Source: Clostridia bacterium (GTDB lineage Bacteria; Bacillota; Clostridia; UMGS1810). Taken from it: 64,000 nt of DNA. Where the stretch lies: positions 1-64,000 of the forward strand of contig JAFQBA010000006.1 of the NCBI GenBank assembly GCA_017416845.1, read 5' to 3'. Below the pieces are notes generated by a model, which worked only from the letters and a program-made list of their open reading frames with translations, did not search any database and had not been told where the DNA came from. This document shows positions 1 through 64,000 of this stretch, in pieces; the first letter of the stretch is position 1, and each line of letters begins with the position of its first letter. Both the position numbers and the translations under genes were made by a program.

Positions 1-771
1 CATTTTCAAAGGATTTTTGGAATTATGTGCGGTATAACTCTTGGAGATTACATCCGTATGAGAAGGCTTACCCTTGCGGCACAGGAAATTATGAATACCG
101 ATAAAAAAATAATTGACATTGCTCTTGATTACGGTTATGACAGTCCCGAAAGTTTTACCCGTGCATTTTCTAAATTCCACGGGGTTACTCCTACAGAAGT
201 GCGAAACGGTGCTGCAATCACAGCTTTTTCCAAACTTTCCGTGAAACTAATTTTATCAGGAGGTAATCTTATGAATTACAGAATTGAGAAAAAAGATGCA
301 TTTAAGGTTGTATGCAAAAGAAAACAAGTAGAAAAACCGGGTAGTGATGTTGCAGCCACAGACATAAGAGAATTTTGGGCGGAGTGCGGACAGAATGGCT
401 CGATGGCAAAAATAATGAAATATATGCCCAAGAACTCTGCTTTTGGCGGACTTTTAGGCATATGCTTTACAAGCAGTTTAGCTGACAATCATTTTCCATA
501 TGGTATAGGCTTTGAATATGAAGGTCAGGAAAATGTTGATTCTGAACTTGATATAATAGAAATCCCTGCTCATACATTTGCAGTTTTTACCTGTAAGGGC
601 AAAATGCCGGAAGCATTCGTTGAAACCTATAAAAAAATCTGTTCAGAGTTTTTTCCTCAGAGCGACAAGTATGAATATGCACACGGAGTTGAATTAGAGG
701 TATATCCTTCGGACAAAATTGATGATCCTGATTATACTTGTGAAATTTGGATTGCTGTGAATGAAAAATAA
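1..771 (+). CDS. AraC-family transcriptional regulator with GyrI-like effector domain (5' end outside window)
   Basis: The frame is open from base 1, and the residues before the first visible ATG at 25 (HFQRIFGI) are the usual second helix-turn-helix of AraC proteins, so the true start lies upstream. What remains is about 60 residues of AraC DNA-binding domain (SLDYIRMRR-like region, then the second HTH near SPESFTRAFSKFHG) followed by an effector-binding domain of about 160 residues of the GyrI-like/integron-associated type, ending in the typical EIWIAVNEK. Such proteins bind small hydrophobic or cationic ligands and activate nearby transporter or stress genes; the target here is not visible. 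A strong hairpin follows the stop codon. Confidence 0.88.
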   Translation, partial: HFQRIFGIMCGITLGDYIRMRRLTLAAQEIMNTDKKIIDIALDYGYDSPESFTRAFSKFHGVTPTEVRNGAAITAFSKLSVKLILSGGNLMNYRIEKKDAFKVVCKRKQVEKPGSDVAATDIREFWAECGQNGSMAKIMKYMPKNSAFGGLLGICFTSSLADNHFPYGIGFEYEGQENVDSELDIIEIPAHTFAVFTCKGKMPEAFVETYKKICSEFFPQSDKYEYAHGVELEVYPSDKIDDPDYTCEIWIAVNEK

Positions 772-785
772 CATTACAAACATTT

Positions 786-813
786 AAAGGCGTGACCGCA
801 GTCACGCCTTTTT
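786..813 (+). terminator. Rho-independent terminator after the AraC-type gene
   Basis: A perfect 11-bp inverted repeat (aaaggcgtgac / gtcacgccttt) with a 4-base loop (cgca) runs into a short T tract. It lies between the convergent AraC-type gene and the Fic remnant, so it may serve both strands. Confidence 0.85.
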
Positions 814-880
814 CAGATTTTTATAGAACTTTTAACTTTTTTATTGTTACTTCATTGTAATGAACAAGCTTTGAATTTAA

Positions 881-1081
881 TCAACACAAATCTCTAGTAT
901 TTGAAAAATTATCTTTAATCGAATTTTTCAAAAGTTTCATCTGCCTAATCAATGTAATTTCCTCTTCAGCAGTTTTGAGAAGCTTATTATCTCTTATATT
1001 TAATTTGTTTTTAAGCACCGTACTATTTGGATAGCAATAGATTGATTGTGTGGTTGTATAAACATCATATTTTGAAAACAT
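881..1081 (-). pseudogene. Truncated Fic-family toxin, N-terminal 66 residues only
   Basis: The 66 residues match the N-terminal segment of Fic/DOC AMP-transferases: a YCYPNSTVLKNKLNIRD-type start followed by the AEEEITLIRQMKLL helix. Family members are about 190-200 residues or longer and carry the catalytic HPFxxGNGR motif; here the frame stops before any catalytic region, and no continuation is found in the other minus frames down to the convergent AraC-type gene. The start codon overlaps the upstream antitoxin gene by 17 bases, the normal arrangement for such pairs. I infer an inactive remnant; a very short regulatory peptide cannot be excluded. Confidence 0.7.
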
Positions 1082-1454
1082 AGTTAAGCCCTCGCATATA
1101 TTTAAGCTTCAATTCTTCAATTACATATGTATAGCTTACTTTGCCGCTATCAATTCTTTTGAGGTTTTCAATACTTTCTTCGCTGACGGTCATACCCTCT
1201 ACCGCAAATGTTCCTTTCAGATTTTTTAAATTGCTTTCAAAATCGTTAGATGCCATATCTGTTTTATTTCTCCAATCGATATATTTACCTGATTTAATTC
1301 TCGCATCTTTGGGTTTTTCTGCATCTTTTGGTAAAAACCAAGCACCTGCAATTTTCTTTGCTCCGGCAATTCTACCCTCGTTACACAAAACTGTAATCCT
1401 TCTTACGGAAATTCCCCACATTAAACTTGCTTCTTTTATTGTTAGTGTGTCCAT
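1065..1454 (-). CDS. HTH/VbhA-type antitoxin of a Fic module
   Basis: The 129-residue protein has an excisionase/MerR-like helix-turn-helix at about residues 4-45 (TIKEASLMWGISVRRITVLC, then AGAWFLPKDAEKP) and a C-terminal segment at about 80-122 that looks like the VbhA antitoxin domain. T82-F-A-V-E86-G87 fits the known Fic inhibitory motif [S/T]xxxE[G/N], whose glutamate blocks ATP gamma-phosphate placement in Fic enzymes. The gene overlaps the Fic remnant by 17 bases. Start: ATG with GAGGT six bases upstream. Probable job: bind and inhibit Fic and autorepress the operon. Because the toxin is truncated, this antitoxin may now act only as a DNA-binding protein or as an anti-addiction factor against Fic proteins elsewhere. 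Confidence 0.7.
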   Translation of the reverse strand: MDTLTIKEASLMWGISVRRITVLCNEGRIAGAKKIAGAWFLPKDAEKPKDARIKSGKYIDWRNKTDMASNDFESNLKNLKGTFAVEGMTVSEESIENLKRIDSGKVSYTYVIEELKLKYMRGLNYVFKI

Positions 1455-1474
1455 TTCAATACCTCATTTTTCAA

Positions 1475-1503
1475 ATTATGTACCAAAGATAGAACAATGT
1501 CAA
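1475..1503 (-). promoter_or_regulatory. Sigma-A-type promoter of the Fic/antitoxin pair
   Basis: On the minus strand a consensus -35 (TTGACA, 1498-1503) is separated by 17 bases from a -10 (CATAAT, 1475-1480), 21 bases before the antitoxin ATG. A short palindrome (caatattg) overlaps the -35 side and could be an autoregulatory site. Confidence 0.6.
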
Positions 1504-1580
1504 TATTGTCGTTTTATCAATATGTCATAATCCCAATATACTTGAGTACAATATTTTCTTGAAATATTATTATAATATAT

Positions 1581-1612
1581 AAAATGCAGACAGTCAAAAC
1601 AACTGTCTGCAA
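1581..1612 (-). terminator. Terminator downstream of guaA
   Basis: A 10-bp perfect stem (tgcagacagt / actgtctgca) with a 7-base loop is followed on the minus strand by TTTTATATAT. It sits 28 bases beyond the GMP synthase stop codon. Confidence 0.75.
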
Positions 1613-1639
1613 AATAATTCAATATAAACTAAATTTGTA

Positions 1640-2641
1640 TTATTCCCACTCTATAGTTCCTGTCGGTTTCGGAGTAAGGTCAAGAAGTACACGGTTAATA
1701 CCTTCAACTTCATTTGTAATACGCTGTGTAATCTTATGAAGAATATTATATGGGATTTCTTCAATTGTTGCAGTCATAGCATCGGTGGTATTTACCGCGC
1801 GAATGATTGCAGGCCAGCCCTCATAGCGGCTGTCATCTTTAACGCCAACGCTCTTAATGTCGGGAACAATAACGAAATACTGCCAAACTTTTTCGGCAAG
1901 ACCGCAAATGTCAAACTCTTCTCTGAGGATAGCATCAGCTTCACGGAGTGCATTTAATCTGTCACGGGTAATTGCACCAAGGCAACGTACACCAAGACCG
2001 GGACCCGGGAACGGCTGACGGTATACCATTGCGTGAGGAAGACCGAGTGCTTCGCCCACAACTCTGACTTCATCTTTAAAAAGAAGCTTAATGGGTTCTA
2101 CAAGGCTAAATTCAAGATCTTCCGGAAGACCGCCAACATTGTGATGGCTCTTAACTGCCTTTTTTCCTTCTGCCTGTTTTATGCTTTCGAGAATGTCGGG
2201 ATAAATTGTACCCTGAGCAAGGAAAGTTATATCGTCAAGTTTTCTTGCTTCATCAGCAAAAACGTTAATGAATTCTGCACCGATAATCTTTCTTTTCTTT
2301 TCGGGATCGGAAACACCGGCGAGAAGATCGAGAAAACGGTCGGTTGCATCAACATAAATAAGATTTGCATCAAGCTGATTACGGAATACTTCAATTACAT
2401 TTTCACTTTCACCTTTACGCATAAGTCCGTGATTTACATGAACACAAACAAGCTGTTTGCCGATTGCCTTGATGAGGAGAGCTGCAACAACCGAGGAATC
2501 AACACCACCGGAAAGTGCGAGCAGAACTTTTTTATCACCAACCTGAGAGCGAACCTCTGCAATCTGCTCTTCAATAAAAGCATTTGCAAGTTCCGGGGTT
2601 GTGATTCTTTCCATTGAATCCGGTCTTTTAGTAATATCCAT
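1640..2641 (-). CDS. guaA: GMP synthase, ATP pyrophosphatase subunit (no amidotransferase domain)
   Basis: It converts XMP to GMP using ATP and ammonia. The 333 residues begin directly at the ATP-PPase part: the PP-loop LSGGVDSS lies at residues 43-50, and the C-terminal dimerisation domain is complete, ending in LTPKPTGTIEWE. Most bacterial GuaA proteins are about 510-530 residues because an N-terminal class I glutamine amidotransferase is fused; that domain is absent here. Start: ATG preceded by AGGAGG, so the short N-terminus looks genuine. The upstream gene 18 bases away is CofE-like, not an amidotransferase. Ammonia must come from a separate subunit elsewhere, as in archaea, or be used free. 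Confidence 0.93.
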   Translation of the reverse strand: MDITKRPDSMERITTPELANAFIEEQIAEVRSQVGDKKVLLALSGGVDSSVVAALLIKAIGKQLVCVHVNHGLMRKGESENVIEVFRNQLDANLIYVDATDRFLDLLAGVSDPEKKRKIIGAEFINVFADEARKLDDITFLAQGTIYPDILESIKQAEGKKAVKSHHNVGGLPEDLEFSLVEPIKLLFKDEVRVVGEALGLPHAMVYRQPFPGPGLGVRCLGAITRDRLNALREADAILREEFDICGLAEKVWQYFVIVPDIKSVGVKDDSRYEGWPAIIRAVNTTDAMTATIEEIPYNILHKITQRITNEVEGINRVLLDLTPKPTGTIEWE

Positions 2642-2659
2642 TGTTTTTTCCTCCTTGGT

Positions 2660-3859
2660 TTAGTTTGTATAGTTATCGAAATATCCCTGAACAAGAACAA
2701 CAGGTGTACCCTTGTCACCGGAGCCCGAAGTAAGGTCACAAAGTGAACCTATAAGATCGGTGAGCTGACGGGGTGTTGTTCCCTGAGATGCCATGTTGCC
2801 GACAAGATTATCATCCTTTGCTTTGATGCTTTCGGAAATTGCTTTTTTAAGCTCTTCTCCGGAAAGATCTTTAAAGTCGTTATCGGCGAGATATTTTAAT
2901 TTAAGTTCATTTGGGGTACCAATGAGACCATCGGTGAATGCAGGGGAAACAACCGGATCTGCAAGCTCCCAGATTTTACCTTGGGGATCTTTGAACGCGC
3001 CGTCACCGTATACCATAACTTCAACATGCTTGCCGGTTGCATCGGCGATTTTTTTCTGTATATCCAAAACAAGGTCTTTACATTCGTTGGGGAAAAGCTT
3101 GATTGTATCCTCTGTTGATTTGTTTGAACCAAGGAGACCGTATTTTGCATTGTAACCGCTTCCGTTTATGGGAGCATTCATCAAATCGTCAAGTGAGCAT
3201 ACAACCTTTGCACCGCCTGCAAGAAGGATGCGTTTTGTGCGTGCTCTTGTGTGGATGTCGCAGTTGATAATGTGATCGGCATAATCGAGAATCGCTTTTG
3301 CCTGATTTGCAAATACAAATTCAACTTCTGCACCACATTCACGAACAAGATTGCCGTAGTATTCTACATAGTCAACACCTGTAAATTCGTGCTTGTGATA
3401 ACCAAAAAGCTCACGGTAACGTTCGAGAGAAAGAACATCTGAATAGGGATTAACTCCTGATTCGTCAATCATATCGTCGGTAATAAGCTTATTTCCGACT
3501 TCATCGGAAGGATAGCTGAGCATAAGAATAACTTTTTTAGCACCTTTTGCAATACCGCGAAGACAGATTGCAAAACGGTTACGGGAAAGAATCGGGAAAA
3601 TAACACCAACGGTTCCTCCGCCAAGCTTTGCTCTTACATCATCGGCAATGTTATCTACTGTTGCATAGTTACCCTGAGCACGGGCAACGATTGATTCGGT
3701 AACGGAAATAACATCCCTGTCACCAATTTCGAAGCCTTCACATTCTGCGGCTTCAAGAACACTTGTTGCAACGATACTCGCAAGGTCATCACCTTTGCGG
3801 ATAATCGGGCAACGTATTCCTCGTGAAACAGTACCAACTCTTCTTTCTTTTTTTGTCAT
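2660..3859 (-). CDS. Coenzyme F420-0:gamma-glutamyl ligase-like protein (CofE family)
   Basis: The 399 residues resemble the CofE/FbiB-N family: RGIRCPIIRKGDDL near the start, GDRDVISVTESIVARAQG at about 46-64, and a nucleotide-handling region around NAPINGSGYNAKYGLLGSNK. True CofE adds L-glutamate to coenzyme F420-0 with GTP. This lineage is not known to make F420, and no other F420 gene is visible, so the real substrate is probably different (inference). It is longer than archaeal CofE (about 250 residues) and matches a longer Firmicutes subgroup. It is transcribed just before guaA with an 18-base gap, suggesting a shared operon and a possible amide-ligase role linked to nucleotide or glutamate metabolism. 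Confidence 0.75.
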   Translation of the reverse strand: MTKKERRVGTVSRGIRCPIIRKGDDLASIVATSVLEAAECEGFEIGDRDVISVTESIVARAQGNYATVDNIADDVRAKLGGGTVGVIFPILSRNRFAICLRGIAKGAKKVILMLSYPSDEVGNKLITDDMIDESGVNPYSDVLSLERYRELFGYHKHEFTGVDYVEYYGNLVRECGAEVEFVFANQAKAILDYADHIINCDIHTRARTKRILLAGGAKVVCSLDDLMNAPINGSGYNAKYGLLGSNKSTEDTIKLFPNECKDLVLDIQKKIADATGKHVEVMVYGDGAFKDPQGKIWELADPVVSPAFTDGLIGTPNELKLKYLADNDFKDLSGEELKKAISESIKAKDDNLVGNMASQGTTPRQLTDLIGSLCDLTSGSGDKGTPVVLVQGYFDNYTN

Positions 3860-3923
3860 TTTAATCCCTTCTATTCTAAATAAATTTTAAACAAGTTAAT
3901 TTGACATATTATTTTAATATGTA

Positions 3924-4853
3924 TTAATCATCAAAAAGCGGGGTTGAAAAATATCTTTCGGCAGTATCGGGAAGAACAGTAACAACCGTTTTGCCCTTGC
4001 CGAGAATTTTGCCAAGTTTTATGGCAGCCGCAACATTTGTACCGCTTGAAATACCGCACATGATGCCTTCTTTTGATGCAAGGAGTTTTGATGTTTCGAT
4101 AGCTTCATCATCTTTAATGATACAGATGTCGTTATATATGTCACAGTTGAGTATAGGAGGAATAAGTCCGTCACCTATTCCCATCTGAACATGAGTGCCT
4201 ATTGAGCCGCCGGACAAAATTGCGGCATTTTCAGGTTCTGCAGCCCAAATAACAATATCGGGATTTTTTTCTTTCAAAGCTTCGCCAATTCCTGTTATTG
4301 TGCCGCCGGTACCGATTCCCGAACAAAATCCATGAATCGGTCCGTCTACCTGAGAAATAATTTCAACTGCTGTCTGATTTTTTTGAATATATGGATTTGC
4401 AGGATTTTCAAATTGCTGCGGAACAAAAACGTTGGGATTTTCATCTCTGAGCTTTAAAGCAATTGCAAGACACTCTTCGATGCATTCGCCGATATTGCCG
4501 TCATCGTGAACAAGAATAACCTCCGCACCATAATGGTTAACAAGCTTTCTTCTCTCTTCACTTACGGAATCGGGCATAATGATTTTTGTTTTATAACCTC
4601 TCACGGCACCTACCAAAGCAAGACCAATGCCCTGATTGCCGCTTGTGGGTTCTACGATTATTGTATCTTTATTGATTAATCCTTTCTTTTCTGCATCACA
4701 AATCATATTGTATGCAGTGCGGGTTTTGATTGAACCGCCGACATTTAAACCTTCAAACTTAACAAGTATATCAGCGGAATCGTCTGAAACCATATGCTGA
4801 AGTTTAATCATGGGTGTGTTTCCCATCGCTTCAAGGATATTATTGAATACCAT
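3924..4853 (-). CDS. cysK: Cysteine synthase (O-acetylserine sulfhydrylase family, PLP-dependent)
   Basis: It makes cysteine from O-acetylserine and sulfide, or acts as a related beta-replacement enzyme. The PLP lysine lies in GGSIKTR (K43); the substrate loop is EPTSGNQGIG, the phosphate-binding loop GTGGTITG, and the C-terminal PLP serine region SSGTN. The subgroup with SIKTR instead of SVKDR is common in anaerobic Firmicutes, so substrate preference is less certain than for classic CysK. An in-frame ATG at 4901 exists, but the ATG at 4853 has AAGGA nearby and matches the family N-terminus (MVFNNILEAMGNTPMIKL), so I use 4853 (309 residues). A promoter lies just upstream. Confidence 0.88.
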   Translation of the reverse strand: MVFNNILEAMGNTPMIKLQHMVSDDSADILVKFEGLNVGGSIKTRTAYNMICDAEKKGLINKDTIIVEPTSGNQGIGLALVGAVRGYKTKIIMPDSVSEERRKLVNHYGAEVILVHDDGNIGECIEECLAIALKLRDENPNVFVPQQFENPANPYIQKNQTAVEIISQVDGPIHGFCSGIGTGGTITGIGEALKEKNPDIVIWAAEPENAAILSGGSIGTHVQMGIGDGLIPPILNCDIYNDICIIKDDEAIETSKLLASKEGIMCGISSGTNVAAAIKLGKILGKGKTVVTVLPDTAERYFSTPLFDD

Positions 4854-4891
4854 TATATCATTCCTTGCAAAAATTATTTTAACACTAACAT

Positions 4892-4921
4892 ATTGTACCA
4901 TAAAACATATATAAATTTCAA
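4892..4921 (-). promoter_or_regulatory. Probable promoter of cysK
   Basis: On the minus strand TTGAAA (4916-4921) is followed after 18 bases by TACAAT (4892-4897), about 38 bases before the chosen cysK start. Seen by eye only; this also supports rejecting the 4901 start, which lies within it. Confidence 0.5.
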
Positions 4922-4983
4922 CATATATATGACGAAATTTTGCCTTTTTAGGAAAAAAATTTTGTAAAAATTCTTTAAAAAGA

Positions 4984-5018
4984 AAAGATACCGCAAATTT
5001 TCATCTGCAGTATCTTTG
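4984..5018 (-). terminator. Terminator downstream of the flavodiiron protein gene
   Basis: A 12-bp arm pair (aaagataccgca / tgcagtatcttt, one mismatch) with an 8-base loop is followed on the minus strand by TTCTTTTT. It starts about 10 bases past the stop codon. Confidence 0.7.
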
Positions 5019-5027
5019 TTAAATGTT

Positions 5028-6821
5028 TTATTTAATCGGTTCAAAATCGCTTGCACCATGTTTGCAAAGAGGACAAATATAATCGTGAGGCAAAACATCA
5101 CCTTCATAAACATATCCGCATACTTTGCAAACAAAACCTTTTTTGCCTTCAATGTCAGCTTTAGGTTTTACGTTTTCAAAATAATAGCTGTATGTCATAG
5201 TCTCTTTTGCATTTATAACCCTTGCTTCACTTACGGAACAAATAAACATTCCATGAGTATCGAGGTCAACATAATCTTCTACCACAAGAGACATAAATGA
5301 ATTAATGTATCTGGTAAGGAAAGTAATTCCATTATCGGAACGGGAGTATTCTACCCCCTCAAATTTGTTTTCTGTTCTTCCGCTCTTAAAACCAAAATTT
5401 TCAATCACAGAATATGGAGCATCAACCGAAAGACAATTAACATTCATTTTTCCGCTTTGTTTGATGAGATGATGTGAATAATTATCTTTATTAATTGTAA
5501 CAGCGATACGGTTTGGAGTGTTTGTTACCTGTGAAACAGTGTTAACGATAAGACCGTTATCCTTTTCCCCGTCTTTTGTAGTTACAACATAAAGACCGTA
5601 CCCAATTTTGAACAATGCATCCATATTATTTTTATCGGCTTTGTCATTTGAATTTTCAACATAATCCATGCAAAGCTCTGATGCAAGATTTTCGATTTCT
5701 TCATCATTGGTTGAGTTCATTGCGCAATTGATTCTGACGGTTGTCTGTGTCCAGATAATATCTTTACTCTTTTCAAACATCTGTCTCATAATTTTAGCCG
5801 CCAGCGGTGCCCATGAACCGTTTTCAACGAGAGCTATTGTTCTGTTTTGGTAGTTACGTTCTGTCAGAGCATCAATAAAATGTCTCATAAACGGGAAGAT
5901 GTCAGCATTGTATGTTGTTGTGGCAAGAACAAGCTTAGAATATCTGAATGCATTTTCAACAGCTTCACTGATTTCTTCACGTGCAAGGTCACAAACAACA
6001 ACATTGGGACAACCTTTTTGACGGAATTTTTCTGCAAGGGCATTAACGGCTTTTTTTGTGTTTCCATAAACAGATGTATACGCAATGAATATTCCATCTT
6101 CTTCAGCAGCATAGGAAGACCATGTGTTGTAGAGATTAAGATAATATCCGAGATTATCATTGAGAACAGGACCGTGAAGCGGACAAATGATTTCGATGTC
6201 AAGTTCGGAAGCTTTCTTAAGAAGCGACTGAACCTGTGCACCGTATTTGCCGACAATACCAAAATAATATCTTCTTGCCTCACATGCCCAATCTTCCTTT
6301 GCATCGGTTGTTCCAAACTTTCCGAATCCGTCGGCACTAAAGAGTACTTTGTCTGTGGAATCATATGTCACCATTACTTCGGGCCAATGGACCATGGGAG
6401 CAAAAACAAATGTAAGTTCATGTTTTCCAAGAGAAAGTGTTGAACCGTTTTCAACAACAAGTTTATTCTTTATGTTAAGTTTAGGGAAAAACTTTGCAAT
6501 CATATCAAAAGCTTTTTGATTTGAAACCAAAGTAGCATCAGGATAGGTCTCCATGAATTTATCAATGTTGGCTGAATGATCGGGCTCCATATGCTGAACA
6601 ATCAGATAATCGGGTTTTTTATTCCCGAGAACTTTTTGCAAATTATCTATCCATTGATGAAAAAAAGAAAAATCTACCGTATCAAAAACAGCTGTCTTTT
6701 CATCGACAATCACGTACGAATTATATGCCATTCCGTTATCAACAGGATATTGACCCTCAAAAAGTTTAATGTTGTAGTCATTTACTCCAACTGCGAAAAT
6801 ATCATTGGTTACTTTGTTCAT
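5028..6821 (-). CDS. Flavodiiron protein (A-type flavoprotein) with flavin-reductase and rubredoxin-like domains
   Basis: It reduces O2 to water and/or NO to N2O in the cytoplasm of anaerobes. Domains in order: metallo-beta-lactamase-like diiron domain (about 1-245, ligands visible in H77-M-E79-P-D81-H82 and the later CPLHGP), FMN flavodoxin (about 250-395, YTSVYGNT phosphate loop), flavin-reductase-like domain (about 405-550), and a short rubredoxin-like knuckle pair (CxxC at 565/568 and 583/586). The added domains should let one polypeptide take electrons from NAD(P)H or a small donor without a separate rubredoxin. Start: the ATG at 6821 is seven bases from AGGAGG; an earlier ATG at 6827 abuts the Shine-Dalgarno and is rejected. 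Confidence 0.92.
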   Translation of the reverse strand: MNKVTNDIFAVGVNDYNIKLFEGQYPVDNGMAYNSYVIVDEKTAVFDTVDFSFFHQWIDNLQKVLGNKKPDYLIVQHMEPDHSANIDKFMETYPDATLVSNQKAFDMIAKFFPKLNIKNKLVVENGSTLSLGKHELTFVFAPMVHWPEVMVTYDSTDKVLFSADGFGKFGTTDAKEDWACEARRYYFGIVGKYGAQVQSLLKKASELDIEIICPLHGPVLNDNLGYYLNLYNTWSSYAAEEDGIFIAYTSVYGNTKKAVNALAEKFRQKGCPNVVVCDLAREEISEAVENAFRYSKLVLATTTYNADIFPFMRHFIDALTERNYQNRTIALVENGSWAPLAAKIMRQMFEKSKDIIWTQTTVRINCAMNSTNDEEIENLASELCMDYVENSNDKADKNNMDALFKIGYGLYVVTTKDGEKDNGLIVNTVSQVTNTPNRIAVTINKDNYSHHLIKQSGKMNVNCLSVDAPYSVIENFGFKSGRTENKFEGVEYSRSDNGITFLTRYINSFMSLVVEDYVDLDTHGMFICSVSEARVINAKETMTYSYYFENVKPKADIEGKKGFVCKVCGYVYEGDVLPHDYICPLCKHGASDFEPIK

Positions 6822-6901
6822 AAACATCCTCCTTAAAGTATCATGGTGTCTTAAACTTAATATTTACATTTAACAATTAATTATCCTTAAAACCCAAACA
6901 A

Positions 6902-7849
6902 TTATTGATGTTTTTTCTGCTTAGTATAATTAATCATTAAAATACCTACACACACAAGAAGCATTGTAATGCTAAGACTTACAAACGAAATTTTTGAAAA
7001 TTCTTTTAGAATTATTGCTGAAAGAACAACACCGAACACAGGTATCATAAAACTGTAAATAGAAACCTTTGAAACAGGATTATATTTCAGAAGAATTCCC
7101 CATACAGAATAAGCAACAGCAGAAAGAAGCGCAAGATATGCCATAACAGCAAACGCTTCTAAAGAGTTAATGTAAAGAATCTTTCCGCCAAATATTACCC
7201 CAACAATTATCATAAATAAACCGCCCATGATAAACTGATATCCGCTTATTATAACCGGTTCTTCGTCTTTTGAGAACTTTTTCATAAGATTGGATGATAC
7301 AGCATATGAAATAGCGGAAAACAGCACAAAAACATCACCTGTAAAATTAATGCTGAATTCGGACCCGTCCCAGTTTACAATGATAATACCGGCGAATCCC
7401 AGTAAGCATGCAACAATCTTTTTGGGTGTGAGTTTTTCCTGTTTAAAAATGATTGCAGAAACAAGAATTGCAAAAAACGCATTTGATCCGCTGATGATTG
7501 TTCCTTTAACACCGCTTGTGTTAGCAAGTCCTATGTAGAAAAATAAATACTGTATGACCGTCTGAAATGCACTTACTGTTGCAATTTTACCGAGATTCCT
7601 TTTTTGAGGATATAAAAATCTTTTTCTTGCAATACTGTAAATAATAATTGTTATAATACCGGCAAAAAAGAATCTTATGCCTGCAAACAAAATAACGGAC
7701 GAAACGCTTCTGTCAGGTGGCAAAATAAGGTCATAGCCCATTTTAATAAAAGGTGTGGCACTTCCCCACAATGCACAGCACAGAATTGCAAATGCTGCAA
7801 CAAATAATGGGTTTGTGTATAACTTAGATTTTTCTTTTGTTGTCTGCAC
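6902..7849 (-). CDS. DMT-superfamily transporter (two EamA domains)
   Basis: The 315-residue membrane protein has about ten hydrophobic segments arranged as two EamA repeats (first repeat around 15-160, second around 170-308) with a lysine/glutamine-rich cytoplasmic tail. Family members export amino acids or small metabolites; the substrate cannot be read from sequence. The start is GTG with AAGGAG nine bases upstream; the next ATG in frame would cut into the first membrane helix. It sits between the flavodiiron protein and a radical SAM gene on the same strand, with no obvious functional link to either. Confidence 0.88.
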   Translation of the reverse strand: MQTTKEKSKLYTNPLFVAAFAILCCALWGSATPFIKMGYDLILPPDRSVSSVILFAGIRFFFAGIITIIIYSIARKRFLYPQKRNLGKIATVSAFQTVIQYLFFYIGLANTSGVKGTIISGSNAFFAILVSAIIFKQEKLTPKKIVACLLGFAGIIIVNWDGSEFSINFTGDVFVLFSAISYAVSSNLMKKFSKDEEPVIISGYQFIMGGLFMIIVGVIFGGKILYINSLEAFAVMAYLALLSAVAYSVWGILLKYNPVSKVSIYSFMIPVFGVVLSAIILKEFSKISFVSLSITMLLVCVGILMINYTKQKKHQ

Positions 7850-7924
7850 TTTTTATATCTCCTTATGTAATTCAATTATTTATTATGTATATTATAGTTA
7901 TAAATCAGATTTTTTTCAATATAA

Positions 7925-9595
7925 TTATTGTTTTTCATCACTAATGTATGATGTAACATCATATACAAGGTTTGTTTTATAATCAAAAGCAACAATTTTG
8001 CTTGTGAACTTTTCAAATCTGAAATGTTTTATAAGCATTTTTGCAGGCACATTAAAATACATTGGCATAATATCTTTTTTTATTTCTTCATTTTTAAGAA
8101 AGTCATAAACACTCTCGCTCATTCTGAAATAATCATCTCCCCTGCTCCACCTTGGCATTTTTCCGGGATGAAGCGCTGTTATATAATCAAAGCGTAAAAC
8201 TTCTTCAAACTCGCTTCCGAAATAGGAAAAGACATCAAAAATTTCATCAAAAAGTTTTGCTTTTGAAAATGATTTATTCATTAAACCTTTAGCATCAAAC
8301 TCATGAACAATTCTTTTAAAAACACTAAATTTATTTTCAAATTTTTCAAACAAAAAATCAATGGTACGAACAAAATCACCACTGTTATAAATTTTATCAA
8401 AAACAAAATCAATATCTTTTAAAAGCATTATATCTTTATGATTTATATATTTATTAGATATAATTTCGTAAGGTGCATAATCTCTGTATATCATGTCATG
8501 ATTTTCGGCTTCATCACGCATAGCAGAACCTTTTAAAAGTTTTAAAAAGCCAAGCTGTAACACATGCGGTCTAAGGCTCAAAACGTCGTTAAAAGACTTT
8601 TCAAAACTTGATATATCCTCATAAGGGAGACCGGCAATAAGATCAAGATGAATGTGAATATCTGTTTTCTCTATAAGTTTTTTGATGTTTGAAAAAAGTT
8701 TATCAGTATTGCATTTTCTGTTGATTGCATCGAGCGTTTTGTGGTTTGTTGTTTGAACACCAATTTCAAACTGCAGTTTTTCAGCATTTACTTTCTCTAA
8801 AAATCCAACTGTTTCATCATCAAGAATTTCTCCGGTGATCTCCATGTGAAAACGTGTATTGCCCTTCAGTGAAGAAATATGTTTCCAAATTTCGCATGCT
8901 CTCTTTTTGTCAGCATTAAAGGTGCGATCAACAAATTTCACCAATTGCACATCCAAGTTATCAAAATATGTCAAATCATGCTTTACCTCATCAACATTTT
9001 TAAATCTAACTCCTTTATTTTCGCCCGACAAGCAATACTTACAAGAATACGGACATCCCCTGGAAGACTCATAATATAATATTTTTCCGCTTTTACAATC
9101 AGATTCATTATATGGAAATGGTATTCTGTCAAACATAACAGGGGTAGCAAATTTGTTTTCGAAAATATTACCGTTTTGTCTGAAGGCAAGCCCCTCATCG
9201 GGAAAGGTTTCATGATCAGACAAATACTTAATAAGTTTTGGGAAAACTATTTCACCCTCTCCTTTTATAATATAATCTACAAAGCTGTTATCTTTCATGA
9301 AATCTGTCGAATCATAAGAAACTTCAGGTCCGCCAAATATGATTGTTGCACCGGATGATTTTTTTATATCTGAAGCAATGTTTTTTATCATTTCTATATT
9401 CCATATATAACACGAAAATGCAACAACATCACTATTTGTCTTGAGTATTTCTCTTTCTATTGCTATAACATTATCATTAATACTAAATTCTGTAATTTCT
9501 ACATCACATATTTTTTCGGAAACCTGATATAAATATCTTACAGCAAGGTTGGTATGAACATATTTGGCGTTAAGCGCAACAATTAATAGTTTCAT
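7925..9595 (-). CDS. B12-binding-domain radical SAM protein with DUF4080 C-terminus
   Basis: The 556-residue protein has an N-terminal Rossmann-like cobalamin-binding domain (about 1-135), a radical SAM domain with the cluster motif CPYSCKYC at about 180-187, and a C-terminal DUF4080 region (about 390-550). Family enzymes cleave SAM reductively and, with cobalamin, often methylate unactivated carbons; the substrate of the DUF4080 subgroup is unknown. The N-terminal domain lacks the DxHxxG histidine motif typical of base-off B12 binding, as in many class B members. AGGAG precedes the ATG. The gene upstream, the YtxC-like protein, ends 26 bases before, so the two probably share a transcript. 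Confidence 0.88.
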   Translation of the reverse strand: MKLLIVALNAKYVHTNLAVRYLYQVSEKICDVEITEFSINDNVIAIEREILKTNSDVVAFSCYIWNIEMIKNIASDIKKSSGATIIFGGPEVSYDSTDFMKDNSFVDYIIKGEGEIVFPKLIKYLSDHETFPDEGLAFRQNGNIFENKFATPVMFDRIPFPYNESDCKSGKILYYESSRGCPYSCKYCLSGENKGVRFKNVDEVKHDLTYFDNLDVQLVKFVDRTFNADKKRACEIWKHISSLKGNTRFHMEITGEILDDETVGFLEKVNAEKLQFEIGVQTTNHKTLDAINRKCNTDKLFSNIKKLIEKTDIHIHLDLIAGLPYEDISSFEKSFNDVLSLRPHVLQLGFLKLLKGSAMRDEAENHDMIYRDYAPYEIISNKYINHKDIMLLKDIDFVFDKIYNSGDFVRTIDFLFEKFENKFSVFKRIVHEFDAKGLMNKSFSKAKLFDEIFDVFSYFGSEFEEVLRFDYITALHPGKMPRWSRGDDYFRMSESVYDFLKNEEIKKDIMPMYFNVPAKMLIKHFRFEKFTSKIVAFDYKTNLVYDVTSYISDEKQ

Positions 9596-9621
9596 TTTTA
9601 TCTCCTGTACATCGAATTAAA

Positions 9622-10173
9622 CTAATAATCGATATTATTTTCAATACCGGTAATAAATTGATGCGAAATCTCTGCATCTTTGTCGGCAAGCAATGAATAT
9701 GAATATATTAATGAGCCGAGATAATTCATTTCTTTCTCTTTTATAAATCTATTGCAAATTACATTCAAAAAATTATCAATCTTTGTTAATAAAAATTTTT
9801 TCCTGAAAACGATGTAATTTTCAAAGTGAAAGCTATTGTTTTTATTAAAAAAACTTTCAATGTCTTTAAATAGTGCATCGGATTTTAATTCTCGTGACAA
9901 AAGCACCAAAATATGCGCGGCATCCTCTGCAAGTGTAATATTATATTCGTCATATATTTTGTTGAAAACAAACTCATAAAGATAGTTCTCAATAAGAAAA
10001 TCACATATAATAGAACATAATTCAAAATTCAAATTGCATTCTGTAACAAGGTAAATATAACCCCCAAGATATCGATTAGAATTAAAAGTCAGTTTTACAT
10101 CATCAGAATTAGTCAGATCAGGAAATCCCTGTAGAAAGCCGGTGATATTTTCGGTATAGAGAGTATACTCCAT
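9622..10173 (-). CDS. YtxC-like putative sporulation protein
   Basis: The 183-residue protein resembles the YtxC family: a variable N-terminal half and a C-terminal half with FRKKFLLTKIDNFLNVICNRFI and the following MNYLGSLIYSYSLLADKDAE region, like the end of YtxC proteins of spore formers. The role of YtxC is not established. No signal peptide or membrane helix is seen. Start: the ATG at 10173 has GGAGGT about eight bases upstream; the ATG at 10197, which overlaps the previous stop codon, has no good ribosome site. The overlap with the upstream GME-fold gene suggests translational coupling. The family call is by pattern only. Confidence 0.5.
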   Translation of the reverse strand: MEYTLYTENITGFLQGFPDLTNSDDVKLTFNSNRYLGGYIYLVTECNLNFELCSIICDFLIENYLYEFVFNKIYDEYNITLAEDAAHILVLLSRELKSDALFKDIESFFNKNNSFHFENYIVFRKKFLLTKIDNFLNVICNRFIKEKEMNYLGSLIYSYSLLADKDAEISHQFITGIENNIDY

Positions 10174-10196
10174 TACCACAACCTCCATAACACACA

Positions 10197-10937
10197 TTAT
10201 AAACCAATTGCAACAGCAGAGCCAATGTCGGTTAGTGGCACATTTGGAAAATGAATAACTTTAACTCCGTAGCTTTCACAAAACTTTTCAATTATTTCGG
10301 CATCAGGATGTGAATACAAATTTCCATTCGCTACAAGAACAGAATTTGAAATCAAAAAACACGCTCCGCCGATAAACCCGGTATCAAAACCGTCTAAAAT
10401 AATGTTTCCGGCGGAAATTTGTAATACTTCACAATCAAATTGTGACATTGCTTTTGCAACTCCTGCATCCGATGTAATGAAAGCCTTGGAATTAATCTTG
10501 CAAACACTGCATCCGGCATAACCCTGCGATACATCTATTAAGCTCTTACCGTTTAAAAAAGATTTTAATTTGCTGTCTGTATATTTAAAATTGTGTACAG
10601 CATAGTCTTCGGTAATAATGATATTGTATGCAATATCACGCGGATAGTTACTGGATAAATTTGTATCGCCATACAAAAGATTTATTGAGTATTTTTCAAG
10701 ATGTTGTTTATAATAATCATAACAAGAAGGTTCACAAAGATATGTATTATCAGAAATATGAACAAGCTGCATGTCTACATGACGAGATAAATAACGGTTA
10801 ACGTTTTTGTTTACATAAGACGGAATAATGTCTATGTCAAATTCCTTTAGTTTTAATTTTACAGGTTCTGATAAATCCGAGGAAACAACAATTGCCCGTG
10901 CAAAATTTTGGGATAGGGTATTGATTTTTGTAAACAT
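10197..10937 (-). CDS. GME-fold (amidinotransferase-like) protein, DUF6873-type
   Basis: The 246-residue protein shows features of the guanidine-modifying-enzyme fold: repeated short blocks such as DVSQGYAGCSVCKI, FITSDAGVAKAM, GFIGGACFLI and a C-terminal hydrophobic strand block ending in LTDIGSAVAIGL. I recognise it as the DUF6873 group found in Clostridia, whose reaction is not known. A cysteine-dependent amidine chemistry is possible but the catalytic Cys/His set of true amidinotransferases is not obvious. Start: the ATG at 10937 is used (AAGGA upstream, family-like start MFTKINTLSQ); the in-frame GTG-type start at 10982 lies in a terminator and is rejected. Confidence 0.55.
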   Translation of the reverse strand: MFTKINTLSQNFARAIVVSSDLSEPVKLKLKEFDIDIIPSYVNKNVNRYLSRHVDMQLVHISDNTYLCEPSCYDYYKQHLEKYSINLLYGDTNLSSNYPRDIAYNIIITEDYAVHNFKYTDSKLKSFLNGKSLIDVSQGYAGCSVCKINSKAFITSDAGVAKAMSQFDCEVLQISAGNIILDGFDTGFIGGACFLISNSVLVANGNLYSHPDAEIIEKFCESYGVKVIHFPNVPLTDIGSAVAIGL

Positions 10938-10971
10938 GGTAACAAAATCCTTATAAATACATATTATAAAT

Positions 10972-11005
10972 AAAACAACCAACCGTCACTATGCGCGGTT
11001 AGTTG
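10972..11005 (-). terminator. Second hairpin of a double terminator after the gamma-lyase gene
   Basis: Ten-base arms (caaccaaccg / cggttagttg, one mismatch) with a 10-base loop are followed on the minus strand by TTTTATTT, the better T tract of the two hairpins here. Confidence 0.65.
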
Positions 11006-11012
11006 ATTATAT

Positions 11013-11039
11013 AGGGGCTGTAAATTCTGTTTACAGCCC
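11013..11039 (-). terminator. First hairpin after the gamma-lyase gene
   Basis: A perfect 11-bp stem (ggggctgtaaa / tttacagcccc) with a 5-base loop lies 11 bases past the stop codon at 11051. Its T tract is poor (TATATAAT), but together with the next hairpin it forms a convincing double stop. Confidence 0.65.
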
Positions 11040-11050
11040 CAGTTTATTAA

Positions 11051-12319
11051 TCAATTAATTTTAAGCACATTTTCAGCGGCAATCATTAAAGCTAATTTTG
11101 CTGTTTCAAATGTGAGTCCACCTTGAAAATATGCAGTAAACGGAGGTTTTATGGGACCGTCTGCAGAAATTTCAATTGAAGATCCCTGAACAAATGCACC
11201 TGCCGCCATAATAACTTTATTCTCATAGCCGGGCATGTCCCACGGAGCAGGAACAACAAAACTGTCAATTGGTGCACCTTGTTGAATACCGCGGCAAAAA
11301 GCAACAAGTTTCTCTTCGGAAAGTAGTTTTACGGAAGTAATGATGTCGCTTCTTTTTCCATCACTTGAAGGATTAACCTCATAGCCGAGTTCTTCAAAAA
11401 GTGCTGAACAGAATATTCCTGCTTTAACGGCATTTCGAACGATTTCGGGAGCCATGAAAAAGCCCTGATACATGCTGCGATTATTACCAAGCGTTGCACC
11501 GCACTCTCTGCCTATGCCGGGGCAAGTCAGTCTGTAGGAAACCATTTCAACAGCTTCTTTTGTACCGACAATATATCCGCCACTCATAGCAAGTCCGCCA
11601 CCGGGATTCTTGATAAGAGAACCAACAATGAGATCCGCTCCAACACTGCATGGTTCTTTTTCTTCAACAAATTCACCGTAACAATTATCGACAATGCAAA
11701 TTATATCGGATTTTATTGATTTAACAAAAGAAATTATCTCTCCAATTGCATCAACACTATATGTGTCACGCCAATCATACCCTTTTGAGCGTTGGATAAT
11801 TACAGCCTTAACAGTTGGATCAATGGCATTTCTTAGTCCTTCAAAATCTACTTTGGAATCAATCATATCAACCTGACGATAGTTAACTCCAAAATCTTTT
11901 AGAGAACCCGAGGAAGTGTTTCTGATTCCGATTACTTCTTCAAGAGTATCATAGGGTTTGCCTGTTGCGGCAACAAGGGTATCACCGGGGCGAAGAACTC
12001 CGTAGAGACAAGTAGAAATTGCCATTGTTCCATTCACAATGTTGTGACGCACGATTGCATCTTCACCGCCAAATACATCGGCATAAATTTTATCTAAAGT
12101 GTCTCTGCCAAGATCGTCATAACCGTATCCGGTTGTTGAACCAAGATGAGCTTCAGAAACCCCGTGATCTGAAAAAGCTTTTAAAACTCGAAGCGAATTA
12201 TAAGCACAAATTTCATCAGCCTTTCTGTAGCTTTCTGCACACTTTTCCTCGGCTTTCTTTGCTATATTCAAAATATAATCCGAAATTCCATAGTTGTTTT
12301 TTAAAAAATTATTTAACAT
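11051..12319 (-). CDS. Methionine gamma-lyase family (aluminium-resistance-type) PLP enzyme
   Basis: The 422 residues match the Met_gamma_lyase (PF06838) family of fold-type I PLP enzymes, once called aluminium-resistance proteins. Visible are the cofactor region RHNIVNGTMAI at about 91-101, an aspartate in IVDNCYGEF that should hold the PLP nitrogen, and the lysine in GSLIKNPGGGLAMSGG that should form the Schiff base. The family is expected to act on sulfur amino acids by gamma- or beta-elimination, but experimental data are thin. It is 16 bases downstream of iorB, which suggests co-transcription with amino-acid-catabolic genes. A double hairpin follows. Confidence 0.88.
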   Translation of the reverse strand: MLNNFLKNNYGISDYILNIAKKAEEKCAESYRKADEICAYNSLRVLKAFSDHGVSEAHLGSTTGYGYDDLGRDTLDKIYADVFGGEDAIVRHNIVNGTMAISTCLYGVLRPGDTLVAATGKPYDTLEEVIGIRNTSSGSLKDFGVNYRQVDMIDSKVDFEGLRNAIDPTVKAVIIQRSKGYDWRDTYSVDAIGEIISFVKSIKSDIICIVDNCYGEFVEEKEPCSVGADLIVGSLIKNPGGGLAMSGGYIVGTKEAVEMVSYRLTCPGIGRECGATLGNNRSMYQGFFMAPEIVRNAVKAGIFCSALFEELGYEVNPSSDGKRSDIITSVKLLSEEKLVAFCRGIQQGAPIDSFVVPAPWDMPGYENKVIMAAGAFVQGSSIEISADGPIKPPFTAYFQGGLTFETAKLALMIAAENVLKIN

Positions 12320-12335
12320 AATCTAACGACCTTTT

Positions 12336-12902
12336 TTAGCTGTTATAGCCAATTTCAAAAGCTTTTAAGTTGATGTCGAGAAATTTGGGAGGAACAGTTT
12401 CTTTAATAACATCAATCCAAACTTGTTTATCAACATCACTGTTTTTTGCAAAACATCCAATCAGAACAATGTTCACCGCTTTAACAGTTCCCGCTTCAAC
12501 AGCACCTTTTAAAGCATCAAGAGCAACAACATTTTTAAGTTTATCCCCTATTTTTTCCAAGATGGATTCGGGATATTTCATTGCTCCCGTGATAACAGGC
12601 ATTGGATTCATCTGCTGTGTATTAACGATAAGTTTACCGTCTTTTTTGAGATAAGGAAGCCATCTGTATGCTTCAAGTTCTTCAAAAGCAAGCATATAAT
12701 CTGCTTCACCCTCAAAAATCAAAGGAGAATAAACCTTTTTGTCATATTTAACATATGTTACAACGCTACCACCACGTTGGCTCATGCCATGTACCTCGGA
12801 CACCTTAACGTCATAGCCGGCTTTAATGGCAACCTTTCCGATAATTCTGCTGGCAAGAAGTGTACCTTGACCGCCAACACCAACAATCATAACATTACTC
12901 AT
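12336..12902 (-). CDS. iorB: Indolepyruvate ferredoxin oxidoreductase, beta subunit
   Basis: The 188-residue pyruvate/ketoisovalerate oxidoreductase gamma-type domain begins MSNVMIVGVGGQGTLLASRIIGK, with the glycine-rich loop typical of IorB, and contains the EVHGMSQRGGSVVTYVK block. It pairs with IorA to oxidise arylpyruvates, made by transamination of Trp, Phe and Tyr, to aryl-acetyl-CoA while reducing ferredoxin. Its ATG overlaps the iorA stop codon (TAATG), indicating translational coupling and a 1:1 complex. Confidence 0.95.
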   Translation of the reverse strand: MSNVMIVGVGGQGTLLASRIIGKVAIKAGYDVKVSEVHGMSQRGGSVVTYVKYDKKVYSPLIFEGEADYMLAFEELEAYRWLPYLKKDGKLIVNTQQMNPMPVITGAMKYPESILEKIGDKLKNVVALDALKGAVEAGTVKAVNIVLIGCFAKNSDVDKQVWIDVIKETVPPKFLDINLKAFEIGYNS

Positions 12903-14644
12903 TATTTGTCACCAACCTTTCTGATAGCTCCGAACTTACATACATTCATACAAAGTGTACATCCGTTACATTGTGATGCATCAATTGTGATTTTGCCGTC
13001 AACAACAGAGATTGCAGGGCAACCAAGACCCATACACATCTTGCAGTTTTTGCATTTATCTTCATCAATTATGCAAGGTGCGCCGTAATTAACTGTTTTA
13101 AGAAGAGCGCACGGACGCTGTGAAATTATAACAGAAGGCTCTTTTGCGGCAGTTTCTTCACGAACAACCTTTTCAAAGTTTTCAAGATCAAAAGGATCTG
13201 CTACAACAACTCTTTCAATGCCAACAGCATTTGCAAGCTTAACAAGGTCAACATTTCTGGTTTCTTCGCCTCTTATGGTGTAGCCGGTTGTGGGGTTTTG
13301 CTGATGACCGGTCATACCTGTAATTGAGTTATCGAGAATGATAACTGTTGAAACACCCTTATTATATACAACATCAATAAGTCCTGTAATGCCAGAGTGA
13401 ATAAATGTCGAATCACCAATTACAGCAACAAGTTTTTCGGTAAATTCAGCTCCTCTTGCTTTTTCCATACCATGAGCCATGCCGATGCCGGCACCCATGC
13501 AAACACAATAATCAAGGCTTGAAAGCGGAGCAAGTGCACCAAGAGTGTAACAACCGATATCACCACACACTTTGAGTTTAAGCTTTTTGAGGATATAATA
13601 CATACCTCTGTGAGGGCAACCGGGACACATAACAGGAGGACGAACAGGAATCTGTTCATCAACCGTGAGAGATTCGGGACCGTCAATTCCGAGAATTGCC
13701 TTTTTAATCATCTGAGGATTATATTCACCAAGTCTTGTGAAAATTTCTTTTCCGATAACATCAACACCTATACTTTTACAATAATCCTCAATAAATGAGT
13801 CGAGTTCTTCTATAACATAGATTTTGTCAACTTTAGATGCAAACTCTTTAACGAGCTTTTCACTTATGGGATATGTGATACCAAGTTTTAAGAAACTTGC
13901 ATCGGGAAGTGCTTCTTTTGCATACTGATAGGAAATTCCACAAGTAATAACACCTATTTTAGTATCATTGATTTCCATTTTATTAAAGGGACAGTCATAA
14001 CCATATTCAGCTATTTTTTCGCATCTTTCCTCAACAATGACATGGCGTTTCTTTGCCATGGCAGGCATCATAACATATTTGTCGGGATTCTTTTCAACAT
14101 CTTTAAGTTTATAATCAAGTCTCTCGCCTTCTTCAACAAGACTTTGAGAATGAGCAACTCTTGTTGTGAGTCTGAGTATTACCGGAGTATCAAACTGTTC
14201 ACTGAAGTCAAAAGCCATGCGAGCAAATTCTTTGCACTCTTCACTGTCCGAAGGTTCAATAACAGGAATTTTTGCAGCTTTGCCGTGATTACGGGTATCC
14301 TGTTCATTCTGTGAACTGTGAAGACCGGGGTCATCGGCAACTACAGCAACAAATCCACCATTAACTCCGGTGTAAGATGCGGTATAAAGAGGATCTGCTG
14401 CAACATTTAAGCCAACATGCTTCATAGCAGTCATGCTCCTGGCACCGCCAAAGCTTGCACCAATCGCAACTTCAGTTGCAACCTTTTCGTTACAAGCCCA
14501 TTCGCAGTATATTTCATCATAAAGTTTTGCAATAAATTCTGTAACCTCCGTACTGGGCGTACCGGGATATGAAGAAACAACCGTAGCACCGGCTTCGTAT
14601 ATACCGCGTGCAACCGCTTCGTTTCCTAACATAAGTTTTTTCAT
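12902..14644 (-). CDS. iorA: Indolepyruvate ferredoxin oxidoreductase, alpha subunit
   Basis: The 580-residue large subunit binds thiamine diphosphate and two [4Fe-4S] clusters. Domains in order: pyrimidine-binding domain (YPGTPSTEVTEF near the start), a central transketolase-like linker, the TPP/Mg domain with GDIGCYTLG and GDSTFIHSG followed by DNSITGMTGHQ, and a C-terminal 2x[4Fe-4S] ferredoxin domain with CKNCKMC and CNGCTLCMNVC. It generates reduced ferredoxin, the fuel for the Rnf complex encoded at 23-28 kb. AAGGAAGG precedes the ATG. It lies 48 bases downstream of three M42 aminopeptidase genes, which fits peptide breakdown feeding aromatic amino-acid fermentation. Confidence 0.96.
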   Translation of the reverse strand: MKKLMLGNEAVARGIYEAGATVVSSYPGTPSTEVTEFIAKLYDEIYCEWACNEKVATEVAIGASFGGARSMTAMKHVGLNVAADPLYTASYTGVNGGFVAVVADDPGLHSSQNEQDTRNHGKAAKIPVIEPSDSEECKEFARMAFDFSEQFDTPVILRLTTRVAHSQSLVEEGERLDYKLKDVEKNPDKYVMMPAMAKKRHVIVEERCEKIAEYGYDCPFNKMEINDTKIGVITCGISYQYAKEALPDASFLKLGITYPISEKLVKEFASKVDKIYVIEELDSFIEDYCKSIGVDVIGKEIFTRLGEYNPQMIKKAILGIDGPESLTVDEQIPVRPPVMCPGCPHRGMYYILKKLKLKVCGDIGCYTLGALAPLSSLDYCVCMGAGIGMAHGMEKARGAEFTEKLVAVIGDSTFIHSGITGLIDVVYNKGVSTVIILDNSITGMTGHQQNPTTGYTIRGEETRNVDLVKLANAVGIERVVVADPFDLENFEKVVREETAAKEPSVIISQRPCALLKTVNYGAPCIIDEDKCKNCKMCMGLGCPAISVVDGKITIDASQCNGCTLCMNVCKFGAIRKVGDK

Positions 14645-14692
14645 TGGTATTACCTTCCTTAATTTTTATTATTTTATAATTTTACCACATAA

Positions 14693-15685
14693 TTACGCAA
14701 AAATAAAGTCTTTTTTGCAAAATTCACAAAGCAACTTGATACAAGCTTCAATATCCGAAACAGAAGCGGTTTCACAAGGCGTATGAATATATCGTACAGG
14801 GATGGAAAGTGCACCTGTTACAGCTCCGCTCCCGGTAGTCTGCATAGCTCCGGCGTCTGTTCCGCCAAACGAAAGGATTTCAAACTGATGAGCAATGGAA
14901 TTATCCTTTGCAGTACGTGTCAAAAAATCCCTTAAACCTTTGTGGGTTATAACAGACTTATCCATTATTTTAATGGCAACACCATCACCAAGCTTAATAT
15001 CCATTGTTTCGCACCCGGGAGTATCTCCGGTATCAGTTACATCAACGGAAATTGCAATATCCGGTTTAATACTGTATGATGAAGCCATGGCACCTTTAAG
15101 ACCTATTTCTTCCTGCACCGAAAACAGAAAATATAAATCAAGTGTATTTGAAGAAATTTTCTTAATAGTTTCGATAAGAGCATACACCCCAAGTCTGTTA
15201 TCTAAAGCTTTGCTGACAACCTTTGAACCAATCACAGAAAAATCGCCCTTGAAAACAGCCACATCTCCCATTAAAATTTTAGCTTCTGCTTCACTTTTGC
15301 TTGAAGCGCCAATATCAATGTACATATTAGTAAATTTCAAATCTTTTTTTAAATCTGTCTTTGATTCATGACAAACACATCCTTCAACTCCGTTGGAAAA
15401 CACAACACGCTGATAAAGAGCTGTGTACACATCTACACCGCCAACCGAGGCAAAACGTACAAATCCTTTATCATCAATATAATTTGCCATGAGACCAATT
15501 TCATCCATGTGTGCCGAAATAAGAATTTTCTTACCGTCACCTTTTTTGTGAACTATAAGATTTCCAAGATTATCTTTCCAATATTCATCACAATGATTTT
15601 TTATTTCATTTATTATATATTCCGAAATTTCATTCTCATTGGCAGATACTCCGCTTATCTGTGTAAGCTTTTCTAATAATTGCAT
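14693..15685 (-). CDS. M42 family metallo-aminopeptidase, paralog A
   Basis: The 330-residue protein is a member of the FrvX/YsdC/TET family of dinuclear-metal aminopeptidases, which usually form 12-subunit tetrahedra in the cytoplasm and trim peptides. Metal and catalytic residues are all present: AHMDEIG (first His and Asp), ALDNRLG (bridging Asp), QEEIG (catalytic and ligand Glu), VDVTDTGD (Asp) and RYIHTPCE (last His). It is the last of three tandem M42 genes, with only three bases between the preceding stop and its ATG, which has AGGAGG upstream. I cannot tell substrate specificity from sequence. Confidence 0.93.
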   Translation of the reverse strand: MQLLEKLTQISGVSANENEISEYIINEIKNHCDEYWKDNLGNLIVHKKGDGKKILISAHMDEIGLMANYIDDKGFVRFASVGGVDVYTALYQRVVFSNGVEGCVCHESKTDLKKDLKFTNMYIDIGASSKSEAEAKILMGDVAVFKGDFSVIGSKVVSKALDNRLGVYALIETIKKISSNTLDLYFLFSVQEEIGLKGAMASSYSIKPDIAISVDVTDTGDTPGCETMDIKLGDGVAIKIMDKSVITHKGLRDFLTRTAKDNSIAHQFEILSFGGTDAGAMQTTGSGAVTGALSIPVRYIHTPCETASVSDIEACIKLLCEFCKKDFIFA

Positions 15686-15688
15686 GTT

Positions 15689-16726
15689 TTATGCCTCCTC
15701 TGAACCCTTTTCTATAAAGCTACCTATATCATTTAAAACAGCACGGACGAGCCTTTTCATTTCATCATAATCTCCACCATCAGCAACGCTTACTGCAGAG
15801 TGAATATATCTGCAAGGTAAAGAAATGGCATTTACCACACATCCGCCACCTGCTGTTTGAATCACCCGAGAATCATTTGCACCGTTTGAAGTTAGTTTGA
15901 ACTGATATTTTATGTTTCTTTTTTGAGCTAATCCAACAATAAATTTTCTGAGTGCAATATCGGAATATGATCCTTTGTCCATAAGTGAAATAACAGGACC
16001 TTCACCAAGCCTTGTAGCATATAGATGCTCCGGTACAAAAGCAGTGTCAGATGCAGTGGTCGCTTCAAGAACCAAGGCAACATCGGGTTTAATTCTTCTC
16101 GTAAGAACACTCGACCCCCTCATGCCCATTTCTTCCTGAACAGAAAAGCAAAAATATACGTCGCAATCATATTTATCATGCATCAGCTCCATCATTATGG
16201 CACATCCAACGCGATCATCAATAGCTTTAGCTTTGAATCTTCTACCGTTTAAACGAACATAAGGTGAATCAAGTGCAATATAATCTCCTTTGGAAACATG
16301 CTTTTGTGCTTCTTCTTTGGTAGAGAAACCAATATCAATGTACATATCTTCTTTTTTTATTACTTTTTTACGCTCTTCTTTTTCTTGAAGATGAACAGCT
16401 TTGATACCAATAACACCGGGTAATTCATCGTCGCCGACAAGAACCTTTTGCGTGAGAAGGACCCTGTCATCAATATGACCCACACAATCAAACTTAATAT
16501 AGCCGTCATCGGTTATATCGGTACATATTAGTCCAACCTCATCCATATGAGCAAATAAAGCTATTTTTTTGGAAGTTTGTTTTTTTCCTTTTTTGAGAAA
16601 AATCAGATTCCCCATTGAATCTCTGATTATATCATCTGCATAACCGGAAACCTGAGATAAAATAAAATCTGCAATCTTTTCTTCATTACCGGCAACTGCG
16701 TTCAATTCTGTTAATATCTTCAGCAT
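15689..16726 (-). CDS. M42 family metallo-aminopeptidase, paralog B
   Basis: The 345-residue protein is the middle paralog. Metal-site residues are present: AHMDEVG, AIDDRVG, QEEMG, LEATTASD (Glu instead of the Asp used by the two neighbours) and RYIHSAVS. It differs most from its neighbours in the segment before the last strand, where GANDSRVIQTAGGG replaces the GTDA block, and it carries a basic insertion (LQEKEERKKVIKKED) at about 114-128, so a different substrate or an assembly role is likely (inference). The ATG overlaps the end of paralog C by 7 bases, with GGGGGA upstream. Confidence 0.92.
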   Translation of the reverse strand: MLKILTELNAVAGNEEKIADFILSQVSGYADDIIRDSMGNLIFLKKGKKQTSKKIALFAHMDEVGLICTDITDDGYIKFDCVGHIDDRVLLTQKVLVGDDELPGVIGIKAVHLQEKEERKKVIKKEDMYIDIGFSTKEEAQKHVSKGDYIALDSPYVRLNGRRFKAKAIDDRVGCAIMMELMHDKYDCDVYFCFSVQEEMGMRGSSVLTRRIKPDVALVLEATTASDTAFVPEHLYATRLGEGPVISLMDKGSYSDIALRKFIVGLAQKRNIKYQFKLTSNGANDSRVIQTAGGGCVVNAISLPCRYIHSAVSVADGGDYDEMKRLVRAVLNDIGSFIEKGSEEA

Positions 16727-17757
16727 AGCATGTCCCCCGTTCTTTTATATGATTTTAAGAATTCAACCAAAGCAGATGAAACTGATTCGCAATCCTTAAT
16801 ATTCAATGTTTCAACGGGTGTATGCATATATTTTAAGGGTAATGAAAGCAAAAGAGTAGGTATACCTTCTTTTGCGGTTTGAATTGACCATGCGTCAGTT
16901 CCGGTATTTCCGCTTTCAACCTCAATTTCAAATGGTATTGAAGCATTATTCAAACAAGAAATAAAATTGTTACACAAAGTTTTGTGAATATTTGGTCCTT
17001 TACATATAACCGGACCACATCCGCATTTGAAGGTTCCCTTTGATTCATCGGGGGTTGTTGCATGAGTAACATCAATTGCAATTGCAACATCAGGATTCAC
17101 CGCATATGCTGCAGTAAGTGAACCCCTAAGCCCAACCTCTTCCTGTACACACGCACAAAAATATAAATCATAACCAAGATCAACATCTTTAATTGTCTCA
17201 AGCACATCAAGAAGAATTGCAACAGAGGCACGGTCATCAAGAGATTTTGAAGCGAAATAACCACTTTCAAGTTCAGTGTTAAGGCAATCAAATGTTACAG
17301 GAGATCCAATTGGAATATTTTGTTTTGCTTCTTCAGCGCTCATTCCTACATCAATGTATAACTTGTCAAAATCTATAACATCCGAATATTCATCGTCTGT
17401 CATAACATGAGGAGGTTTGGCTCCAATTACGCCTATAAAATCCCTAACGCCGTGAACATTCACTACATTTCCATATAATATTCGGGGATCAATTCCTCCT
17501 ACAGAAGTAATTAGAACGAATCCATTATCATCAATTGACTTAACCATCATACCGATTTCATCAATATGAGCTTCAAGCATAACCTTTCCGCTGCCAACTT
17601 CTGACCTCTTTAAAGCTATAACATTTCCGATAGAATCAATGTAAACTTCATCACAATATTTTTTGAATTTATTTGCAAGGTATTGGGAAATCCTATGCTC
17701 ATATCCTGAAATTCCACTAAGGGATGAAAGTTGTTTAATTTCCTTTATAATATTCAT
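16720..17757 (-). CDS. M42 family metallo-aminopeptidase, paralog C
   Basis: The 345-residue protein is the first of the three M42 genes to be transcribed. The catalytic set is complete: AHIDEIG, SLDDRAS (the usual glycine after the arginine region is replaced by Ser), QEEVGLRGS, IDVTHATTPDES and KYMHTPVETL. It is closer to paralog A in its GTDAWSIQTAKEG segment than to paralog B. Start ATG with GAGG upstream, 12 bases after the murD stop codon, so murD and the three M42 genes probably share a transcript. Confidence 0.93.
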   Translation of the reverse strand: MNIIKEIKQLSSLSGISGYEHRISQYLANKFKKYCDEVYIDSIGNVIALKRSEVGSGKVMLEAHIDEIGMMVKSIDDNGFVLITSVGGIDPRILYGNVVNVHGVRDFIGVIGAKPPHVMTDDEYSDVIDFDKLYIDVGMSAEEAKQNIPIGSPVTFDCLNTELESGYFASKSLDDRASVAILLDVLETIKDVDLGYDLYFCACVQEEVGLRGSLTAAYAVNPDVAIAIDVTHATTPDESKGTFKCGCGPVICKGPNIHKTLCNNFISCLNNASIPFEIEVESGNTGTDAWSIQTAKEGIPTLLLSLPLKYMHTPVETLNIKDCESVSSALVEFLKSYKRTGDMLC

Positions 17758-17769
17758 ATAAAAACCTCA

Positions 17770-19167
17770 TCAAAGTTTGTTTACAATAGATTTAAAGTCA
17801 TTTCCTCTTTCTTCAAAGTTTTTGTACATATCGAAGCTTGCGCATGCCGGAGATAATATGACAGAAACGTTGTGATTATTACCGGTAAGTCCTTTTCCTA
17901 CTGCAAACGCATATTTAACAGCTTCTTCCATGGTGTCTGCTTTAAAAATAGGTACTTTCTTTTTTTCAGTAACACACTTTTCAACTTCAACTTCAATTTT
18001 TGATGCAGTTGCACCAATTAAAACAAGAGCAGTCACTCGCTCTTGTATTTTTTCAGCAAGTTTGTCAAAAGGAAGATTTTTATCATACCCTCCGGCAATC
18101 AGAACAATACGTCCGGGCGGTTGTGCATCAAGCCCTGCGATTGTTCTTGTAGGTGAAGATCCGATCGAATCGTTATAGAAAGACACATCATCAAGACTTC
18201 GAACAAATTCCATGCGATGCTCAACCCCGGAAAAATTGGTCGCAACATAATCAATTGTTTCTATGCAGACAAAAGGATAAACGGCACAAATTGCAGCCAT
18301 ATAATTTTCAATGTTATGAAGTCCTTTTATCTTTATACGTAGTGTATCGATAATTTTTTCACCTCGATAATATATCACTCCGCTTTTAAGATAAGCACCG
18401 TCAACTTCTGCCTTACGGCTAAACATATCAAGATTAAATTTGTAATTATCTTTCAACCCGCATGTTACGTAATTGTCATGGTTAAGAATCAGACGACAAC
18501 CTTCATCATGAAATTTATAGATATTTGTTTTGGCATCGATATACTCTTGCATGTCTTCATGATAATCAAGATGGTTTGGACTTAAGTTTGTTATGACTGC
18601 AACCTCGGGCGATTGCTTCATGGTCTGAAGTTGAAAACTTGAAAGTTCAAGCACAACCATATCTTCTTCATAAATATCTTCAATTTGAGCAAGAAGCGGA
18701 GTACCTATATTTCCTCCGACATGAGTACGGTAACCTTCACGCTTAAGCATTTCATAAATAAGAGTTGTAGTGGTTGTTTTTCCATCACTGCCTGTAACAC
18801 CAATGATTTTACACGGACACAGCGACATAAAAATCTCCATTTCACTGGTAACAATTTTTCCGTCAGCGATTGCTTTTTGTATCTGTGGCGTTTTAACCTT
18901 TATTCCGGGAGATTTTAAAATCATATCAAATTCATCAAGGTGATCCAAATAATCTTCACCAAGATAAACTTTAGAGCAATTTGATTCTATTGCGTTCCAA
19001 ATTGGTTTTTCAAATTTTTCCTGAGTACGTCTGTCACAACCGCAAACTTTTGCACCAAGCTTATTTAAAAACTCAATTGCCGGAATATTGCTTATGCCAA
19101 GTCCAAGCACAGCAACATTCTTGTTTTTTACAGTTTCTTTAAAAATCTCATAATTAGCATTAAACAT
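17770..19167 (-). CDS. murD: UDP-N-acetylmuramoyl-L-alanine--D-glutamate ligase
   Basis: This cytoplasmic enzyme adds D-glutamate to the peptidoglycan precursor UDP-MurNAc-L-Ala using ATP. The 465 residues show the N-terminal Rossmann domain (VAVLGLGISN), the Mur-ligase P-loop GVTGSDGKTTTT, the SPNHLDYH central-domain motif and the C-terminal ligase domain with AGGYDKN. The open frame runs upstream to 19341, but that part reads through a strong terminator and the candidate RNA gene; the ATG at 19167 with GGAGAT upstream gives the family-like start MFNANYEIFKE, so I use it. It heads the M42 operon, a pairing with no known functional logic. Confidence 0.95.
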   Translation of the reverse strand: MFNANYEIFKETVKNKNVAVLGLGISNIPAIEFLNKLGAKVCGCDRRTQEKFEKPIWNAIESNCSKVYLGEDYLDHLDEFDMILKSPGIKVKTPQIQKAIADGKIVTSEMEIFMSLCPCKIIGVTGSDGKTTTTTLIYEMLKREGYRTHVGGNIGTPLLAQIEDIYEEDMVVLELSSFQLQTMKQSPEVAVITNLSPNHLDYHEDMQEYIDAKTNIYKFHDEGCRLILNHDNYVTCGLKDNYKFNLDMFSRKAEVDGAYLKSGVIYYRGEKIIDTLRIKIKGLHNIENYMAAICAVYPFVCIETIDYVATNFSGVEHRMEFVRSLDDVSFYNDSIGSSPTRTIAGLDAQPPGRIVLIAGGYDKNLPFDKLAEKIQERVTALVLIGATASKIEVEVEKCVTEKKKVPIFKADTMEEAVKYAFAVGKGLTGNNHNVSVILSPACASFDMYKNFEERGNDFKSIVNKL

Positions 19168-19198
19168 ACCGTCATCTCCGTAAAAATCTATTATATCA

Positions 19199-19229
19199 GA
19201 AAAAGCCAAACAAAAAATGTTTGGCTTAA
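19199..19229 (-). terminator. Terminator at the end of the candidate 6S-like RNA
   Basis: A perfect stem (aagccaaaca / tgtttggctt) with a small A/T loop is followed on the minus strand by TTTTTC. It stands 32 bases before the murD start, so it ends a transcript entering from the DUF1292 side rather than murD itself. Confidence 0.8.
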
Positions 19230-19376
19230 TAATCACTAACCCCATGATGCCGTTACTTGGGACATATTTTAAACCTGCCATGCAGGTGGATTCCGCCTGA
19301 CTGCTTAAATGTTCCCTTGTCTGTGCATGGTCTACAGCCACAGCCAGAGATAGGATTCCTTTCTAAAGTTATCGGT
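19202..19376 (-). ncRNA. Candidate 6S-like small RNA
   Basis: About 175 bases between the DUF1292 gene and murD have no credible reading frame but a base composition richer in G+C than other gaps, and they end in an ideal terminator. By eye the RNA folds as a rod: GACC-AUGC can pair with GCAU..GGUU, GGGA..ACAU..UUAA with UUAA..AUGUCCC, and the tip can form either CAGGCGG/CCACCUG or CCUGC/GCAGG. A rod with unpaired middle sections, and the CGGCAUC block on the 3' side, resemble 6S RNA, which binds sigma-A RNA polymerase. Placement next to DUF1292/ruvX also recalls 6S loci in other Firmicutes (from memory). The 5' end is a guess. It could be another small RNA. Confidence 0.5.
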
Positions 19377-19419
19377 TAAAATAAAATCCTTTTTCTCGAA
19401 CACCGCAGGGATTCTTCAT

Positions 19420-19701
19420 TCATTCAACGATGTCAAACTCTTCACTGCATCTATCTTTGAACATCTCAAAAGCAGAATCGAGTTCATCATCATCCTCAAT
19501 ACTTACAAAAACATCTTCACCGGAATTTTCGCTTTCAAGTCTCATAATAAACACTTCGGATTCTTCGTTTTCATTATCAGCATCTTCCGGCGTAGCAAGT
19601 GCAGCATATTTTTTCCCGTCAAGCTCGAATGAATCTACAATCTCAAGCTCTATCGCTTCTTCGTTTTCATCATAAAATGTTAAAATGTTGTTTTCTTCCA
19701 T
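19420..19701 (-). CDS. DUF1292 family small acidic protein (YrzB-like)
   Basis: The 93-residue, very acidic protein belongs to the DUF1292 family found in most Firmicutes near ruvX (alaS-ireB-ruvX-yrzB in Bacillus). Typical family blocks are LTFYDENEEAIELEIVDSFELDGKKYAAL and VFIMRLE. No catalytic motif is seen and the function is unknown. AAGGAG precedes the ATG. The gene upstream is ruvX, 41 bases away; the usual ireB is not in the window. Confidence 0.88.
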   Translation of the reverse strand: MEENNILTFYDENEEAIELEIVDSFELDGKKYAALATPEDADNENEESEVFIMRLESENSGEDVFVSIEDDDELDSAFEMFKDRCSEEFDIVE

Positions 19702-19742
19702 TATATTATTTCTCCTTTATACTTATAAAATTGCAAAGCTCT

Positions 19743-20171
19743 CTACTTATTAAAGTTGCTTCGATTTCTGTCAAGATAGCCTTGAAGTATAATCTCTGCC
19801 GAAACCGTATCAATCACATTTTTGCGCGATTTTCCTCGTGTGTTGGTGGCATTAAGGAATTTTGAAGCTTCAACTGTAGTCAATCTTTCATCTTCAAAAA
19901 CAACAGAAACATCGGGAAGTTTAACTGACAAATCATTTGCAAAAACTTTTGTGACATCAGCTCTTGGTCCGTAAGTACCATTCATGTTCTTCGGCATGCC
20001 AAGAACAATTATTTTCACCTCAAAATCATTAACAATTTCAACTACGGCATCCAAAAGTTTTGGGTAAAACTTGTTTGGTAATGTTTTATAGCCTTGCGCC
20101 ATCATACCCAAGGAATCACTCAGTGCAATTCCTACTCTTGAATCACCATAATCTATTCCCATTATTTTCAT
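19743..20171 (-). CDS. ruvX: Holliday junction resolvase-like RNase (RuvX/YqgF)
   Basis: The RNase H-fold nuclease has proposed roles in Holliday junction resolution and pre-16S rRNA 5' processing. The 142 residues begin MKIMGIDYGDSRVGIALSD, with the first catalytic Asp in GIDYG, a central VVFEDERLTT with the acidic pair, and a terminal Asp in VIDTVSAEIILQ. An in-frame start at 20234 exists, but the ATG at 20171 with GGAG nearby matches the family N-terminus, so I use that. It is followed by the DUF1292 gene, as in other Firmicutes. Confidence 0.92.
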   Translation of the reverse strand: MKIMGIDYGDSRVGIALSDSLGMMAQGYKTLPNKFYPKLLDAVVEIVNDFEVKIIVLGMPKNMNGTYGPRADVTKVFANDLSVKLPDVSVVFEDERLTTVEASKFLNATNTRGKSRKNVIDTVSAEIILQGYLDRNRSNFNK

Positions 20172-20251
20172 CTGTAATACTCCAAAATCATTAAACATTA
20201 TATATATATTATCATAAACAAAAGAATATTTCAATATTAAAATTAAAAATT

Positions 20252-20626
20252 TTAAAATATATTTTCAGCTTTAAAGATCAAAGATTCCTTCAAATGATTA
20301 TTTGTATTTTCCAAATGCAATGTTTTATAATATATTAGTGGCATAACATCAAGTTTAAGGTATTCTTGTATATCATTAATACATTCTTCATAATCATCAA
20401 AGCTTTCGTGACTGGAATAAATATATGCCCATACCTTTGTTGATTTCCAAATGTTATTCAGTTTTTCTACTTCCGATGCAGGTGACCTGTTATTAGAAAG
20501 ATCATCTCTGATATCATATATTACAGAATCAATTTCAGAGTAAAATTTGTTCATCACATGATTTTCACCAATTGAAAATATAGCTAAAGCCAATGAAAAT
20601 GAAACTAAAATCACCCAAGTTCTCAT
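20252..20626 (-). CDS. DUF4363 family membrane-anchored protein
   Basis: The 124-residue protein has one N-terminal membrane helix (about 3-18, VILVSFSLALAIFSIG) and a helical extracytoplasmic part, as in the DUF4363 family. The family is regularly paired with DUF421 membrane proteins in Clostridia, and that is the case here: its ATG, with GGGGAAA upstream, follows the DUF421 stop codon by one base. The function is unknown; the constant pairing suggests the two work as one membrane unit. Confidence 0.8.
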   Translation of the reverse strand: MRTWVILVSFSLALAIFSIGENHVMNKFYSEIDSVIYDIRDDLSNNRSPASEVEKLNNIWKSTKVWAYIYSSHESFDDYEECINDIQEYLKLDVMPLIYYKTLHLENTNNHLKESLIFKAENIF

Positions 20627-20627
20627 T

Positions 20628-21251
20628 TTATTTCCCCTTTAATACACAATATACCTTTTTTTGAGAGTTAACAGAAAGCAAAAATATATCATTAATACTA
20701 TGTTTACCAACAAAACGTTTCAAGTCTTTTTTTCCGAATGGAGAAAAGGCTAAAGTTTTTTCCTGAATAATACCGTCACAAATCAAAACGTAACCTCTCT
20801 CTTCTGAGTCTTTTTTTGTAAGCACCGAAATTTTGCCGTTTGTTTCAAGAAGTGCACATTCGACTGAAGAAATATCAAAAACATTTAGCATTCTTAGCTC
20901 TTCAAGCAGATCAGCTATGCTGTAACGAGCCTTTCTCATCTCGCTGATATTTATTATACCGTTAAATATAATGTATGCAGGCCTACCGGTAATCAAGCCC
21001 CTGACCCTTGGTAATTTCATACACAAATAAGAAATGAGTGTTTCTGCGAATACAAGAGTAAATATCGGAACAACCCCAAACAATAAGGGGATTCTGTTGT
21101 CACTCATAGGAATAGTAGCCAAATCCGAAATCATTATTGCAACAACCAGTTCAGATGGTTGCAATTCACCTATTTGTCTTTTACCCATTATTCTCAGGCA
21201 AATAACAACCAAGGCGTATAAAATAGCTGTACGAACTAATGAAATTAGCAA
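20628..21251 (-). CDS. DUF421 (YetF-like) membrane protein
   Basis: The 207-residue protein has three N-terminal membrane helices (about 5-80), with GKRQIGELQPSELVV between the first two, the best conserved DUF421 block, followed by a soluble YetF-type domain with RKARYSIADLLEELR. B. subtilis YetF-type proteins are linked to spore properties, but the molecular role is not known. The start is TTG at 21251 with only a weak ribosome site; the next ATG would remove the first helix. It is co-transcribed with the DUF4363 gene and divergent from the small gene at 21362. Confidence 0.88.
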   Translation of the reverse strand: MLISLVRTAILYALVVICLRIMGKRQIGELQPSELVVAIMISDLATIPMSDNRIPLLFGVVPIFTLVFAETLISYLCMKLPRVRGLITGRPAYIIFNGIINISEMRKARYSIADLLEELRMLNVFDISSVECALLETNGKISVLTKKDSEERGYVLICDGIIQEKTLAFSPFGKKDLKRFVGKHSINDIFLLSVNSQKKVYCVLKGK

Positions 21252-21302
21252 TTTTTCACACTCATTTCAAAAAATTTATCTAAACTTTATCTGTATTATG
21301 TC

Positions 21303-21331
21303 TTTACATATTCAAAATTATGTGATAAAAT
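21303..21331 (+). promoter_or_regulatory. Promoter of the small gene at 21362
   Basis: TTTACA (21303-21308) and TAAAAT (21326-21331) are separated by 17 bases, 30 bases before the ATG at 21362. This is the only obvious promoter in front of the plus-strand pncB-rnf block apart from whatever lies after the terminator at 21654. Confidence 0.55.
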
Positions 21332-21361
21332 ATATACATTAATAATTCAGAGGTGATATTA

Positions 21362-21637
21362 ATGGCCAAAAAAAAGGAGCAAACAGCTCTTGTTTACAAC
21401 GGAAGACCATTGGTCAAACGAGGTAATGAAGTTATATACGGCGATATAAACGACAAGTTTTATATTCATATTCGCATTCTTGATACTGATAAAGAAAAAG
21501 ATCTTGAACTTGCAACAGAAGTCGTTGTTTCACTAATGGAAGGTGTAAAAATTGTAAAAAAAGCAGAACGTGAAGGCATATATCGCGCATTAGATATTGG
21601 TGCTTTCTGGCTTGAAGATGCACTTGCAAATACTTGA
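21362..21637 (+). CDS. Small conserved protein of unknown function
   Basis: The 91-residue protein (MAKKKEQTALVYNGRPLVKRGN at the start, ending in a block like GIYRALDIGAFWLEDALA) has no signal peptide, membrane helix or recognisable catalytic motif; it looks like a compact alpha/beta domain. I recall similar short proteins in other Clostridia but cannot name a family. The ATG at 21362 with AGAGGTG is preferred over the one at 21353. It has its own promoter and terminator, so it is a single-gene unit just in front of pncB. Confidence 0.75.
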   Translation: MAKKKEQTALVYNGRPLVKRGNEVIYGDINDKFYIHIRILDTDKEKDLELATEVVVSLMEGVKIVKKAEREGIYRALDIGAFWLEDALANT

Positions 21638-21653
21638 GATTGTTAAAAATTTG

Positions 21654-21680
21654 GCGAGGTCGTTTTGACCTCGCTGTTTT
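21654..21680 (+). terminator. Terminator after the small gene
   Basis: A perfect 8-bp stem (gcgaggtc / gacctcgc) with a 5-base loop is followed by TGTTTT, 17 bases past the stop codon and 40 bases before pncB. Confidence 0.8.
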
Positions 21681-21719
21681 AATGATTTTAATTATAAAAT
21701 ATTATGGGAGGTGGTATTA

Positions 21720-23159
21720 TTGATTAATAATTTTAATCTGACAATGCTCACTGATTTTTATGAAATCACAATGTCAAACGGCTATTTTGAGCATGGAATG
21801 AAAGATAAAATTGCATGTTTTGATATGTTTTTCAGAAGAGTTCCCGATAATGGCGGATACGCAATTATGCTCGGACTTGAACAGCTGATTGATTATATCA
21901 AAGAACTACGTTTTGATGATGAAGATATAGCATATCTGAAATCAAAGAATATGTTCAGTGATAAATTTCTTGATTATCTTGCAAATTTCAGATTTACATC
22001 CGATATATGGGCAATTGAAGAAGGAACACCTATTTTCCCGCATGAACCGATAGTAAAAGTCATAGGTCCCGCTATAGAAGTGCAATTTATTGAAACAATG
22101 GTTCTTCTTACAATTAATCATCAAAGCCTTATCGGAACAAAAACTAACAGAATAGTCAGAGCGGCCGGCGGAAGAGCAGTTATGGAGTTTGGTTCCAGAA
22201 GAGCACAAGGTCCGCATGGTGCAATAAATGGTGCTCGTGCCGCATATATAGCAGGATGCGCCGGAACAGCATGTACCATATCAGACATTATGTACAAAAC
22301 ACCTGCTCTCGGAACAATGGCACATAGTTGGATACAAATGTTCCCGACCGAGTATGATGCATTTCTTGCATATGCCAAAACCTATCCTGATAATTGTACA
22401 CTATTAATTGACACTTACAATGTTTTAAATTCCGGTTTACCAAACGCTATTAAAGTTTTTAAAGAATATATGATTCCAAACGGATATAACGGCGGCGGGG
22501 TAAGAATCGACAGTGGCGATATTACTTACCTTACCAAAAAAGTAAGGCAGGCATTGGATAATGAAGGACTAACAGATATCAAAATCGTTGTTAGCAATTC
22601 CCTCGATGAATATATCATAAGAGACTTGCTGACACAAGGCGCAGAGATTGATTCCTTTGGTGTTGGTGAAAGACTTATCACTTCAAAATCAGAGCCTGTT
22701 TTCGGAGGAGTATATAAACTTGTATCAATCTTTGAAAACAATACTGAGATCCCCAAAATTAAGCTTTCGGAAAATGTAGAAAAAATTACAACCCCCTGCA
22801 GTAAAAGAGTGATCAGACTTTATTCAAACGAAACCGGGAAAGCAATTGCCGATGTTTTAATGCTTGCTGATGAATCTCCCCCGGACGGAAGCGACTATGA
22901 AATTTTTGATCCGGATCATACATGGAAAAGAAAGATTGTAAAAGATTATCACGCTAAAGATCTTCTGGTCAGAATTTTTGACAAAGGTAAATGCGTGTAT
23001 GAAAGTCCCGACATAGAGACAATCAAAGAATATTGTAAACAACAGGTAGAAACACTTTGGGACGAAGTTAAACGATTTGAAAATCCACATGATTATTATG
23101 TGGATTTATCTCCCAAACTTTGGGAAATAAAAAACAAACTTTTAAATGAACACAAATAA
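21720..23159 (+). CDS. pncB: Nicotinate phosphoribosyltransferase
   Basis: It salvages nicotinate to nicotinate mononucleotide, feeding NAD synthesis. The roughly 479 residues start with the family block NFNLTMLTDFYEITMSNGYFE and contain EFGSRRAQGPHGA at about 160-173, GGVRIDSGDI and a C-terminal domain with VRIFDKGKCVY. The frame is open from a GTG at 21711, but GGGAGG overlaps that codon; the TTG at 21720, eight bases after the ribosome site, is the better start. It stops 12 bases before rnfC, so NAD salvage and the NAD-linked Rnf complex are probably co-expressed. Confidence 0.95.
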   Translation: MINNFNLTMLTDFYEITMSNGYFEHGMKDKIACFDMFFRRVPDNGGYAIMLGLEQLIDYIKELRFDDEDIAYLKSKNMFSDKFLDYLANFRFTSDIWAIEEGTPIFPHEPIVKVIGPAIEVQFIETMVLLTINHQSLIGTKTNRIVRAAGGRAVMEFGSRRAQGPHGAINGARAAYIAGCAGTACTISDIMYKTPALGTMAHSWIQMFPTEYDAFLAYAKTYPDNCTLLIDTYNVLNSGLPNAIKVFKEYMIPNGYNGGGVRIDSGDITYLTKKVRQALDNEGLTDIKIVVSNSLDEYIIRDLLTQGAEIDSFGVGERLITSKSEPVFGGVYKLVSIFENNTEIPKIKLSENVEKITTPCSKRVIRLYSNETGKAIADVLMLADESPPDGSDYEIFDPDHTWKRKIVKDYHAKDLLVRIFDKGKCVYESPDIETIKEYCKQQVETLWDEVKRFENPHDYYVDLSPKLWEIKNKLLNEHK

Positions 23160-23171
23160 CAGAAGGAGAAG

Positions 23172-24500
23172 ATGAGATTGAAGTTATTTACATTTAAAGG
23201 CGGGCAACATCCTCACGATTGTAAGGAAATTACCCAAAATAAGAGAATCAAAGATATACCCCCATCAAAAATTATGGTGTATCCAATGTCACAGCATATA
23301 GGAGCTCCATGTGAGCCTATAGTAAAAGTTGGTGACTATGTAAGTATGGGACAAAAAATCGGAGAGAGCAAAGCCTTTGTTTCTGCTCCGATTCATTCCA
23401 CAGTATCCGGAAAGGTCGTTGCAATAGAAAAAAGACCCCACCCCAACGGAACAAATGTATTGTCAGTTGTTATTGAAAATGATTTTGAGGACAAGCTTTT
23501 GGAAACAATTAACGATAATTATAATGACGAATGCAAACTTTCACCAAAGGAAAAAATCGAAATCATAAAAGAATGCGGTATTGTTGGTCTTGGAGGTGCA
23601 ACCTTCCCAACACATATCAAACTCTCACCTCCCCCCGACAAACAAATTGATTGCTGTATCATTAACGGTGCCGAGTGCGAACCGTATCTTACATCTGATT
23701 ACAGAGTAATGATTGAAACTCCTATAGTAATATTCGAAGGATTAAAGCAAATAATGAATATCCTCGGTGTAAACAAAGGATATATTGGAATAGAAAATAA
23801 CAAACCGGAAGCAATAGACATAATGAAAAAAGTTGCCTCAAACTATGATGGCGTCGAAATTTGTGTTTTAAAAACAAAATATCCTCAAGGTAGCGAAAAA
23901 CATCTTATTAAAGCCATTACAGGAAGAGAAGTACCAAGCGGAAAGTTGCCTGCAGATGTAGGAGTTGTTGTCAACAACATTGATACCTGCACAGCAATAT
24001 ATAATGCAATAAAAACAAGACAACCAATATTCACGAGAATCATTACCGTATCCGGACTTGCGGTTAAAGAACCCGGCAACTATCGTGTTCGCATTGGAAC
24101 GGGCTTTGATGATATACTTAATCACGCACAATTTGACGCTGAAAACACAGTTAAAGTTTTAATGGGCGGACCAATGATGGGAATATCACAAAGTACACTT
24201 AATGTCCCTACAATTAAAGGTACATCAGCTATATTAGCATTAACATATGATGAATGTCACCTAGACAAAGAGGTATCGTGTGCGCGTTGCGGAAAGTGTG
24301 TTGAAAATTGTCCGATGGGACTAATGCCGGTTCAACTTAATGCGTATTCCAAAATCAATGATCTCGAAACATTAAAAAAATACGATGTCTTGGATTGTAT
24401 TGAATGCGGTGTTTGTTCGTTTACATGTCCATGCGGAAATCATATTACACAAAGAATAAAGCTTGCAAAGAGACAAATTGCAGCAAGCAAAAAGAAATGA
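23172..24500 (+). CDS. rnfC: Rnf complex subunit C (NADH/FMN/Fe-S subunit)
   Basis: RnfC is the peripheral subunit that exchanges electrons with NAD+ in the ferredoxin:NAD+ oxidoreductase, an ion-pumping membrane complex. The 442 residues show the N-terminal barrel-sandwich part (FTFKGGQHPHD), a Complex I 51-kDa-like core with GLGGATFPTHIK (FMN/NADH region) and two C-terminal [4Fe-4S] motifs, CARCGKC..NCP and CIECGVC..TCP. The start is uncertain: the ATG at 23172 lies only 3 bases from AGGAG, while the TTG at 23178, 9 bases away, gives the usual start MKLFTFKGG and may be the real one. It is the first gene of rnfCDGEAB. Confidence 0.96.
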   Translation: MRLKLFTFKGGQHPHDCKEITQNKRIKDIPPSKIMVYPMSQHIGAPCEPIVKVGDYVSMGQKIGESKAFVSAPIHSTVSGKVVAIEKRPHPNGTNVLSVVIENDFEDKLLETINDNYNDECKLSPKEKIEIIKECGIVGLGGATFPTHIKLSPPPDKQIDCCIINGAECEPYLTSDYRVMIETPIVIFEGLKQIMNILGVNKGYIGIENNKPEAIDIMKKVASNYDGVEICVLKTKYPQGSEKHLIKAITGREVPSGKLPADVGVVVNNIDTCTAIYNAIKTRQPIFTRIITVSGLAVKEPGNYRVRIGTGFDDILNHAQFDAENTVKVLMGGPMMGISQSTLNVPTIKGTSAILALTYDECHLDKEVSCARCGKCVENCPMGLMPVQLNAYSKINDLETLKKYDVLDCIECGVCSFTCPCGNHITQRIKLAKRQIAASKKK

Positions 24501-24510
24501 GAGGTGCAAC

Positions 24511-25470
24511 ATGAATAATTTAACAGTCTCTTATTCACCACATATCCACGGCAAAGAAAATATATCAAAAATTATGCGCGATGTTATTATCGCGCTTGTA
24601 CCAGCAATGCTTGGAAGTATATATTTCTTTGGCATTACAGCACTAATTGTGATTGCCACATCGGTTGCTTTTTGTGTATTATTTGAATATATTTGGAACA
24701 AGTTAATCAAAAAAGATAATACAACAAATGATTTGAGCGCAATTGTAACAGGTATTCTGCTCGCTTTAACTCTACCACCGACAATACCGCTTTATATGAT
24801 TATTATAGGTGATGCATTTGCAATAATAATCGTAAAGTGCTTTTACGGCGGATTAGGTCAGAACTTTGTAAACCCGGCTCTTGCTGCACGAGCTTTTCTG
24901 CTTGCGTGCTGGCCTGTAGCGATGACATCTTTCTCAAAGCCTCAGGATCCATTTGGTATTTTCGGTAAAAATGTAGATTCGTTATCCGGAGCAACACCTT
25001 TAGCTGTCATTAAAGGTGAAAGTAATGAAGTTGCAAATCTTCTGGATTTGTTTCTTGGAAATGTTTCAGGATCAATCGGTGAAGTGTCTGCACTGTTAAT
25101 TCTTATTGGTGGAATATATCTTCTTATAAGAAAAGTAATTAATCCTGTCATTCCAATTACATATATTGTCACTGTAGGTTTGTTTGGAGAGTTATTCTCT
25201 GATTACGGATTTCTTTATCATATTTTAAGCGGCGGTATAATGCTTGCAGGATTTTTCATGGCAACAGACTATGTAACAAGCCCTGTAACAAAAACAGGAC
25301 AATTTATATATGCATTTGGTGCAGGACTTGTTACAAGTGTAATCCGAATTTTCGGCGGATATCCTGAGGGTGTAACCTATGCTATTTTAATTATGAATAT
25401 AATCACACCTCTTCTCGACAAAAACGTTAAACCCAGAAAATTTGGTAAGGCGGTGAAAGATAATGAGTAA
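24511..25470 (+). CDS. rnfD: Rnf complex subunit D (membrane, FMN-binding)
   Basis: This integral membrane subunit of about 319 residues has many hydrophobic helices. The covalent FMN site is recognisable as SGATPL at about 166-171. It forms part of the ion-translocating core with RnfA, E and G. The frame is open upstream into rnfC, but the ATG at 24511 with GAGAGGTG gives the family start MNNLTVSYSPHIH and is used. It overlaps rnfG by 8 bases. Confidence 0.95.
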   Translation: MNNLTVSYSPHIHGKENISKIMRDVIIALVPAMLGSIYFFGITALIVIATSVAFCVLFEYIWNKLIKKDNTTNDLSAIVTGILLALTLPPTIPLYMIIIGDAFAIIIVKCFYGGLGQNFVNPALAARAFLLACWPVAMTSFSKPQDPFGIFGKNVDSLSGATPLAVIKGESNEVANLLDLFLGNVSGSIGEVSALLILIGGIYLLIRKVINPVIPITYIVTVGLFGELFSDYGFLYHILSGGIMLAGFFMATDYVTSPVTKTGQFIYAFGAGLVTSVIRIFGGYPEGVTYAILIMNIITPLLDKNVKPRKFGKAVKDNE

Positions 25471-26077
25471 AAAAAGAAACAAAAGTTATATCTTTAAGCT
25501 TGCCGCAATCCTATTTGCTATTTGCTTTATTTCGACATTACTTTTGACTTTATGTAATTACATAACAAAAGATAGAATACTTCAATTAAAAAATCAAACA
25601 GCAACTCAAGCAATGCAAGAGGTTATCCCTAACGCTGAATTCACAGATGTAAATACAGAAGATTTTGATCAAGAAACAAAAGAAATGCTTGAAAAAAACA
25701 ATTTTGTCGAAGCATCAAAAGCTGAAATTGATGGTAAATTTGCGGGATATACCATCACAGTATCTCCTCAAGGCTTCGGAGATAAAATCAATATGATTGT
25801 AGGCATAAAGCCTGATGGTCAAAGTTACTATGCAATTAAAATAGTTTCTCTTGCAGAAACACCGGGTCTCGGTGCGAAAGCTCAGGAAAAAGATTTTTAC
25901 GGACAGTTTTCCGATGGAAAAAAAGGCTTGCTAAAAGTAGTCAAAAATTCATCCGGTCCATCAGAAAACGAAATTAATGCTATAAGCGGTGCAACCATAA
26001 CATCTGAAGCAGTAACTTTAGGAGCAAACAATGCTATGGAAATTGTAAAGATTTTATTAGAAAAGGAGGCTGCATAA
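25463..26077 (+). CDS. rnfG: Rnf complex subunit G (FMN-binding)
   Basis: The 204-residue protein has one N-terminal membrane helix (about 11-30) and an outside FMN_bind domain. The covalently flavinylated threonine lies in SGATITS at about 175-181; LAETPGLGAK is the other family block. Flavin attachment needs an ApbE-type flavin transferase, which is not in this window. Translationally coupled to rnfD. Confidence 0.95.
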   Translation: MSKKRNKSYIFKLAAILFAICFISTLLLTLCNYITKDRILQLKNQTATQAMQEVIPNAEFTDVNTEDFDQETKEMLEKNNFVEASKAEIDGKFAGYTITVSPQGFGDKINMIVGIKPDGQSYYAIKIVSLAETPGLGAKAQEKDFYGQFSDGKKGLLKVVKNSSGPSENEINAISGATITSEAVTLGANNAMEIVKILLEKEAA

Positions 26078-26080
26078 TTC

Positions 26081-26692
26081 ATGAATAGCAACACGAGTTT
26101 AAAGGCATTCAAAAATGGTTTAACTACCGAAAACCCAACATTTGTTCAGCTTCTTGGAATGTGCCCCACTCTTGCCGTAACAACATCTCTTATTAACGCA
26201 ATAGGCATGGGTCTTTCAGCTACATTTGTTCTGATATTTTCAAATCTTGTTATTTCACTTGTAAGAAAATGCATTCCATCAAAAATCAGAATTGCATCAT
26301 ACATCGTAATCATTGCAGCGTTTGTCAGTATAATTGAAATGCTCCTCAAAGCATATTTACCATCAATTTCAAATGCACTCGGCTTATTCATTCCACTGAT
26401 TACGGTTAACTGTATTATTCTTGCAAGAGCAGAAAGTTTTGCTTCGAAGAACAAACCCATTCCATCCGCTTTTGATGGTTTAGGAATGGGACTCGGATTT
26501 ACACTTGGATTGAGTGTACTCGGAACAATAAGAGAGATTCTCGGTGCAGGTACAATTTTAGGCATATCAATATTTGGTTCAGGTTTTCAACCTGCCCTTA
26601 TGCTAATACTTCCACCAGGGGCATTTTTGTGTCTCGGAATTATACTTGCTGTATACAATATGATTAAAGACAAGAAAGGGGCGACAAAATAA
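26081..26692 (+). CDS. rnfE: Rnf complex subunit E (membrane)
   Basis: The 203-residue polytopic protein begins with a soluble stretch and the family block NPTFVQLLGMCPTLAVTTS, followed by six hydrophobic helices. RnfE and RnfA are homologous inverted-topology partners that bind an in-membrane iron-sulfur centre through the cysteines of their conserved NC blocks (here VNCIILARAE). AAGGAGG precedes the ATG; its stop codon overlaps the rnfA start (TAATG). Confidence 0.95.
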   Translation: MNSNTSLKAFKNGLTTENPTFVQLLGMCPTLAVTTSLINAIGMGLSATFVLIFSNLVISLVRKCIPSKIRIASYIVIIAAFVSIIEMLLKAYLPSISNALGLFIPLITVNCIILARAESFASKNKPIPSAFDGLGMGLGFTLGLSVLGTIREILGAGTILGISIFGSGFQPALMLILPPGAFLCLGIILAVYNMIKDKKGATK

Positions 26693-27279
26693 TGGATTAT
26701 TTAAAAGAGTTTTTATCGCTCGCGGTATTAGGTGTTCTTGTTGAAAATTTTGTCTTAGTTAAATTTTACGGAATTTGCCCATTCTTGGGTGTATCAAAAA
26801 AAACAAACACTGCGCTTGGAATGGGAATGGCAGTAACATTTGTAATGGTGCTCGCTTCAATTCTTACCTGGATTGTACAGAAATATGTACTTATTCCCCT
26901 CAATGTTGAGTATTTACAAACATTAAGCTTTATTCTTTTAATAGCAGCACTTGTTCAATTTGTAGAAATGTTTGTAGCTAAAACTGTACCATCATTATAT
27001 AACGCCTTGGGGATTTATCTTCCATTAATAACCACAAACTGTGCAGTACTTGGTGTAACTCTAATCAACGTACAAAGACAATATACACTCTTTCAGACAA
27101 TAAGTTTTTCATTTTGGTCAGCAATTGGTTTTACATTGTCAATAGTACTATTTGCAGGAGTTCGTGAAAAACTTGAAACTTCTAATATACCAAAATACCT
27201 GAAAGGTTTTCCAATAGCCTTAATAACTGCCGGATTAATGGCAATGGCGTTCCTGGGTTTCCAAGGACTTAACTTCTAA
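26692..27279 (+). CDS. rnfA: Rnf complex subunit A (membrane)
   Basis: The 195-residue membrane protein has six helices, with NFVLVKFYGICPFLGVSKK near the start and TNCAVLGV at about 121-128, the paired Cys blocks shared with RnfE. It forms the transmembrane electron bridge of the Rnf pump. It overlaps rnfE by one base and is followed by rnfB 14 bases later. Confidence 0.95.
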   Translation: MDYLKEFLSLAVLGVLVENFVLVKFYGICPFLGVSKKTNTALGMGMAVTFVMVLASILTWIVQKYVLIPLNVEYLQTLSFILLIAALVQFVEMFVAKTVPSLYNALGIYLPLITTNCAVLGVTLINVQRQYTLFQTISFSFWSAIGFTLSIVLFAGVREKLETSNIPKYLKGFPIALITAGLMAMAFLGFQGLNF

Positions 27280-27293
27280 AGGAGGATATCATA

Positions 27294-28103
27294 ATGTTAG
27301 AACAAATCTTATACCCTGCTTTAGCAATTGGTGCAATCGGCCTCTTCTTTGGTATTATGCTTGCTTTAGCTTCAATAATTTTCAAAGTCGAAAAAGATGA
27401 AAGAATAGATAAAATAGCCGAAATACTACCCGGAGCAAACTGCGGAGGATGCGGATATGCCGGATGTTCTGCATTTGCTCAGGCTATAGTGGATAACGGA
27501 GCAAGAATTTCAAAATGTAATTTGATGACTGAAGAAAAATCAAAACAGATTGCAGAGATAATGGGTGTTAAAGCAGGAAAAATCATAAAAAAAGTAGCAA
27601 TAGTTGGTTGCAACGGAACTTGCGATAAATGTGGAAACAAATGTGAAACATACGGAATAGAAGATTGTTACACTGCATCGCAACTTGGAACAGGTCCCAA
27701 AAATTGTGAATATGGTTGTATGGGATTGGGAAGTTGTGTAAGAGCATGCCCGGAAAATGCAATAACAATAATAGATGGTGTAGCCAATGTTGATGAAGAC
27801 AAATGTATTGGTTGCGGAAAATGTGCTAGTACCTGTCCTAAAAAATTGATTCAAATTGTTCCTGACAAACGTATCGCAATTGTAAAATGTGCTTCAAAAG
27901 ATAAAGGTATAATTGTAAAGAATTATTGCAGTGCCGGATGCATAGGATGCAAAATATGTGAAAAGAAGTGCCCAAAACAAGCCATTACAGTCAATGATGA
28001 TCTTGCAAAAGTTGATTATGAGGCATGTGTTGGTTGCGGAATATGTGCTACAGCTTGCCCGAAAGGCATAATAACAATGATTAATGTACAATCGAAACAA
28101 TAA
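27294..28103 (+). CDS. rnfB: Rnf complex subunit B (ferredoxin-accepting, multi-[4Fe-4S])
   Basis: RnfB takes electrons from reduced ferredoxin. The 269 residues show an N-terminal membrane helix (about 7-27), a [4Fe-4S] domain CGGCGYAGC plus a distant Cys (about 44-70), then a Cys-rich section with cluster blocks CMGLGSCVRACP, CIGCGKCASTCP, CIGCKICEKKCP and CVGCGICATACP. The count suggests five or more clusters, the long clostridial form rather than the short proteobacterial one. Last gene of the operon and followed by a strong terminator. Confidence 0.95.
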   Translation: MLEQILYPALAIGAIGLFFGIMLALASIIFKVEKDERIDKIAEILPGANCGGCGYAGCSAFAQAIVDNGARISKCNLMTEEKSKQIAEIMGVKAGKIIKKVAIVGCNGTCDKCGNKCETYGIEDCYTASQLGTGPKNCEYGCMGLGSCVRACPENAITIIDGVANVDEDKCIGCGKCASTCPKKLIQIVPDKRIAIVKCASKDKGIIVKNYCSAGCIGCKICEKKCPKQAITVNDDLAKVDYEACVGCGICATACPKGIITMINVQSKQ

Positions 28104-28114
28104 TTATTTGTAAT

Positions 28115-28147
28115 AAAAAATCCCGACAAAGTTAGTCGGGATTTTTT
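28115..28147. terminator. Bidirectional terminator between rnfB and the LCP gene
   Basis: A perfect 13-bp stem (aaaaaatcccgac / gtcgggatttttt) with a 7-base loop has T tracts in both directions. It separates the plus-strand Rnf operon from the large minus-strand array. Confidence 0.9.
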
Positions 28148-28247
28148 ATGTACACTGTATTAAATTAACCATACATAATACTTTCGCAGTTATCAGAAAA
28201 AGTCTACAAAATGTTTATTCATTAACAGAACCAAATTTTCAGGAAAT

Positions 28248-29315
28248 TTATTTAACCATAGATTCGACAAGTTCGTCCACAGCAATATCATCAACAAAAT
28301 AAACCGATTGACCATTGGTATATCCGCTACTTCCGGGCAAAGTGGCGGTTTGAATATTCTTTGTATCAATGCCGTTGATAACAAATAAATAAGATAGACA
28401 ATCAAAATAACCGGCGTTCGTTTCTACATAATCATATTTAAATAATACATCCAAAAACACTCCAGGATGTGATAAAATAGTATTTTTTGAAAAAACTTGC
28501 GAAATGAAAGCTTTCATAAATTGCTGTTGCACATCTACCCTACCAAGATCACCATTCGCATATCCGCTTCTGTATCTCACCAGCTGTTCTGCCTCATCAC
28601 CATCAAGATGTTGTTGTCCCTCTTTTAGAACGATATGTAGATTCTGATACGGATCATGATACTCCATATCTTGGGGTACATAAAAATCAATGCCACCGAC
28701 AGAGTCTATTATATACTTAAATGCATCAAAATCGATTTTAATATAATAATCTAATTTAATATCAAATAATTTTTCAACCTCTTTCTGCAACAATTCTACA
28801 CCATATTTATTACCATAGTGATGAACAGCATTTATCTTCATTGATTTACTTCCGGGTTCCGGATAATCTTGACACATTTTTTTAAAGGTATCATCTGAAA
28901 CTGTAATAAAAGTATCTCTCGGAATAGAAACTATGCTGATATCCTTGGAATTCTTATCGAAAGTAGCAAGCATGATTGTATCAGTTCGAGTACCATCTTC
29001 ATCGGTTGCCATTAACAGAACATGTGTTTTTGCAGGTATTGTAAATGATATAAGCCATCCTATTAATACAACAAAAAGAATTAAAGCTAAAACTGAACCC
29101 AAAATAATCAAAATTATTTTTTTGATATTATAATTCTTTCGACTATGTTTTTGGAAAGGATAATCCGTTTTATTGTATTCAAATTCGTCATCATCATTAT
29201 TGAAAGCAGTAAAAGTTTGAATGTCATTTTTAGAATCGTAATCATCATCATACATAGTATCTCTATGTCTGATATTTTTTGAATATTTAAGTCTGTTATT
29301 TTGTTGATTATTCAT
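28248..29315 (-). CDS. LytR-CpsA-Psr (LCP) family cell-wall glycopolymer ligase
   Basis: LCP enzymes attach teichoic acids or other glycopolymers to peptidoglycan. The 355 residues have an acidic, Asn-rich cytoplasmic head (1-60), one membrane helix (about 66-90), and the LCP domain with the block DGTRTDTIML at 107-116, SIPRDTFI, and INAVHHYG, followed by LVRYRSGYANGDLGRVDVQQQ. These Arg/Asp residues bind the polyprenyl-pyrophosphate substrate in the family. It is the last gene of the minus-strand array, 24 bases after thiN. Confidence 0.92.
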   Translation of the reverse strand: MNNQQNNRLKYSKNIRHRDTMYDDDYDSKNDIQTFTAFNNDDDEFEYNKTDYPFQKHSRKNYNIKKIILIILGSVLALILFVVLIGWLISFTIPAKTHVLLMATDEDGTRTDTIMLATFDKNSKDISIVSIPRDTFITVSDDTFKKMCQDYPEPGSKSMKINAVHHYGNKYGVELLQKEVEKLFDIKLDYYIKIDFDAFKYIIDSVGGIDFYVPQDMEYHDPYQNLHIVLKEGQQHLDGDEAEQLVRYRSGYANGDLGRVDVQQQFMKAFISQVFSKNTILSHPGVFLDVLFKYDYVETNAGYFDCLSYLFVINGIDTKNIQTATLPGSSGYTNGQSVYFVDDIAVDELVESMVK

Positions 29316-29338
29316 AATATTATTTTCCTTAGTAATTA

Positions 29339-29983
29339 TTAATCATCGCTTTGAATAGCGAGCATAAGTCCATTGGATATCTTTACAAAAGCAGTATCAT
29401 TTATTATTTCATTACTTACTCCCAACGATATTTCTCTCGGGAGAATTTTATTATGAAGAGAATATTTTAACCCAACAGTATCGTTAACTAAAACATTATT
29501 GTCAAGAGGGATCAGTGAAAAATAATTCCTTTGTTTTTTTATATAAATCTCGTCATCAAAAATCGTGATTAAATTCATTGAATCTTCAATGGTCCCATTT
29601 ACTTGGTTTTTATGAAGAAATTCGAGCAAATGAATTGTACTTAACATGTGATCCGCTCTTTTTCCATTGGCACACCAAATAAATATATCGGAATAACCTC
29701 TTTCTATTGCAACCATACAAGCTTTTTGAGTATCTGTTTCATCTTTAACGGGATTTAATCGAAGTATTTCGCACCTATTATATTCAGGATAATGTAACAA
29801 TATATCATCAAAATTACATGAATCAAAATCACCTATCCACAAATCGGGTATAATACCCATTTTAATACAATGATTAATTGCTCCATCGGCACAAATAATA
29901 TAATCATCAGAAGTATATTTTGATTTATAATAGTTGTAGTTTATCTCATAACCATTGACAATAATTATAGCACGCTTGTTCAT
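29339..29983 (-). CDS. thiN: Thiamine pyrophosphokinase
   Basis: It converts thiamine to thiamine diphosphate, the cofactor of IorA and other enzymes. The 214 residues contain IICADGAINH, PDLWIGDFDS and KDETDTQKA, the ATP/Mg and thiamine blocks of the family, then a C-terminal beta-domain. The ATG overlaps the rpe stop codon, and the position after rpe/rsgA is the standard Firmicutes order. Confidence 0.92.
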   Translation of the reverse strand: MNKRAIIIVNGYEINYNYYKSKYTSDDYIICADGAINHCIKMGIIPDLWIGDFDSCNFDDILLHYPEYNRCEILRLNPVKDETDTQKACMVAIERGYSDIFIWCANGKRADHMLSTIHLLEFLHKNQVNGTIEDSMNLITIFDDEIYIKKQRNYFSLIPLDNNVLVNDTVGLKYSLHNKILPREISLGVSNEIINDTAFVKISNGLMLAIQSDD

Positions 29984-30624
29984 CTTGTTCCACCACCAAG
30001 AAACTGTTTTACTGTTTCTTCAGGGCAATCGGCATCAAAAATTGCAGATCCGGCCACGATAACATTAGCACCCGCTTCAATAACAGCACCAACATTGTCA
30101 ATTTTTATCCCACCATCAACCTCAATGTCAATCTCAGGATACATGTTACGTAAATATCGTATCTTATCAAGGCTTGATTCAATAAAAGACTGTCCTCCAA
30201 ATCCGGGATGAACACTCATAACAAGAAACATATCAACATATGAAGAGTATTTATAAAGATTTTCCACAGGAGTTTCAGGGTTTACAGAAACACAAAGCTT
30301 TCGTTTATATAACTGTGTCAATGAATAAATTTTCTCGATATCAAAGTCGCACTCAGCGTGAACAGTAATTAAATCTGCACCTGCTTTCAAAAACTCTTCA
30401 GCATATTTTTGAGGGTCTTTAATCATAAGATGAACATCAAGAAATTTATCTGTTGCCTTTCGCAAAGATGATACAACACAAGGACCAATAGTAATATTCG
30501 GAACAAAATGACCATCCATAACATCAACGTGTATATACTGAGCGCCGGCTTGCGAAACCATATTAATATCACGTTTCAGATTAGCAAAATCTGCTGATAA
30601 AATTGAAGGCGAAAGTATTATCAT
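29980..30624 (-). CDS. rpe: Ribulose-phosphate 3-epimerase
   Basis: It interconverts ribulose 5-phosphate and xylulose 5-phosphate in the pentose phosphate pathway. The TIM-barrel protein of 214 residues has LSPSILSADF at its start, HVDVMDGHFVPN with metal-binding His/Asp, MSVHPGFGGQ, and a phosphate loop EAGANVIVAGSAIF. The ATG at 30624 (AAGGAG eight bases upstream, overlapping the rsgA stop as TAATG) is preferred over the GTG at 30633. Confidence 0.96.
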   Translation of the reverse strand: MIILSPSILSADFANLKRDINMVSQAGAQYIHVDVMDGHFVPNITIGPCVVSSLRKATDKFLDVHLMIKDPQKYAEEFLKAGADLITVHAECDFDIEKIYSLTQLYKRKLCVSVNPETPVENLYKYSSYVDMFLVMSVHPGFGGQSFIESSLDKIRYLRNMYPEIDIEVDGGIKIDNVGAVIEAGANVIVAGSAIFDADCPEETVKQFLGGGTR

Positions 30625-31499
30625 TATTTCCACTCCTTATTGTCTTTAAGCGTATTATATAAATCTACATAGTTATTATAACGGGAATTTGATACGTCAC
30701 CGCAAAGCATCGCATTATAAACTGAACAAAACTTTCCTCCGGTATGACTACAATCTGAAAACTTACATTCATAAGAATAATCCATAAGATCAGGAAAATA
30801 TTTTATCAATTCCTGATGATTTACCTCATCAGGAAGATTAAGCATACTAAACCCGGGTGTATCTGCAAAATATGAATTTTTATCATATTCAACCAGTTCC
30901 ACATGTCTCGTGGTATGTTTTCCACGATTAAGTTTTAAACTAATTTCACCAACTTGAAACAAATTACGGTTTGTAACACTGTTAATCAAACTTGATTTTC
31001 CAACACCTGAAAAACCACATAAAGCAGTTACAGAGTCTCTCATGTATTCTCTCAGACCATCTATACCCGTCCCATCTTTTGTGCTGGTAACAAAAGTATT
31101 GTATCCTGCCTTTGAATAAATTTTCACATAATCAGAAGTTGCTTCAGGATTAAGATCAGATTTATTAAAACAAATTGCAATTTCTACATTGAGAACTGAA
31201 GCGGTAACGGTCATCTTATCAATATACATTAAATCCGGTTTAGGATTATCAACAGCAGCTACTAAAACAAGTTTATCAACATTTGAAATTGGAGGACGAA
31301 TAAAATAATTTTTACGTGGAAAAATATCCATAACATAACCATTCTCATTGTCAATGTTTATGCTTACATCATCACCAACATATGGCATTAAACTGTCTTT
31401 TCTGAATTTCCCGCGTGCTCTGCATTCAATTACTCCCATATCTGTTTTAACATAGTAAAAACCGCCAATGCCTTTTATTATTTTTCCGACTTTAATCAT
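30624..31499 (-). CDS. rsgA: Ribosome small subunit-dependent GTPase A
   Basis: A GTPase of late 30S ribosome maturation. The 291 residues have an OB-fold (1-65), a circularly permuted GTPase domain (FNKSDLN before the P-loop GFSGVGKSSL, then DTPGFSML) and a C-terminal zinc site with C, C, H and C in YECKFSDCSHTGGKFC. It overlaps prkC by 8 bases. Placement after prkC and before rpe is conserved across Firmicutes. Confidence 0.96.
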   Translation of the reverse strand: MIKVGKIIKGIGGFYYVKTDMGVIECRARGKFRKDSLMPYVGDDVSINIDNENGYVMDIFPRKNYFIRPPISNVDKLVLVAAVDNPKPDLMYIDKMTVTASVLNVEIAICFNKSDLNPEATSDYVKIYSKAGYNTFVTSTKDGTGIDGLREYMRDSVTALCGFSGVGKSSLINSVTNRNLFQVGEISLKLNRGKHTTRHVELVEYDKNSYFADTPGFSMLNLPDEVNHQELIKYFPDLMDYSYECKFSDCSHTGGKFCSVYNAMLCGDVSNSRYNNYVDLYNTLKDNKEWK

Positions 31500-33099
31500 T
31501 ACTTACGCTATCCTCTCCTGAATTGTTTCCTGTTTGAGAGCTTTCATTTGAAGATTCATCAACTTCATCATCCATCTTATTTTCCGACTGTTCGTCTTGA
31601 CTGTCATTATAATTATTTTCATCGGAATCATCTGAATTATCCTTATCAGCTTCATGGTCTTCTTCGTGAATTCCGCTACTTACATAGAAAGTAATGACTG
31701 TATCCGAATCAATGCTCCTTCCGGGTTCAGGAGATTGTCGAAGAATAATACCATTATCTGATTTACTAATTTCACGATATATTTTTACAGTAAAGCCTTT
31801 GTCAGTCAATTCCTGTTCAACAGAAGAATAATAATCTCCGGTATAATCATCCAAGACCAATAAATCTGTACTCTTATTAACAGTTACTTCTATCACATCA
31901 AAATCAACATTTTTGGTATTTTCACGAGGATTCTGAAATATAATCACACCGGGATCATATTCGTGATTTTCACCTTCTTCTTTATAAATCAATGTTATAT
32001 TATGCTTTTTACAATATGCTTCTGCTTCAGCATAGGTTTTACCAATAAGACTGGGCACAAGTTCTGTATCATCACCTGAGAACATCCTGGAAAGCCCACC
32101 GGTGGCAACAAAAAGTACTGTAACAACAATAAACAATGATGTTACAGCGCCAAGGATAATCATACCAATTTTTGTCCTACGCTTCAAAGATGTATTTGCT
32201 GAAACGTTTTGTTCATTGACATTTTCCTCTTCGTACATTGATCCATCAAAATATAAATATCCGTCCTGAATAAAATAATCAGGATCCTGAGTTATATTTT
32301 GAATATCTGTTTTGAAATCCAATGCACTCTGATAACGTAAATCAGGATCTTTAGACATTGCCTTAAATATAATTTGCCAGAGTGACAACGGTATTTCATA
32401 CTCCAATTCAGCAGGTATAGTGGGTAAATCTTCAATTTGCATCATAGCTACGGCTACCGGAGTATCTGCATCAAATGGTACTTTTCCGGTAAGCATTTCA
32501 TACATAGCAATGCCAAGAGAGTATATATCTGATCGGCTATCAACACTTTCTCCCTTTGCTTGCTCAGGAGAAATATAATGAACAGAACCTAAAATATCAT
32601 CATTCGAAGTTATAGTATTACCTGTTCCGAAACGCGCAATACCAAAGTCGGTAACTTTTATCTTTTTATCTTCCGTAATAAGTATATTATGTGGTTTTAT
32701 GTCCCTATGAACAATATTTTTTTCATGTGCCGCCTGCATAGCATCACATATTTGATATGCAATATCAAGAGTTTCTTCAAATGATAAGCGTCGATTCTGG
32801 CAAATATATTCTTTTAGTGTAATACCATCAACATATTCCATTACAATATAATTAATGCCTTCATCTACACCAACATCAAAAATAGCAACTATATTTGAAT
32901 GTGTAAGACTTGCAGCGGCACGCGCTTCACTTTTGAATCTGTTAAGAAACTCCTCGCCACCTTCGAGATCATCTCTTAAAATTTTCAAAGCAACAATCCT
33001 GTTGAGCAAAATACACTTCGCCTTATAAACATGAGCCATTCCGCCTTTACCGATTTCCTCAATAATCTCATATCTTTCTCCAAGAATCTTACCTATCAT
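31492..33099 (-). CDS. prkC: Serine/threonine protein kinase with two PASTA domains (PrkC/Stk1 type)
   Basis: This membrane kinase senses cell-wall fragments or lipid II and regulates growth, wall synthesis and germination. The 535 residues: kinase domain 1-275 (G-loop IGKGGMA at 16-22, H131-R-D133, D151-F-G), one membrane helix at about 312-336, two extracellular PASTA repeats (about 340-408 and 410-478), and a Ser/Asp/Glu/Asn-rich tail of about 55 residues. Many homologs have three or more PASTA units; here I see two. ATGA overlap with prpC, the antagonistic phosphatase. Confidence 0.95.
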   Translation of the reverse strand: MIGKILGERYEIIEEIGKGGMAHVYKAKCILLNRIVALKILRDDLEGGEEFLNRFKSEARAAASLTHSNIVAIFDVGVDEGINYIVMEYVDGITLKEYICQNRRLSFEETLDIAYQICDAMQAAHEKNIVHRDIKPHNILITEDKKIKVTDFGIARFGTGNTITSNDDILGSVHYISPEQAKGESVDSRSDIYSLGIAMYEMLTGKVPFDADTPVAVAMMQIEDLPTIPAELEYEIPLSLWQIIFKAMSKDPDLRYQSALDFKTDIQNITQDPDYFIQDGYLYFDGSMYEEENVNEQNVSANTSLKRRTKIGMIILGAVTSLFIVVTVLFVATGGLSRMFSGDDTELVPSLIGKTYAEAEAYCKKHNITLIYKEEGENHEYDPGVIIFQNPRENTKNVDFDVIEVTVNKSTDLLVLDDYTGDYYSSVEQELTDKGFTVKIYREISKSDNGIILRQSPEPGRSIDSDTVITFYVSSGIHEEDHEADKDNSDDSDENNYNDSQDEQSENKMDDEVDESSNESSQTGNNSGEDSVSND

Positions 33100-33854
33100 T
33101 TACGAGTCCCCCTCTCTTCATTTTTTAATATTATAAAGGTTATATTATCTATACCACCCATAGCATTTGATTTATCTAAAAGCTTAGCTGAAATCTTTTT
33201 GATGTCACTTTCATTGCTGAATGTTTCAAAAAGAAACTCATCATTCAACATATTAGTAAGTCCGTCTGTACATAAAAGTAAACATTCGTTATTCTTTAAC
33301 ACTCCGGAAAATCCGTCAGATTCAACTGTGCTTTCGGTTCCAATAGCCCTGGTTATAACATTCTTTTTAGGATGAACCAGTGCCTGTTCCTTTGTAATTA
33401 CACCAATATCCAACAATTCTGCAACATATGAATGATCTTTTGTTATCTGAAAAATAGATGATTTCGACAAATGATAAAGCCTACTGTCACCAACATTCAC
33501 AACATAGTATTTGTTTTTTATTACCAAGCAAGCCACAATCGTTGTCCCCATACCATATAAAGAGGAATCTTTTATTGACATCGAATATATTTCTTCATTA
33601 ATATAAGAAACAACCTTTTTCATTGTTTGAAGAATTTTTCGATCAGAGTATGTGAAAATATCTGAATAGTTTTCATCTATTCTTTTTACGAAGCAATCAA
33701 CTGCAATACGGCTGGCTTTTTCCCCCGCATTATGACCTCCCATCCCATCAGCAATAACAGTAAGAATGGCATCTTCGCCGTACTCCTTAACAATATATGA
33801 ATCTTCATTAAGAGTTCTGACTCTTCCTACATCAGTATTTGCACAGTAAACCAT
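33096..33854 (-). CDS. prpC: PP2C-type serine/threonine phosphatase (PrpC/Stp)
   Basis: It dephosphorylates PrkC and its targets. The 252 residues show the PP2C metal-site blocks NTDVGRVRTLNEDSY (family RxxNEDS), IADGMGGHNAGEKAS, VGDSRLYHL and a terminal GGIDNITFI with the metal-binding Asp. Transcribed 12 bases after rlmN and overlapping prkC by 4 bases (ATGA). Confidence 0.95.
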   Translation of the reverse strand: MVYCANTDVGRVRTLNEDSYIVKEYGEDAILTVIADGMGGHNAGEKASRIAVDCFVKRIDENYSDIFTYSDRKILQTMKKVVSYINEEIYSMSIKDSSLYGMGTTIVACLVIKNKYYVVNVGDSRLYHLSKSSIFQITKDHSYVAELLDIGVITKEQALVHPKKNVITRAIGTESTVESDGFSGVLKNNECLLLCTDGLTNMLNDEFLFETFSNESDIKKISAKLLDKSNAMGGIDNITFIILKNEERGTRK

Positions 33855-33866
33855 GTTGTCACTTCC

Positions 33867-34886
33867 TTACATATTATTTTTCCTGAGTTGTCCGCACGAA
33901 GCATTAATATCCGATCCAAGTTCTCGTCTGACCGTCGCTGTTATGCCCTTCTTCTCGAGCGTTTCACAAAATACCTTTACAGTATGAGGATCCGGTTTTT
34001 CAAAATTATTCTCGTCGACATTATTAACAGGTATCACATTAACATGGCACATAATACCTTTTAACAACCTTATTAGTTGTTCTGCATTTTGCGTAGAATC
34101 GTTAACGTTCTTAATAATCGCATATTCAAAACTAATGCGTCTTCCACATTCATGCTGGTAATGACGACAAGCATCTATAAGCTCTTCTATACAAAATGAA
34201 TTATTAACAGGCATAATTGAGCTTCTGGATTCATTAGATGTTGCATGAAGCGAAATTGACAAAGTTATCGGAAGCTTATGTTTTGCAAGTTCATAAATAT
34301 TTGGCACTATCCCACATGTTGAAAGCGAAATATGCCTGTATCCAATGTTAAGACCCTTTTCATCATTTACATTATAAAGAAAGCGTAATACATTATCCAA
34401 ATTTGCCAGCGGTTCTCCTATTCCCATCATAACAATATTTGAAATTCTTTCTCCAATGTCTTTTTGGGCAAAAATTACTTGTTCAAGAATTTCCCCTGCC
34501 GATAAACTTCTTACAAGCCCTCCAATGGTTGATGCACAAAACTTGCATCCCATAGCGCACCCAACCTGAGAAGAAATACAAACAGTTATTCCATGTTTAT
34601 AATACATGACAACGGTTTCAACCATATTTCCATCATAAAGTGCAAACAGATACTTTTTTGTACCATCGATTGAAGACTCAAGCTTTTTTACAATTTTCAA
34701 ACCATATACATAGTAATCTTCAGCAAGTTTATCTTTTAAACTTTTAGGAATATTATGCATTTCTTCATAAGAGGATACTCCCTTAGTCAACCAATCAAAT
34801 ATCTGATTTGCTCTGAATTTTTTTTCACCAAGAGAAACAATTACACTTTCGAGTTCATCGTATGTCAAATCTCTTAGATTCTTCAT
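33867..34886 (-). CDS. rlmN: Dual-specificity 23S rRNA/tRNA m2A methyltransferase RlmN
   Basis: This radical SAM enzyme methylates A2503 of 23S rRNA and A37 of certain tRNAs. The 339 residues contain the cluster motif CAMGCKFCAS at about 103-112, GEPLANLDNV, and the C-terminal methyl-carrying Cys in INASCGQL. It overlaps rsmB by 4 bases (ATGA). Confidence 0.96.
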   Translation of the reverse strand: MKNLRDLTYDELESVIVSLGEKKFRANQIFDWLTKGVSSYEEMHNIPKSLKDKLAEDYYVYGLKIVKKLESSIDGTKKYLFALYDGNMVETVVMYYKHGITVCISSQVGCAMGCKFCASTIGGLVRSLSAGEILEQVIFAQKDIGERISNIVMMGIGEPLANLDNVLRFLYNVNDEKGLNIGYRHISLSTCGIVPNIYELAKHKLPITLSISLHATSNESRSSIMPVNNSFCIEELIDACRHYQHECGRRISFEYAIIKNVNDSTQNAEQLIRLLKGIMCHVNVIPVNNVDENNFEKPDPHTVKVFCETLEKKGITATVRRELGSDINASCGQLRKNNM

Positions 34887-36208
34887 TTAATTTCACGCTC
34901 TTTCTTAAGTCTGCACACGAAAAATCCATCTGTAGAATCTATGTGTGGATAAAAGGTTTTATAATAAATATCACCGTCAAAGGGATAAGGCGAAAATTCG
35001 TCATGATATTCCAAAAAATTCTCAATAACATTTTCATTTTCTACCGGATCAATTGTACAAGTGGAATAAACAAGAGTTCCACCATCTTTTAGATAGAAGG
35101 AGGCATTATTTAGAATGCTCGTCCCAAGTTTGGCAAGTGAATATATATCATCCTCCGTACGCGAATACTTTATATCAGGTTTTTTTCTGATAATACCAAA
35201 TCCTGAACAAGGAACATCACATAGAATTTTATCTGCAAAATCAATATATTCTTCTTTAAGAACAGTGGCATCCGATAAAACAGGTTCAACTATATCAATC
35301 CCGTACCTGTCACAATTATCATTTATTAGTTTTAACTTGTGAGCATATATATCACAAGCTATTATTCGCCCTTTATTTCCCATAATTTCAGCCATAAAGA
35401 GAGATTTACCTCCGGGAGCTGCACACATATCAATAACAGTATCTCCCGACTTCGGAAAAAGCAAATACGACGCAAGTGATGCAGCCGGATCCTGAATATA
35501 AAACTCATTATTTCTGAATGTTTTTAATGAATTTAAATCACCTATATTACCCACATTAAAACAATAATCAAAATCAGGCATAAAATCAAATTTAACCGGA
35601 AACGCTTTAACTCCATCAGATTCAAGATGCGAAATAATTGTTTCACAATCAATATCAATCTTTCTTCTTATGCATAAATCTGATTTTTTATTTAAAGCAG
35701 TTGCAAGTTCGCGTGTAAAATCCACGCCAAAAAAGCCTATCCATCTATTAATCAGCCACAATGGAAAAGACAATGCAATACTCATTCCTTCTGCTGATTT
35801 ACAGTTAATAGATTGGATATCATTAATACTTACAGCTCTGAGAACTGCGTTAACATAACCCGAAAGTCTTGAAACAGACGATTTTTTAATTATTTTTACG
35901 CACTCATTAACAGCTGCAGATACCGGAATCTTATCCATATATAAAATTTGATATACACCGCATCTCAGCACAGACAAAACAAAAGGTGCAATTTTGTTAA
36001 GCCGTACGTCCGAGTGCTTTGAAATAACGTAATCTATTGTTAAACGATGCTTAACAACACCATTTACCAGCTGTCCGATAAATCTTAAATCAACATCATT
36101 AAAAACATTTTCCGCTCTTAATTTATTCATTTCTATATTGATAAAAGCATCATTTTTATCAATATTCATCAACATTTTAACAGCTCTTTTTCTAGGTGAT
36201 TCAGGCAT
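34883..36208 (-). CDS. rsmB: 16S rRNA m5C967 methyltransferase RsmB
   Basis: The 441 residues combine an N-terminal NusB-like RNA-binding domain (about 1-130) with a SAM methyltransferase (about 230-440): AAPGGKSLFMAE for SAM binding, DVPCSGFGI with one catalytic Cys and VYSTCTIDPVENE with the second. AGGAG precedes the ATG; its first base overlaps the stop of the upstream metallopeptidase gene. Confidence 0.95.
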   Translation of the reverse strand: MPESPRKRAVKMLMNIDKNDAFINIEMNKLRAENVFNDVDLRFIGQLVNGVVKHRLTIDYVISKHSDVRLNKIAPFVLSVLRCGVYQILYMDKIPVSAAVNECVKIIKKSSVSRLSGYVNAVLRAVSINDIQSINCKSAEGMSIALSFPLWLINRWIGFFGVDFTRELATALNKKSDLCIRRKIDIDCETIISHLESDGVKAFPVKFDFMPDFDYCFNVGNIGDLNSLKTFRNNEFYIQDPAASLASYLLFPKSGDTVIDMCAAPGGKSLFMAEIMGNKGRIIACDIYAHKLKLINDNCDRYGIDIVEPVLSDATVLKEEYIDFADKILCDVPCSGFGIIRKKPDIKYSRTEDDIYSLAKLGTSILNNASFYLKDGGTLVYSTCTIDPVENENVIENFLEYHDEFSPYPFDGDIYYKTFYPHIDSTDGFFVCRLKKEREIK

Positions 36209-36903
36209 TATCTTCTCCTGTTATTTGCAATAATAATAAATCTGAGAAGTTGCATTAGCGAGGTAAGAGCTGATGCAACATAAGTAAGTGCAGCGGCTGA
36301 TAATACTTTGCGAGCACCTTTCATTTCGTCTTCATATAAGTAATTTTCGCATGAAAGAATCGCCAAAGCACGTCTGCTTGCATCAAATTCAACAGGTAGT
36401 GTAATCAACTGAAAAAGAACCACAGCTGCAAAAAGAACAATACCAACGTAAACAAGATTTGTTGTTGCCAAAACAAAGCCCAATATTATGAGCGGAACAG
36501 CTAATGTTGAAGATATGCGAACAACCGGAAAAACGGCGTGTCTGATTTTAAGTGGAGTATATCCATATGCATGTTGTATAGCATGACCACATTCATGAGC
36601 AGCAACACCAAGAGCAGCGATTGAAGTGGATGAAAAAACTGAATCAGAAAGGCGAAGGACCTTTTTCTTGGGATCATAATGATCTGTAAGATTACCGCGC
36701 GTTCTTTCTATTGGAATATAATTTAGTCCATTTCTATCAAGAATTCTCCTTGCAACATCAAATCCGGTTATATTGCGATGATTTCTGACAGAATTATATT
36801 TGCCAAATGTTGATGAAACTTTCATTTGAGCAAATAGTGAAAGTAAAATTGCAGGCAACACTAAAATAATATATAATGAATCAATACCGTAAAAGTATGG
36901 CAT
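36208..36903 (-). CDS. Membrane neutral zinc metallopeptidase (YugP type)
   Basis: The 231-residue membrane protein has an N-terminal helix (about 8-26), the zinc site HECGHAIQH at about 102-110 and three further hydrophobic segments. It belongs to the Peptidase membrane zinc metallopeptidase (DUF2268-like/YugP) group found in the fmt-rsmB cluster of many Firmicutes. Substrates are unknown; intramembrane or membrane-near proteolysis is inferred from the motif and topology. Confidence 0.9.
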   Translation of the reverse strand: MPYFYGIDSLYIILVLPAILLSLFAQMKVSSTFGKYNSVRNHRNITGFDVARRILDRNGLNYIPIERTRGNLTDHYDPKKKVLRLSDSVFSSTSIAALGVAAHECGHAIQHAYGYTPLKIRHAVFPVVRISSTLAVPLIILGFVLATTNLVYVGIVLFAAVVLFQLITLPVEFDASRRALAILSCENYLYEDEMKGARKVLSAAALTYVASALTSLMQLLRFIIIANNRRR

Positions 36904-36907
36904 AATA

Positions 36908-37843
36908 TCACTCTCCTAAACATGAATTAACCAAAATATCATTTCCAATCAAAAATTCAGAAACTTTCATCATCTTTTTCCCTTCAATTTGGATAGAAAG
37001 AATTTCTAATACCGAATTATCACCGCAAGAAACAAAAAAAGAATCTTTAGTAACTTCAATTATCGTTCCGGGATTCACGGATGATGTTTTTGAAGAGACT
37101 GATGATGTTCCAATCTTCATGATTTTTCCGGAATATGTTGTAAAAGCCTTTGGTATCGGAAACAAACCTCTAATAAGGTTATGAATATCTCTTGCTGATT
37201 TCGTCCAGTCAATCGTTGCGGTTTCTTTGGTAATCATATGAGCATAACACGCCATGGAATCATCTTGTTTTTCAGGATTATAAATTCCGGACTGAAGTGC
37301 CGAGAGCGTTTTAACAATAAGCTCTGCTCCAACCTGGGCAAGTTTGTCATGAACTGTTTTGTAATTATCCTCATCAGTTATTTCAACTTCTGATTTCAAA
37401 AGCATATCTCCAGTGTCAAGTCCTTTTTCCATATACATAGTGGTAACACCGGTAACTGTCTCGCCTTCAATAATTGAACGTTGTATCGGTGCAGCACCAC
37501 GATATTTTGGTAAAAGGGATGCATGTACATTCACACATCCGTATTTTGGATAATTCAATATATATTCAGGCAAAATTTTTCCGTATGCAACAACAACGAT
37601 TATATCAGGATTTATTTTTTTTAACACATCTCCAAAATAATCCTCTTTAATATTCTCCGGTGTATAAATCTCTGTATCCATAGTCACAGCCGCCTCATAT
37701 ACGGGAGTATGAGTCATTTTATGACCTCTTCCTTTCGGCTTATCAGGCATAGTAACTACCGCTACAATCTCATGGCCGGCTTCTTTAAGTGCAATTAATG
37801 AGGAAACAGCAAAATCAGGAGTTCCCATAAACATAATTCTCAT
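36908..37843 (-). CDS. fmt: Methionyl-tRNA formyltransferase
   Basis: It formylates initiator Met-tRNA using 10-formyl-THF, which Fhs (47.7-49.4 kb) can supply. The 311 residues start MRIMFMGTPDFAV, contain VVAYGKILPEYIL and the active-site block NVHASLLPKYRGAAPIQR with Asn, His and later Asp (KGLDTGDML), and end in the tRNA-binding OB domain. It starts immediately after the def stop codon. Confidence 0.97.
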   Translation of the reverse strand: MRIMFMGTPDFAVSSLIALKEAGHEIVAVVTMPDKPKGRGHKMTHTPVYEAAVTMDTEIYTPENIKEDYFGDVLKKINPDIIVVVAYGKILPEYILNYPKYGCVNVHASLLPKYRGAAPIQRSIIEGETVTGVTTMYMEKGLDTGDMLLKSEVEITDEDNYKTVHDKLAQVGAELIVKTLSALQSGIYNPEKQDDSMACYAHMITKETATIDWTKSARDIHNLIRGLFPIPKAFTTYSGKIMKIGTSSVSSKTSSVNPGTIIEVTKDSFFVSCGDNSVLEILSIQIEGKKMMKVSEFLIGNDILVNSCLGE

Positions 37844-38302
37844 TTATTCATCATCCTCTAAATACTCAGTTACTTTATCAACAAAAACAATCCCGCTGAG
37901 ATGATCTATTTCATGACAAAATGCACGAGCCAAAAGTCCCTCACCGGTATATTCACACTCATCACCGTTCCTGTCAACAGCTCTGACTGTTACTTTATTT
38001 GGTCTTGTAACCTTACCATATTTCCCGGGAACACTGAGACACCCTTCATTATCAGTCTGTTCACCATCACATGAAACGATTTCCGGATTTATAAGTTCTA
38101 TAATTCCATCTCCTATATCAACCACAGCTATTCTTTTTAAAACACCAACCTGTGGAGCAGCGAGTCCAACACCATTTGCATCATATAATGTATCTGCCAT
38201 GTCATCAAGAAGTGTAATAATACGCTCATCAATAACATCAACACTTCTGCATTTCTTTCTTAGAACTTCATCTCCGAGTTTTCTTATATTTCTTATAGCC
38301 AT
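37844..38302 (-). CDS. def: Peptide deformylase
   Basis: It removes the formyl group from nascent proteins. The 152-residue protein has all three metal motifs: [18 protein letters not shown] with the Cys ligand, and CHEIDHLSG with the two His and catalytic Glu. The open frame begins at a TTG at 38308, but GGAGG sits too close to it; the ATG at 38302 at 8-base spacing is the better start ([12 protein letters not shown]). Confidence 0.97.
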
Positions 38303-38322
38303 GTCCAAGACCTCCGTTTTAG

Positions 38323-40776
38323 TTAATATGAATTAACAGGGTTTACATCAATCATTATTGATACATTATTGTTGTGAAGATACTTTTGATATATACTGTG
38401 CAAAGTATTATAAAACTCTTTTTTGTACGGTGTTTTAATTATGAATCTGTATCTGTATTTTCCATTAATTCTGAAAAGCGGAGATTCAGATACATTAAAA
38501 ATCTCTCCGACAAAAGTGTTTTTGTCAACAACAGAATTTAAATCTTTATAAAACTTATCGCATATTGTTTTACACTCCGACTTATTATTCCCGCTAAACT
38601 GTATTTTAATAAACTCAGTAAACGGAGGATACATAAGCAATCTTCGCACTATGATTTCTTCTTCGTAAAAAGACTTATAGTCCTGATTGCCGCTTAATAC
38701 TATGGTATCATCCTCAGGATTATATGTTTGTATAATTGCCTTCCCCTGTTTTTTGGCTCTTCCTGCTCTCCCTATAACTTGTGTAATTAAATCAAAAGTA
38801 CGTTCCTGAGCTCGGTAATCATCAAGATTTAAACTCATGTCAGCAGCAATAATACCAACAAGAGTTACATTATCGAAATCAAGTCCTTTAGTAATCATCT
38901 GTGTTCCAACTAAAATATCTGCATCACCATTTTTAAAATGAGTAAGGATATTTTCATGACCGAATCTGCCTGAAGTTGTATCGGCATCCATACGTAATAT
39001 CTTTTTTTGCGGATAAATTTTCGATAGTTCATCAACAACTTTTTCTGTGCCTATTCCAAAAAATCGTATGTGTTTTCCATTACATTCAGGACATGTCTTT
39101 TTTACCGATGTTTTATAATCGCAATAATGACACACCATCTTATTTATAGATTTATGGTAGGTTAACGAAACACTACATGTAGGACATTTCATAGCAAATC
39201 CACAATCTCTACATGAAACAAAACCGGAAAATCCTCTTCTGTTTAAAAACAGAATAATCTGCTCTTTTTTTGATAGCGCTACATCCATTGCATTTTTAAG
39301 CTTCGAACTGAAAATACTCAAATTCCCATCAGCAAGCTCATTACGCATATCAGCAATCTCTACACTGGGGAGAGGAGCTTTATTTACTCTTTCAGGAAGT
39401 TCAAGCAGCTTAAAAGAATTTGTTTTTGCCTTATAATAGCTATCAACAGAAGGTGTAGCACTTGCAAGAACAAGACATCCGTTTTCACGACTTGTAATAA
39501 ATCTCGCAATCTCAATAGCATTATATCGAGGTGACATTTCCGATTTATATGTTGATTCATGCTCTTCATCGATAATTATCAAACCGATTTTTTTAAAGGG
39601 TGCAAAAACAGCACTTCTTGCACCAACAACAATTTTAACTTCACCGGACTTTATTTTATTCCACTCTACAAATCTTTGCTTAAGTGTAAGTTTGCTGTGA
39701 AGTACTGCAACATTATCACCAAATCTACCAAAGATCTGTCCAATCATTTGCGGAGTTAGCGATATTTCAGGAACCAATAAAATAGAATCAAGATTCTTTG
39801 ACAATGCTTTCTCCAATAAAGACAAATAAATTTCAGTCTTGCCGCTTCCTGTCACTCCATGAATCAAATACGAATGCTTATTTCCCGAATCCAGTCCTTC
39901 GGAAATAGTTTTTAAAACTTCTTTTTGACGAAATGTAAGAACAGGTTTAGGTTTTATATATGATTCATCAAATGAAATATATGAATCATTACATACAACA
40001 GTTTTATACGAAACCAATCCTTTTTCAACCAACGCATCAACAGTAGCCTTTGATGTTTCTGCGTATACAAGAAGCTCTGATAATTCAATATCATAATTAT
40101 CACATAAAACTTCCAAAACACGAGCTCGTGCAGGTGCACGATTTTCAATTGAATCAATTATATTATAAACATCATTTCTCTCAGCAAGAAGCTGCACAAA
40201 TATCTTTTTACTGTCTGAAACACTTTCGGTTTCTTTTAAAGATATGGAAATATATCCTTTTGATTCTAATTTTTTTAAAGCAGAGGCAAGATTCATTTTG
40301 CCGACTTCAAGCTTTAAAGCTTCTTCGCTCATGGTACCATAGGCAAGTAAACAGCTGACTATTTTATCGGCAACTTTAGATTTTGAAGTATACTTTTTTA
40401 ATTCAGCAAAATCACAATTTGATAATGTAATCGAATTCGAGAACTTCATATTCAATCCTGCAGGTACAAAACACTTTACAGCGGAAATATAGCTGCAAAA
40501 ATACCTGTGTCTCATAAACTCCATTAGTTCAACATCAACAGGTGTGAAATAGGAAATCTTAGAAATTACATCAGAAATCATTTTTAATTCACAATTATAA
40601 TCAGTTTTATCACACACGTATAAAACATAAGCTTCTTTCGTTCTGTTACCCTTACCAAAAGGAACTTTTACTCTCGTCCCCACTTTTACATCAGGTTCAA
40701 AATTAATAGGAATTAAATAATCATAGAGACGGTCTGTTGAAAGTGTGTTAGCATTAAGTATTACTCTTGCAATCAA
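38323..40776 (-). CDS. priA: Primosomal protein N' (PriA helicase)
   Basis: PriA restarts stalled replication forks by reloading DnaB-type helicase. The 817 residues show the N-terminal 3'-end-binding domain, a winged-helix stretch, the helicase P-loop [18 protein letters not shown], an eight-Cys zinc region ([13 protein letters not shown] ... CHYC ... CPEC) within the second helicase lobe, and QVIGRAGR (motif VI). The start is TTG at 40776 with AGGAGG seven bases upstream. Confidence 0.96.
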
Positions 40777-40811
40777 GTCCGTCCCTCCTAATTTATTAAC
40801 AATGATTAATT

Positions 40812-41153
40812 TTATGCTTCTGTAGATTCATCACTTGAAGATAATACATTATCTATTGATGCCTCTAATGATACAGTATCTGAATATGCATTAGCCAGAT
40901 TTTCTTCAAGTATATGGTTCATGATTGTATCATCATCTGAAAATTCCTGAACTTTTTCAGCCTTCTTAAAATTAATTTTATTCTCATAAATTTCGTGTAA
41001 AGCAATAGTTACCGGTTTATCGGATTTACACTCAGTAAAAGTAACTTTGGTTTGATTTATCTCACGAGCACGCTTTGCGGTTGCTACAACCAAAGTATAT
41101 TTGCTGGAAATGTTTTTTGCTTTCATAATTTCATTAATTGATGGATAAATCAT
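40812..41153 (-). CDS. rpoZ: RNA polymerase omega subunit
   Basis: The 113 residues begin [22 protein letters not shown], followed by VATAKRAREI, the conserved omega core that supports beta-prime folding. The C-terminal third is an acidic, low-complexity tail, longer than in Bacillus omega (67 residues). ATGA overlap with gmk, the standard gmk-rpoZ pair. Confidence 0.92.
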   Translation of the reverse strand: MIYPSINEIMKAKNISSKYTLVVATAKRAREINQTKVTFTECKSDKPVTIALHEIYENKINFKKAEKVQEFSDDDTIMNHILEENLANAYSDTVSLEASIDNVLSSSDESTEA

Positions 41154-41764
41154 TTTTTTAACACCTCTAAAATAGTATTTTTATTATTATTTGTTTTAAG
41201 ACGCTGTGATTCTATAATATATCTAAACTTCTCAACAGCATCATCTAATACGTCATTAATAATTATATAATCATAGTTCTCCGCTAAAGGCAATTCTCTG
41301 GAAGCAGTTTCAAAGCGATTTTGAACACTTTCGGGAGTTTCTGTTCCTCTTCCCATAAGTCGGGATTTCAATTCAGAAAGCGAAGGTGGAAGAATGAAAA
41401 TTGAAACAGCATCTGGATACATACGTTTTACATTTAACGCACCTTTGGTTTCTATCTCCAAAATAACATCTTTTCCACTTTCAAGCAAATCAAAAACAGC
41501 TTTTTTGGGAGTTCCGTATAAATTACCGCAAAACTCTGCCCATTCAAAAAATTCATCATTTTTTATCATTTGATTAAATTCATCTTCTGTTTTAAAGAAG
41601 TAATTTATCCCGTCTATTTCTGTAGGACGCGGAGCGCGAGTAGTTGCAGAAACGGAGTACTTGATATTTTTATCATCATATTTTTGATTAAAAGAGGATA
41701 GAATTGTCCCCTTCCCTGTTCCCGATGGACCGGAAAACACAAACAAAATTCCTTTATCAGTCAT
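41150..41764 (-). CDS. gmk: Guanylate kinase
   Basis: It converts GMP to GDP, following GuaA in the pathway. The 204 residues show the P-loop [30 protein letters not shown] (GMP-binding), and [13 protein letters not shown]. It overlaps remA by 8 bases and rpoZ by 4. Confidence 0.96.
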
Positions 41765-42029
41765 CTACTTTGTCCTCCTCGGGTGATACTACTTCATCTT
41801 TACTTAATCTTGAAGCAACAGTTTCTGTTTGGACTGCCGATAGAATAATATGATCACTGTCACAAATGATAACAGACCTTGTTCGTCTTCCGTAAGTTGC
41901 ATCAATAAGCATTCCCCGTTCTCTTGCCTCTGTAATAATCCTTTTTACAGGAGCTGATTCCGGACTGATTACCGCAACCATTCTGCCAGCAGAAACAATA
42001 TTACCAAACCCGATATTAATTAATTTCAT
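41757..42029 (-). CDS. DUF370/RemA-type regulator
   Basis: The 90-residue protein belongs to the RemA (DUF370) family, DNA-binding activators of biofilm matrix and osmoprotection genes in Bacillus. [20 protein letters not shown] and [20 protein letters not shown] are the conserved blocks. Position between yicC and gmk is conserved in Firmicutes. GAGGG lies nine bases upstream of the ATG. Confidence 0.92.
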
Positions 42030-42043
42030 ATGTGTGCACCCTC

Positions 42044-42922
42044 TTATTCAATATTCTGCACTTGTTCCCTCAATTTTTCTATTTCAGATTTGAGTTCAAC
42101 AACAGATTTACCAATTATGAAATCATTGCATTTCGAACCCATTGTGTTTGCTTCACGATTAAGCTCCTGAATTATGAAATCAAGCTTTCTGCCAACAGGA
42201 ACATCAGAAACAAGAAGATGTGAATATTCTTTGAGATGACTTTCAAATCTAATTATCTCTTCAGTTATATTCACTTTGTCAGCAAAAATACCAACTTCTG
42301 TTAGTAGTCGTGTTTCGTCAACTTCTACACCACTTAATATTTCAGAAATGCGTTCCTTCATTTTCTTTTTATATTCTTCCACAGTTTCAGGTGACCGATT
42401 CTTAATTGTCTCCAAAATAGCTTTAACGCTGCTTATGCACTCATCAAAGAACCTTTTCAACCTTTCACCTTCACGTTGTCTGTTTTGTGATAAATCACTA
42501 AGAGCCTCTTCAATAACAATTTTAGCGTCATTTGCTATAGCTTCTTTATCTTGTTCTTGTTTTTCTATGGTATAAACATCCGGGAGACGTATAAATGTAG
42601 AAACCTTAACATCATTTTCAACATCTGCAAGTTCTCCCAATCTTTGAATTGCATCCTTAAATCCAAGAACAACCTCTTCGTTGAGAGATACCTTAATCTC
42701 CTCGTTTCCGACAGTTTCAATCTGAACAAAAACATCAACCTTACCACGACTGAGTATACTTGAAACACATTCTCTCACAACTTCTTCAAGAAAAGAATAT
42801 TGCTTGTACACCTTTGTATTAAGGTCAAGATATCTGTTGTTAACAGATTTGATTTCTATGCTGATTTTATAATTATCAAAAAGCTTTTCTGCTCTTCCGT
42901 ATCCGGTCATACTTTTTATCAT
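42044..42922 (-). CDS. YicC family endoribonuclease
   Basis: YicC proteins are stress-linked endoribonucleases. The protein of 292 residues starts [12 protein letters not shown] and ends in the DUF1732 domain with [11 protein letters not shown], both diagnostic. The frame is open upstream to 42988, but the ATG at 42922 with GGGAGA matches the family start. It begins the remA-gmk-rpoZ block and has a good promoter. Confidence 0.93.
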
Positions 42923-42959
42923 AGCTAAAATTCTCCCGTATAATAAATTTTTACATTTT

Positions 42960-42988
42960 ATTATAACAAATATATTATAAAAATACAA
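42960..42988 (-). promoter_or_regulatory. Promoter of the yicC-remA-gmk-rpoZ block
   Basis: TTGTAT (42983-42988) and a perfect TATAAT (42960-42965) are separated by 17 bases, 37 bases before the yicC ATG. It divides the long minus-strand array into at least two transcription units. Confidence 0.6.
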
Positions 42989-43013
42989 TATCTTTTTTGA
43001 ATAAATTTAATTT

Positions 43014-43955
43014 TTAATCAAATTTTTTTAATGCTTTTCCATTTAAATAATCAAACTTATCCCCCTGGCGAATATTCCTGATTTCTAATTCACTATCAAT
43101 ATTATCTTTAATCTTCCACCAACTTGTACCATAATTGCAAAAAACGGTGTGTTCTTCTTTAGCACGACCAATAAGACGCTGAATAACAATATCCGGAGAT
43201 AAATACTGAATAAAAGAAATTGCCTTATCCACATAATCGAAGTATGATCCCATATCAAATTCTCCGTTTTCATACATTTTTGCAAGAGGAGTATTTTTTA
43301 CAATATACAAACTATGTAATTTAACTTGTGTTATTCCGAGCGATGAAATAAACTTCGCACATTCTACAACATCTACGTTATCATCCCAAGGAAGATTCAG
43401 TATGACATGCGAACAAATATCAAAACCATATTTTTTTATCTTAAGAACTGCATCGATGAATTCAGCTAATGTATGACCACGATTAATCTTTAAAAGGGTT
43501 TTATAATTCACACTTTGAAGACCCAATTCGATGCAAACATCGTATCCGTTACACTCAGAAAATTCCTTAAGAAATTTAAGGTATGAATCTCTAATGCAAT
43601 CCGGTCGTGTTGAAATATAAACAGCGCACACTCCGTTGTGGGAAGACTCCATGATAATTCTTTTGAATTCGTCAAGAGACATGTATGTATTTGTAAAATT
43701 TTGAAAATAAATTATGAATTTTTCAGCCTTATATTTCTTACCAATAAAATCAATATTCTGTCTTATTTGTTCTTTAACCGGTAAATCAGAAGGAAGATTC
43801 TCGAAAGCAGCACCAACATCTCCGCAAAAAATGCATCCGCCACACCCAACATTACCATCACGATTCGGACAGGTTATGGGTAGATTGACAGGAATCTTAT
43901 AAACCTTTTCACCATATTTGTTTTTTAGATATTCTGAAAATGTTTTATATCTCAT
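43014..43955 (-). CDS. TIGR01212 family radical SAM protein (YtqA-like)
   Basis: The 313 residues carry an Elp3-like radical SAM domain; the cluster motif has the long spacing typical of this family, with Cys residues in CPNRDGNVGCGGCIFC at about 29-44. GLQSVNYKTL and HVILNLPWDD follow. The function is not established; some YtqA-family members have been linked to tRNA modification, which I regard as tentative. AAGGAG precedes the ATG, 3 bases after the small membrane gene. Confidence 0.88.
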   Translation of the reverse strand: MRYKTFSEYLKNKYGEKVYKIPVNLPITCPNRDGNVGCGGCIFCGDVGAAFENLPSDLPVKEQIRQNIDFIGKKYKAEKFIIYFQNFTNTYMSLDEFKRIIMESSHNGVCAVYISTRPDCIRDSYLKFLKEFSECNGYDVCIELGLQSVNYKTLLKINRGHTLAEFIDAVLKIKKYGFDICSHVILNLPWDDNVDVVECAKFISSLGITQVKLHSLYIVKNTPLAKMYENGEFDMGSYFDYVDKAISFIQYLSPDIVIQRLIGRAKEEHTVFCNYGTSWWKIKDNIDSELEIRNIRQGDKFDYLNGKALKKFD

Positions 43956-43958
43956 GTT

Positions 43959-44303
43959 CTACTCCTTCGCTTTCATATAAAGATCATAAGTGGTATAATA
44001 TACAAACGAATAGTCATTACAAATTTTTTGTGAAATTTCTTCGGTATCATCATCAGAACCCATATCGACAATAATTATATCGGGTATATAGCCTCCGTAC
44101 GAATTAGTAAGACATTTTAAAATAATTGCCCTTACAGTTGCCTCGAGGCTTTCTGCAGAATTTTTAACCTTGATTACAATTGCAATATCCTCGGAATTAT
44201 ACTTTTTTTCTGTAACAAATTCACCATATAAATCTTTTATAAAATGAAACAATCCGTATATAACAAAAAAAGTTAACAAAGACTTAAATATAATCATTAT
44301 CAT
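43959..44303 (-). CDS. Small membrane-anchored protein with glycosyltransferase-like N-lobe
   Basis: The 114-residue protein has one N-terminal membrane helix (about 3-20) followed by a short alpha/beta domain, IAIVIKVKNSAESLEATVRAII and PDIIIVDMGSDDDTEEIS, that resembles the first half of GT-A glycosyltransferases (nucleotide-binding strand plus a D-x-S-D-like loop). The catalytic second half is absent, so it is not a working transferase by itself. The ATG at 44303 has GGAGAGG eight bases upstream; that ribosome site is inside a hairpin. It lies between metK and the YtqA-like gene. Confidence 0.65.
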   Translation of the reverse strand: MIMIIFKSLLTFFVIYGLFHFIKDLYGEFVTEKKYNSEDIAIVIKVKNSAESLEATVRAIILKCLTNSYGGYIPDIIIVDMGSDDDTEEISQKICNDYSFVYYTTYDLYMKAKE

Positions 44304-44311
44304 AACAAACA

Positions 44312-44339
44312 CCTCTCCGCAATATAATATGCGAAGAGG
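44312..44339 (-). promoter_or_regulatory. Hairpin burying the ribosome binding site of the gene downstream of metK
   Basis: On the minus strand CCTCTTCGCA pairs with TGCGGAGAGG (10 bp, one G-T), loop of 8. The GGAGAGG on the 3' arm is the ribosome site for the ATG at 44303. No T tract follows, so it is not a normal terminator. It may limit translation or stabilise the metK message end. Confidence 0.55.
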
Positions 44340-44360
44340 CTATTTGATGTCACTGTTATC

Positions 44361-45545
44361 TCATAATTTTTTTGCTTTTTCAGCAAGTTCATTTGCTTTA
44401 TCACAGATTTCCCAGCTAAAGTCTGCATCTTCCCTGCCAAAATGACCGTACGATGCTGTTTTGCAATATATAGGTCTTCTGAGTTTAAGATTATCAATAA
44501 TTGCAACCGGACGCAAATCAAACACTTCATCAATGAGCATTGTAAGTTTTTCTTCAGAGATAATACCTGTACCGAATGTGTCCACAAATATTGACACAGG
44601 CTTGCTTACTCCGATCGCATATGCGAGCTGTACCTCACATTTTTTTGCAAGTCCTGCTTTGACAATATTTTTTGCAACATATCTTGCGGCATAGGCGGCA
44701 CTTCGGTCTACTTTTGTGGGATCTTTTCCTGAAAAAGCGCCTCCGCCATGTCTTGCATACCCACCATAAGTGTCAACAATGATTTTCCTGCCCGTAAGAC
44801 CTGAGTCGCCCTGAGGTCCACCAATTACAAAGCGACCGGTAGGATTAATATAATATTTTGTGTTATCATCAAGAAGTTCGTGTGGAACAACAGGATAAAT
44901 CACATTCTCAAGAATATCTTTTTCTATTTGTTCATGAGAAACTTCGGGTCCATGCTGAGTTGAAACAACAATTGTATCCACTCTCAATGGTTTATCATCT
45001 TCGTATTCAATGGTAACCTGCGTTTTGCCATCAGGTCTCAAATAATCAAGGATCCCTTCTTTTCTTACTTTTGTGAGTCTCATGCTGAGTTTATGTGCAA
45101 GCGAAATAGGCATCGGCATAAGTTCGGGTGTTTCATCACACGCAAATCCGAACATCATACCCTGATCACCGGCTCCGTTATCTTCATCCGCCGAACTTTC
45201 TCTTTTTGCTTCATATGATTTATCAACACCAAGCGCAATATCGGACGATTGTTCATCAATGCTTGTAAGCACACTACATGTGTGACAATCAAACCCAAAC
45301 TTTGCTCTATCATAGCCTATACGTTCAACAGTTTCCCTGGCAACTCTGGGTATATCTACATAACAATCTGTTGTTATTTCTCCCATAATCATTATCATAC
45401 CTGTTGTAACAGCAGTTTCACATGCAACCCTTGCTTTTGGATCTTTTTCGATTATAGCATCCAACACAGCATCAGAAATCTGATCACATATTTTATCGGG
45501 ATGTCCTTCCGTAACCGATTCTGATGTAAATAAATATCTGCTCAT
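44361..45545 (-). CDS. metK: S-adenosylmethionine synthetase
   Basis: It makes SAM from methionine and ATP, serving the several radical SAM and methyltransferase genes here. The 394 residues contain [26 protein letters not shown] and [16 protein letters not shown], the three family signatures. GGAGG lies eight bases upstream of the ATG. Only 18 bases separate it from the upstream gene, so there is no SAM riboswitch in front of it. Confidence 0.98.
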
Positions 45546-45563
45546 GATTTTTCCTCCGTAAAT

Positions 45564-46097
45564 TTAAAAAACACTAATTATCCCATCTATAATAGTAGAA
45601 CCTGTAAGCATAATAATTCCTGCGGTTAATACCCCTGCCGCAATAACCCAAAAAGAATGTTTAATTCTTAAGCCCATCAGGGCAGCAATTGCCGACCCGG
45701 TCCATGCTCCTGTTCCCGGAAGAGGTACAGCAACAAAAACAAAGAGCCCGAGAAGTTTTTTGCGATACTTACTTTTCTCATTAGTTATTCCGCTAACTTC
45801 ATTTTCCATGTTGTTCATTTTTTTATTTGTTCGTGTTTTTAATTTCTTTGCAAGTTTACCGAACAATCTGGTTTTTTCAAGATAATTAATTATAGGTCTG
45901 AAAAACCATACAATAAACGGAACCGGTAAAACATTCCCTAAAACGCCTAAAAATAAGACAACATACCATTGCATATCAAGTGTGATAATTCCAAAAGGTA
46001 TTGCACCTCTGAGTTCTATTATTGGAATCATTGCAACAAGAAAAACAGCAAGTTCATGATTAATACCTGCAAGATATGCTTCAATTGCTTCGACCAT
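45564..46097 (-). CDS. Small multi-drug export-type membrane protein
   Basis: The 177-residue protein has about four hydrophobic helices, with IELRGAIPFGI in the first and PLPGTGAWTGSAIAALMGL near the end, the pattern of the Sm_multidrug_ex (COG2426) family. Export function is by family name only. The segment KLAKKLKTRTNKKMNNMENEV at the middle is a basic cytoplasmic loop. Confidence 0.85.
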   Translation of the reverse strand: MVEAIEAYLAGINHELAVFLVAMIPIIELRGAIPFGIITLDMQWYVVLFLGVLGNVLPVPFIVWFFRPIINYLEKTRLFGKLAKKLKTRTNKKMNNMENEVSGITNEKSKYRKKLLGLFVFVAVPLPGTGAWTGSAIAALMGLRIKHSFWVIAAGVLTAGIIMLTGSTIIDGIISVF

Positions 46098-46108
46098 AGT
46101 TTAACCCC

Positions 46109-46543
46109 TCAATTTTCAAACGACATCATTTTGTCAACTCTTGTTTGATGTCTTCCACCCTGGAATTCATTTGTAAGAAATTCTTTTACAATATCTTTTG
46201 CAAGTTCGGGGCCAATTACTCGACCTCCAAGCGTAAGTATATTTGCATCATTGTGTTGACGTGTCATTTTTGCACTGAAAGTATCTGAACACTGTGCCGC
46301 TCTTATTCCTTTATGCTTATTTGCAGCCATATTCATTCCGATGCCTGTTCCGCAAACAAGAATTCCAAGTTTTGCTTCGCCATTTGTAACTGCTGTGCAA
46401 ATTTTATGAGCAATATCAGGATAATCTATTGAATTTGTATCATATGTACCCATATCATTAAATTCGTAACCTTCTGATTTAAGGTAATCGATGATTACGT
46501 TTTTTAATTCAAAACCTCCGTGATCACAACCTATAGCTATCAT
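46109..46543 (-). CDS. rpiB: Ribose-5-phosphate isomerase B
   Basis: It interconverts ribose 5-phosphate and ribulose 5-phosphate. The 144 residues have IAIGCDHGGFELK, GILVCGTGIGMNMAANK with the catalytic Cys, and NILTLGGRVIG. GGAGG lies eight bases from the ATG. Confidence 0.95.
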   Translation of the reverse strand: MIAIGCDHGGFELKNVIIDYLKSEGYEFNDMGTYDTNSIDYPDIAHKICTAVTNGEAKLGILVCGTGIGMNMAANKHKGIRAAQCSDTFSAKMTRQHNDANILTLGGRVIGPELAKDIVKEFLTNEFQGGRHQTRVDKMMSFEN

Positions 46544-46567
46544 TTGTTATACCTCCAATAAAAATAT

Positions 46568-47257
46568 TTATGCAATACCGTGAGCAAGATTATATTCACG
46601 CTCTGCCTGCGGTAATCTCAGATAAATTGGTGCAACTTCGTAAAGATTGTCATATAAACCTTTATTTGCTCTTTCAAGCGCTACACTTGCAATTGATGAT
46701 GCTCTTTGCATTGAAAGATTAACCGGGGAAACAAACCATCTTTCGCTGTTAAAGCTCTCTATCTTATCCTTAAATTTTGTTATAGCATCGCCTGCAAACA
46801 CAACATCTTTACCATGCATCTCAATAAGAAGCTCATCAAAATCAACAATTCTCTCTTGTACTGTTTTTTCACCATTCAGATACAAAGCATTATAAACATC
46901 ATTACGCCTTGCGTCAAATATGGGGCATATAATCTTTTCGGAAAATGGAAAAGATGCGGCCACACAATCAAGAGAGGAAACGCCGACAATTTTTTTATCC
47001 AGTGCTTGAGCAAGGGTTTTCATTGCTGAAATTCCTATACGAAGACCTGTAAAAGAACCGGGACCGAGAGCTACTGCAAATACATCAACATCTTTAACCG
47101 TTAAGCCACAATGCTTAAGCATGTCATCAAGCATTGGCATGATAATCTGAGAATGAGCTCTGTCATTACTGACTGTATATTCACCAATAATTTTATTGTC
47201 ATCTGCAATAGCAACTGTTGCATTAACAGATGATGTGTCCATTGCTAAAACCTTCAT
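46568..47257 (-). CDS. tsaB: tRNA t6A37 biosynthesis protein TsaB
   Basis: TsaB is the non-catalytic partner of TsaD in making t6A on ANN-reading tRNAs. The protein of 229 residues starts MKVLAMDTSSVNATVAI and has the ASKHA-fold block VALGPGSFTGLRIG. The ATG at 47257 (AGAGGC upstream) is chosen over the open frame from 47278. Overlaps tsaE by 4 bases. Confidence 0.94.
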   Translation of the reverse strand: MKVLAMDTSSVNATVAIADDNKIIGEYTVSNDRAHSQIIMPMLDDMLKHCGLTVKDVDVFAVALGPGSFTGLRIGISAMKTLAQALDKKIVGVSSLDCVAASFPFSEKIICPIFDARRNDVYNALYLNGEKTVQERIVDFDELLIEMHGKDVVFAGDAITKFKDKIESFNSERWFVSPVNLSMQRASSIASVALERANKGLYDNLYEVAPIYLRLPQAEREYNLAHGIA

Positions 47258-47700
47258 ATATTTTCGCCTCTGTAACAAATTGTAATCTCACGTGAATCAT
47301 CGCCGAGATCAAATCGTTTTTTTATAATTATTTCATAATAAAACTCATCAAGCTCGTTCTTGACAATTTCAGCCCATTCCATAAAAATAATACCTTTTGA
47401 AGAGGCATAATCATCCCACCCGATATCATAGAGATCATCCATGGATGTTAGTCTGTATACATCAAAATGAAATACGGGGATATTACCGCTTCTGTATTCA
47501 TTGACTATGGTAAATGTTGGACTGTTTACGTATTCAGTAATTCCGAGTCCTTTGCATACACCCGTTGTAAAGGCAGTCTTTCCTGCACCAAGGTCACCAT
47601 CTAACGTTACAATGTCTCCCGGTTTCAGATACTTTGCAAAATCTTCACCAATTTTTAAAGTATCATCATATGAATTTGATATATATGTTTTATTTATCAT
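47254..47700 (-). CDS. tsaE: tRNA t6A37 biosynthesis ATPase TsaE
   Basis: The ATPase of the TsaBDE complex. The P-loop is GDLGAGKTAFTTG; NSPTFTIVNEY and HFDVYRL follow. I choose the ATG at 47700 (MINKTYISN), which comes directly after the fhs stop codon; the in-frame ATG at 47733 lies inside fhs and has no ribosome site. Neither start has a strong Shine-Dalgarno, so coupling to fhs is likely. Confidence 0.93.
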   Translation of the reverse strand: MINKTYISNSYDDTLKIGEDFAKYLKPGDIVTLDGDLGAGKTAFTTGVCKGLGITEYVNSPTFTIVNEYRSGNIPVFHFDVYRLTSMDDLYDIGWDDYASSKGIIFMEWAEIVKNELDEFYYEIIIKKRFDLGDDSREITICYRGENI

Positions 47701-47701
47701 A

Positions 47702-49372
47702 TCAGAAAAGTCCAACAATTTCGCCGTTGTCATTTATATCAATATTGTTTGCAGCGGGAACCTTGGGAAGGCCGGGCATAGTCATAATGTCACCGGTAAG
47801 AGCAACAATAAATCCTGCCCCGTTTGAAATATTGATATCTTTAACAGTGATGGTAAAGCCTTCGGGAGCACCGAGAAGTGTGGGATCATCGGAAAGTGAA
47901 TACTGGGTTTTTGCCATACAAACAGGAACTTTGTCGAGACCGAGTTCTTCGAATTTGGCAATTTTCTTGTTGGCTTTGGGAGCATAATTCACTCCGGATG
48001 CACCGTATATCTCTTTTGCAATAATTGCAATTTTTTCTTTAACACTTAAGTCTGTGTCATATAACGGAGCATAGTTTGAAACCGTGTTATCAACAATATC
48101 ACACACAGTTTCAGCAAGTTCTACACCGCCTTCGCCGCCTTTTGCAAACACTTCTGCAAAGCAAGCTTTTACACCGATATTTTCACAGTAGTCTTTGATG
48201 AACTGTTTTTCGGCTTCGGTGTCCGAGGCAAAAGCATTGATAGCAACAACAACGGGAACACCGTATTTTTTCATGTTTGAAATATGTTTGCCAAGGTTTG
48301 CAATGCCGGATTTAAGTGCATCAAGATTTTCGTTTTGTAAATCAGCCTTTGCAACACCGCCGTTATATTTGAGAGCACGAACTGTTGCAACAATTACAAC
48401 GGCACTTGGTGTAAGACCGCCCATACGACATTTGATGTCGAGGAATTTTTCGGCACCAAGGTCTGCACCGAAGCCTGCTTCGGTGATAACATAGTCTGAA
48501 AGCTTGAGAGCAAGCTTTGTAGCCCTTATGCTGTTACAACCGTGTGCAATGTTTGCAAAGGGTCCGCCATGCATAAGGCAAGGAGTGTTTTCTAAGGTCT
48601 GAATAAGATTGGGATTTATTGCATCTTTCAAAAGAAGTGCCATTGCACCTGCGGCATTGAGCATGCCTGCAGTAACGGGTTTGCCTTCATAGTCATAGGC
48701 AACAATGATTTTTGAAAGTCTTTCTTTAAGATCTGAAAAATCGGAAGCAAGACAAAGAATTGCCATAACTTCGGATGCAACAGTAATCATGAAACCGTCT
48801 TCACGAGGAACACCGTCAATTTTACCGCCGAGACCGACAACTATATTTCTGAGTGCTCTGTCATTCATATCAAGAACACGTTTGAAAACTATTGATGTCA
48901 CATCAATTCCGAGAGCGTTCCCTTGTTTGATGTGGTTGTCCAAAAGTGCGGCAAGGAGATTATGAGCACTTGTAATTGCATGCATATCACCGGTGAAATG
49001 GAGGTTGATGTCTTCCATGGGAACAACCTGAGCATATCCGCCGCCTGCAGCACCGCCCTTAACACCCATAACAGGGCCAAGCGATGGTTCACGAAGAGCA
49101 ATAATGGCATTTTTGCCGATTTTGCCCATTGCTTCACCAAGACCTACTGTTATTGTAGTTTTACCTTCACCTGCAGGTGTGGGGTTGATGGCTGTTACAA
49201 GAATCAACTTACCGTCTTTTTCGTCTTTGAGTTTATTATATACTTCGGGAGATATCTTCGCTTTATATTTACCATAATAATCTATATCATTTTCGGTAAG
49301 ACCAAGCTGAGACGCAATTTCTCGAATATGTTTCATCTGAGCATTTTGAGCAATCTGAATATCTGTTAACAT
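47702..49372 (-). CDS. fhs: Formate--tetrahydrofolate ligase
   Basis: It makes 10-formyl-THF from formate, THF and ATP. The 556 residues carry the P-loop region [54 protein letters not shown]-type family block (residues about 95-130) and [18 protein letters not shown]. The product is consumed by the AICAR transformylase at 61.5 kb and by Fmt. The ATG overlaps the ispF stop codon (TAATG). Confidence 0.97.
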
Positions 49373-49857
49373 TATTTAACATCCTTTCTTTTTTCGATTA
49401 AACAAATACAATGCGAAGAAATACCTTCTTCCCTGCCCTCAAAACCGAGTTTTTCGGTTGTAGTGGCTTTTATATTTACAAAGTCAGGGTCAATGCCGAG
49501 ACATTTTGCAATATTTTCTTTCATCTTTGCCGAATGTGGAGAAATCTTCGGCTTTTGTGCAACTACGGTTGCATCAATATTAATAATATCATATCCTTTA
49601 TCCTTCAAAAGATCAACCGTTCTTTTTAAAAGAATCATACTGTCAATATCTTTATAGGCAGAGTCGTTATCGGGAAAATGAATGCCAATATCTCCAAGAG
49701 CTGCGGCACCGAGAAGTGCATCGGCAATTGCATGAAGCAGAACATCGGCATCGGAATGACCAAGCAAACCAAGTGAGTGCGGAATTTCCACACCGCCAAG
49801 AATAAGTTTTCTGCCCTCGGAAAATTTATGAACATCATAACCAAAGCCAACTCTCAC
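49372..49857 (-). CDS. ispF: 2-C-methyl-D-erythritol 2,4-cyclodiphosphate synthase
   Basis: Fifth enzyme of the non-mevalonate isoprenoid pathway. The 161 residues start [12 protein letters not shown] and contain [21 protein letters not shown], the zinc and substrate block. The start is a GTG with AAGGTTGA upstream. IspD ends 5 bases before, so two pathway steps are adjacent. Confidence 0.96.
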
Positions 49858-49862
49858 TCAAA

Positions 49863-50543
49863 TCAACCTTTCAGATATTCTCCCGCTAAAGTCATATCAA
49901 CAGGAGTTGTAATTTTAATATTAGTGTAAGAACCTTCGATAATGTAAACATCATTTCCGGCAAATTCAGCCACGGCACAGTCATCCGTTGCTTCAAAACC
50001 TTTTTGAATTGCAAGCTCATGTGCTTTGACAATAAGATTTTTGCTGAAAGCCTGCGGTGTCTGAATAAGCCACAAATTGCTTCTGTCAACAGTGGAAACA
50101 ATTTTACCGTCTGCATCAGATTTTTTTACGGTGTCAATAACTTTAACACCAAGAGCACAAGCTTTCTTTGAAAAAAGATTATCGGCTACAAGTCTGATGT
50201 CTGACGGTTTAACACAACACCTTACGGCATCGTGAATCATAACATATCCGCAGTCGCCTGCTGCACCAAGTCCCGCACATACGGATTTCTGACGTGTATC
50301 GGAGCCTTCGACAATTTTTATGTCAAAGTCTACACCTTTAAAAAGATTATTGCAATGAGTTATATAATCCTTATGACACACTATTATAATTTTATCAACC
50401 GCTCCGCTTTGAATAAATCGGCTGACTGTATGTTCTATTATTTCGCAATCACCAAGCTTAAGAAACTGTTTCGGGCAGTCTGCACCCATTCTTGTTCCGG
50501 TGCCGCCTGCAACAATTATTGCTGTAATCGAAGTGTTGTTCAT
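49863..50543 (-). CDS. ispD: 2-C-methyl-D-erythritol 4-phosphate cytidylyltransferase
   Basis: Third enzyme of the same isoprenoid pathway. The 226 residues contain the CTP-binding GGTGTRMGADCPKQFL at 13-28, VMIHDAVRC and TDDCAVAEFAG. GGAG precedes the ATG; ispF is the next gene. Confidence 0.95.
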   Translation of the reverse strand: MNNTSITAIIVAGGTGTRMGADCPKQFLKLGDCEIIEHTVSRFIQSGAVDKIIIVCHKDYITHCNNLFKGVDFDIKIVEGSDTRQKSVCAGLGAAGDCGYVMIHDAVRCCVKPSDIRLVADNLFSKKACALGVKVIDTVKKSDADGKIVSTVDRSNLWLIQTPQAFSKNLIVKAHELAIQKGFEATDDCAVAEFAGNDVYIIEGSYTNIKITTPVDMTLAGEYLKG

Positions 50544-50563
50544 AATAAATCTCCGATAAAACC

Positions 50564-52060
50564 TTAGCTAAGAAACTTATCGGTTTCTTTTATCATATTT
50601 TCTTTGTCGCAAACAGAACTGAAACGAACCTCTTTTGATTTGAGTTCGGAAAGCTGAACAGGAATCTCGATATTGCCTTTTTTTGCAAGAATATCAAGAA
50701 GTTCAAATTCATCTTTATCATCGAGATTGAGTTCGGGATCTATTGCAGAAATAACAGCTTTGTTAAACTTGAAGGGATTTGCTGTTGATGCAATAACTGT
50801 GGGAGTTTTATCGCCGGTTTCTTCAACATATTTTTCATATACATTCAGAGCCACGGCAGTGTGTGTGTCTGCAACATAAGAATATTTATTGAAATATTTT
50901 GCAATTGTTTTTGCTGTTTCCGTGTCATCACAACATCCGGCAACAAAAATATCAGAAACTGCTTTTTTGATTTCTTCGCTAACGGTATATTTGCCATTTT
51001 CGGAAAGCTCTTTCATGTAAGAAGCAACAAGCGCATCATTTCTTCCCGAAATATGATGAAGAAGTCTTTCAAGGTTACTGGAAATAAGGATATCCATTGA
51101 AGGTGAAACTGTTGTGAAGAACTGTCTGTTTCTGTCATATACACCTGTATTTATAAAATCGGTCAAAACATTGTTCTGATTGGAAGCACAAATAAGCTTA
51201 TTAACGGGAAGTCCCATAACCTTTGCATAATAAGCCGCTAAAATGTTACCGAAGTTACCCGTGGGAACAACAATATTGATTTTTTCGCCGTTTTTAATTT
51301 TTCCTTCGCAAAGCAAATCGCAGTATGCAGAAATGTAATAAACAATCTGAGGTGCAAGTCTTCCCCAGTTAATTGAGTTTGCAGAAGAAAATGTGTAACC
51401 GCGTGAATTAAGTTCGGCTTTATATTCATTGTTGGTGAAAATCTTCTTAACGCCGGTCTGTGCATCGTCAAAATTCCCTTTAACAGCGCATACAGACACA
51501 TTATTTCCACTCTGGGTTGTCATCTGAAGCTTCTGGATTTTCGAAACACCGTCAACGGGATAAAACACCTGAATGCAGGTGCCGTCAACATCCTTAAAGC
51601 CTTCGAGTGCAGCTTTGCCTGTATCACCCGAGGTTGCAACAAGGATTACAACTTTGTTGTCTTCTCCGGTTTTTTCGATTGCTTTTTTGAGAAGGTACGG
51701 AAGAATCTGAAGTGCCATATCTTTGAATGCACATGTGGGACCATGCCAAAGTTCAAGAATATTGAGACCATCTTCAAGTGAGCAAAGAGGTGCTGTATTT
51801 TCACCGGCGAATTTTGATGCATGATATGCATTGTCGGCACAGAATTTGAGTTCATCTGCACTGTAGTCGGTAAGGTACATTCCGAGAATTTTAGCGGCAC
51901 GTTCTTTGTAGGAAAGCTTTGAAAGGCTTTCAATCATTTCAGCAGAAAGAGCCGGAATTTCACAAGGAACATAGAGCCCACCCTCGGAAGAAATACCGTT
52001 TTTAATAGCGTTTGCGGCATCTACTGATATTGTGTTATTTCTTGTACTCTGATATTTCAT
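50564..52060 (-). CDS. thrC: Threonine synthase
   Basis: This PLP enzyme converts phosphohomoserine to threonine. At 498 residues it is the long (class I, yeast/E. coli-like) form, starting MKYQSTRN. Visible are the PLP lysine block FGPTxAFKD-like HGPTCAFKDMALQ, ATSGDTGKAAL, and VPTGNFGNILAAYYAK for phosphate binding. GTGAGG upstream of the ATG. Confidence 0.95.
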   Translation of the reverse strand: MKYQSTRNNTISVDAANAIKNGISSEGGLYVPCEIPALSAEMIESLSKLSYKERAAKILGMYLTDYSADELKFCADNAYHASKFAGENTAPLCSLEDGLNILELWHGPTCAFKDMALQILPYLLKKAIEKTGEDNKVVILVATSGDTGKAALEGFKDVDGTCIQVFYPVDGVSKIQKLQMTTQSGNNVSVCAVKGNFDDAQTGVKKIFTNNEYKAELNSRGYTFSSANSINWGRLAPQIVYYISAYCDLLCEGKIKNGEKINIVVPTGNFGNILAAYYAKVMGLPVNKLICASNQNNVLTDFINTGVYDRNRQFFTTVSPSMDILISSNLERLLHHISGRNDALVASYMKELSENGKYTVSEEIKKAVSDIFVAGCCDDTETAKTIAKYFNKYSYVADTHTAVALNVYEKYVEETGDKTPTVIASTANPFKFNKAVISAIDPELNLDDKDEFELLDILAKKGNIEIPVQLSELKSKEVRFSSVCDKENMIKETDKFLS

Positions 52061-52081
52061 TATTATAACCTCACAAACTGA

Positions 52082-53296
52082 TTATTTTAAAACGATTCTG
52101 TGGAAAACTTTCTTGCCTTTTTTGATAACAGCTTCGCCATTTTCAAAATCAGATTCGGAAAGAGTGTAGTTTGCATCGGCAACTTTTTCGCCATTAAGGC
52201 TCACGCCACCTTGCTGAATAAGTCTTCTGCCTTCACCTTTTGATGCAATGATTCCTGCCTGAACCATAAGATCAAGAATCTGAATGTCGGCAGAATCAAT
52301 TTCGGTTGAAGGCATATTTTCGGAGCTTGCACCTGCACCAAACACTGCTTCGGCTGCAGCCTTTGCTTTTTCAGCTTCAGCTTCACCGTGAACAAGCTTT
52401 GTAACTTCATATGCAAGAACTTTTTTGGCTTTGTTAATTTCGGCATCTTTATACTGAGCCATAACTTCAATTTCTTCAAGGGGAAGGAATGTGAGAAGCT
52501 TAAGGCATTTGATAACGTCAGCATCATCAACATTTACCCAGTACTGATAGAAATCATAGGGTGATGTCTTTTCGGGATCAAGCCAGAGAGCACCGCTCTG
52601 TGTTTTGCCCATTTTCTTACCTTCGGAATTGGTGAGCAGAGTAAATGTCATACCATAAACCTGTTTCTGGTCTTTACGACGGCAAAGATCAATACCGCCA
52701 AGGATATTGCTCCACTGGTCGTCGCCGCCAAGCTCAATCTTACAGTCATATTCTCTTGAAAGCATGAGAAAATCATAGCTCTGCATGAGCATATAGTTAA
52801 ATTCAAGGAATGAAAGACCTTTTTCAAGTCTTTGTTTGAAACATTCGGCTGTGAGCATTTTGTTAACAGAGAAGCAAGAACCGATGTCTCTGAGAAAATC
52901 TACATAGTTAAGCTTCAAAAGCCAGTCGGCATTGTTAACCATAATAGCCTTATCATCTGAAAAATCGATAACGCTTGAAAGCTGTTTTTTGAAGCATTCA
53001 CAGTTGTGATCGATGATTTCTGTTGTCATCATCTGACGCATATCGGTACGACCGGAGGGATCGCCAATGTGACCTGTACCACCGCCAACGAGGGCAATGG
53101 GTCTGTGACCGTGCATCTGCATGTGACGCATAACAACCATCTGCAAGAAATGACCAACATGGAGGCTGTCTGCAGTGGGATCAAATCCTATATAAAATGT
53201 AACTTTTTCTTTACCTAAAAGCTCTCTTATTTCTTCTTCGTGAGTAACCTGAGCAATGAGGCCTCTTTCTTTTAATACATCATATACGTTTCTCAT
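52082..53296 (-). CDS. tyrS: Tyrosyl-tRNA synthetase
   Basis: The 404-residue class I synthetase has [13 protein letters not shown] (HIGH motif) at about 39-51, GGDDQWSNI for tyrosine binding, and KKMGKTQ (KMSKS-type) followed by the C-terminal S4 RNA-binding domain ([17 protein letters not shown]). AGGAGG precedes the ATG. Only 27 bases separate it from the upstream gene, too few for a T-box leader. Confidence 0.97.
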
Positions 53297-53323
53297 GTTA
53301 TCCTCCTGTATATCAATTAGAAA

Positions 53324-54997
53324 TTAATTTTTATTTTTATCTTCAGCCCTTATATCCGCTCTTTTGATTTTACCTGAAATTGTTTTGGGAAGTTCGGTAA
53401 CAAATTCAATTATACGTGGATATTTATAGGGAGCGGTTGTCTTTTTTACATGATTCTGAAGTTCTTTTTTTAGTTCATCGGAAGGCTTGTACCCTTTTGT
53501 AAGAACGATTGTAGCTTTAACAATTTGTCCGCGAATTTCATCGGGCACGGCAGTGATGGCTGTTTCAAAAACTGCAGGATGTTCCATAAGCGCACTTTCA
53601 ACTTCAAAGGGGCCTATGCGATAACCCGAGCTTTTTATAACATCATCGGCTCTTCCTACATACCAGTAGAAACCGTCTTCATCACACCAAGCAAGGTCTC
53701 CTGTGAGATAGTAGCCATGAGAAAAAACAGAATCGGTTTTCTCCTGATCTTTGTAATAACAATCAAGAACACCAAGTGGCTTACCTTCGGTAATGTCAAA
53801 ACCAATCTGACCAATTTCACCGGGCTTACAGATTGTAAAATCATCGTGCAGGAGCGTAGCCTTAAAACCTGCAGCCGGTCTGCCCATTGAACCGGGTTTG
53901 GGAGTATCCCACATATATGTACCAAGAAGAATGGGAGATTCGGTCTGACCGAATCCTTCATATACTTTAAGTCCGGTTGCGGCATAAATCTGATTGAAAA
54001 CTTCAGGATTAAGCGCTTCACCTGCAGTTGAAATGTGAACTAGTGAAGAAAGGTCATATTTTTTCATGTCTGATTTGATGAAAAATCTGTAGATTGTCGG
54101 AGGAGCACAGAAAGTTGTAATTCTGTATTTGACAATCATTTCAAGCAAATCTGTGGGAACAAATTTATCACTGTAGTCATATACGAACTGTGCCGTACCG
54201 GCAATAAACTGACCGTAGAGTTTTCCCCAGGAGCATTTTGCCCATCCGGTATCTGCAACGGTAAGGTGCAGACCGTCATCCACAACATTATGCCAATATT
54301 TACCTGTGGAAATATGACCGAGAGGATATGTAAAGGGATGCAGAACCATCTTGGGGTTACCGGTTGTGCCCGATGTGAAATACACAAGCATGGGATCGCC
54401 GTTGTGTGTGCGTTCGTCGCCCGTGGGTCTTTCAAATACATCAGATTCTTTTTCGGATTCCAAATCGAAATTATACCATCCCTCAAATTCTTCATCACCA
54501 AGAATACAGCACGCTTCAACTGTCGGACACTCGGGAAGACTATCTTCAACGTGCTGACGAATTTCACCTTTGTTGGAGCAGATAATCATTTTAACATCTG
54601 CACAGTTGCATCTGAAAATAATATCTTTTTTTGTCAGAAGATGGGTTGCGGGGATTGCCACCGCACCGATTTTATGAAGAGCATATATACTTATCCAGAA
54701 CTGATAATGTCTTCTTAAGATAAGCATGGCAAAATCGCCTTTTTTAATACCTATACGTTTAAAAAAGTTTACAGCTTTATTTACTTCTCTGTCAAGATCG
54801 GCAAAAGTAAATATTCTTTCTTCGCCTTCATCGTTACACCACACCAAAGCTCTTTTGTCAGGGGCAATCTTTGCATATTCTTCAATAACATCATAGGCAA
54901 AGTTAAAATCCTCGGGAACTTTAACTTTAAAATTGTTGTAATAATCGTTATAGTCTGTAAATTCTGTTTTATCCAAAAACTTGTTAAGTAAATTCAT
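53324..54997 (-). CDS. AMP-binding acyl-CoA synthetase (medium-chain/acetyl type)
   Basis: An ANL-superfamily adenylate-forming enzyme of 557 residues. The P-loop-like VYFTSGTTGNPKMV lies at about 206-219, EGFGQTESP and TGDLAWCDEDGFYWYVGRADDVIKSSGYRIGP-type blocks follow, and the catalytic lysine is in PKTISGKIKR near the C-terminus. It fits acyl-CoA synthetases of the MACS type; the chain it activates is unknown. The XRE-cupin regulator lies 28 bases upstream on the same strand, so the pair is probably one regulated unit. Confidence 0.9.
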   Translation of the reverse strand: MNLLNKFLDKTEFTDYNDYYNNFKVKVPEDFNFAYDVIEEYAKIAPDKRALVWCNDEGEERIFTFADLDREVNKAVNFFKRIGIKKGDFAMLILRRHYQFWISIYALHKIGAVAIPATHLLTKKDIIFRCNCADVKMIICSNKGEIRQHVEDSLPECPTVEACCILGDEEFEGWYNFDLESEKESDVFERPTGDERTHNGDPMLVYFTSGTTGNPKMVLHPFTYPLGHISTGKYWHNVVDDGLHLTVADTGWAKCSWGKLYGQFIAGTAQFVYDYSDKFVPTDLLEMIVKYRITTFCAPPTIYRFFIKSDMKKYDLSSLVHISTAGEALNPEVFNQIYAATGLKVYEGFGQTESPILLGTYMWDTPKPGSMGRPAAGFKATLLHDDFTICKPGEIGQIGFDITEGKPLGVLDCYYKDQEKTDSVFSHGYYLTGDLAWCDEDGFYWYVGRADDVIKSSGYRIGPFEVESALMEHPAVFETAITAVPDEIRGQIVKATIVLTKGYKPSDELKKELQNHVKKTTAPYKYPRIIEFVTELPKTISGKIKRADIRAEDKNKN

Positions 54998-55025
54998 TAT
55001 ATTATTTAACCTTTCTGTATCATAA

Positions 55026-55586
55026 TCAATCGCTTACAATAGCAAGAAAGTGAGCTTCTTTATTATCAAGAGCTCTCATTCCGTGCCAATGCTTTGAATC
55101 GAAGATTAAAGAATCTCCGGGTTCAAGAATAATTTCCTTTCCATTGATTATGATGCAGACTCGGCCATCAAGACAATAGTTGAATTCCTGACCGGGATGA
55201 CTTGTAAGTTGGACTGTATCATCTTCGTTTTCAGCAGGAGGAACTGTAACATAAAAAGGTTCTATGGTTTTGTTAGCAAAATTAAACGCAAGATTATTAT
55301 ATTGATAGGCTTCGCGTCTTTTAACACCAATACCCTCTCCCGCTTTGACATATTGATACACATTAAGTTTAGGAGCATCTCCGGACAAGATAGCAGTGAA
55401 ATCAACATTGAATTTATTAGCCAATTCATAAATAATACTGATTGGCAGATCTTTTTCGCCATTTTCATAGCTAACATACTTGTCAGCGGGAATTCCAAGA
55501 TAACTTGCAACTTCTTCCACGGAAAGTTCTGCAATTTCTCTGAGATCCTGAATACGCTGACCGATAAGCTTTACTTGTTCATTCAT
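55026..55586 (-). CDS. XRE-family regulator with C-terminal cupin
   Basis: The 186-residue protein has an XRE helix-turn-helix (about 5-60; LREIAELSVEEVASYLG and KYVSYENGEKDLP) and a cupin_2 barrel (about 110-180; HPGQEFNYCLDGRV and PGDSLIFDSKHWHGMRAL). Such regulators sense a small ligand in the cupin and control nearby metabolism, here most likely the acyl-CoA synthetase. The ATG at 55586 with AAGGAGC is preferred over the frame start at 55640. A perfect inverted repeat overlaps its promoter. Confidence 0.9.
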   Translation of the reverse strand: MNEQVKLIGQRIQDLREIAELSVEEVASYLGIPADKYVSYENGEKDLPISIIYELANKFNVDFTAILSGDAPKLNVYQYVKAGEGIGVKRREAYQYNNLAFNFANKTIEPFYVTVPPAENEDDTVQLTSHPGQEFNYCLDGRVCIIINGKEIILEPGDSLIFDSKHWHGMRALDNKEAHFLAIVSD

Positions 55587-55616
55587 GTTAATAGCTCCTT
55601 TTATTTTCTTTAGACA

Positions 55617-55622
55617 AGTATA
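55617..55622 (-). promoter_or_regulatory. Extended -10 of the XRE-cupin promoter
   Basis: TGGTATACT on the minus strand gives an extended -10 (TATACT, 55617-55622), 31 bases before the ATG. No good -35 is seen; the -35 region falls inside the inverted repeat. Confidence 0.5.
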
Positions 55623-55624
55623 CC

Positions 55625-55655
55625 ACAATACAATATACATAATCTATTGTATTGT
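55625..55655. promoter_or_regulatory. Probable operator of the XRE-cupin gene (perfect inverted repeat)
   Basis: Two perfect 11-base arms (acaatacaata at 55625-55635, tattgtattgt at 55645-55655) are separated by 9 bases. Centre-to-centre spacing of 20 bases suits two XRE monomers on one face of DNA. It lies just upstream of the -10 and covers the -35 region, a typical repressor position. Confidence 0.6.
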
Positions 55656-55773
55656 ATATAATTTATTAAAAAAAGTAAATATTAAAAATCAAAATTCATG
55701 GAAAAACAACAAAAAATCCAATGCATTAAAATTCAAAACAGTGCAATAATATATTTGAAAGTGAGTTGTTATT

Positions 55774-56067
55774 ATGAATTTCAAAAAATTATTTATCTCC
55801 TTGACACTTATAAGCTGTCTTGTAACGGGTTTAACAGCATGCTCATCCAAAAACAACAAATCCGATTCCAAAACAAATACTAATTCAAATAATACAAACT
55901 CTGATGTTGACAGCAACACTGATGAATTAAGAGATGACATAAAAGATACAGTGGACGACATAGGAAGCGATATTGCTGATACGGGTGAAGATATAAAAAA
56001 CGATATTGAAGATATGACTGATACAGATAAAATTAATTCAGCAAATGATACTTCAAAAAACAATTAA
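55774..56067 (+). CDS. Small acidic lipoprotein
   Basis: The 97-residue protein has a lipoprotein signal peptide: basic start NFKK, hydrophobic core to residue 20 and lipobox L20-T-A-C23. The mature part is Asn/Ser-rich then a repeating acidic helix (DDIKDTVDDIGSDIADTGEDIKN), probably amphipathic or a coiled coil. Such small lipoproteins occur in many Clostridia without a known role. GTGAG-type ribosome site is weak. Confidence 0.72.
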   Translation: MNFKKLFISLTLISCLVTGLTACSSKNNKSDSKTNTNSNNTNSDVDSNTDELRDDIKDTVDDIGSDIADTGEDIKNDIEDMTDTDKINSANDTSKNN

Positions 56068-56071
56068 CCAC

Positions 56072-56100
56072 TTTACAAGCGCAAGAAATTAAGGTATAAT
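56072..56100 (+). promoter_or_regulatory. Promoter of radA
   Basis: TTTACA (56072-56077) and TATAAT (56095-56100) are separated by 17 bases. The leader of about 75 bases contains a hairpin (taatcccgat / atcggggtta, 56105-56127) without a T tract. Confidence 0.7.
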
Positions 56101-56177
56101 TAAATAATCCCGATAAAATCGGGGTTATACATATTAAAACATATATATTGAATAACCCCTTAAGGAGTACTAATGAT

Positions 56178-57578
56178 ATGAAACAGAAAACAGTATACAT
56201 ATGCAGTGAATGTGGTTACAATTCACCAAAATGGCTCGGAAAATGTCCAACGTGCAGTAATTGGAATACATTCAATGAGGAACCGGAAATCCAATCATCA
56301 AGATACGACATAATAACAGATAAAAATTCTAACATAAAACAACATCCGCGAAAATTATATGACATCTCCGAGGAAAACGAAACAAGGATTTCATCAAAGA
56401 TGCATGAACTTGATAGAGTTCTTGGCGGCGGAATCGTAAAAGGTTCATTAATCCTTGTTGGCGGTGATCCCGGAATCGGAAAATCAACACTGCTTTTACA
56501 AATTTCAGACAAAATTGCCAATGATAACAATGTACTATATGTATCAGGCGAGGAATCTCTCCAACAGATCAAAATCAGAGCAACGCGTCTTGGTGCAAAT
56601 GGGTCAGGATTATACATATTGCCAGAGACCGATCTTGATTGTATTTTAACAGCTGCAAGTGAATCAAAACCTACAGTTATGATTATAGATTCTATACAAA
56701 CTATATTTAAAAGTGATATTCCCTCAGCTCCGGGAAGTGTTACCCAAGTACGCGAAGTAACACACTATCTTATGAGATTTGCCAAAGAAAACAATATAAC
56801 AGTATTCATAGTCGGTCATGTTACAAAAGATGGAAATATTGCCGGCCCAAGGATGCTTGAACATATGGTTGACTGCGTATTATATTTTGAAGGCGAGAGA
56901 ACACAAAGCTACCGTATTCTCAGAACTGTAAAAAATCGTTTTGGTTCAACAAATGAAATCGGAGTTTTTGAAATGAAAGATAATGGTCTTGCCGAAGTAA
57001 AGAACCCATCACAAATGCTTCTTGAAGGAAGACCCGAAAATGTAAGCGGATCAACTGTTGTTTGCACCCTTGAAGGAACACGTCCTATTCTTGCTGAAGT
57101 TCAGGCTCTTTGTTCTCCTACAGGTTTTGGTAATCCAAGACGAATGGCAACAGGCATTGATTTTTCCAGGGCGGTGCTTCTTACAGCCATATTGGAAAAG
57201 CAGCTTGGTTATCCAATGCAGAATCATGATGTATATATAAACGTTGTCGGCGGAATCAAAATTATTGAAACAGCAACTGATCTTGCAGTTATAGTGGCCA
57301 TAGCATCAAATATTAAAAATTTTGTTATTGACTCAAAAACAATTATTCTCGGAGAAGTTGGCTTGACAAGCGAAGTCAGGTCAATCGGTTATTGCGAACA
57401 GCGTATTAATGAAGCTGCCAAAATGGGCTTTGAGTATTGTATTGTGCCATCAAACAATCTTCAATCCATAAAACAAAGAGACGATATAAAATTACTACCT
57501 GTAAAAAATGTTAGCGAAGCAATAAGATATCTCAAAAAAATTGAAGACAAAAGAAATAAAGATATACAAAATCAATAA
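56178..57578 (+). CDS. radA: DNA repair protein RadA (Sms)
   Basis: A RecA-like helicase that helps branch migration in recombination repair. The 466 residues have a four-Cys zinc finger (C9, C12, C23, C26), the P-loop GGDPGIGKST at 95-104, the RadA signature KNRFGSTNEIGVF and a C-terminal Lon-like domain. The frame is open from a TTG at 56148, but the ATG at 56178 with AAGGAG fits the family start. It ends convergent with the M23 gene, overlapping it by 7 bases. Confidence 0.96.
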   Translation: MKQKTVYICSECGYNSPKWLGKCPTCSNWNTFNEEPEIQSSRYDIITDKNSNIKQHPRKLYDISEENETRISSKMHELDRVLGGGIVKGSLILVGGDPGIGKSTLLLQISDKIANDNNVLYVSGEESLQQIKIRATRLGANGSGLYILPETDLDCILTAASESKPTVMIIDSIQTIFKSDIPSAPGSVTQVREVTHYLMRFAKENNITVFIVGHVTKDGNIAGPRMLEHMVDCVLYFEGERTQSYRILRTVKNRFGSTNEIGVFEMKDNGLAEVKNPSQMLLEGRPENVSGSTVVCTLEGTRPILAEVQALCSPTGFGNPRRMATGIDFSRAVLLTAILEKQLGYPMQNHDVYINVVGGIKIIETATDLAVIVAIASNIKNFVIDSKTIILGEVGLTSEVRSIGYCEQRINEAAKMGFEYCIVPSNNLQSIKQRDDIKLLPVKNVSEAIRYLKKIEDKRNKDIQNQ

Positions 57579-58255
57579 TAAATATATTCTGACGGGTTAA
57601 CAAAATACCCGTCTTTTTTTATGGCAAAATGAAGATGTATACCATCACAGAGTTCAGATACAGCACTGTCTGAAATTGTACCTATGTGTTGACCTCTGAT
57701 AACATAATCACCGACTTTGACGGATACATCAGGAGATAGAGACATGTAAATACATTCAAATTCATTGTTTTTAATTATTATAGTGTATCCCATATTCAAA
57801 TCAAAGCCAACATAATCTACCATACCGGATTGTGCAGCTAATACAGATTCTCCCTTATTGGTTTTAATATCTATTCCTTCATGTATACGCCAATCATCCA
57901 TTGTTTTACTATACAAAGGATAATTCGGTGAAAATTCTTTTATAACCTCACCACTAATCGGAGGAGCAAAACTCATGTCATTCAATTCGGGCATTCTTTC
58001 ATCTGATGTTTTTTCATCAACATGATAAACACCAGACACAATTTCAGGTTCAACAGAGTTCTTTTTGGATTCATCCCCACTTTTATCAAATAAATCCTCA
58101 TTTGATTTTTCCACATTAGTCGAAAATGACATAGGTTTACTTTCTTCATAACTTGTTACAATCAAAGTAAGTACACATAGAAATATTATACATATACAAA
58201 AAGCTATACGATATAATCCTTTTTCTTTTTTAATAAATGAAATAAACTTATTCAT
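57572..58255 (-). CDS. SpoIIQ-like M23 family membrane protein
   Basis: The 227-residue protein has one N-terminal membrane helix (about 14-34), a linker rich in Ser, Glu and Lys, and a C-terminal LytM/M23 domain. Zinc ligands H125 and D129 (HEGID) and the HxH pair H207/H209 (HLHF) are present, but the second catalytic His, usually in YAHL, is replaced by Ser (YMSL). This pattern, an N-terminal helix plus degenerate M23, is typical of SpoIIQ, the forespore half of the engulfment channel. I infer SpoIIQ; a wall-anchored M23 protein of another role is possible. The ATG at 58255 (GGTGAT upstream) is chosen. Confidence 0.75.
   Translation of the reverse strand: MNKFISFIKKEKGLYRIAFCICIIFLCVLTLIVTSYEESKPMSFSTNVEKSNEDLFDKSGDESKKNSVEPEIVSGVYHVDEKTSDERMPELNDMSFAPPISGEVIKEFSPNYPLYSKTMDDWRIHEGIDIKTNKGESVLAAQSGMVDYVGFDLNMGYTIIIKNNEFECIYMSLSPDVSVKVGDYVIRGQHIGTISDSAVSELCDGIHLHFAIKKDGYFVNPSEYIYY
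57591..57620 (+). terminator. radA terminator inside the 3' end of the M23 gene
   Basis: A 7-bp stem (gacgggt / acccgtc) with a 9-base loop is followed by seven T residues. It lies within the last codons of the convergent M23 gene, so the sequence serves both as code and as terminator. Confidence 0.75.
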
Positions 58256-58342
58256 AATATCACCCATATAATATGATGCACATAATTATGATATTTAGTC
58301 ATAATTTTCAGACTAAAACGTAAAAAATGCCGCGTTTTCCGA

Positions 58343-58371
58343 TAGACAAATCAAACAATATATGATATGAT
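58343..58371 (+). promoter_or_regulatory. Promoter of the DUF4838-capA pair
   Basis: TAGACA (58343-58348) and TATGAT (58366-58371) are separated by 17 bases, 48 bases before the DUF4838 ATG. The gap is shared with the divergent M23 gene. Confidence 0.5.
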
Positions 58372-58418
58372 AGAAATATAAAGAAATTATATTAAAAATA
58401 CTTACAAGGAGATATTTT

Positions 58419-60380
58419 ATGATAATCAAAACTGCACGCCAAGAAGAAACAGCCATATATGCGGCTGAAGAATTACAAAAATATCTTAATATGATGCATA
58501 CGGATTTTTGCGAAAGTATTGTATATTCAAATTCTATTACTCCAAATAAAGTATATGGTGAAATAAAACTTGGACTCATGAGCGAATTCGGCTTAGACAC
58601 AACTGACGCACCGGATGTATCGTGTGATGATATAGTTTACATTGACATTGAAAACGGTAGCGGTATAATAGCCGGCAATAACATAAGAAGTATTTTACTA
58701 TCTGTATATGCATATCTCCGCCAAGCAGGTTGTGCATTTATACGTCCCGGGAAAGATGGTGAATATATTCCAAAACGTAACATGGCTGAATTTTCATATA
58801 CATATCGAAAAAAAGCAGATTATCCTTTCAGAGGTGAATGCGTTGAGGGTGCAGTAAGTGCAGAACATATCAAAGAAACAATTATATGGTCACCAAAAGT
58901 TGGCATGAACATGTTCATGATGGAACAAATTATCCCCTACAACTATATGAGCAGATGGTACATGCACACAAATAACACAGTTTTGGAAGACGAAAATGTT
59001 TCTTTTGAAAAAGTCGGGGAATTTGTAAAAGAAATTGAACTTCTTATTAAAAAATGCGGACTTCAACTACATGCTCTTGGACATGGTTATCTTCTGGAAC
59101 CATATGGTATTCATTATAAAACCTTTAATGATACATATGACTTAAATGACGAAGCAAGAGCTGACATTGCTCTTGTAAATGGAAAAAGAGAATTGTTTCA
59201 TGGCTCACCAAACTTCTCTCATCTTTGTTACTCCAACAAAACAATACGCAAAAAACTCATCGACTGGCTTGTAAGCTATATGAGAAAAAAACCATATATA
59301 GATTTTCTTCATGTATGGCTTGCTGATGCAACAAATAATCAATGCGAATGTGAAAATTGCAAAGATAAACGAGTTTCCGACTTATATGTCATGCTTCTAA
59401 ATGAGCTTGATGAAGAATTTACACGCCAAGGAATTGACACAAAAATAGTGTTCATTTTATATGTTGACACTCTATGGGCACCACTTCATGAAAAAATCAA
59501 AAATCCCGACAGATTCTATCTCATGACAGCAATCGGAGGAAGAGATTTTTCAAAGCCTTATGATCATACTCCATATGAAGGGAATACACCCCCATACATC
59601 AAAAATGATTACAAGGTTGAACAGTCATTCCCACTTCGAATGAGATTCATGGATGACTGGAAACCATTCTTCGATGGAAGAAAACTTGTGTTTGAATATC
59701 ACATGTATGTTCAACAGTATAACGACCCCGGCTTCATGATACTTCCAAAACTTTGGCTTGATGATATTAAAAATCTTGATGATTTTAATATTCAAGGAAT
59801 GATGAGCGATCAGACACAGCGTTCATTTTTCCCTAACGGTCTGCCGATGTCTACATATGCTGCAGGTATGTTTGACAAATCAATCAATTTTGATGATTTT
59901 GCTCTGGATTATTTCAAAGGTGCATATGGCACCGACTATAAATTTGCTATGGATTATCTGACAGAAATTTCAAACCTTATGGGTCCGAAATATCTTGAAA
60001 TGAAAGCAGAAATCGTTGATCTTGACGGAGACCTTGGAAGCAAAAAGAAAATCAAGATTAAGCCGTGGTTAAATAATAACGAAGCACAGAACAACTTTGA
60101 AAAGGCAATTAAAATTGCATATGATTTTGAAAGCATTGCGAAATCTCATTTGAACGAAGAAAATAACACCCACAAAAAATCATGGAAGCTTTTGTGGTAT
60201 CACACAGAATTCATAAAACGATACGCAGAAATTTTACTCGTTCATTCAAAAGGTGATGAAGAAAAAGCTGACAAACTTCGCGCTGATATGATAGATTATT
60301 TTTCAAACTATGAAACAGATATTTCTCTCGAATTCGACTTGTTCCTCTTTAATATGTCGGTTGAGAGAAAACTCAAATAG
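58419..60380 (+). CDS. DUF4838 domain-containing protein, putative glycoside hydrolase-like
   Basis: The 653 residues have an N-terminal GH20-type/alpha-glucuronidase-like subdomain (1-110; TARQEETAIYAAEELQKYL, IIAGNNIRSILLSVYAYLRQAGCAFIRPG) and a DUF4838 core (about 150-430) with a TIM-barrel look. The block CECENCKDKRVSDLYVMLLNEL at about 310-331 is typical of the domain. No signal peptide is seen, so it should be cytoplasmic, unlike secreted hydrolases. AAGGAG precedes the ATG. capA follows 23 bases later. The substrate is unknown. Confidence 0.8.
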   Translation: MIIKTARQEETAIYAAEELQKYLNMMHTDFCESIVYSNSITPNKVYGEIKLGLMSEFGLDTTDAPDVSCDDIVYIDIENGSGIIAGNNIRSILLSVYAYLRQAGCAFIRPGKDGEYIPKRNMAEFSYTYRKKADYPFRGECVEGAVSAEHIKETIIWSPKVGMNMFMMEQIIPYNYMSRWYMHTNNTVLEDENVSFEKVGEFVKEIELLIKKCGLQLHALGHGYLLEPYGIHYKTFNDTYDLNDEARADIALVNGKRELFHGSPNFSHLCYSNKTIRKKLIDWLVSYMRKKPYIDFLHVWLADATNNQCECENCKDKRVSDLYVMLLNELDEEFTRQGIDTKIVFILYVDTLWAPLHEKIKNPDRFYLMTAIGGRDFSKPYDHTPYEGNTPPYIKNDYKVEQSFPLRMRFMDDWKPFFDGRKLVFEYHMYVQQYNDPGFMILPKLWLDDIKNLDDFNIQGMMSDQTQRSFFPNGLPMSTYAAGMFDKSINFDDFALDYFKGAYGTDYKFAMDYLTEISNLMGPKYLEMKAEIVDLDGDLGSKKKIKIKPWLNNNEAQNNFEKAIKIAYDFESIAKSHLNEENNTHKKSWKLLWYHTEFIKRYAEILLVHSKGDEEKADKLRADMIDYFSNYETDISLEFDLFLFNMSVERKLK

Positions 60381-60403
60381 CATACCGGAAAGGAAGATTA
60401 ACC

Positions 60404-61471
60404 ATGATTATTACAATTGGCGGAGACGTATGCGTTACAGACGGTAACAGAGAAATGTTCGCAAATAAAGAAACAGACAAACTGTTTAATGATGTAAAAG
60501 ATGTTTTTTCAAAATCCGATATCAATTTTGTAAACCTTGAATGTGCAATAACAGATTCCGAAAACCGCATAAAAAAATTCGGACCTAACCTTAAAGCTCC
60601 CAAAGGAACTGCATCTGTTTTAAAAGAGGTCGGAATTGATTATTGTTCACTTTCAAATAACCACACGTTTGATTTTGGTATTGAAGGGCTAAAAGATACA
60701 ATCAATGCGTTAAATGAACAAAATATCGTCTACACAGGCGTCGGAGAAGATAACATTGATGCCAGAAAAGATTTAATTATAGAAAAAGGCGGGAAAAAAA
60801 TAGCGATTATTGCTGTTTGTGAACATGAATATTCATATGCATTGACCGATCGGACAGGTGCAAGAGAATATGACCCGTATGACACTACAGAGGACATTAT
60901 CGAAGCAAAAAAAACTGCCGATTATGTTATTGTTATTTATCACGGTGGAAAAGAAATGTGTCGTTATCCATCACCAAGACTAATAAAGTTATGTCATTCC
61001 ATGGCTAACCACGGTGCAGATGTTGTTCTTTGTCAGCACAGCCACTGCATTGGATGTTACGAAAATTATAACAACTGTCACATTATGTATGGTCAAGGTA
61101 ACTTCCACTTTACCAAGCTCAACGATAATGAAACAGAAATGTGGTCAACGGGATTACTTTTACAGTTTGATACAGAAAACAAAGAATCAATTAAATTTAT
61201 ACCAACTTATGCATTGAATGGCGGTATTCACATCGCAAAGGATGACTTCAAAAACAAAATTATTTCGGAGCTCGACAAAAGGAATAAAGAACTGGAGAAT
61301 GGTGAATGGAAAAAAGGATGGCATGAGTTTTGCGAAAGTGTTAAAGAAACATACACCAATGCAATCACAAGCGGAGACATGGATTTTTTTGCACACTATC
61401 TCGATTGCGAAGCCCACACTGATGTATGGCGTGAGCTCTACCCTACCTGGAATATGACAAACGAAAAATAA
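60404..61471 (+). CDS. CapA-family metallophosphatase-like protein
   Basis: The 355 residues carry the CapA/PgsA (PF09587) calcineurin-like fold: GGDVCV near the start, NLECAIT, SLSNNHTFDFG, YHGG and CQHSHCIG, all metal-binding blocks. Secreted CapA proteins have a membrane anchor; here the domain begins at residue 1, so the protein is cytoplasmic. The family is linked to poly-gamma-glutamate or polysaccharide export but cytoplasmic forms have no known role. It likely acts with the DUF4838 partner. Confidence 0.85.
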   Translation: MIITIGGDVCVTDGNREMFANKETDKLFNDVKDVFSKSDINFVNLECAITDSENRIKKFGPNLKAPKGTASVLKEVGIDYCSLSNNHTFDFGIEGLKDTINALNEQNIVYTGVGEDNIDARKDLIIEKGGKKIAIIAVCEHEYSYALTDRTGAREYDPYDTTEDIIEAKKTADYVIVIYHGGKEMCRYPSPRLIKLCHSMANHGADVVLCQHSHCIGCYENYNNCHIMYGQGNFHFTKLNDNETEMWSTGLLLQFDTENKESIKFIPTYALNGGIHIAKDDFKNKIISELDKRNKELENGEWKKGWHEFCESVKETYTNAITSGDMDFFAHYLDCEAHTDVWRELYPTWNMTNEK

Positions 61472-61485
61472 AATTATGATCATTG

Positions 61486-61516
61486 AAAAAGGTTGCTCAA
61501 AGCGAGCAACCTTTTT
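61486..61516. terminator. Bidirectional terminator between capA and the AICAR transformylase gene
   Basis: A perfect 13-bp stem (aaaaaggttgctc / gagcaaccttttt) with a 5-base loop has T tracts both ways and stands between the convergent genes. Confidence 0.88.
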
Positions 61517-61528
61517 ATTTGAAAAATA

Positions 61529-62713
61529 TTAATGATGGAAAAGTCTCATACCGGTGAAGGAGCATACCATGTCATTTGCATCACAGCAGTCGATAACAGC
61601 ATCATCACGAATCGAACCACCGGGTTCCGCAATATATTTTACACCGCTTTTGAGCGCGCGTTTAATGTTGTCATCAAATGGGAAGAACGCATCAGATGCA
61701 AGCGAAACACCGTCAATTGAAGCAAGATATGTTTCAATCTCTTCATCTGTAAGAGGAGCCGGCTGTGATTCAAAGTATTTCTGCCAGTTACCGTCTGCAC
61801 AAACGTCTTCTTCGTTTCTGTTGATGTAACCGTCAATAACATTGTCTCTTTCGGGGCGACCAAGGCTTGCTTTAAAAGGAAGATTCAGCACCTTTTCATG
61901 CTGACGCAAAAACCATGTGTCTGCTTTGGAACCTGCAAGTCTTGTGCAATGAATACGAGATTGCTGTCCTGCACCAACGCCGATAGCCTGACCATCAACT
62001 GCATAACAAACAGAGTTTGATTGGGTATATTTGAGTGTGATAAGAGCAATAATCAAATCACGAACAGCAGTTTCGGGAAGATTTTTGTTTTTGGTAACAA
62101 TATTTGACAAAAGCTCTTCATTTATTTCAAAATTATTTCTGCCCTGTTCAAATGTAATTCCAAAAACCTGCTTGTGTTCAACGGGAGCAGGAACATAATC
62201 GGGGTCGATTTTTACAATGTTGTAATTCCCTTTTCTCTTCTGTTTAAGAATTTCAAGTGCTTCGTCAGTATATCCGGGAGCAATAACTCCGTCTGAAACT
62301 TCTCTTTTTATCATTTTAGCGGTTGTTGCATCGCAAATGTCGGAAAGTGCAACCCAGTCACCAAAAGAACACATTCTGTCGGTTCCTCTTGCTCTTGCAT
62401 AGGCACATGCAAGCGGAGAATCATCAAGACCTTCAATATCATCAACAAAGCATGCTTTTTTCAGATTATCCGAAAGCTTAATGCCAACTGCGGCAGATGT
62501 GGGGCTAACATGTTTAAAAGATGTAACAGCAGGGAGGCCAAGAGCTTCTTTAAGCTCTTTAACAAGCTGCCAACTGTTGAATGCATCAAGAAAATTGATA
62601 TATCCAGGTCTGCCGGAGAGGATTTCAATTGGAAGCTCGGAGCCGTCTGCCATAAATATTTTAGCAGGTTTCTGATTGGGGTTACATCCGTATTTTAGTT
62701 CAAATTCTTTCAT
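61529..62713 (-). CDS. Stand-alone AICAR transformylase (phosphoribosylaminoimidazolecarboxamide formyltransferase)
   Basis: It adds a formyl group from 10-formyl-THF to AICAR (ZMP), making FAICAR in purine synthesis. The 394 residues match only the C-terminal, transformylase half of PurH: active-site block FKHVSPTSAA at about 66-75, GAGQQSRIHCTRLAG, DAFFPFDDNI and EPGGSIRDDAVI. The IMP cyclohydrolase (MGS-fold) half of ordinary bifunctional PurH (about 510 residues) is absent, and its job is done by the PurO-type gene just upstream. AAGGAG precedes the ATG; a ZTP riboswitch controls the pair. Confidence 0.93.
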   Translation of the reverse strand: MKEFELKYGCNPNQKPAKIFMADGSELPIEILSGRPGYINFLDAFNSWQLVKELKEALGLPAVTSFKHVSPTSAAVGIKLSDNLKKACFVDDIEGLDDSPLACAYARARGTDRMCSFGDWVALSDICDATTAKMIKREVSDGVIAPGYTDEALEILKQKRKGNYNIVKIDPDYVPAPVEHKQVFGITFEQGRNNFEINEELLSNIVTKNKNLPETAVRDLIIALITLKYTQSNSVCYAVDGQAIGVGAGQQSRIHCTRLAGSKADTWFLRQHEKVLNLPFKASLGRPERDNVIDGYINRNEEDVCADGNWQKYFESQPAPLTDEEIETYLASIDGVSLASDAFFPFDDNIKRALKSGVKYIAEPGGSIRDDAVIDCCDANDMVCSFTGMRLFHH

Positions 62714-62729
62714 GTTTATTCTCCTTGAA

Positions 62730-63449
62730 TTATTTATTTTTATTAATCATTCTTTCATCAATTTCTCCTGTTTCTAAATCTGTATAACGAACATAAAGAG
62801 AAATTTTATTATCTTCATCAAGTGCATTCCAGAGTTTATCGGTAAATTCATCAATACAATTTCCTACCTCAACTCTTTCGGGTTCACCGCAGAATGTTGG
62901 AATGGGATTTCCGTCACAAATGTAAGTGTGAATAAAATGACCGAGACCGGGAAGTGAAGGATAACTGAATGTGTAACGATTGCATGCCGATCCATTTGCA
63001 TCGGCACTTTTTAAAATGCTCATTTCATATGTAAAATCTGCATTATCAAATGTGAGCATAGCACTAATACGTGGTGTAAGATTTGGAGCATCGGGTTCAA
63101 ACTCTCTTTTTGTGAGTGCACCGGAAAAGCTTTCTCCGTTTTTGATTCCTTCATAAATTGTGTCGGTCTGATCACCGTTTGTAACAATAAGTTTATTCTC
63201 AAACTCTCTTATTGCCGCGTAAATAATCAAACTTGGATCTTCAACCTTTGATGCATCAAAAGGTTCTGTAAAAATGCTGCCGTCTCGCTTTGTGAAAACA
63301 CGGTTACGGCTGTTGGCACTTCTGCCCATGATAAAATATGCCGAGCAGGCTTTTTTGCCGTCTTCGGTTTTTCCGACAACAATACCTCTGCCAACGTAGG
63401 AATTTCCTTTAATGAGTTCATCAATTTTGTTAATTTCGTAGATATTCAT
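62730..63449 (-). CDS. purO: IMP cyclohydrolase, PurO type
   Basis: It closes FAICAR to IMP. The 239 residues belong to the PurO family (PF07826), first known from archaea and unrelated to the MGS-fold domain of PurH: SYVGRGIVVGKTEDGKKAC, YFIMGRSANSRNRVF, EDPSLIIYAAIREF and NGDQTDTIYEG are its blocks. Together with the neighbouring transformylase it replaces bifunctional PurH. AAGGAG precedes the ATG, directly after the ZTP riboswitch terminator. Confidence 0.92.
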   Translation of the reverse strand: MNIYEINKIDELIKGNSYVGRGIVVGKTEDGKKACSAYFIMGRSANSRNRVFTKRDGSIFTEPFDASKVEDPSLIIYAAIREFENKLIVTNGDQTDTIYEGIKNGESFSGALTKREFEPDAPNLTPRISAMLTFDNADFTYEMSILKSADANGSACNRYTFSYPSLPGLGHFIHTYICDGNPIPTFCGEPERVEVGNCIDEFTDKLWNALDEDNKISLYVRYTDLETGEIDERMINKNK

Positions 63450-63471
63450 TCTTTTTCTCCTTTTATGATAT

Positions 63472-63512
63472 TAAAAAGGCACACATACCCCTTTTCGTGG
63501 AGATGTGTGCCC
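63472..63512 (-). terminator. Expression-platform terminator of the ZTP riboswitch
   Basis: On the minus strand GGCACACAT pairs with ATGTGTGCC, followed by TTTTTA. Its 5' arm overlaps the 3' end of the aptamer (the GGGC block), so ligand binding should disfavour the terminator and turn purO on. Confidence 0.85.
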
Positions 63513-63600
63513 AGACGGTCGGCTGATAAATAAATTATCTCATTTCTTTGCTCCTCTGTGGTGCTCCACATATGATTAACATATTTCCGTCAGTTACAAA
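63505..63600 (-). promoter_or_regulatory. ZTP (pfl) riboswitch aptamer upstream of purO
   Basis: On the minus strand the conserved pfl features appear in order: an AACUGACGGA block in the 5' part, a GUGGAGCACCAC hairpin followed by AGAGGAGC, an A-rich/linker stretch, then GCCGACCGUCUGGGC at 63509-63523, the 3' domain that binds ZMP/ZTP. The terminator overlaps its end. ZTP riboswitches sense the AICAR ribotide, the substrate of the downstream transformylase, when formyl-folate is short. Recognition is by eye; aptamer limits are approximate. Confidence 0.85.
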
Positions 63601-63647
63601 GAATTATAAATTAAATATATCATATTTCAAAAACATTGTCAAACAAA

Positions 63648-64000
63648 TTATGAATCAATTGTCGAAATTGTAAGAGTTGTTTCTTCAAGAACATCAAGCA
63701 AAACTTTTACAGTGTCCAATGCAGTGAAAATTGTAACGTTGTTTTCAATTGCATAACTTCTTATCATGTAACCGTCGCTTGCCTGGCCTACACTACCTTC
63801 ATCACGGGTATTAATTACATATGCAATATGTCCCATTCTGAGTCTTTCGTGAATTTCGTCACTATCCTCGCTGATCTTGTTGAGAACATGAGTACGGATA
63901 CCGTTTTTCTTGAGAAATTCTGCCGTGCCGATGGTTGCTTCAATGTTAAAGCCAAGATTATAGAAGCGTCTGATAAGCGGAAGAGCTTCTTCTTTATCTT
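63648..64000 (-). CDS. carB: Carbamoyl phosphate synthase large subunit, C-terminal part (runs off the window)
   Basis: The last 117 residues visible form the MGS-like allosteric domain of CarB: FNIEATIGTAEFLKKNGI, RTHVLNKISEDSDEIHERLRMG, VINTRDEGSVGQASDGYMIRSYAIENNV and ALDTVKVLLDVLEE. In other species this domain binds UMP and ornithine/IMP. The gene continues past base 64000 on the minus strand; the full protein would be about 1,070 residues. It ends about 50 bases before the ZTP riboswitch region. Confidence 0.9.
   Translation of the reverse strand, partial: DKEEALPLIRRFYNLGFNIEATIGTAEFLKKNGIRTHVLNKISEDSDEIHERLRMGHIAYVINTRDEGSVGQASDGYMIRSYAIENNVTIFTALDTVKVLLDVLEETTLTISTIDS

Follow-up and report, generated by a model that had tools for sequence, protein, structure and literature searches.

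Background

M42 TET peptidases have mostly been studied as homo-oligomers produced from single recombinant genes. A stretch of 64,000 nucleotides from a Clostridia bacterium (assembly GCA_017416845.1, contig JAFQBA010000006.1, positions 1 to 64,000; termed here the window) encodes three M42 aminopeptidases in tandem, and so raises the question of whether such neighboring paralogues act separately, each as a homomeric peptidase, or together, as the subunits of a shared particle. The original prediction, made from the window alone, was that the three may form a mixed TET assembly. Here this question is explored through patterns of sequence conservation and decay across orthologous gene clusters.

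Results and discussion

Three complete M42 peptidases in a compact cluster

All three genes lie on the minus strand: gene A at 16720-17757 (345 residues), gene B at 15689-16726 (345 residues) and gene C at 14693-15685 (330 residues). The start codon of B and the stop codon of A share a 7-nucleotide overlap, ATGCTGA (16720-16726, minus strand), and a 3-nucleotide gap (15686-15688, minus strand) separates the stop of B from the start of C; both junctions are present in the sequence as originally described. A purine-rich, ribosome-site-like stretch occurs 5' of each of the three starts and, in the case of C, an AGGAGG-type site sits within the 3' end of B. (Automated intergenic distances across other loci were dropped due to biased start-site guesses, which gave -25 for the A/B junction of the window rather than the true -7.)

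Each of the three proteins matches the Peptidase_M42 model (PF05343) over its entire length with 283-301 bits, and each carries the five metal ligands (H-D-E-D(E)-H), the catalytic glutamate and the second aspartate that characterize this family: H64, D66, D174, E206, E207, D229 and H312 in A; H60, D62, D170, E198, E199, E221 and H309 in B; and H59, D61, D162, E192, E193, D215 and H301 in C. The open reading frames, the PF05343 matches and the site alignment agree in bearing out the original description of three intact paralogues with full sets of metal and catalytic residues. TET-forming enzymes are among their nearest structure-bearing sequence relatives. No other true M42 gene was found in the source genome (80% complete), where a fourth, weak match falls under the cut-off.

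A murD-like gene (17770-19341) is followed, after a short gap, by the M42 triplet, beyond which lie IorA/IorB-like genes and a methionine gamma-lyase family gene. An arrangement consisting of a murD-like gene, A, B, optionally C and, farther along, a methionine gamma-lyase-type gene recurs in several Clostridia loci (e.g., L060, L071 and L086); at 11054-19341 of the window the IorA/IorB-like genes separate the M42 cluster from the methionine gamma-lyase family gene. Directly downstream of the latter is a gene for a DUF6873 protein (10200-10982, minus strand), the function of which is unknown. The closest named relative of the window is a gut Clostridia assembly (locus L025).

An old triplet with distinct orthologues

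In a profile-free search of the PDB or by BLAST, the best Thermotoga maritima match differs for each protein: TM1048 for A, TM1049 for B and TM1050 for C. For A the BLAST scores are nearly tied (194 bits for TM1048 and 196 bits for TM1049), and it is the tree that settles the assignment on TM1048: among 396 sequences, A and TM1048 form a clade with support 0.99, C and TM1050 form a clade with support 0.96, and TM1049 falls inside B. The corresponding structures are 1vho (TM1048) for A, 2fvg (TM1049) for B and 4p6y/3isx (TM1050) for C. A clear B orthologue occurs in about half of 148 Clostridia-class genomes (74, counted by hand), and at all cluster loci examined A adjoins B, normally with C next, in the order A-B-C except at L010. 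(There C precedes A and B at a distance of about 1.4 kb, the sole order change seen; at L046, L063 and L083 two tandem C genes occur, as A-B-C-C', both with intact sites.) Judged by tree position and gene order, A, B and C are ancient, co-inherited orthologue groups that correspond one-to-one with TM1048, TM1049 and TM1050. Hence, given these shared clusters and orthologies, the three genes have long stayed together as a stable unit, rather than having arisen by recent local duplication; taken alone, this is an ordinary finding.

The same comparison disposes of one apparent peculiarity of B. At the metal ligand position corresponding to Asp235 of PhTET2, B does carry a glutamate, as was pointed out from the window; this substitution, along with the GANDSR segment of B, had been taken as a hint of a special role. 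However, the glutamate is ancient and characterizes the B orthologues as a whole: it is present in 158 of 159 intact B sequences and likewise in TM1049, whereas aspartate occupies this position in 194/194 intact A and 121/121 intact C sequences. GANDSR is a small variant of GxND, the B-group counterpart of GGTDA. Both features are therefore traits of the B group, and neither can be read as a sign that B has a special role. Glutamate at the Asp235 position is also seen in an M42 subfamily that stands alone, away from the cluster (L184, L185, L191 and L192).

Subunits without active sites are retained

In some lineages C has lost most or all of its metal ligands, while its reading frame remains open and its place in the cluster is kept (families f10, f27, f18 and f8, and parts of f17); B has met the same fate in families f17 and f11 and, in a Flavonifractor-like genus (that of genome G188), lacks the catalytic glutamate or other ligands. 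Such dead C copies number 31 among the 135 loci with a classifiable C, a figure that is inflated inasmuch as dead-copy families were sampled on purpose; several dead-B loci were likewise sampled on purpose, so that their frequencies are biased as well. Among 60 loci drawn from the class-wide and relatives samples, 46 have all three sites intact, the rest including loci with a damaged or missing B or C. The notion that B dies only once C is dead or lost was considered and rejected, inasmuch as the G188 genus and family f11 combine a damaged B with an intact C.

Several lines of evidence indicate that these copies are maintained. Their reading frames stay open from genus to genus, and for dead B and dead C dN/dS is about 0.085-0.155, similar to that of live A, as estimated from the closest unsaturated pairs (dS being saturated in many pairs, and most of the affected genomes being metagenome assemblies). 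The dead C of L104 is predicted to fold (pLDDT 95), its best Foldseek match being TmPep1050 with a TM score of 0.91. In dead B the PDZ-like domain is at 87% of live-B conservation versus 42% near the active site; a similar preference sought in dead C was rejected (0.47 versus 0.46 of live conservation), so that better retention of this domain holds only for dead B. Open frames, low dN/dS and predicted fold together imply that the dead copies are maintained proteins. Moreover, clusters are the only setting in which dead copies turned up, always beside A and B, and all of the stand-alone M42 genes checked (20/20) retain every ligand. That dead copies should be kept up beside intact paralogues suggests that they serve structurally, presumably within a shared complex.

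Coupled decay of the B site and the A loop

Which subunits might share a complex is suggested by a histidine on a loop near the active site. In the M18 peptidase DNPEP, a TET-shaped dodecamer of dimers, the essential loop residue His170 reaches into the active site of the other subunit in the dimer, and the authors of that study infer the same for M42 enzymes (PMC3472314); in PhTET2 the residue concerned is His123, which may sit near the site of an adjacent subunit and the mutation of which raises the KM (PMC8993905). A possesses this feature as H117 (in GAKPPHVMT; codon at 17407-17409, minus strand), which aligns with His123 of PhTET2, and B possesses it as H112 (in GIKAVHLQE; codon at 16391-16393, minus strand). 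The loop of C is shorter and lacks it: H106 within the short loop of the window's C neither aligns with His123 nor is conserved, and the PPH-type loop histidine is missing from 156 of 157 aligned C sequences, live or dead. The Thermotoga proteins follow the same pattern, the histidine being present in TM1048 and TM1049 and absent from TM1050.

If the histidine of A serves the active site of B and that of B serves the active site of A, then, wherever the B site is dead, the histidine of A is free to decay, while that of B must stay. This prediction was framed after dead B copies had been seen to retain their histidine, but before the A loop was inspected; the A loop turned out to be lost in 17/17 dead-B loci. 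The test was then enlarged with new genomes to 195 loci. The A loop histidine is lost in 31 of the 36 loci where the B site has been hit, the other 5 keeping it, as compared with 2 of the 159 loci where B is intact, the remaining 157 keeping it. The reciprocal expectation also holds: the loop histidine of B is kept at all 195 loci, dead sites included, and the A site is intact at 194 of these.

The association persists when phylogeny is taken into account. With the loop columns left out of the tree (194 loci), a Pagel-type test favors dependent over independent evolution (likelihood ratio statistic 51.2, df 4, p = 2e-10), and by parsimony the losses of the B site and of the A loop histidine coincide on the same branch four times. 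The pattern occurs in at least four separate lineages (family f17, the G188 genus, family f11 and genome G132). The contrast can be seen between close relatives: within the G188 genus all 5 intact-B genomes keep the PPH motif in A (as QPPHL), whereas all 13 damaged-B genomes lose the motif and 10 of the 13 lose the histidine itself; within family f11 the contrast is between 3 damaged-B genomes and 1 intact-B genome. Exceptions occur in each direction. The A loop histidine is lost beside an intact B at L064 and L224; the A loop is kept at L061 and L167, each of which has but a single ligand change in B; and L206, L211 and L212, where B has been hit, retain the histidine within a degraded A loop. 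(L224 belongs to the same family, f40, as L230, in which B and C have single ligand changes.) It is possible that L224, L230 and L064 represent intermediate states.

Coupled loss of the B site and the A loop histidine is the trace to be expected of a loop-swapped A:B dimer. Homodimers would not fit: as the A site stays intact in every lineage, A:A dimers should still need their loop histidine, and the loop would be of no use to a dimer of dead B. An A:B dimer with swapped loops would account for both observations.

Alternative explanations

One alternative is that each gene makes its own homomeric TET peptidase, with residue preferences that complement one another as in homomeric PhTET1, PhTET2 and PhTET3, and that clustering merely reflects co-regulation. 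The complete sites of A, B and C in the window would suit this, as would the existence of fully intact, stand-alone C-type genes and the fact that TM1050 alone is an active aminopeptidase (PMC3511314). However, if A and B never meet, this leaves unexplained why a damaged B keeps its loop histidine at 36 loci and why A loses its loop histidine just where the B site has been hit, as well as why dead copies are found in clusters only; it is thus regarded as improbable. Even less credence is given to the view that dead copies are mere relics, or now serve some unrelated function, such that ligand loss says nothing about assembly. Some dead C copies are indeed highly diverged (scoring as low as about 40-60 bits with the C model), and 31 of the 135 loci that could be classified lack C, in many cases within families sampled on purpose; yet relics would hardly be expected to retain open frames across genera, a low dN/dS in unsaturated pairs and an invariable position adjoining A and B, nor would dead B be expected to preserve specifically its loop and its PDZ-like domain.

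A further alternative accepts a mixed particle, but of the Pyrococcus type, in which A:A, B:B and C:C homodimers are combined within a dodecamer and the loop histidine acts across the trimeric apex. This architecture has been demonstrated in vitro for PhTET2 and PhTET3 (PMC4220976), and molecular dynamics of PhTET2 indicates that the loop also contacts subunits besides the dimer partner (PMC8993905). Against it, the M18 histidine crosses inside the dimer (PMC3472314), and the Bacillus subtilis M42 paralogues YtoP and YsdC are reported to form a paralogue dimer (PMC10090944). Homodimers that exchange loops internally fare no better, inasmuch as an intact A site would still need the loop of A after the death of B, yet that loop is lost. 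By analogy with M18 DNPEP and with cross-linked YtoP-YsdC, loop exchange within the dimer is favored over exchange at the trimeric apex, and the Pyrococcus-type arrangement is considered unlikely.

A proposed crossed A:B heterodimer

The explanation that best accommodates these data, to which a probability of roughly 0.8 is assigned, is that A pairs obligatorily with B, the active sites of this heterodimer being completed in trans, within a TET-like assembly. We infer this from features that can be read from the sequences themselves: orthology, clustering (A adjoining B at the loci examined and C often too, as the co-inheritance of partner genes would have it for a heteromeric M42 complex), intact sites, purifying selection on dead subunits and coupled loss. 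H117, on a flexible loop of A, would enter the metal site of B, and H112 of B would enter that of A; A:B dimers, probably along with C dimers, would then build a hollow, TET-like peptidase, its dodecameric form being suggested by family membership, that may trim peptides within the cell. In many lineages the B or C site would have decayed, the protein staying on as a scaffold, and a dead B would still be required by A as the donor of a loop histidine. One observation that runs counter to this proposal is that TM1048 and TM1049 were each crystallized alone.

The place of C is less clear. Lacking the PPH histidine, live or dead, C is probably a C:C unit, and the chance that it belongs to the same particle as A:B is put at about even. 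TM1050 by itself forms active homododecamers (PMC3511314; PDB 4p6y), which, together with the missing loop histidine, implies that C may be a separate homomer. Hence, of the mixed three-subunit TET originally envisioned, hetero-assembly gains support specifically for A:B, through coupled decay, while the three-way mix is supported only indirectly, by the keeping of C, live or dead, within the cluster. The precedent from Pyrococcus is likewise real but looser than was implied: PhTET2/PhTET3 hetero-dodecamers exist, but were made in vitro by mixing two kinds of homodimer (PMC4220976).

Relationship to known systems

Like the proteins considered here, PhTET2 and PhTET3 of Pyrococcus horikoshii are M42 paralogues, and they combine complementary specificities within one tetrahedral particle; that particle, however, consists of two kinds of homodimer, and neither dead subunits nor crossed active sites were described for it (PMC4220976). 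A closer precedent for the pairing of paralogues is YtoP-YsdC, two bacterial M42 paralogues that were cross-linked in B. subtilis cells and modelled as a heterodimer (PMC10090944; PDB 9a5r), though this is another M42 pair, for which the portion of the report consulted describes neither loop exchange nor the evolution of pseudo-subunits. In DNPEP the partner's loop histidine completes the site within a homodimer (PMC3472314), whereas here the partners would be different proteins. T. maritima possesses orthologues of all three proteins with the same loop pattern, but in the papers found only TM1050 has been characterized as an enzyme and a hetero-complex was not reported (PMC3511314). In the literature searched, which left out most subscription papers, there was no report of M42 pseudo-subunits, of a TM1048-TM1049 complex or of a hetero-TET of the kind proposed here. 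M42 hetero-assembly itself is already known; the coupled decay is the stronger finding.

Other self-compartmentalizing peptidases, namely the proteasome (among its beta subunits) and ClpP/ClpR, retain non-catalytic paralogous subunits; these differ from M42 enzymes in having an unrelated fold and chemistry and in that their hetero-complexes have been proven experimentally. A hetero-TET of a comparable sort, in which reciprocally trans-completed A:B dimers associate obligatorily with C and which has repeatedly gained non-catalytic subunits in Clostridia, is given odds that are evenly balanced.

Conclusions

If A and B are obligate partners, then work on single genes from the TM1048 and TM1049 groups has dealt with half-enzymes, and for a large share of Clostridia both activities and annotations would have to be revised. 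The triplets would also provide a natural record of a self-compartmentalizing enzyme evolving non-catalytic subunits. More generally, the system allows a direct test of whether a swapped loop histidine works between M42 subunits, and the coupled decay makes the notion of a hetero-TET with shared sites directly testable; the T. maritima proteins needed for this have been produced and crystallized before.
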